NCBI GenBank assembly: GCA_947364965.1
Contig: CANAUU010000015.1
Location: 1 to 14,476, forward strand
DNA: 14,476 nt
From: an uncultured Candidatus Saccharibacteria bacterium
GTDB taxonomy: Bacteria; Patescibacteriota; Saccharimonadia; Saccharimonadales; Saccharimonadaceae
Direction: 5' to 3'
Part shown: positions 1 through 14,476 of the stretch, one piece after another
Position numbering within the stretch: position 1 is the first letter of the stretch
Layout: every line of letters starts with the position of its first letter
Notes under the pieces: model-generated
The model's database searches: none
Told to the model about the DNA's origin: nothing
The model's input: the letters and a program-made list of their open reading frames with translations, nothing else
Position numbers and translations under genes: made by a program

Positions 1-267
1 GATTTCGAGTTTTTTCTCGAAGCCCTTGGTGACGCCCTGAACGGCATTGTTAAGCAATGCACGTTGAAGACCATGCCAGGCACGAGATTTTGGTTCGTCA
101 TCGCTGCGAGTGACGACAATCTGGTTGTCTTCGACGGCAACTTTGACATTTTCCTGAAGCGGAACGATGAGTTGACCCTTCGGGCCTGCGACAGTAATAT
201 CCTTGTCGCCGACCGTGATTGTCACTCCCGCCGGAATTGCGATGGGTTGTTTTCCGATACGACTCAT
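1..267 (-). CDS. rplF: 50S ribosomal protein L6, N-terminal part (runs off window)
   Basis: The translation begins MSRIGKQPIAIPAGV and continues through a KGQL segment and a WHGLQRALLNNAVQGV segment, the typical N-terminal domain of L6, which binds 23S rRNA near the sarcin-ricin loop. Only the first 89 codons are inside the window. The ATG at 265-267 is preceded by a modest AAGGG Shine-Dalgarno at about 273-278. In most bacteria rplF directly follows rpsH. Here the two are about 1.6 kb apart with a terminator and an oppositely oriented gene between them, and rplF has its own promoter at 298-326. Identification is confident; the C-terminal half cannot be assessed. Confidence 0.95.
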   Translation of the reverse strand, partial: MSRIGKQPIAIPAGVTITVGDKDITVAGPKGQLIVPLQENVKVAVEDNQIVVTRSDDEPKSRAWHGLQRALLNNAVQGVTKGFEKKLEI

Positions 268-297
268 ATTTTTCCCTTATAGTTTAATATCCGTTCT

Positions 298-326
298 ATT
301 TTAGCATAGATTAGGGAGAAAAACAA
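298..326 (-). promoter_or_regulatory. Sigma70-type promoter for rplF
   Basis: On the minus strand a -35 TTGTTT (321-326) is followed by a 17-base spacer and a -10 TAAAAT (298-303), with TGC directly before the -10. The predicted transcript starts near 290, leaving a leader of about 23 bases before the rplF ATG. It supports independent transcription of the distal spc genes. Confidence 0.65.
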
Positions 327-376
327 GGTTTTGGGGGTGAAAATTTGCGTTGAATGGCGAAATATACTGGAAATGC

Positions 377-405
377 TTGACTTTTCTGATGATGTGTGCT
401 ATAAT
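377..405 (+). promoter_or_regulatory. Strong extended -10 promoter for the alpha-CTD-like gene
   Basis: TTGACT (377-382), a 17-base spacer and TATAAT (400-405), with TGC directly before the -10. This is near consensus for a housekeeping sigma factor. Transcription would start near 412, giving a leader of about 58 bases. A roughly 43-base stretch including this promoter is nearly repeated at 10162-10204. Confidence 0.75.
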
Positions 406-453
406 TGAAGTGTAGGGGATTCGTTGCCCTATGAATATAGTATGCACTTTAAC

Positions 454-463
454 AAAGGAGGAG
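454..463 (+). promoter_or_regulatory. Very strong ribosome binding site fixing a TTG start
   Basis: AAAGGAGGAG lies seven bases before TTG at 471-473. It is the best Shine-Dalgarno match in the window together with the one at 10337-10342, and it makes TTG the natural start although it is not ATG. Confidence 0.75.
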
Positions 464-470
464 AATTATT

Positions 471-1709
471 TTGGAAATCAACTTGTTCCCCGAGGAGATG
501 AAAGGGCTGAACCTTGCGACATTCAGCGAGCGAATCGTGACGGTGGCCTTCGGGCTGACGGATGAGATTCGGCTGAAGGGCAAGGAGGCCGTGTTCGCGC
601 AGTTCCCGTGCCCGGAGCAGATGGCGAAGAATGCCGAGAAGACTTTGGACGAGATGTATGAAGTATGCGCTTATGCCTTGCGGAGGGTGTTCGGCGACCT
701 GGGCCCGGAGAATGACGAGCGAGTGCTCTCGGCTCGGAGCCGAACCTTGGATTCGTGTTTTCGGCAGGCGTTGAGCCTGTTGTCCGGTAAGGTGTTGGGC
801 GAGTCGGGAGGTATCTATCGCCGAGCGTTAATCGGAGATAGTGTTCCATGGAAGTGCGACTCGGGCGCGATGGCTGACGGCGTGAAGCTGGATGTGGCTG
901 AGCTGGGAACGCGAGTGGAACAGCTGATGAGCGATGTGCGATTCTATGATCAAAAGCGCGACGAAGCATTGGCGGAGATTCGCGCCCTGCTCACGGAGAT
1001 TAAGGCGCAGGATAACTTGCCGAAACTGCCTGATGGTACTGACGCCCTGGAAGCCCGAAAAGTTGATGCCCTGGGGTCGATTACGCAGATTCATTGGCCG
1101 TATCGTAGCCAGCAGATTCTGTGGAATGCGGGAATGAAGTCTCTGACTGATGCGGCGCAGTACTTTGGTGATTTCTGGAACTTTGCTCAGAAGGAAAAGA
1201 CCATGACGCTCTGGGAGTGGGCTGTGATTGTTGCTATTTTGCGGCGAGAAGGGGTACTGCCAGAGGCAGAACACAAGGCGTGGCTGGAATCCGAGGTCAC
1301 GTGTTTGATGTTGGGGACGCGGACGAAAAATTCTTTACATCGAGCCAAGATTGTCAATATTCAGGACTTGATGTCGTTTTTTGCGGAAGGTCCGGACGCT
1401 GGATGGGAGAAAATGCAACGTGTCAGAGGAGCTGGTTCTTGCTCGATTCGAGAGATGGTTGAAACTTTGTGCGACTATGAAATCGTGATTCCGGACGAGC
1501 TTTGCTTTCCGACATTGATGAGCGGAGTGTTGGCGCTGGATTTTGACCAGATGATGATGGTGCGACTGAAAAAATATCAGATTATGACAGTTGGTGAGCT
1601 GCTGGTTGCTTGTCAGGACGAGAATCGGTTCACTGGGTTGCGCTATGTTGACCAGGATTTGTATAAACGGGCAATGATACAGCTCAAGACCTACGGATTC
1701 ATAGAATAA
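471..1709 (+). CDS. RNA polymerase alpha-CTD-like/HhH-repeat protein inserted antisense in the spc operon
   Basis: A 412-residue soluble protein, initiated at TTG behind a very strong Shine-Dalgarno. No signal peptide or membrane segment is seen. Residues about 140-180 are charged and helical, possibly a short coiled coil. The C-terminal half resembles repeated alpha-CTD (RNA_pol_A_CTD) units. The best is at about 277-337: LGTRTKNSLHRAKI, then IQDL, VRGAG and IREMVETL, matching the family pattern of LSxRxxNxL, a second helix, an RxxGxxS turn and a closing helix. A second is at about 355-411 (MVRLKKYQIMTVGELL). A third, weaker unit is at about 203-260 (RSQQILWNAGMKSLTDA). Alpha-CTD domains bind DNA or transcription factors, so a transcription- or nucleic-acid-linked role is inferred. 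The gene lies opposite to the ribosomal genes between rpsH and rplF. No specific family name is assigned. Confidence 0.75.
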   Translation: MEINLFPEEMKGLNLATFSERIVTVAFGLTDEIRLKGKEAVFAQFPCPEQMAKNAEKTLDEMYEVCAYALRRVFGDLGPENDERVLSARSRTLDSCFRQALSLLSGKVLGESGGIYRRALIGDSVPWKCDSGAMADGVKLDVAELGTRVEQLMSDVRFYDQKRDEALAEIRALLTEIKAQDNLPKLPDGTDALEARKVDALGSITQIHWPYRSQQILWNAGMKSLTDAAQYFGDFWNFAQKEKTMTLWEWAVIVAILRREGVLPEAEHKAWLESEVTCLMLGTRTKNSLHRAKIVNIQDLMSFFAEGPDAGWEKMQRVRGAGSCSIREMVETLCDYEIVIPDELCFPTLMSGVLALDFDQMMMVRLKKYQIMTVGELLVACQDENRFTGLRYVDQDLYKRAMIQLKTYGFIE

Positions 1710-1724
1710 TTCTTTTGCCGGCGA

Positions 1725-1750
1725 AAAGGCCCCGCGGATGTGGGGCCTTT
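1725..1750 (+). terminator. Hairpin terminator after the alpha-CTD-like gene
   Basis: AAAGGCCCC (1725-1733) pairs perfectly with GGGGCCTTT (1742-1750) around an 8-base loop, starting 16 bases after the stop codon. The following T run is short, so terminator strength is uncertain. Confidence 0.6.
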
Positions 1751-1809
1751 GGCATGGGCTGCGCTATGAGGTTTGAGGTTTTGGTGGCTTTGAGCCTGAT
1801 CGAAACTAG

Positions 1810-1841
1810 AGAAAATCCCCTTCTTTCGAAGGGGATTTTCT
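1810..1841 (-). terminator. Hairpin terminator ending the ribosomal operon after rpsH
   Basis: A perfect 14-bp stem (1810-1823 with 1828-1841) closes a 4-base loop, 16 bases beyond the rpsH stop on the minus strand. The stem foot is A/T-rich on both sides, so it could stop transcription from either direction. Its position makes it the end of the main ribosomal transcript, separating rpsH from rplF. Confidence 0.75.
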
Positions 1842-1856
1842 GTTTTCAACAAAGTT

Positions 1857-2258
1857 TTAGTAAACTTTCACTAAAATTTCGCCGCCGAGGTGTTGCTTTT
1901 TGGCTTCGCGACCGGTCATGATGCCTTTGGAGGTAGAGATGAGCACGGCGCCGCGGCCAGATTTGACGACTGGGATTTCGGTGGCGCCAGCGTAAACGCG
2001 GCGGCCAGGTTTCGAAACTTTGGTAATCTCGGTGATTTTGGTGTTCTCGCCATCTTTGTTGATGATGACATGAAGCACACCGCGAGGTTTGCCATCTTCG
2101 ACTTCGTAGCTGTCGATGTAGCCAGCGTTCACGAGGCCGTCGGTGACAGCAACTTTGAGCTTGCTCGTTGGGACGCGAATCTCGGTTTTGCCAACCATGA
2201 TGGCGTTGCGGATGCGGGTGATAAGATCGGCGATTTGATCAGTTGATTGTAATGACAT
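1857..2258 (-). CDS. rpsH: 30S ribosomal protein S8
   Basis: 133 residues, the usual S8 length. It has the N-terminal DLITRIRNA segment and the conserved C-terminal segment STSKGIMTGREAKKQHLGGE, which contacts the 16S rRNA central domain. S8 is an early assembly protein of the 30S platform and in enterobacteria the autogenous repressor of the spc operon. ATG at 2256-2258 has AGGAGA six bases upstream. It lies 18 bases after rpsN, the widest gap within this operon, and is the last gene before the hairpin at 1810-1841. The gene that normally follows, rplF, has been separated from it. Confidence 0.97.
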   Translation of the reverse strand: MSLQSTDQIADLITRIRNAIMVGKTEIRVPTSKLKVAVTDGLVNAGYIDSYEVEDGKPRGVLHVIINKDGENTKITEITKVSKPGRRVYAGATEIPVVKSGRGAVLISTSKGIMTGREAKKQHLGGEILVKVY

Positions 2259-2276
2259 ATTTTCTCCTCTCCTTCC

Positions 2277-2546
2277 TTACCAGCTACTCTTTGTGACGCC
2301 TGGGATTTCGCCTTTAGACGCTTTTTCGCGGAAATTGATACGGCTGAGACCGAAATAGCGCATATAACCACGTGGGCGGCCGTCAAGCATATCACGGTTC
2401 TTCAAGCGGGTTGGGCTTGAATTGCGTGGAAGCTTCTGGAGGCCTTCCAAGTCGCCAGCGGCCTTCAATTCGGCGCGCTTAGCCTTATATTTCTCATTCA
2501 TTTTGCGTCGTTTTTCGTCGCGGAGGACGGCTGATTTCTTTGCCAT
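2277..2546 (-). CDS. rpsN: 30S ribosomal protein S14 (zinc-free type)
   Basis: 89 residues beginning [13 protein letters not shown]. It has the S14 core [14 protein letters not shown], then [19 protein letters not shown] and a C-terminal W. There is no CxxC pair, so it is the cysteine-free form that does not bind zinc, somewhat shorter than the 101-residue E. coli protein. A longer reading from 2579 would add 11 residues but overlaps rplE without a ribosome binding site of its own. The ATG at 2544-2546 has GGAGGG close upstream inside the end of rplE. S14 completes the 30S head near S3 and S10. Confidence 0.95.
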
Positions 2547-2547
2547 A

Positions 2548-3120
2548 TTATTTACCCTCCTTTTCAAACGGCATACCAAATGCTTCTAACAATTGGGTGC
2601 TCCCTTCTTTGGATCCATTCTTGATGATGAAAGTGATTTCGAGACCGTGAAGAACGGCGGCGTCTTCGAAAGTGATTTCTGGGAAGACGGTCTGCTCTTT
2701 GAGGCCGAGATTGTAATTGCCTTGCCTATCGAAGGCTTTGCGGCTGACGCCGTGGAAGTCACGGACGTGTGGTAAAGCGATGTTGATCAAGCGATCGACA
2801 AATTCATACATTTTATCATTACGCAAAGTGGTGAGGTAGCCAACTGGGGCGCCCATGCCTTTGCGGATTTTGAAGGTCGCAATGGATTTCTTCGCGAGGC
2901 GAGAGGTCGTGGCCTGGCCAGTAATCTTGGTCAAGGTCAAATCGACGGTCTCGGTGAATTTCTTATCTTCGCGTTTTTTGCCGACGCCGCTGGAGATAAC
3001 AACTTTCTCAAGCTTCGGAACTTGGTTGATATTGGAAAGACCAAGTTTTTTCTGGAGCTCTTTTGCGATTTTGTCGTTGTAAAGAGCTTTGAGGCGTGGG
3101 GTGATTTTAGTGTCAGCCAT
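2548..3120 (-). CDS. rplE: 50S ribosomal protein L5
   Basis: 190 residues, slightly longer than the usual ~180. It has the typical [12 protein letters not shown] segment, [20 protein letters not shown], and [20 protein letters not shown], which belongs to the 5S rRNA and P-site tRNA contact region. L5 builds the central protuberance with 5S rRNA and bridges to the small subunit. The ATG overlaps the rplX stop by one base (TAATG), suggesting translational coupling, and rpsN begins one base after its stop. Confidence 0.97.
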
Positions 3121-3347
3121 TACTTGCCCTCCTTTTGTAGGTTGGAGACGTGAATACCAACGTGGATATCTTTTTTGCCGCCAGCCGGATTAAATTGAGT
3201 TTTGCGCATATGGCGAGTCTTGATGTTGAGATCTTTCAACATTGCCTTCTCGGCTTTTTTGTCAACTTTCACGATGGAAGCAACGGTGCCTTTGAGGTCG
3301 CCAGCGATAACTTTGACGCGATCGCCTACTTTCAAACATTTAGCCAT
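3120..3347 (-). CDS. rplX: 50S ribosomal protein L24 (short form)
   Basis: 75 residues with the KOW motif near the N-terminus (KVGDRVKVIAGDLKGTVASI) and the NIKTRHMRKTQ segment. L24 is an assembly initiator on 23S rRNA at the tunnel-exit side. The usual length is 100-105 residues; here the protein ends soon after GGKKDIHVGIHVSNL, so the C-terminal part is reduced. It overlaps rplN and rplE by one base each, so the short length is not an artefact of start choice. Confidence 0.93.
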   Translation of the reverse strand: MAKCLKVGDRVKVIAGDLKGTVASIVKVDKKAEKAMLKDLNIKTRHMRKTQFNPAGGKKDIHVGIHVSNLQKEGK

Positions 3348-3715
3348 TAGAGAACCTCCGGTGCTAAGCTGATGATTTTGTTGAAGCCGAGTTCGCGCAG
3401 TTCGCGGGGGACTGGTCCGAAAACGCGAGTACCTTTCGGGGTTTTGTCGTCGTTGACCAAGACGGCAGCGTTGTCGTCGAAGCGGATGGTGGAACCATCT
3501 GGGCGGCGGATTTGCTGTTTGGTGCGAACGATGACGGCCTTGACGACGGCCTTCTTCTTGACGTTGCCGGTCGGGGAGGCGTCTTTGACGCTGCAGGTGA
3601 CGATGTCGCCTACGCGCGCATACCTCGCGCGGGTACCACCAAGGACACGGATTACACCAAGTTCTTTGGCGCCGCTGTTGTCAGCAACTTTTAATCTAGT
3701 TTCCTGTTGAATCAT
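3347..3715 (-). CDS. rplN: 50S ribosomal protein L14
   Basis: 122 residues, the exact family length. It begins [19 protein letters not shown] and has [15 protein letters not shown] and the C-terminal GPVPRELRE segment near LAPEVL. L14 lies at the subunit interface, binds helix 14 of 16S rRNA across bridge B8 and is a docking site for the silencing factor RsfS. It starts one base after rpsQ and overlaps rplX by one base. Confidence 0.98.
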
Positions 3716-3716
3716 G

Positions 3717-4010
3717 CTATTTCTCCTCTTCCGTAGCGCCGAGGACTTCGTCCTTCAGCTCAACGGTGCCGTGAGATTTCTCGAGAACCTTGACGAGCTT
3801 GTAGCTCTTGGTCTTTGAGAAAGGACGGCAGGCGACGATTTCGACCTTATCGCCTTCACCAGCTTCATTATTTTCATCATGAGCGGTGTATTTACGGGTT
3901 TTAGTATATTGTTTACGGTAGAGCGGATGAGTTTCGCGGCTGGCGATAGAGACAGTGATAGTCTTATCGCGTTTTGCCGAGCTCACGATGCCCTGTAGTT
4001 CTCCAGCCAT
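3717..4010 (-). CDS. rpsQ: 30S ribosomal protein S17
   Basis: 97 residues. The OB-fold signature is clear: [16 protein letters not shown], then [41 protein letters not shown]17 is a primary 16S rRNA binder in the 30S body. A short acidic tail (GATEEEK) follows the OB fold. Its start overlaps the rplP stop by one base, so there is no room for rpmC (L29), which stands between rplP and rpsQ in most bacteria. Confidence 0.97.
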
Positions 4011-4429
4011 TAGAACTCCTCCTTCTTAATGATTTTAGTGCGAACTGGCAATTTGTGGCCAGCGAGGCGGAAGGCTTCTTTCGCCTGCTCTTCGGTAACG
4101 TCGCTGATTTCAAACATGACAGTGCCAGCTTTGACTTTGGCGACATAGAACTGCGGTTCACCTTTACCGCTACCCATTTTCACATCGAGAGGTTTCTTGG
4201 TGACTGGGGTATGCGGGAAGATGCGAATCCAGATTTTACCGCCACGTTTAACGTAGCGAGTGATTGCCTGGCGAGCTGCCTCAATCTGGCGGCTAGTGAC
4301 GCGCTCATTGTCGAGAGACATCAAGCCCCAGTCGCCGAAGGCGACATAGTTGCAGCGAGAGGCGGTGCCACGGTTTTTGCCTTTGCGGACCTTGCGGTGC
4401 GCTTCGCGGCGCGGTGTTAGAATAGCCAT
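4010..4429 (-). CDS. rplP: 50S ribosomal protein L16
   Basis: 139 residues, usual length. Conserved segments: [35 protein letters not shown] and [17 protein letters not shown] (about 86-102). L16 organises the tRNA-contact architecture of the 50S A site. In E. coli Arg81 in the VRMGKGKG stretch is hydroxylated; here the aligned residue appears to be Lys84 (DVKMGSGKG). The gene follows rpsC after one base and overlaps rpsQ by one base. Confidence 0.97.
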
Positions 4430-4430
4430 G

Positions 4431-5057
4431 TTATTTCTCCCCCTTGTAAATCCAGACCTTTACACCAACGATGCCGGCGATAGTTTGCGCGTGGCAAATG
4501 TAGAAATCGACATCTGCGCGCAAAGTGTGTAGAGGCACCGAGCCTTCGATGAATTTCTCGCGACGGGACATTTCGGCGCCGTTAAGACGACCAGAGACCT
4601 CGACGCGAATACCTTTCGCGCCAGCGTTCATGGTTGATTGGCAAGCCATTTTGACGGCGCGGCGGAAGTTCATGCGCTTTCCGAGCTGGAAGCCGATGTT
4701 TTCGGCAACCAATTTAGCGGAAAGTTCTGGTTTTTTAACTTCTTCGACGTTGATGCGGATTGGACCGGAGACGATTTTCTCAAGTTCTTTTTTGAGCTCG
4801 TTGATTCCGGCACCTTGTTTGCCGATGACGGCACCAGCCTTCGCGGTCAAAATCGTGATGGTCGTCAGATTGGCGCTGCGCTCAATAGTGATGCGAGCGA
4901 TGGTCGGACGGCTGCTGAAGCGTTTCTCGATAAGATCACGAATCTTCGTATCTTCTACCAACCAGCCCGGGAAGTCGCTTTTGCGGGTAAACCACTTGGA
5001 CGACCAGTCCTTGCTGATCTGGAGACGATAAGAAACTGGGTTAACTTTCTGACCCAT
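4431..5057 (-). CDS. rpsC: 30S ribosomal protein S3
   Basis: 208 residues. It begins MGQKVNPVSYRLQI, has the KH-type RNA-binding segment (LTAKAGAVIGKQGAGINELK, with the GxxG-like GKQG) and the C-terminal GRLNGAEMSRREKFIEGSVP domain. S3 forms part of the mRNA entry channel and helicase of the 30S head. Length is slightly below the E. coli protein, ending soon after GVKVWIYKGEK, so the variable C-terminal tail is minimal. It overlaps rplV by one base (TAATG). Confidence 0.98.
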   Translation of the reverse strand: MGQKVNPVSYRLQISKDWSSKWFTRKSDFPGWLVEDTKIRDLIEKRFSSRPTIARITIERSANLTTITILTAKAGAVIGKQGAGINELKKELEKIVSGPIRINVEEVKKPELSAKLVAENIGFQLGKRMNFRRAVKMACQSTMNAGAKGIRVEVSGRLNGAEMSRREKFIEGSVPLHTLRADVDFYICHAQTIAGIVGVKVWIYKGEK

Positions 5058-5491
5058 TACTTCTTTTCCTCCTTTTTAGCTGATTTAGTTTCTTTGGCTT
5101 CTTTGGGAGCTTCGGACTTAACATCAGCCGATTTCTTGGCTTTCTCCTCACCGGCAACTTCAACGAAGATGTTGCTGGAGATTTTTTCGTAAGGCAAGGC
5201 GCGACCGCGGGAAGCTGGCACATAGCGGCGCATACGAGTTCCGGCTGTCACCGAGATACGAGCGATGCGGATGCTCTTTGGGTCGATGCTGACACTGGAA
5301 TTGTTTAACAAGTTGGCGGTGGCAGATTCGACGGCTTTGCGGACGGCGCGAGCGGCGCGGCGTGGGGTATTCTCGAGGATTACCACGGCGTCAGCGACAT
5401 AGCGGTCGCGGACGAGGCTCGCAACGACGTTAGTCTTGCGGGGTTGGCTGTCGACGCCTTTAATAATTGCGCGGGCAAATACGGTGCTCAT
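5057..5491 (-). CDS. rplV: 50S ribosomal protein L22 with charged C-terminal tail
   Basis: 144 residues. The L22 core (about 1-112) has DRYVADAVVILENTPRRAAR, helical AVESATANLLNN and the beta-hairpin region TRMRRYVPASRGRALP that lines the peptide exit tunnel. From about residue 113 a tail rich in Lys, Glu, Ala and Ser continues to the end, which is absent from the 110-residue E. coli protein. The N-terminal FARAIIKGVDSQPRKTNVVA segment is typical. One-base overlaps with rpsS and rpsC suggest coupling. Confidence 0.96.
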   Translation of the reverse strand: MSTVFARAIIKGVDSQPRKTNVVASLVRDRYVADAVVILENTPRRAARAVRKAVESATANLLNNSSVSIDPKSIRIARISVTAGTRMRRYVPASRGRALPYEKISSNIFVEVAGEEKAKKSADVKSEAPKEAKETKSAKKEEKK

Positions 5492-5784
5492 TATTTACCT
5501 CCCTTTGCAGCAGCGGCTTCAGCGGCTTTTTTGCCACCGTGGCGCTTAAACTTGCGGGTCGGAGCGAACTCACCGAGTTTGTGACCGACCATGTTCTCGC
5601 TGATGAAGACTGGGACGTGAACCTTGCCGTTGTGGACGGCGATGGTTCGGCCCACCATTTCTGGAGAGATGGTAGATTGGCGTGCCCAGGTCTTGATCAC
5701 GGTGCGATCTTCGGCAGAGAGGGCAGCAACCTTCTTCGCGAGCTTGTAGTCCACGAATGGACCTTTCTTCATGCTCCTAGACAT
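5491..5784 (-). CDS. rpsS: 30S ribosomal protein S19
   Basis: 97 residues, beginning [19 protein letters not shown]. It contains the conserved [20 protein letters not shown] and [20 protein letters not shown] segments. S19 sits at the tip of the 30S head and contacts S13 and the A-site tRNA region. A short Ala/Lys-rich end ([11 protein letters not shown]) extends the usual ~92 residues. GAGGAAA precedes the start, which overlaps the rplB stop by one base. Confidence 0.98.
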
Positions 5785-6620
5785 TATTTCCTCTTTCCTT
5801 CGTGGCGACTGCGCACGATCATTTTATCAGTTTTCTTATTATGACGAGTACGATAACCCAAAGTCAATTGGCCCCATGGAGTGCGTGGTGCTTTACCAGT
5901 ACCGTGGCGACCGCCATCACCACCACCGTGTGGGTGGTCAGTAGCGTTCATCACGACACCGCGGACGGTCGGGCGAATACCTTTGCGGCGGCGGCGACCG
6001 GCGGAACCAATTTTGATGTTTTGATGTTGCTCGTTGCCAACTGTACCAATAGAAGCTTCGCAATTGACGAGAACTTTGCGCATTTCGCCGGATGGCATTT
6101 TGAGGGTGGCGTAGCCGTTCTCTTTAGCCATGAGCTGGGCGCTAGTACCAGCGGAGCGGACCATTTGGGCGCCGCGGCCTGGAGTAAGCTCAATTGCATA
6201 GATGAAAGTACCAACTGGGATGTTTTCGATTGGCATACGGTTGGAAGTTTCGACGGCGACGTCTTTGCCGGTGGCGAAGGTTGCGCCTTTCTTCATGTTG
6301 TTGTCAGCGATAACATAGTAGTAAGCACCGTTTTGATCCTGAACGCGAGCGATACGAGCGCTGCGGTTTGGATCATATTCGATTTCCATGATCGTGAATT
6401 GGCTGTCCTGGGGCAAAGTGTAGGTCAAGATGCGGTAGTGGCGTTTGACGCCGCCGCCACGGTGACGAACCGTGATGCGACCCTGGTTGTTTTTGCCGGC
6501 CATTTGCTTCTTGCTAGCGAGCAGGGATTTCATCGGTTTCTTGGTCGTAATCTGATCGAAATCCTGCGTGGTTTTTTGGCGCTGAGCAGGAGTGGTTGGG
6601 CGATAAGCTTTAATACTCAT
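5784..6620 (-). CDS. rplB: 50S ribosomal protein L2
   Basis: 278 residues, usual length. Signatures include [20 protein letters not shown] near residues 44-63, the RNA-binding SH3 region with [20 protein letters not shown], and [21 protein letters not shown] near the C-terminus. The histidine that supports peptidyl transfer in E. coli (His229) corresponds here to His229. L2 binds 23S rRNA domain IV and is needed for subunit joining. It overlaps rpsS and rplW by one base each. Confidence 0.98.
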
Positions 6621-7042
6621 TACTTGCTCTCCTTCTCTGCTTTCTTAGTGGTTTTCTTTTCTGCCTTTTCAGCTTTCTTGGCAGCCTTTTTCTCGGCTTT
6701 GTCATCCTTTTTGTCGGATTTCTCGGCTTTCTTCGGCTCTTCTTTGGCTGGTTCTTCAAAGACTGGGATTTTGTCGTCTTCCTTGACGGTAATGTAAGCA
6801 ACTTTGTGATCTTGGCGATAAGTGATGCCAGGATAAGCGTGCTTGCCACGGGAGAAGCGAGTGGCTTTGCCTTTGCGATTCGCGGTGCGAACGTCGGTGA
6901 CGGTTACTTTGAATTCTTCGGCGATAGCCTTGGCAATAGCCTGTTTGGTCGCGGCTTTCGGCACGAAGAAGATATAGGTGCGGCTAGCCTGCGCGACATA
7001 GGCTTTTTCGGTGGCGCGTGGAATGATAGTTGGAGTTTTCAT
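6620..7042 (-). CDS. rplW: 50S ribosomal protein L23 with long lysine-rich tail
   Basis: 140 residues. The first ~95 are a normal L23: PRATEKAYVAQASRTYIFFV, then EEFKVTVTDVRTANRKGKATR and YPGITYRQDHKVAYITVKE. Residues about 96-140 are a low-complexity tail of Lys, Glu, Ala and Pro. L23 lies at the polypeptide exit and is the docking point for trigger factor and the signal recognition particle. The core resembles the 95-100-residue bacterial protein, so the tail is an addition. It overlaps rplB and rplD by one base. Confidence 0.96.
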   Translation of the reverse strand: MKTPTIIPRATEKAYVAQASRTYIFFVPKAATKQAIAKAIAEEFKVTVTDVRTANRKGKATRFSRGKHAYPGITYRQDHKVAYITVKEDDKIPVFEEPAKEEPKKAEKSDKKDDKAEKKAAKKAEKAEKKTTKKAEKESK

Positions 7043-7638
7043 TATGCTTCCTCCTTATCAAGTAGCCAGTTTTCGGTGGCTTTAAGCGCGGTTTCGCTGA
7101 AAACAATAGCGTCAGCATTCAAAACGTCAAAGACGTTAAGGTAGGTCGCGCGGACAAGTTTGAGGTTCGGGAGGTTGTTGGTTGCGCGGAGGACTTCAGG
7201 AGCCTTCTCGGAAACAACCATGAGGACGGCTTTGTCAGCGAGTTTCAAGTCGTTCAACTTCTTGGCAACTTCTTTAGTTTTGCCGGTGGTCGCGATACTC
7301 TCAACAATGATAGCCTTGTCGGCGTTCTTGAGGCTTAAAGCCTGGCGAACAGCGATTTTCTTGGCGTTTTTGCTGAGTTTCTTGGTGAAGTTTTCTTCGC
7401 CGGTGCGACCGAAAGCGACACCACCATGGCGCCAGATTGGGTTGCGGGTCGAACCGAAACGAGTGCGACCAGTGCCCTTCTGTTTCCAAGGCTTCTTGCC
7501 GCCACCGCGGACTTCGCCACGCTTCAAGGTTTTGGCGTGTGAGCTGCGGGAGTTGGCAAGATAGGCGTCGTAAGCGGTTTTGAGGAGTTCGTGGTTTTCG
7601 ACATTGAGCTCGAAAACATCTTTGTTCAATGTTGCCAT
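7042..7638 (-). CDS. rplD: 50S ribosomal protein L4
   Basis: 198 residues, usual length. The tunnel-lining loop is recognised by the segment KRGEVRGGGKKPWKQKGTGRTR and STRNPIWRHGGVAFG; the globular domain contains LSLKNADKAIIVES and an ATYLNVFDVLNADAIVFSE end. L4 is an early 23S rRNA binder, and in E. coli the autogenous repressor of the S10 operon. It begins one base after rplC and ends inside the rplW start. Confidence 0.97.
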   Translation of the reverse strand: MATLNKDVFELNVENHELLKTAYDAYLANSRSSHAKTLKRGEVRGGGKKPWKQKGTGRTRFGSTRNPIWRHGGVAFGRTGEENFTKKLSKNAKKIAVRQALSLKNADKAIIVESIATTGKTKEVAKKLNDLKLADKAVLMVVSEKAPEVLRATNNLPNLKLVRATYLNVFDVLNADAIVFSETALKATENWLLDKEEA

Positions 7639-7639
7639 A

Positions 7640-8260
7640 TTACTCCTTTCCCTCTTCGGTCTTAATCGTCACGATACCTTTTTTCGGACCAGGGACGGCG
7701 CCCTTGAGACCAATGAGATTGTTCTCGGTGTCCAAAAAAGCAACTACCAAATTCTTGACAGTCACTTGATCGTGGCCCATGCGGCCTGGCATTTTTTTGC
7801 CTTTGAAAACTTTTTGTGGATACATCGAGCCGATTGAACCGACGCGACGGATGTTACCCTTGAAACCGTGGGTATTCCGCGATTCATTAAAGTTCCAGCG
7901 TTTGACGGTGCCGGCGTAGCCTTTACCCTTAGAGATACCGGTAACTTCGACTTTGTCGCCGAGTTTAAAGCTCTCTACGCTGATTTTGTCTCCGATCTTG
8001 AGTTCGGGCAGAGTTTCGACGCGAAACTCTTTCAAGACCTTCGGAGTGACTCCGGCCGCTTTGACGTGGCCAGAAACCGACTTGCTCAGATTCTTACCCT
8101 GACCGTAACCCAACTGCACAGCGTTATAACCGTCGGTTTCGACAGTTTTAATCTGAGTCACTGTGGAGGGGTCGGCTTGCAAAATTGTCACTGGAGTGAC
8201 AATACCGTCGTCGCCGATGATCTGGGTCATACCAATTTTGGTGCCGATGATGACTTGCAT
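7640..8260 (-). CDS. rplC: 50S ribosomal protein L3, first gene of the operon
   Basis: 206 residues. It starts MQVIIGTKIGMTQI, contains ISKGKGYAGTVKRWNF and the loop near the peptidyl-transferase centre with SIGSMYPQKVFKGKKMPGRMG, and ends with the VPGPKKGIVTIK segment. L3 is an assembly initiator of the 50S subunit. In many bacteria rpsJ (S10) precedes it; here the region upstream is a promoter and an untranslated leader of about 185 bases. ATG at 8258-8260 has AAAGGAACAGG upstream. Confidence 0.97.
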   Translation of the reverse strand: MQVIIGTKIGMTQIIGDDGIVTPVTILQADPSTVTQIKTVETDGYNAVQLGYGQGKNLSKSVSGHVKAAGVTPKVLKEFRVETLPELKIGDKISVESFKLGDKVEVTGISKGKGYAGTVKRWNFNESRNTHGFKGNIRRVGSIGSMYPQKVFKGKKMPGRMGHDQVTVKNLVVAFLDTENNLIGLKGAVPGPKKGIVTIKTEEGKE

Positions 8261-8296
8261 CCTGTTCCTTTCCCTTATAACAACACGAAAGCTGGA

Positions 8297-8425
8297 CTAA
8301 TGAGTGGTGCCCTTTGCGATGGTCGATCCTTGATTTGGATGCTTCTGGATGCGTTTTATGGCGTCTTCAGCGTCGCGTTTTTGGGACGGACCAGGCGCGA
8401 GGCCTGCTCTATCGTCTAGTCGCAT
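8297..8425 (-). CDS. Possible 42-codon leader ORF ahead of rplC
   Basis: On the minus strand an ATG at 8423-8425 opens 42 codons, beginning MRLDDRAGLAPGPSQ and ending IAKGTTH, closed by TAG at 8297-8299. It begins about 20 bases after the predicted operon transcript start. No Shine-Dalgarno is visible in front of it, and the frame may be open by chance in GC-rich sequence. It is listed because it occupies most of the leader where a regulatory leader peptide could lie. Confidence 0.2.
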   Translation of the reverse strand: MRLDDRAGLAPGPSQKRDAEDAIKRIQKHPNQGSTIAKGTTH

Positions 8426-8451
8426 TGTCGTTTATTAGACTATACCTTGGT

Positions 8452-8480
8452 ATTTTATCACAGGTTAGTTAGAAGTTCAA
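8452..8480 (-). promoter_or_regulatory. Promoter of the S10-like ribosomal operon
   Basis: TTGAAC (8475-8480), a 17-base spacer and TAAAAT (8452-8457) on the minus strand, with TGA directly before the -10. Predicted start near 8445 gives a leader of about 185 bases before rplC. The leader contains a small CAGGC/GCCTG hairpin and no gene of known function; it is a plausible site for autogenous control. Thirteen bases over the -10 recur in the promoter at 13552-13580. Confidence 0.7.
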
Positions 8481-8507
8481 CCCCTATTTTCGGCGTGTTT
8501 TTTGCTT

Positions 8508-8539
8508 AAAAAGAGACAGGTTGCTAGCTGCCTCTTTTT
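8508..8539 (-). terminator. Terminator of the amidase/membrane protein unit
   Basis: AAAAAGAGACAG (8508-8519) pairs with CTGCCTCTTTTT (8528-8539) with one mismatch around an 8-base loop, 10 bases after the membrane protein stop. T runs flank the stem on both strands, so it may work bidirectionally. Confidence 0.8.
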
Positions 8540-8548
8540 AGGTATATG

Positions 8549-8929
8549 CTACTTTGCGACGTGCGTTTTTAGCCTTATTATCTTTTCCGTTGTAAGTGTC
8601 GTAGAAACAAGGAGTAGAATATATAACCCAACTAACACCATTCCTACATTAAACATACTCTGGTGACCTAGGAGGTATAATAGCATTTCCCAGTCAGTAC
8701 CGCCAGCGGCGCCATTTACTCTATTCGTTTGTAAAACAAAGCCTACAAGAGTTGGTACAAGAAGCGATAGTGCTATTTGAGCTATTGCTAGCCAGTTAGG
8801 CTTTGGCGCCAGTCTTTTACCGACAACTAGCAATGTGATACCCAACCCCACACCAATAGCCATAATGGCTAGTCGCAACAACCATTGGTTAATGTCGGCA
8901 TTAGAGATGGAGTATTCAATATAAGACAT
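8549..8929 (-). CDS. Small multi-span membrane protein of unknown function
   Basis: 126 residues. Hydrophobic segments at about 17-37, 46-66 and 92-112, with a weaker one near 80-90, suggest three or four membrane spans. The C-terminal end (KIIRLKTHVAK) is basic, suggesting it faces the cytoplasm. I do not recognise the family. The ATG lies 10 bases after the amidase stop, without a clear Shine-Dalgarno, so it is probably translated from the same mRNA by coupling. Linkage to a secreted hydrolase suggests a role at the envelope, for example in export or immunity, but the sequence does not prove this. Base composition is AT-richer than the genes further downstream. Confidence 0.7.
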   Translation of the reverse strand: MSYIEYSISNADINQWLLRLAIMAIGVGLGITLLVVGKRLAPKPNWLAIAQIALSLLVPTLVGFVLQTNRVNGAAGGTDWEMLLYLLGHQSMFNVGMVLVGLYILLLVSTTLTTEKIIRLKTHVAK

Positions 8930-8939
8930 ATGAGATATT

Positions 8940-10040
8940 TTAGCGCCTTACGCGACCGAGCCTCTGACCGGTATTGGCCCATCCTTTATTATTGCTTACC
9001 CAGTCATGATAGTCTGTTGAATGTTGTGCAACTTTGTAGTCACGATAGGAACCGTTTTGATAGCATAGGTCTGTTCCTGTTGCAGTGACGAATCCCATAT
9101 GGTCCCAGCTGCCATCGTTGGAATTATCTAAAGCAATAAAATCGCCTCTCCCAATATTGAAAGAAAAATCACGATGGTTGGTTGTGGAATATCCTACTCC
9201 CATATATCTAGCAAAAACATCGGAATTAATCCAAGATGCGGAATAAGTGTGTCCGCCGTTATTTTTATGCCACCAGCCCATGTTGGTGCTATCATAAACG
9301 ACTTGACCTACGCCAGAAGCTTCTAGGATTTGTGATGTGAAGTTGGTGCAGTCTACTCCCCAAAATAACTTTGTAAGATAACCATAACCTGCTTTGTTAG
9401 GGTTCGTTGCGTATTTCTCGGCATATGAAACCGCAGCATTAACATTGGGTAGTGCATAAGTCATAAGCTGACTTTGTGCGCGAATAATATTCTCGCTTTG
9501 TTGCGCTAATGGGGCATAAGTTGGGAGCATCATGCCTAAACTGATAATTTGCTCTTGCGATATTGAACGACTTTTTTGAGTTTTGTTTACCTGGTCTTCA
9601 ATTGCCTTGTTTTGGGTCGTATTTTCATAAATATCGAAGAAAGCAACAAGTGTTTGGTTCTGTATATTGCTTTCTGCGGCGAATTGACTAGTGTTAGGTA
9701 GGTTAAGCGCTCCGTATTTATACTGTTCCCAGTTATTTGCGTTTAGCTCTTCAAGCGAGAACTCTTGTGCAATTTCTGTTAGTATTTCTGGAACGGTCTC
9801 ACGTAATTTTTCCAGCGCAATGTCATTATTTACGAAGGTGCAATATAGTGGATTTTCTTTACCGTTAATGGTAATTGTTAGGCTACGATCGATTTCCCCA
9901 AATTGTTCTAGAATTGGTGTTCGACAATAAGAGTCGTATTGGTCGTTTTCTGTTTCCAGCGCCATTGCTGGACTACAAAAAAGCGACCCACTAAATGCTA
10001 GTAAGGTCGCTATTGATAAGGATAAAGTAATTTTTCCCAC
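8940..10040 (-). CDS. Secreted Amidase_6-domain cysteine hydrolase
   Basis: 366 residues from a GTG start five bases after AGGAG. Residues 1-27 form a signal peptide (hydrophobic core about 5-20, cleavage likely after SPAMA). The C-terminal domain (about 195-350) matches the putative amidase family Amidase_6 of the NlpC/P60-like cysteine hydrolases. It has DCTNFTSQILEASG with nucleophile Cys231, GWWH near 255, SASWINSDVFARYM near 267-280, GDFIALD near 299, and DHMGFVT with His314, the probable catalytic histidine. It ends with VAQHSTDYHDW. The N-terminal half has no recognised domain. Such enzymes cleave amide bonds in cell-wall peptides, so it probably acts outside the cell, possibly on a host or neighbour wall if this is an episymbiont (inference). 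It heads a two-gene unit. Confidence 0.8.
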   Translation of the reverse strand: MGKITLSLSIATLLAFSGSLFCSPAMALETENDQYDSYCRTPILEQFGEIDRSLTITINGKENPLYCTFVNNDIALEKLRETVPEILTEIAQEFSLEELNANNWEQYKYGALNLPNTSQFAAESNIQNQTLVAFFDIYENTTQNKAIEDQVNKTQKSRSISQEQIISLGMMLPTYAPLAQQSENIIRAQSQLMTYALPNVNAAVSYAEKYATNPNKAGYGYLTKLFWGVDCTNFTSQILEASGVGQVVYDSTNMGWWHKNNGGHTYSASWINSDVFARYMGVGYSTTNHRDFSFNIGRGDFIALDNSNDGSWDHMGFVTATGTDLCYQNGSYRDYKVAQHSTDYHDWVSNNKGWANTGQRLGRVRR

Positions 10041-10072
10041 TTTAATCTCCTTTTAAAGTTGGTCATGTATAT

Positions 10073-10101
10073 ATTATATATGAGTATGACGCCTAAATCA
10101 A
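10073..10101 (-). promoter_or_regulatory. Promoter of the amidase unit
   Basis: TTGATT (10096-10101), 17 bases and TATAAT (10073-10078) on the minus strand, about 33 bases before the GTG start. Unlike the other good promoters here, no TGn precedes the -10, and the area is AT-rich. Confidence 0.65.
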
Positions 10102-10165
10102 TGTTATATTGTCCCGAAGTTTTGATGATTACTCGGGTGAGGGAGAGGCTACTTGGTTGCGATGC

Positions 10166-10194
10166 TTGACTTTTTTGATGATGTGTGCTATAAT
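10166..10194 (+). promoter_or_regulatory. Second copy of the strong promoter cassette
   Basis: TTGACT (10166-10171), 17 bases and TATAAT (10189-10194), with TGC before the -10. The surrounding 43 bases match 373-415 with about four differences, including an almost identical spacer. Transcription would start near 10201. The leader to the small ORF at 10352 is about 150 bases; I see no known riboswitch or RNA gene in it. Confidence 0.7.
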
Positions 10195-10351
10195 GGTAGT
10201 GTAGAGGCTAGTTCTTGTGGCTTTTTGAGAGATTTTCGGATGAAGTTTGCTTGGCGGTCGTGAAGACTATTTGGCAATTTTCGACGATTTATCCTCAACG
10301 AAAGCGACGTAAGCTGGCGCTATAAGTTATTTTGAGAGGAGGTGCTGAAGG

Positions 10352-10498
10352 ATGTGTAAACGGAGGCAGGATTTGTTGGACCGGTTGTTCAAGGGGTTTA
10401 TTCTGGCCGCTTCGGCGGGAATGATCGCCTGGGCGATTCTGTCCTGGGCAACGGTTAGGATTTCGCGCCACGCGTGCGACGGTTGTTGTACCGATTGA
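10352..10498 (+). CDS. 48-codon single-span membrane peptide
   Basis: ATG at 10352 follows AGGAGG (10337-10342) with nine bases between. The peptide starts MCKRRQDLLDRLFKG, has one hydrophobic stretch (about residues 16-35, FILAASAGMIAWAILSWATV) and ends with RISRHACDGCCTD, a cysteine-rich tail, then TGA. The positive N-terminus suggests the N-in orientation, which would place the cysteines outside the cytoplasm. It has a strong promoter, a good ribosome binding site and a following hairpin, all signs of a real gene. I recognise no family; a small toxin, regulator or envelope peptide are all possible. Confidence 0.55.
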   Translation: MCKRRQDLLDRLFKGFILAASAGMIAWAILSWATVRISRHACDGCCTD

Positions 10499-10541
10499 TG
10501 GTCCTCTATTCCGCTATTCTTCTTTATGCTTTTCGCGCCTT

Positions 10542-10563
10542 GCCGCCGGTTGATGCCGGCGGC
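10542..10563 (+). terminator. Probable hairpin after the 48-codon gene
   Basis: GCCGCCGG (10542-10549) pairs perfectly with CCGGCGGC (10556-10563) around a 6-base loop. T-rich sequence follows but only after about 4-15 bases, so it is a weaker intrinsic terminator candidate. Confidence 0.5.
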
Positions 10564-10632
10564 GCGTTTATGGTGTTTTTTGAGGTGTGGACTTAGGCGA
10601 GAAGGCGGTGTGGATTTTTTGTTTTTTGGGAG

Positions 10633-11178
10633 CTAAACGCCAGGGGGGAATGCTTTGTGTTTTTTTGGGTGTTCCTTGTAGCGGGGGTCATGGGTGGCGA
10701 CTTCGGCCCAAAAGGCGTCGGAATGGTCGAGGTGGTTCAAATGGGCGAGTTCGTGGATAATAACGTAGTCACGGAGCGGTTCGGGGACGTTCATAAGACC
10801 GATGTTGAGAGAGATGGTGCGGTTCGAGGAGCAGCTACCCCAGCGGGTGGCGGCGTGGCTCAAGCGGCAGCGGTCGTAGTTATAGCCAAAGAGTTTGGCA
10901 TAATATTCGAGGCGATAGGGGAGGTATTCCTTTGCCTTCTTCATGAGGATTTTTTTCTTAGCGTCGCGAGCGCGCTGGGTTTCGGGACTGCCGAGGGGGA
11001 TTTTTTCGCGGATGAGGGGGCGATTGGCATTTAAGAAGCGTTTGACGAGAAAGTCGCTGGTGTGGTTAGGGACGGACATTTGGAGCCGACCAGAAGGCGA
11101 CACCGAAAAACGCACGCTTTTTGAGAGCGGATTCTTGCGGACGATGACTTCGCCAAATTCGGAGTCGTTGATAATCAT
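10633..11178 (-). CDS. YgjP-like (DUF45) zinc metallopeptidase
   Basis: 181 residues. The zinc site HELAH (142-146) follows the hydrophobic strand DYVII and is succeeded by NHLDHSDAFW, with further metal ligand candidates at His149 and His152. The preceding RWGSCSS motif (about 112-118) and SLNIGLM are diagnostic of the YgjP/DUF45 SprT-like group. The protein is soluble with no signal peptide. The C-terminus is short and basic. The family's substrate is not settled. It starts 50 bases after the kinase gene, with only a weak AGGGA twelve bases upstream, and likely shares its transcript. Confidence 0.85.
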   Translation of the reverse strand: MIINDSEFGEVIVRKNPLSKSVRFSVSPSGRLQMSVPNHTSDFLVKRFLNANRPLIREKIPLGSPETQRARDAKKKILMKKAKEYLPYRLEYYAKLFGYNYDRCRLSHAATRWGSCSSNRTISLNIGLMNVPEPLRDYVIIHELAHLNHLDHSDAFWAEVATHDPRYKEHPKKHKAFPPGV

Positions 11179-11228
11179 GCGACTGGTAATTCCCTGTCGC
11201 GGTTATTGAAAAACCTGGGCATTTTTGA

Positions 11229-11723
11229 TTAGAGCTGGGTCAGGACCTGTTTTAGCTGGGTATGATAAGTGTGTTTGCCGGAGAGGACGATGGGATTTTC
11301 GGCGTCGGACGGGGCTTCGAGAGCTTTGATGCGACTGTCGTAGGCGACCTTGGCTTTCTCGACGGACTTGAGCTTGTTTTTCAGGCGGGCACGGATGGTG
11401 CTGACATCGGTCTGAATCCAAATCAAAGTCGGAGTATAGCCGGCGGCGCGCAGAATCTCGGCGAGCTCGCGGCGGTCTTTCTCGGTATCATTGCCACCCT
11501 CGAGAACGAGAGTGGAGCCGGTTTTGGCAATCTCGGAAACCAAGAGCAAGATGAACTGGCGGGAGAGATTATGATCCTGCTTCAGGGCGTCCAAGTCATA
11601 GAATGTGGCGTTAAACTGGGCAGCGAATTGCTTACTGAATGTGGTTTTGCCGCTACAGGGTGCGCCGAAGACAAGAATTGCGCGTTGGCCAGCGCTGGGT
11701 GAATGTGATTTTTTACCTTCCAT
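11229..11723 (-). CDS. P-loop kinase/ATPase (AAA_33-type)
   Basis: 164 residues. The Walker A motif GAPCSGKTT (20-28) follows the strand AILVF. FYDLDALKQD (41-50) places acidic residues after the second strand, and VLEGGNDTEKDRREL (73-87) resembles the GGxxTxxxRR segment of AAA_33 small-molecule or RNA kinases. IQTDVSTIRARLKNK (103-117) is a lid-like basic segment. The substrate cannot be told from the sequence. The start ATG has GGAGG only three bases upstream, unusually close. The extended -10 promoter at 11759-11764 serves it, and the YgjP-like gene follows. Confidence 0.75.
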   Translation of the reverse strand: MEGKKSHSPSAGQRAILVFGAPCSGKTTFSKQFAAQFNATFYDLDALKQDHNLSRQFILLLVSEIAKTGSTLVLEGGNDTEKDRRELAEILRAAGYTPTLIWIQTDVSTIRARLKNKLKSVEKAKVAYDSRIKALEAPSDAENPIVLSGKHTYHTQLKQVLTQL

Positions 11724-11758
11724 ATACCTCCATTTAACATTTACCTTCTTTTGAACTT

Positions 11759-11764
11759 ATTATA
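11759..11764 (-). promoter_or_regulatory. Extended -10 promoter of the kinase gene, with inverted repeat
   Basis: TATAAT with TGC before it, but no recognisable -35. An inverted repeat TAGCAT...ATGCTA (11763-11782, 8-base loop) overlaps the -10, a possible operator. Confidence 0.5.
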
Positions 11765-11779
11765 GCATACTTTTTGATG

Positions 11780-12643
11780 CTAGAGTGAAACTTCGCGGGA
11801 CTGGGAGGGAGATTTTTGGTTTGGGGCGGGATTTGGGGTTGTTATGGATTGGCGTTTGGGGAGCTGACCACTGTTGGAGATGAGGACTTGAGAGGGATAA
11901 TAGAAAAACCAGGCGAAGAAATTGGCGGGAGCGTAAAAGAGGGCGGGGAGGACGGCGACTAGTGATAGATAGGAGATTCCGGTGCAAAGGTCGCAGCAGG
12001 CGAAGAGGACGAAGCCATAGAAGGCGAAAGCGGCGCGAGGATTGTCGGGCATGGAGCGGTGCCAGTGAAAACTAGCGAGGACGTTGAGGGCGAGCGCAAT
12101 GGCGTAGAGGCCGGCGATGAGGAAGAGGAGCGGGATGAGTGAGAAGGCGAGGTTGAGGAGGATGAGGAGACCGGAACAGCCGGCAAAGAAGGCGAGATGT
12201 CGGCGGTATTGGAGCTTAGCGAGGCGGAAGAGATGGAGAAATTGGGTGGTGAGAAAAGTAATAAGGCCGAGTTCAGAGGTGTTGTTAAAAGCGAGGATGA
12301 TGTCGGAGATACAGGTGGTGAACATGGCGGCGAGGAGGAGGTAGTCGCGCGGGAAGGTTTTGGCGACGTAGAGGAGACAAAGGGCGATGCCACCAACACG
12401 GAATAGGGTGAGGAGGTCGTGGTTGGGGGCGAGGAGACCGACGATGATGTTGATGAGGAAGATGGAGACCCAGATGATTGGCCAGATGAGGGAGATGTGG
12501 AAGCGGGGGCGGCGCGCGGCGGTTTTTGGGCGCGGATGGTGACCATCCGAAGTAGGAACTGACGTTCCTACTTCACTTTTGTTTAAGCGGCTCTGTTTCG
12601 GGCTCGGAGCTTGATTTTGCTGTTTTTGCTCTAGGTGTTGCAT
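11780..12643 (-). CDS. YhhN-like polytopic membrane protein
   Basis: 287 residues. The first ~48 are hydrophilic and rich in Pro, Gln and Lys. They are followed by about seven or eight hydrophobic segments between 50 and 255. FTTCISDIILAF (108-119) followed by GLITFLTTQFLHLFRL, the second acidic helix YGFVLFACCDL (209-219) and the late FFYYPSQVLISNS (246-258) resemble the pattern of YhhN/TMEM86 lysoplasmalogenase-like proteins. The tail after 258 is hydrophilic. The family assignment is tentative. The ATG has no Shine-Dalgarno. A double palindrome lies within codons 24-37 in the N-terminal extension. A weak -10-like TATCAT with a poor -35 lies directly upstream, so a short leader is possible. 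Confidence 0.55.
   Translation of the reverse strand: MQHLEQKQQNQAPSPKQSRLNKSEVGTSVPTSDGHHPRPKTAARRPRFHISLIWPIIWVSIFLINIIVGLLAPNHDLLTLFRVGGIALCLLYVAKTFPRDYLLLAAMFTTCISDIILAFNNTSELGLITFLTTQFLHLFRLAKLQYRRHLAFFAGCSGLLILLNLAFSLIPLLFLIAGLYAIALALNVLASFHWHRSMPDNPRAAFAFYGFVLFACCDLCTGISYLSLVAVLPALFYAPANFFAWFFYYPSQVLISNSGQLPKRQSITTPNPAPNQKSPSQSREVSL
12534..12574. repeat. Two abutting palindromes inside a coding region
   Basis: A 15-base palindrome (GGATGGT-G-ACCATCC, 12534-12548) is followed without gap by a 26-base one with 11-base arms (GAAGTAGGAAC, loop TGAC, GTTCCTACTTC; 12549-12574). Both are exact. They lie in the non-conserved N-terminal extension of the membrane protein gene. They resemble a small REP-like repeat element, but I see no second copy here. 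Confidence 0.6.
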
Positions 12644-12750
12644 GATATATATAATGATAACAAAGTTTTGGGCGCTGGTCGAGGGGCGGCGGGCTTAGTG
12701 TGATGATTGGACGGGGTTGAGCTGCGGCGGCGTGTTGGCGGCGCATGAAA

Positions 12751-12777
12751 AGAGCCTGGGCGCGGGGCTCAGGCTCT
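12751..12777 (-). terminator. Terminator after the unknown 171-residue gene
   Basis: AGAGCCTG (12751-12758) pairs with CAGGCTCT (12770-12777). On the minus strand the stem is followed by TTTT, so it fits as terminator of the gene ending at 12863. Confidence 0.65.
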
Positions 12778-12862
12778 AAAGAGGTGCGTGTAGCTTGGTG
12801 GGTTTCGCGTGGCTCGTGGTCTTTTATGGTATGGTCAGATGGATTTTGCGGAGGTTTTGTCG

Positions 12863-13378
12863 TCAAGTGGATGTTTTGACGTAGTAGTAGGAATTGAAAT
12901 GGGCAAAGAAGCCTTCAACTGCCTTGATGGTGGCCGCGAGCGCGGTATCGCTGACGCTTTGGTCGGTGCCGGCGATGGCGATATAGATGTTCATGAAGTT
13001 TTCGAGCGTGCGCGGTTTTTGGAAAACGATGGGCAGCCGGATAGCACTGGTGAGTTCGGGGAGTTCATCGTTGGGATTATCGGCAGAGCTCGGGGTCAGG
13101 AGGCGGGAGATGGCTTGGCTGGTTTTGAGGTAGTTCTGGCCGGTGATTGGCGCGTTGACATCGGCGGGCGTGAGCGGGCGGAAGACTTCGTAGCAGACGG
13201 CGCTGCCGAAGGTGGCGAAGCTACTATTGACCCAGACGCGGGACTCGCTGGAAAGCGGTTCCAGCAGAATTTTCAGGTGAAAGACTTTGGCGTGACCTGG
13301 GGCGAGCTCGGCGACTTTGGCGCTGGCGGCTTTATGAATGCCGTCGAGAAGGCTGATGGTGATGTTCTGGAAGTTCAT
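12863..13378 (-). CDS. Unrecognised 171-residue soluble protein
   Basis: No signal peptide or membrane span is visible. The protein begins MNFQNITISLLDGIHKAASA, contains a long alternating strand region (KVFHLKILLEPLS; VWVNSSFATFGSAVCYEVF), a charged loop about 98-108, and an IYIAIAGTDQSVSDTALAA segment leading to a final helix. No catalytic motif is evident. ATG has AGGAG five bases upstream, a strong promoter at 13552-13580, a leader of about 165 bases, and a terminator at 12751-12777, so the gene is well delimited and probably well expressed. The opposite strand is also open over this region, but lacks those signals. I cannot name its family. Confidence 0.65.
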   Translation of the reverse strand: MNFQNITISLLDGIHKAASAKVAELAPGHAKVFHLKILLEPLSSESRVWVNSSFATFGSAVCYEVFRPLTPADVNAPITGQNYLKTSQAISRLLTPSSADNPNDELPELTSAIRLPIVFQKPRTLENFMNIYIAIAGTDQSVSDTALAATIKAVEGFFAHFNSYYYVKTST

Positions 13379-13473
13379 GGTTTCTCCTTTCTGATTCGGG
13401 CTTGCTGGGTTGCTGATGGCGATCTTGGGGGTAGGGGTGTGGCGCGGACGACTAAAACAGGATAGCGATGGGA

Positions 13474-13503
13474 GAATTTGAGAGAGTTTGGGATAATTTG
13501 GGA
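13474..13503. repeat. Three imperfect 10-base tandem repeats in a leader
   Basis: Units GAATTTGAGA, GAGTTTGGGA and TAATTTGGGA lie directly in tandem within the untranslated leader of the 171-residue gene. The 10-base period is about one helix turn. They could be binding sites for a regulator or simple chance. Confidence 0.35.
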
Positions 13504-13551
13504 AAGCTACAAAAAGTTAAGATGCGTAAAATGCGATACCCCCGTCTGTTT

Positions 13552-13580
13552 ATTTTATCACAGATTTGAGAAAAAGTCAA
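13552..13580 (-). promoter_or_regulatory. Strong promoter of the 171-residue gene
   Basis: TTGACT (13575-13580), 17 bases and TAAAAT (13552-13557) on the minus strand with TGA before the -10. Transcription would begin near 13545. Confidence 0.7.
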
Positions 13581-13677
13581 TAGGAATTATGCTTTTGGAA
13601 TGATGGTTGGTCGGTGAGGCGTTTTGAAGTGGCGATGGTGGTTAATGGTTTTGGAAGGGCGATGGTTAAGGGGTGCT

Positions 13678-14297
13678 TCATGGGTTGTGGGATTGCCGTG
13701 AATAGTGTTCCAAGAGTTGTTTAGCGATGGTACCGGGGCGGAGGATTTTGATTTCGTTGGCTTCGACTTTGATGAGGGTGGAGGGAGCGCTTTCGATGGG
13801 ACCGGCGTCTTCGACGTAGGCGATGTGGCGGAGGAGGGTGGGAGAGAGGTTCTTTGGGTTGGTAATGGTGGGATCGCCGGCGAGGTTAGCGCTGGTGGAG
13901 ATGAGTGGATGGCCAAGGGTGCGGATGGCGGCGATAAGGTCGGTATGGTCGGGGATGCGGATGCCGATGAGTGGGCTGTCGCCAGTGATGAGGTTAGAGA
14001 CGCGAGGGCTCTTCGGGAGGAGGATAGTGAGCGGGCCGGGGAGGAAGTTCTGGACGATGTCTTCTTCGAGAGGGGTGAGGCGGGTGACGCAGGCGCGGAG
14101 CATCTCGAGGTCGCTCGCGAGAAGGAGGAGGGGTTTCTTTGGATTGCGGTGTTTGGCAGCGAAGACTTTTTGGACGGCGGCGGGATTTTCGGCGTCGGCA
14201 ATGATACCGTAGACGGTGTCGGTGGGTGTGATGACAAGGTTGCCACGCTCGAGCTCGGTAATAATGCGGGGGAGGTTGAAGAGGGCGGTTGGTTCAT
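13678..14297 (-). CDS. tsaC: Threonylcarbamoyl-AMP synthase (Sua5/YrdC/TsaC), frame broken near the 5' end
   Basis: The enzyme makes threonylcarbamoyl-AMP from threonine, bicarbonate and ATP for the tRNA modification t6A37. The continuous frame reads TPTDTVYG, KHRNPKKPL, LPGPLTILLPK, IGIRIPDH, STSAN and PSTLIKV...RPG, the complete YrdC signature. The frame has no ATG, GTG or TTG ahead of TPTDTVYG. The only ATG with a promoter (14295-14297, six bases after TATAAT) is in another frame. One extra base in the run of five G at 14268-14272 would join it, giving 206 residues with TPTDTVYG at 24-31, KHRNPKKPL at 49-57 and STSAN at 134-138. The internal ATG at 14103 would delete the active-site region. 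It is short, with YrdC only and no C-terminal Sua5 domain. Confidence 0.8.
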
Positions 14298-14303
14298 GAG
14301 AGT

Positions 14304-14309
14304 ATTATA
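14304..14309 (-). promoter_or_regulatory. Extended -10 of the tsaC promoter (probable leaderless mRNA)
   Basis: TATAAT with TGC before it, six bases ahead of ATG 14297; no good -35. The transcript would begin at or next to the ATG, so the mRNA would be leaderless. Confidence 0.55.
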
Positions 14310-14362
14310 GCACTTGTGGGGGGATTTGCTGGCGGCGTAGTTGATGTTGTTATGCGATGTAC

Positions 14363-14390
14363 TTGTGGTGGGCGAGGATTGTGGTATAAT
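14363..14390 (+). promoter_or_regulatory. Promoter for a gene beyond the window
   Basis: TTGTGG (14363-14368), 16 bases and TATAAT (14385-14390) with TGG before the -10. The remaining 86 bases show no start codon with a ribosome binding site, so the gene it serves lies beyond the end. Confidence 0.55.
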
Positions 14391-14476
14391 TAGGGTATGC
14401 GAAGCTAAAAACACTTTTTATATTATAGCTGAGAGAGCGTGTTGTTCTTGAGGCGTTTTCGGAAAATTTTATGGAG

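Follow-up and report, generated by a model that had tools for sequence, protein, structure and literature searches.

The alpha subunit of RNA polymerase uses its C-terminal domain (alpha-CTD) to contact both regulators and upstream promoter DNA; in E. coli, the DNA-contact residues of this domain are R265, N268, G296, K298, S299, and E302. Alpha-CTDs also occur without an RNA polymerase alpha body, in proteins that combine PF03118 with sigma-70 region 4 (PF04545). Such fusions were rejected as a new finding because they are widespread in databases; 5112 database proteins matched one of the fusions described below, and 117 of 120 among the matches listed contained both domains. Insertion hotspots between conserved core genes, tRNA-flanked islands for example, are a further class of known system. 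The spc operon is usually regarded as a block whose gene order is fixed.

The gene studied here, ORFX, and the site that holds it resemble these systems in part. Like the RNA polymerase alpha CTD, the second of three ORFX units scores above the Pfam cut-off, in an alignment that spans almost the entire domain; unlike it, ORFX has three units in tandem and no alpha N-terminal domain that we could find, and the second unit carries a 7-residue insertion and several changed DNA-contact positions. ORFX shares with the sigma-70 region 4 proteins, one of which lies in the same gap in genome G196, an alpha-CTD without the RNA polymerase alpha body, but it has a different N-terminal part and no sigma region 4. 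Like other core-gene hotspots, the rpsH-rplF site has fixed flanks and variable cargo, but here both flanks belong to a single ribosomal operon, and a promoter of the second gene apparently insulates them. Oral TM7 prophages and pangenomes have been described (PMC7739484), and the arginine deiminase system is among the core functions of one species (PMC9040727); the available portions of these papers do not mention the rpsH-rplF site. Searches for literature on the spc operon or on insertions in ribosomal protein operons of Saccharibacteria found none, in a body of text mostly without subscription papers, where absence is not proof of novelty. Among the titles and abstract beginnings listed in a wider literature search, nothing concerned the rpsH-rplF site or the ORFX protein.

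Results

ORFX is a real gene antisense to the ribosomal operon

The DNA analyzed, referred to as the window, is the entire contig C15 (14,476 bases) of an 893-kb Candidatus Saccharibacteria genome in 101 contigs (G000). Its ribosomal protein genes lie on the minus strand; NCBIfam models named S8 (at 1860-2258), S14, L5, S3, and L3, the L6 identity of rplF was taken from an NCBIfam-named relative in genome G013, and the remaining ribosomal names were assigned from sequence and gene order. Six ORFs lie between rpsC and rpsH (S8; 1857..2258, minus strand), which is the last gene in the upstream half of a split operon. The rplF gene (L6; 1..267, minus strand) is truncated by the contig end, and in G000 it is divided between window positions 1-267 and C86:3606-3890. 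Between rpsH and rplF, and antisense to them, is ORFX (471..1709, plus strand), which was called as an ORF and supported by Pfam and by family relatives, and which encodes 412 amino acids from a TTG start. It is preceded by a Shine-Dalgarno sequence, AAAGGAGGAG (454..463, plus strand), and by an extended -10 promoter, TTGACT-N17-TATAAT with TG before the -10 element (377..405, plus strand), that has 11 of 12 consensus matches. The TTGAC element and a TAnAAT -10 element are kept in all six genomic members of the family. The first-pass annotation of this DNA had described a gene with these signals on the opposite strand between rpsH and rplF, and in these respects it was correct. Its claim of a terminator was borne out in part. 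A hairpin immediately behind ORFX (1725-1750) has a poor T-run and is absent from the list produced by a terminator scan, but a two-way terminator-like hairpin between the convergent ORFX and rpsH genes (1817..1834) was listed on both strands. As the scan found 5 terminator-like sites in the window versus 2.8 expected, the evidence for termination is weak.

Five intact relatives of ORFX are present in other assemblies, with pairwise identities of 31-41% along nearly the full length, which establishes that ORFX is coding, and its database cluster represents 18 sequences and 117 contigs, which makes an assembly artefact very unlikely. A contig break inside rplF at one end of the window is the one feature that might favor a chance ORF or misassembly, a reading that the conserved relatives refute and to which we assign essentially no probability.

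The ORFX promoter is of a class common in the genus. Near-consensus promoters (TTGAC-N17-19-TATAAT) occur at 44 places in G000, compared with 1 in a reversed control. Several of the 44 carry TGTGCTATAAT and then a similar stretch like GGAAGTATAGG. The strict ORFX-type form was present 34 times, spread over 30 loci, in 596 kb from the loci of ORFX-free genomes and 6 times in 35 kb from those of carriers (ORFX's own promoters included). Because the strict form is also found in ORFX-free genomes, we set aside an ORFX-specific promoter regulon; a private regulon is unsupported, yet such a promoter makes good expression of ORFX likely. One near copy of the ORFX promoter lies between two minus-strand genes (window 10166-10194, plus strand), and a possible 48-residue peptide follows it (ATG 10352, stop 10496-10498, plus strand). 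A conserved hairpin in the ORFX leader, an idea that came from the leader alignment, was rejected, as folding z-scores from mononucleotide shuffles were near 0 in three of six leaders and below -2 in only one of six. A scan of the window for tandem repeats, tRNAs, and Rfam families revealed nothing relevant.

Alpha-CTD-like units of the ORFX protein

The alpha-CTD assignment made in the first-pass annotation was confirmed by Pfam, as PF03118 (RNA_pol_A_CTD) matched ORFX residues 267-333 with 26.0 bits against a cut-off of 23.8. Seven of eight family members matched this model at E≤1 (best 2.1e-11). When a profile of the eight members was compared with solved structures, the matches were to RNA polymerase alpha subunits (best E 2.4e-7, at the second unit, U2), with nothing else below E 0.09; the single ORFX sequence had no relevant match among solved structures.

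Units were cut from the family alignment and compared by hhalign with the CTDs of 31 distinct RpoA sequences from the genus. U2 (residues 266-340; 1266..1490, plus strand), the only unit to pass the curated PF03118 cut-off and a clear alpha-CTD by Pfam, structure profile, and hhalign, matched the RpoA CTD with a P value of 6e-7 over 53 columns. U3 (residues 348-412; 1512..1706, plus strand) matched with a P value of 4.8e-5 over 31 columns, a score reached in none of 60 column shuffles. For U1 (residues 203-265; 1077..1265, plus strand), P was only 0.024 and 1 of 60 shuffles reached the real score, the exception among six comparisons. U1 matched U3 (P 4.6e-5, 57 columns) and U2 (P 1.8e-4) with scores that again no shuffle of 60 attained. 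In the same test, six N-terminal segments of the family had no match. These results support three alpha-CTD-like units, at the upper end of the two or three first proposed, with U2 identified by Pfam, U3 by the RpoA CTD, and U1, which is weak, by its similarity to the other two. Each unit would be expected to adopt a helix-hairpin-helix fold.

Family members begin with a conserved N-terminal part, which is followed by a variable middle and the three units. Conservation is concentrated in the first 75 residues, U1, and U3 (43-45% mean pairwise identity), and U2 is the least conserved unit (28%) though it is the recognizable alpha-CTD. In U2, an R265-like arginine and a G296-like hairpin glycine are kept in six of six genomic members, and a K298-like lysine in one of six (E. 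coli numbering); the database relatives P0002 and P0008 are also without the R265-like arginine in that alignment. Given the changed contact residues and the low conservation of U2, its DNA binding may be weakened. As first annotated, ORFX has no recognizable RNA polymerase alpha N-terminal domain, since Pfam listed no such family at E≤10, and NCBIfam rpoA models gave at most 19.3 bits against cut-offs of at least 227.8 (17.6 versus 227.8 for the full-length model). The families listed for the window protein and for the eight members did not include Sigma70_r4.

The proposal that ORFX is a detached piece of RpoA was not supported. An rpoA gene with its own CTD is intact on contig C39 of the same genome, and we therefore rejected an origin by rpoA fission. 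U2 of the window protein scored 16.3 bits with a profile of accessory alpha-CTDs versus 8.0 bits with the genus RpoA CTD; because the profiles are not equally diverse, this is only a hint.

Distribution and divergence of ORFX

A search of 5.8 billion protein sequences, in which each query scored the approximately 8,000 candidates that shared most words with it, found three clusters with the single sequence and seven with the profile, for eight different clusters in all. In a survey of 174 genomes of the genus, 25 had some profile match and six had a full-length match (G000, G013, G024, G065, G195, and G196); the matches in the other 19 were partial, mostly to the alpha-CTD region or to positions ~115-204. 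Among 294 genomes drawn from the order, the window's own genome gave the only full-length match. A single-sequence scan of named genomes found no relative, and an alignment scan found three, all in records of uncultured Candidatus Saccharibacteria. The window protein had no match in phage and plasmid records, no match was confirmed in IMG/VR viral contigs, and neither the window protein nor the G195 member matched PADLOC or PHROGs.

In a tree of rpsH plus rplF with 91 rows, in which the G000 row rests on the truncated rplF, the six carriers all group within a single clade of 12 (support 96/91). Two pairs joined in the rpsH+rplF tree, G000 with G195 and G013 with G024, are separated in the ORFX tree, and ORFX identities are flat at 31-41% compared with rpsH+rplF identities of 80-90% in the same genomes. 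Tree conflict and flat identities together would fit either divergent alleles exchanged between species or old duplicates followed by losses.

We also examined gene order between rpsH and rplF in the relatives. ORFX lies in this gap, opposite to the ribosomal strand, in five of six carriers (G000, G013, G065, G195, and G196); in G024, it is on a different contig outside the gap, next to putative dus and Fic-like genes. ORFX is alone in the G000 gap and is accompanied in G065 by a 377-residue protein without a Pfam match and a 135-residue ORF, in G013 and G195 by an arginine deiminase operon, with a Fic gene as well in G013, and in G196 by a MerR-type regulator and a protein that combines sigma region 4 with two alpha-CTD stretches. 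The MerR-type regulator (L079 7558-7890) scored 52.5 bits with its best NCBIfam model, NmlR, for which the cut-off is 175. In G000, G065, and G196, ORFX and rplF are divergent neighbors separated by 194-242 nt.

The rpsH-rplF junction is an insertion hotspot in the genus

With the window excluded, rpsH and rplF lie on the same contig in 103 pairs from 102 genomes of the genus. The gap is 1-55 kb in 85 pairs, 541-908 nt in three, at most 200 nt in 14, and rearranged in one. The neighboring control stretch, rpsC-rpsH, spanned 1979-2507 nt in all 137 pairs, which came from 136 genomes including the window's own; four genomes have these two genes on different contigs. Outside the genus, 92 of the 95 pairs, from 94 genomes, had an rpsH-rplF gap no longer than 300 nt; the gap was wider in G264 (760 nt), G252 (3.4 kb), and G276 (4.7 kb). 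The gap table covers rplF of 149 of 158 genomes; it omits the partial rows G169 C51, G182, and G184 and the truncated rplF of G000, and 33 genomes with the genes on different contigs are uncounted. The first-pass annotation was thus right that the ribosomal operon is truly split at rpsH-rplF, with 85 of 103 gaps at least 1 kb long versus a constant rpsC-rpsH stretch. Because wide gaps occur genus-wide, including in many genomes without ORFX, the split belongs to the genus, perhaps with its near relatives, and not to ORFX. On contig C6 of G016, the order is inverted, as rplF precedes rpsH by ~72 kb with both genes on one strand; this suggests that the junction was rearranged there as well.

The loci read comprised 93 of the 103 pairs (L086-L178), all except G016 and nine gaps of 19-55 kb. 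With the window, these made 94 loci; both gene-finding steps succeeded for 91, which entered the promoter count and the tree; the three dropped at gene finding included the tight locus of G150. A mechanical call of gap ORFs of at least 100 residues in the 94 loci gave 309 in the direction of the ribosomal genes and 55 against it. Recurrent clusters encode a secreted-looking protein without a Pfam match (20 genomes), a Wzz-AAA chain-length protein (16), CpsB/CapC (16), an LCP-family protein (12), and a sugar transferase (10); the arginine deiminase operon, which in G195 includes ornithine carbamoyltransferase, is cargo in four genomes. ORFX, with five genomes, is the largest always-antisense cluster among the 45 clusters listed. 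A Pfam survey of 104 of 131 cluster representatives, reported as the best 25 families per batch, revealed no integration machinery among the families listed. Some representatives carry rpoB/rpoC, SecY, or tRNA-synthetase domains, and part of the variation in gap size is therefore due to rearrangement, not insertion.

rplF has its own promoter in most loci of the genus

An extended -10 element, TGCTAAAAT (298..306, minus strand; pattern TGnTAnnAT), precedes rplF in the window. The pattern occurs just before rplF in 87 of 91 genus loci, compared with 4.3% for mononucleotide shuffles, and the median distance from its end to the rplF start codon is 29 nt. Among 20 outgroup loci, chosen by hand from the 95 pairs as the nearest genera plus ten others, it was present in one, G276, which itself has the 4.7-kb gap; outgroup locus L216 was scored from one reading because the start motif was missing in another. 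A hairpin followed by Ts lies after rpsH in 63 of 91 loci by a simple rule applied without a shuffled control.

Promoter and hotspot are associated but not strictly linked. Of 13 tight loci read, those of G075, G122, and G021 have no strict rplF promoter pattern, and G252, outside the genus, has a 3.4-kb gap yet no pattern. The other ten tight loci already have the pattern, which fits a history in which the rplF promoter would have been gained first and insertions would have followed. As rplF has its own promoter, the site may be harmless for inserts.

Discussion

A model that accommodates these observations is that, in one Saccharibacteria genus, an insertion hotspot arose between rpsH and rplF. 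The downstream half of the spc operon, which begins with rplF, would be driven by its own promoter, and the upstream half would often be closed by a terminator-like hairpin; inserts would thus leave the essential genes connected to transcription, and for these reasons the hotspot is probably tolerated. We think it probable that ORFX is accessory cargo of this hotspot, most likely an accessory transcription factor that would bind DNA, or RNA polymerase at promoters, with nearby promoters, its own included, as the first candidate targets. A role at promoters is suggested by the contacts of alpha-CTDs with promoter DNA and regulators and by the company of sigma region 4, to which five of seven other accessory alpha-CTD proteins that we examined are fused (L079 6126-7250, L067 913-1719, L012 1465-2496, L015 679-1698, and L070 1024-1689); those of G133 and G072 are not. 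Three of the fusions were compared with defence models, and all three (L079, L067, and L070) also match parts of MzaA and PglW.

More specific or different roles for ORFX have to be weighed against this reading. In line with the ribosomal tuning proposed in the first-pass annotation, the protein might specifically tune the rplF half of the split operon from a shared divergent promoter region, as its alpha-CTD-like units and its divergent placement next to rplF in G000, G065, and G196 would allow. Direct control of rplF is plausible in those three genomes, but it does not suit the other three: the divergent neighbor is the ornithine carbamoyltransferase/arginine deiminase operon in G195 and the Fic gene in G013, and ORFX is elsewhere in G024. 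Moreover, the promoter before rplF is of the same kind whether or not a genome carries ORFX, and many genomes of the genus have the split without the protein; these results weaken the idea, and we regard this role as unlikely. Loss of most of the alpha-CTD signature from U1 and U3 and variation at several U2 DNA-contact positions would be expected if the helix-hairpin-helix folds had been reused for contacts with proteins or RNA and not with promoter DNA, but retention of the R265-like arginine and the hairpin glycine in every genomic member leads us to regard such reuse as rather unlikely.

It is also conceivable that ORFX acts as a decoy, mimicking the tail of RNA polymerase alpha and capturing phage or rival proteins that attack or hijack the alpha-CTD. 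A near-consensus promoter, patchy presence in a variable island, divergence far stronger than that of rpsH and rplF, and a conflicting tree are all compatible with this idea. However, neither PADLOC nor PHROGs matched the two members searched, the viral, phage, and plasmid records yielded no confirmed relative of the window protein, and promoters of the ORFX class are common in the genus, so that we consider a decoy quite improbable. Still more elements are joined in a scenario that we find doubtful, in which a promoter gained upstream of rplF made the middle of the spc operon a genus-wide cargo dock, where one clade installed a free-standing triple alpha-CTD protein that steers RNA polymerase, or factors that bind the alpha tail, at the dock promoters. 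If this scenario were true, an exchangeable mimic of the polymerase tail would couple ribosomal and cargo transcription.

The accessory transcription factor that we favor retains much of the first-pass annotation, whose gene, repeats, split operon, and antisense orientation stood and whose detachment from RpoA lost support with the intact rpoA gene. ORFX adds a rare protein of alpha-CTD-like repeats without a recognized alpha or sigma part, but the larger finding is the rpsH-rplF site rather than ORFX. Most measured genomes of one genus carry capsule, surface, and metabolic genes at a single opened junction of the spc operon, in association with a separate promoter for rplF, providing a testable case of how an essential operon of reduced symbiont genomes comes to serve as a docking site for accessory genes.
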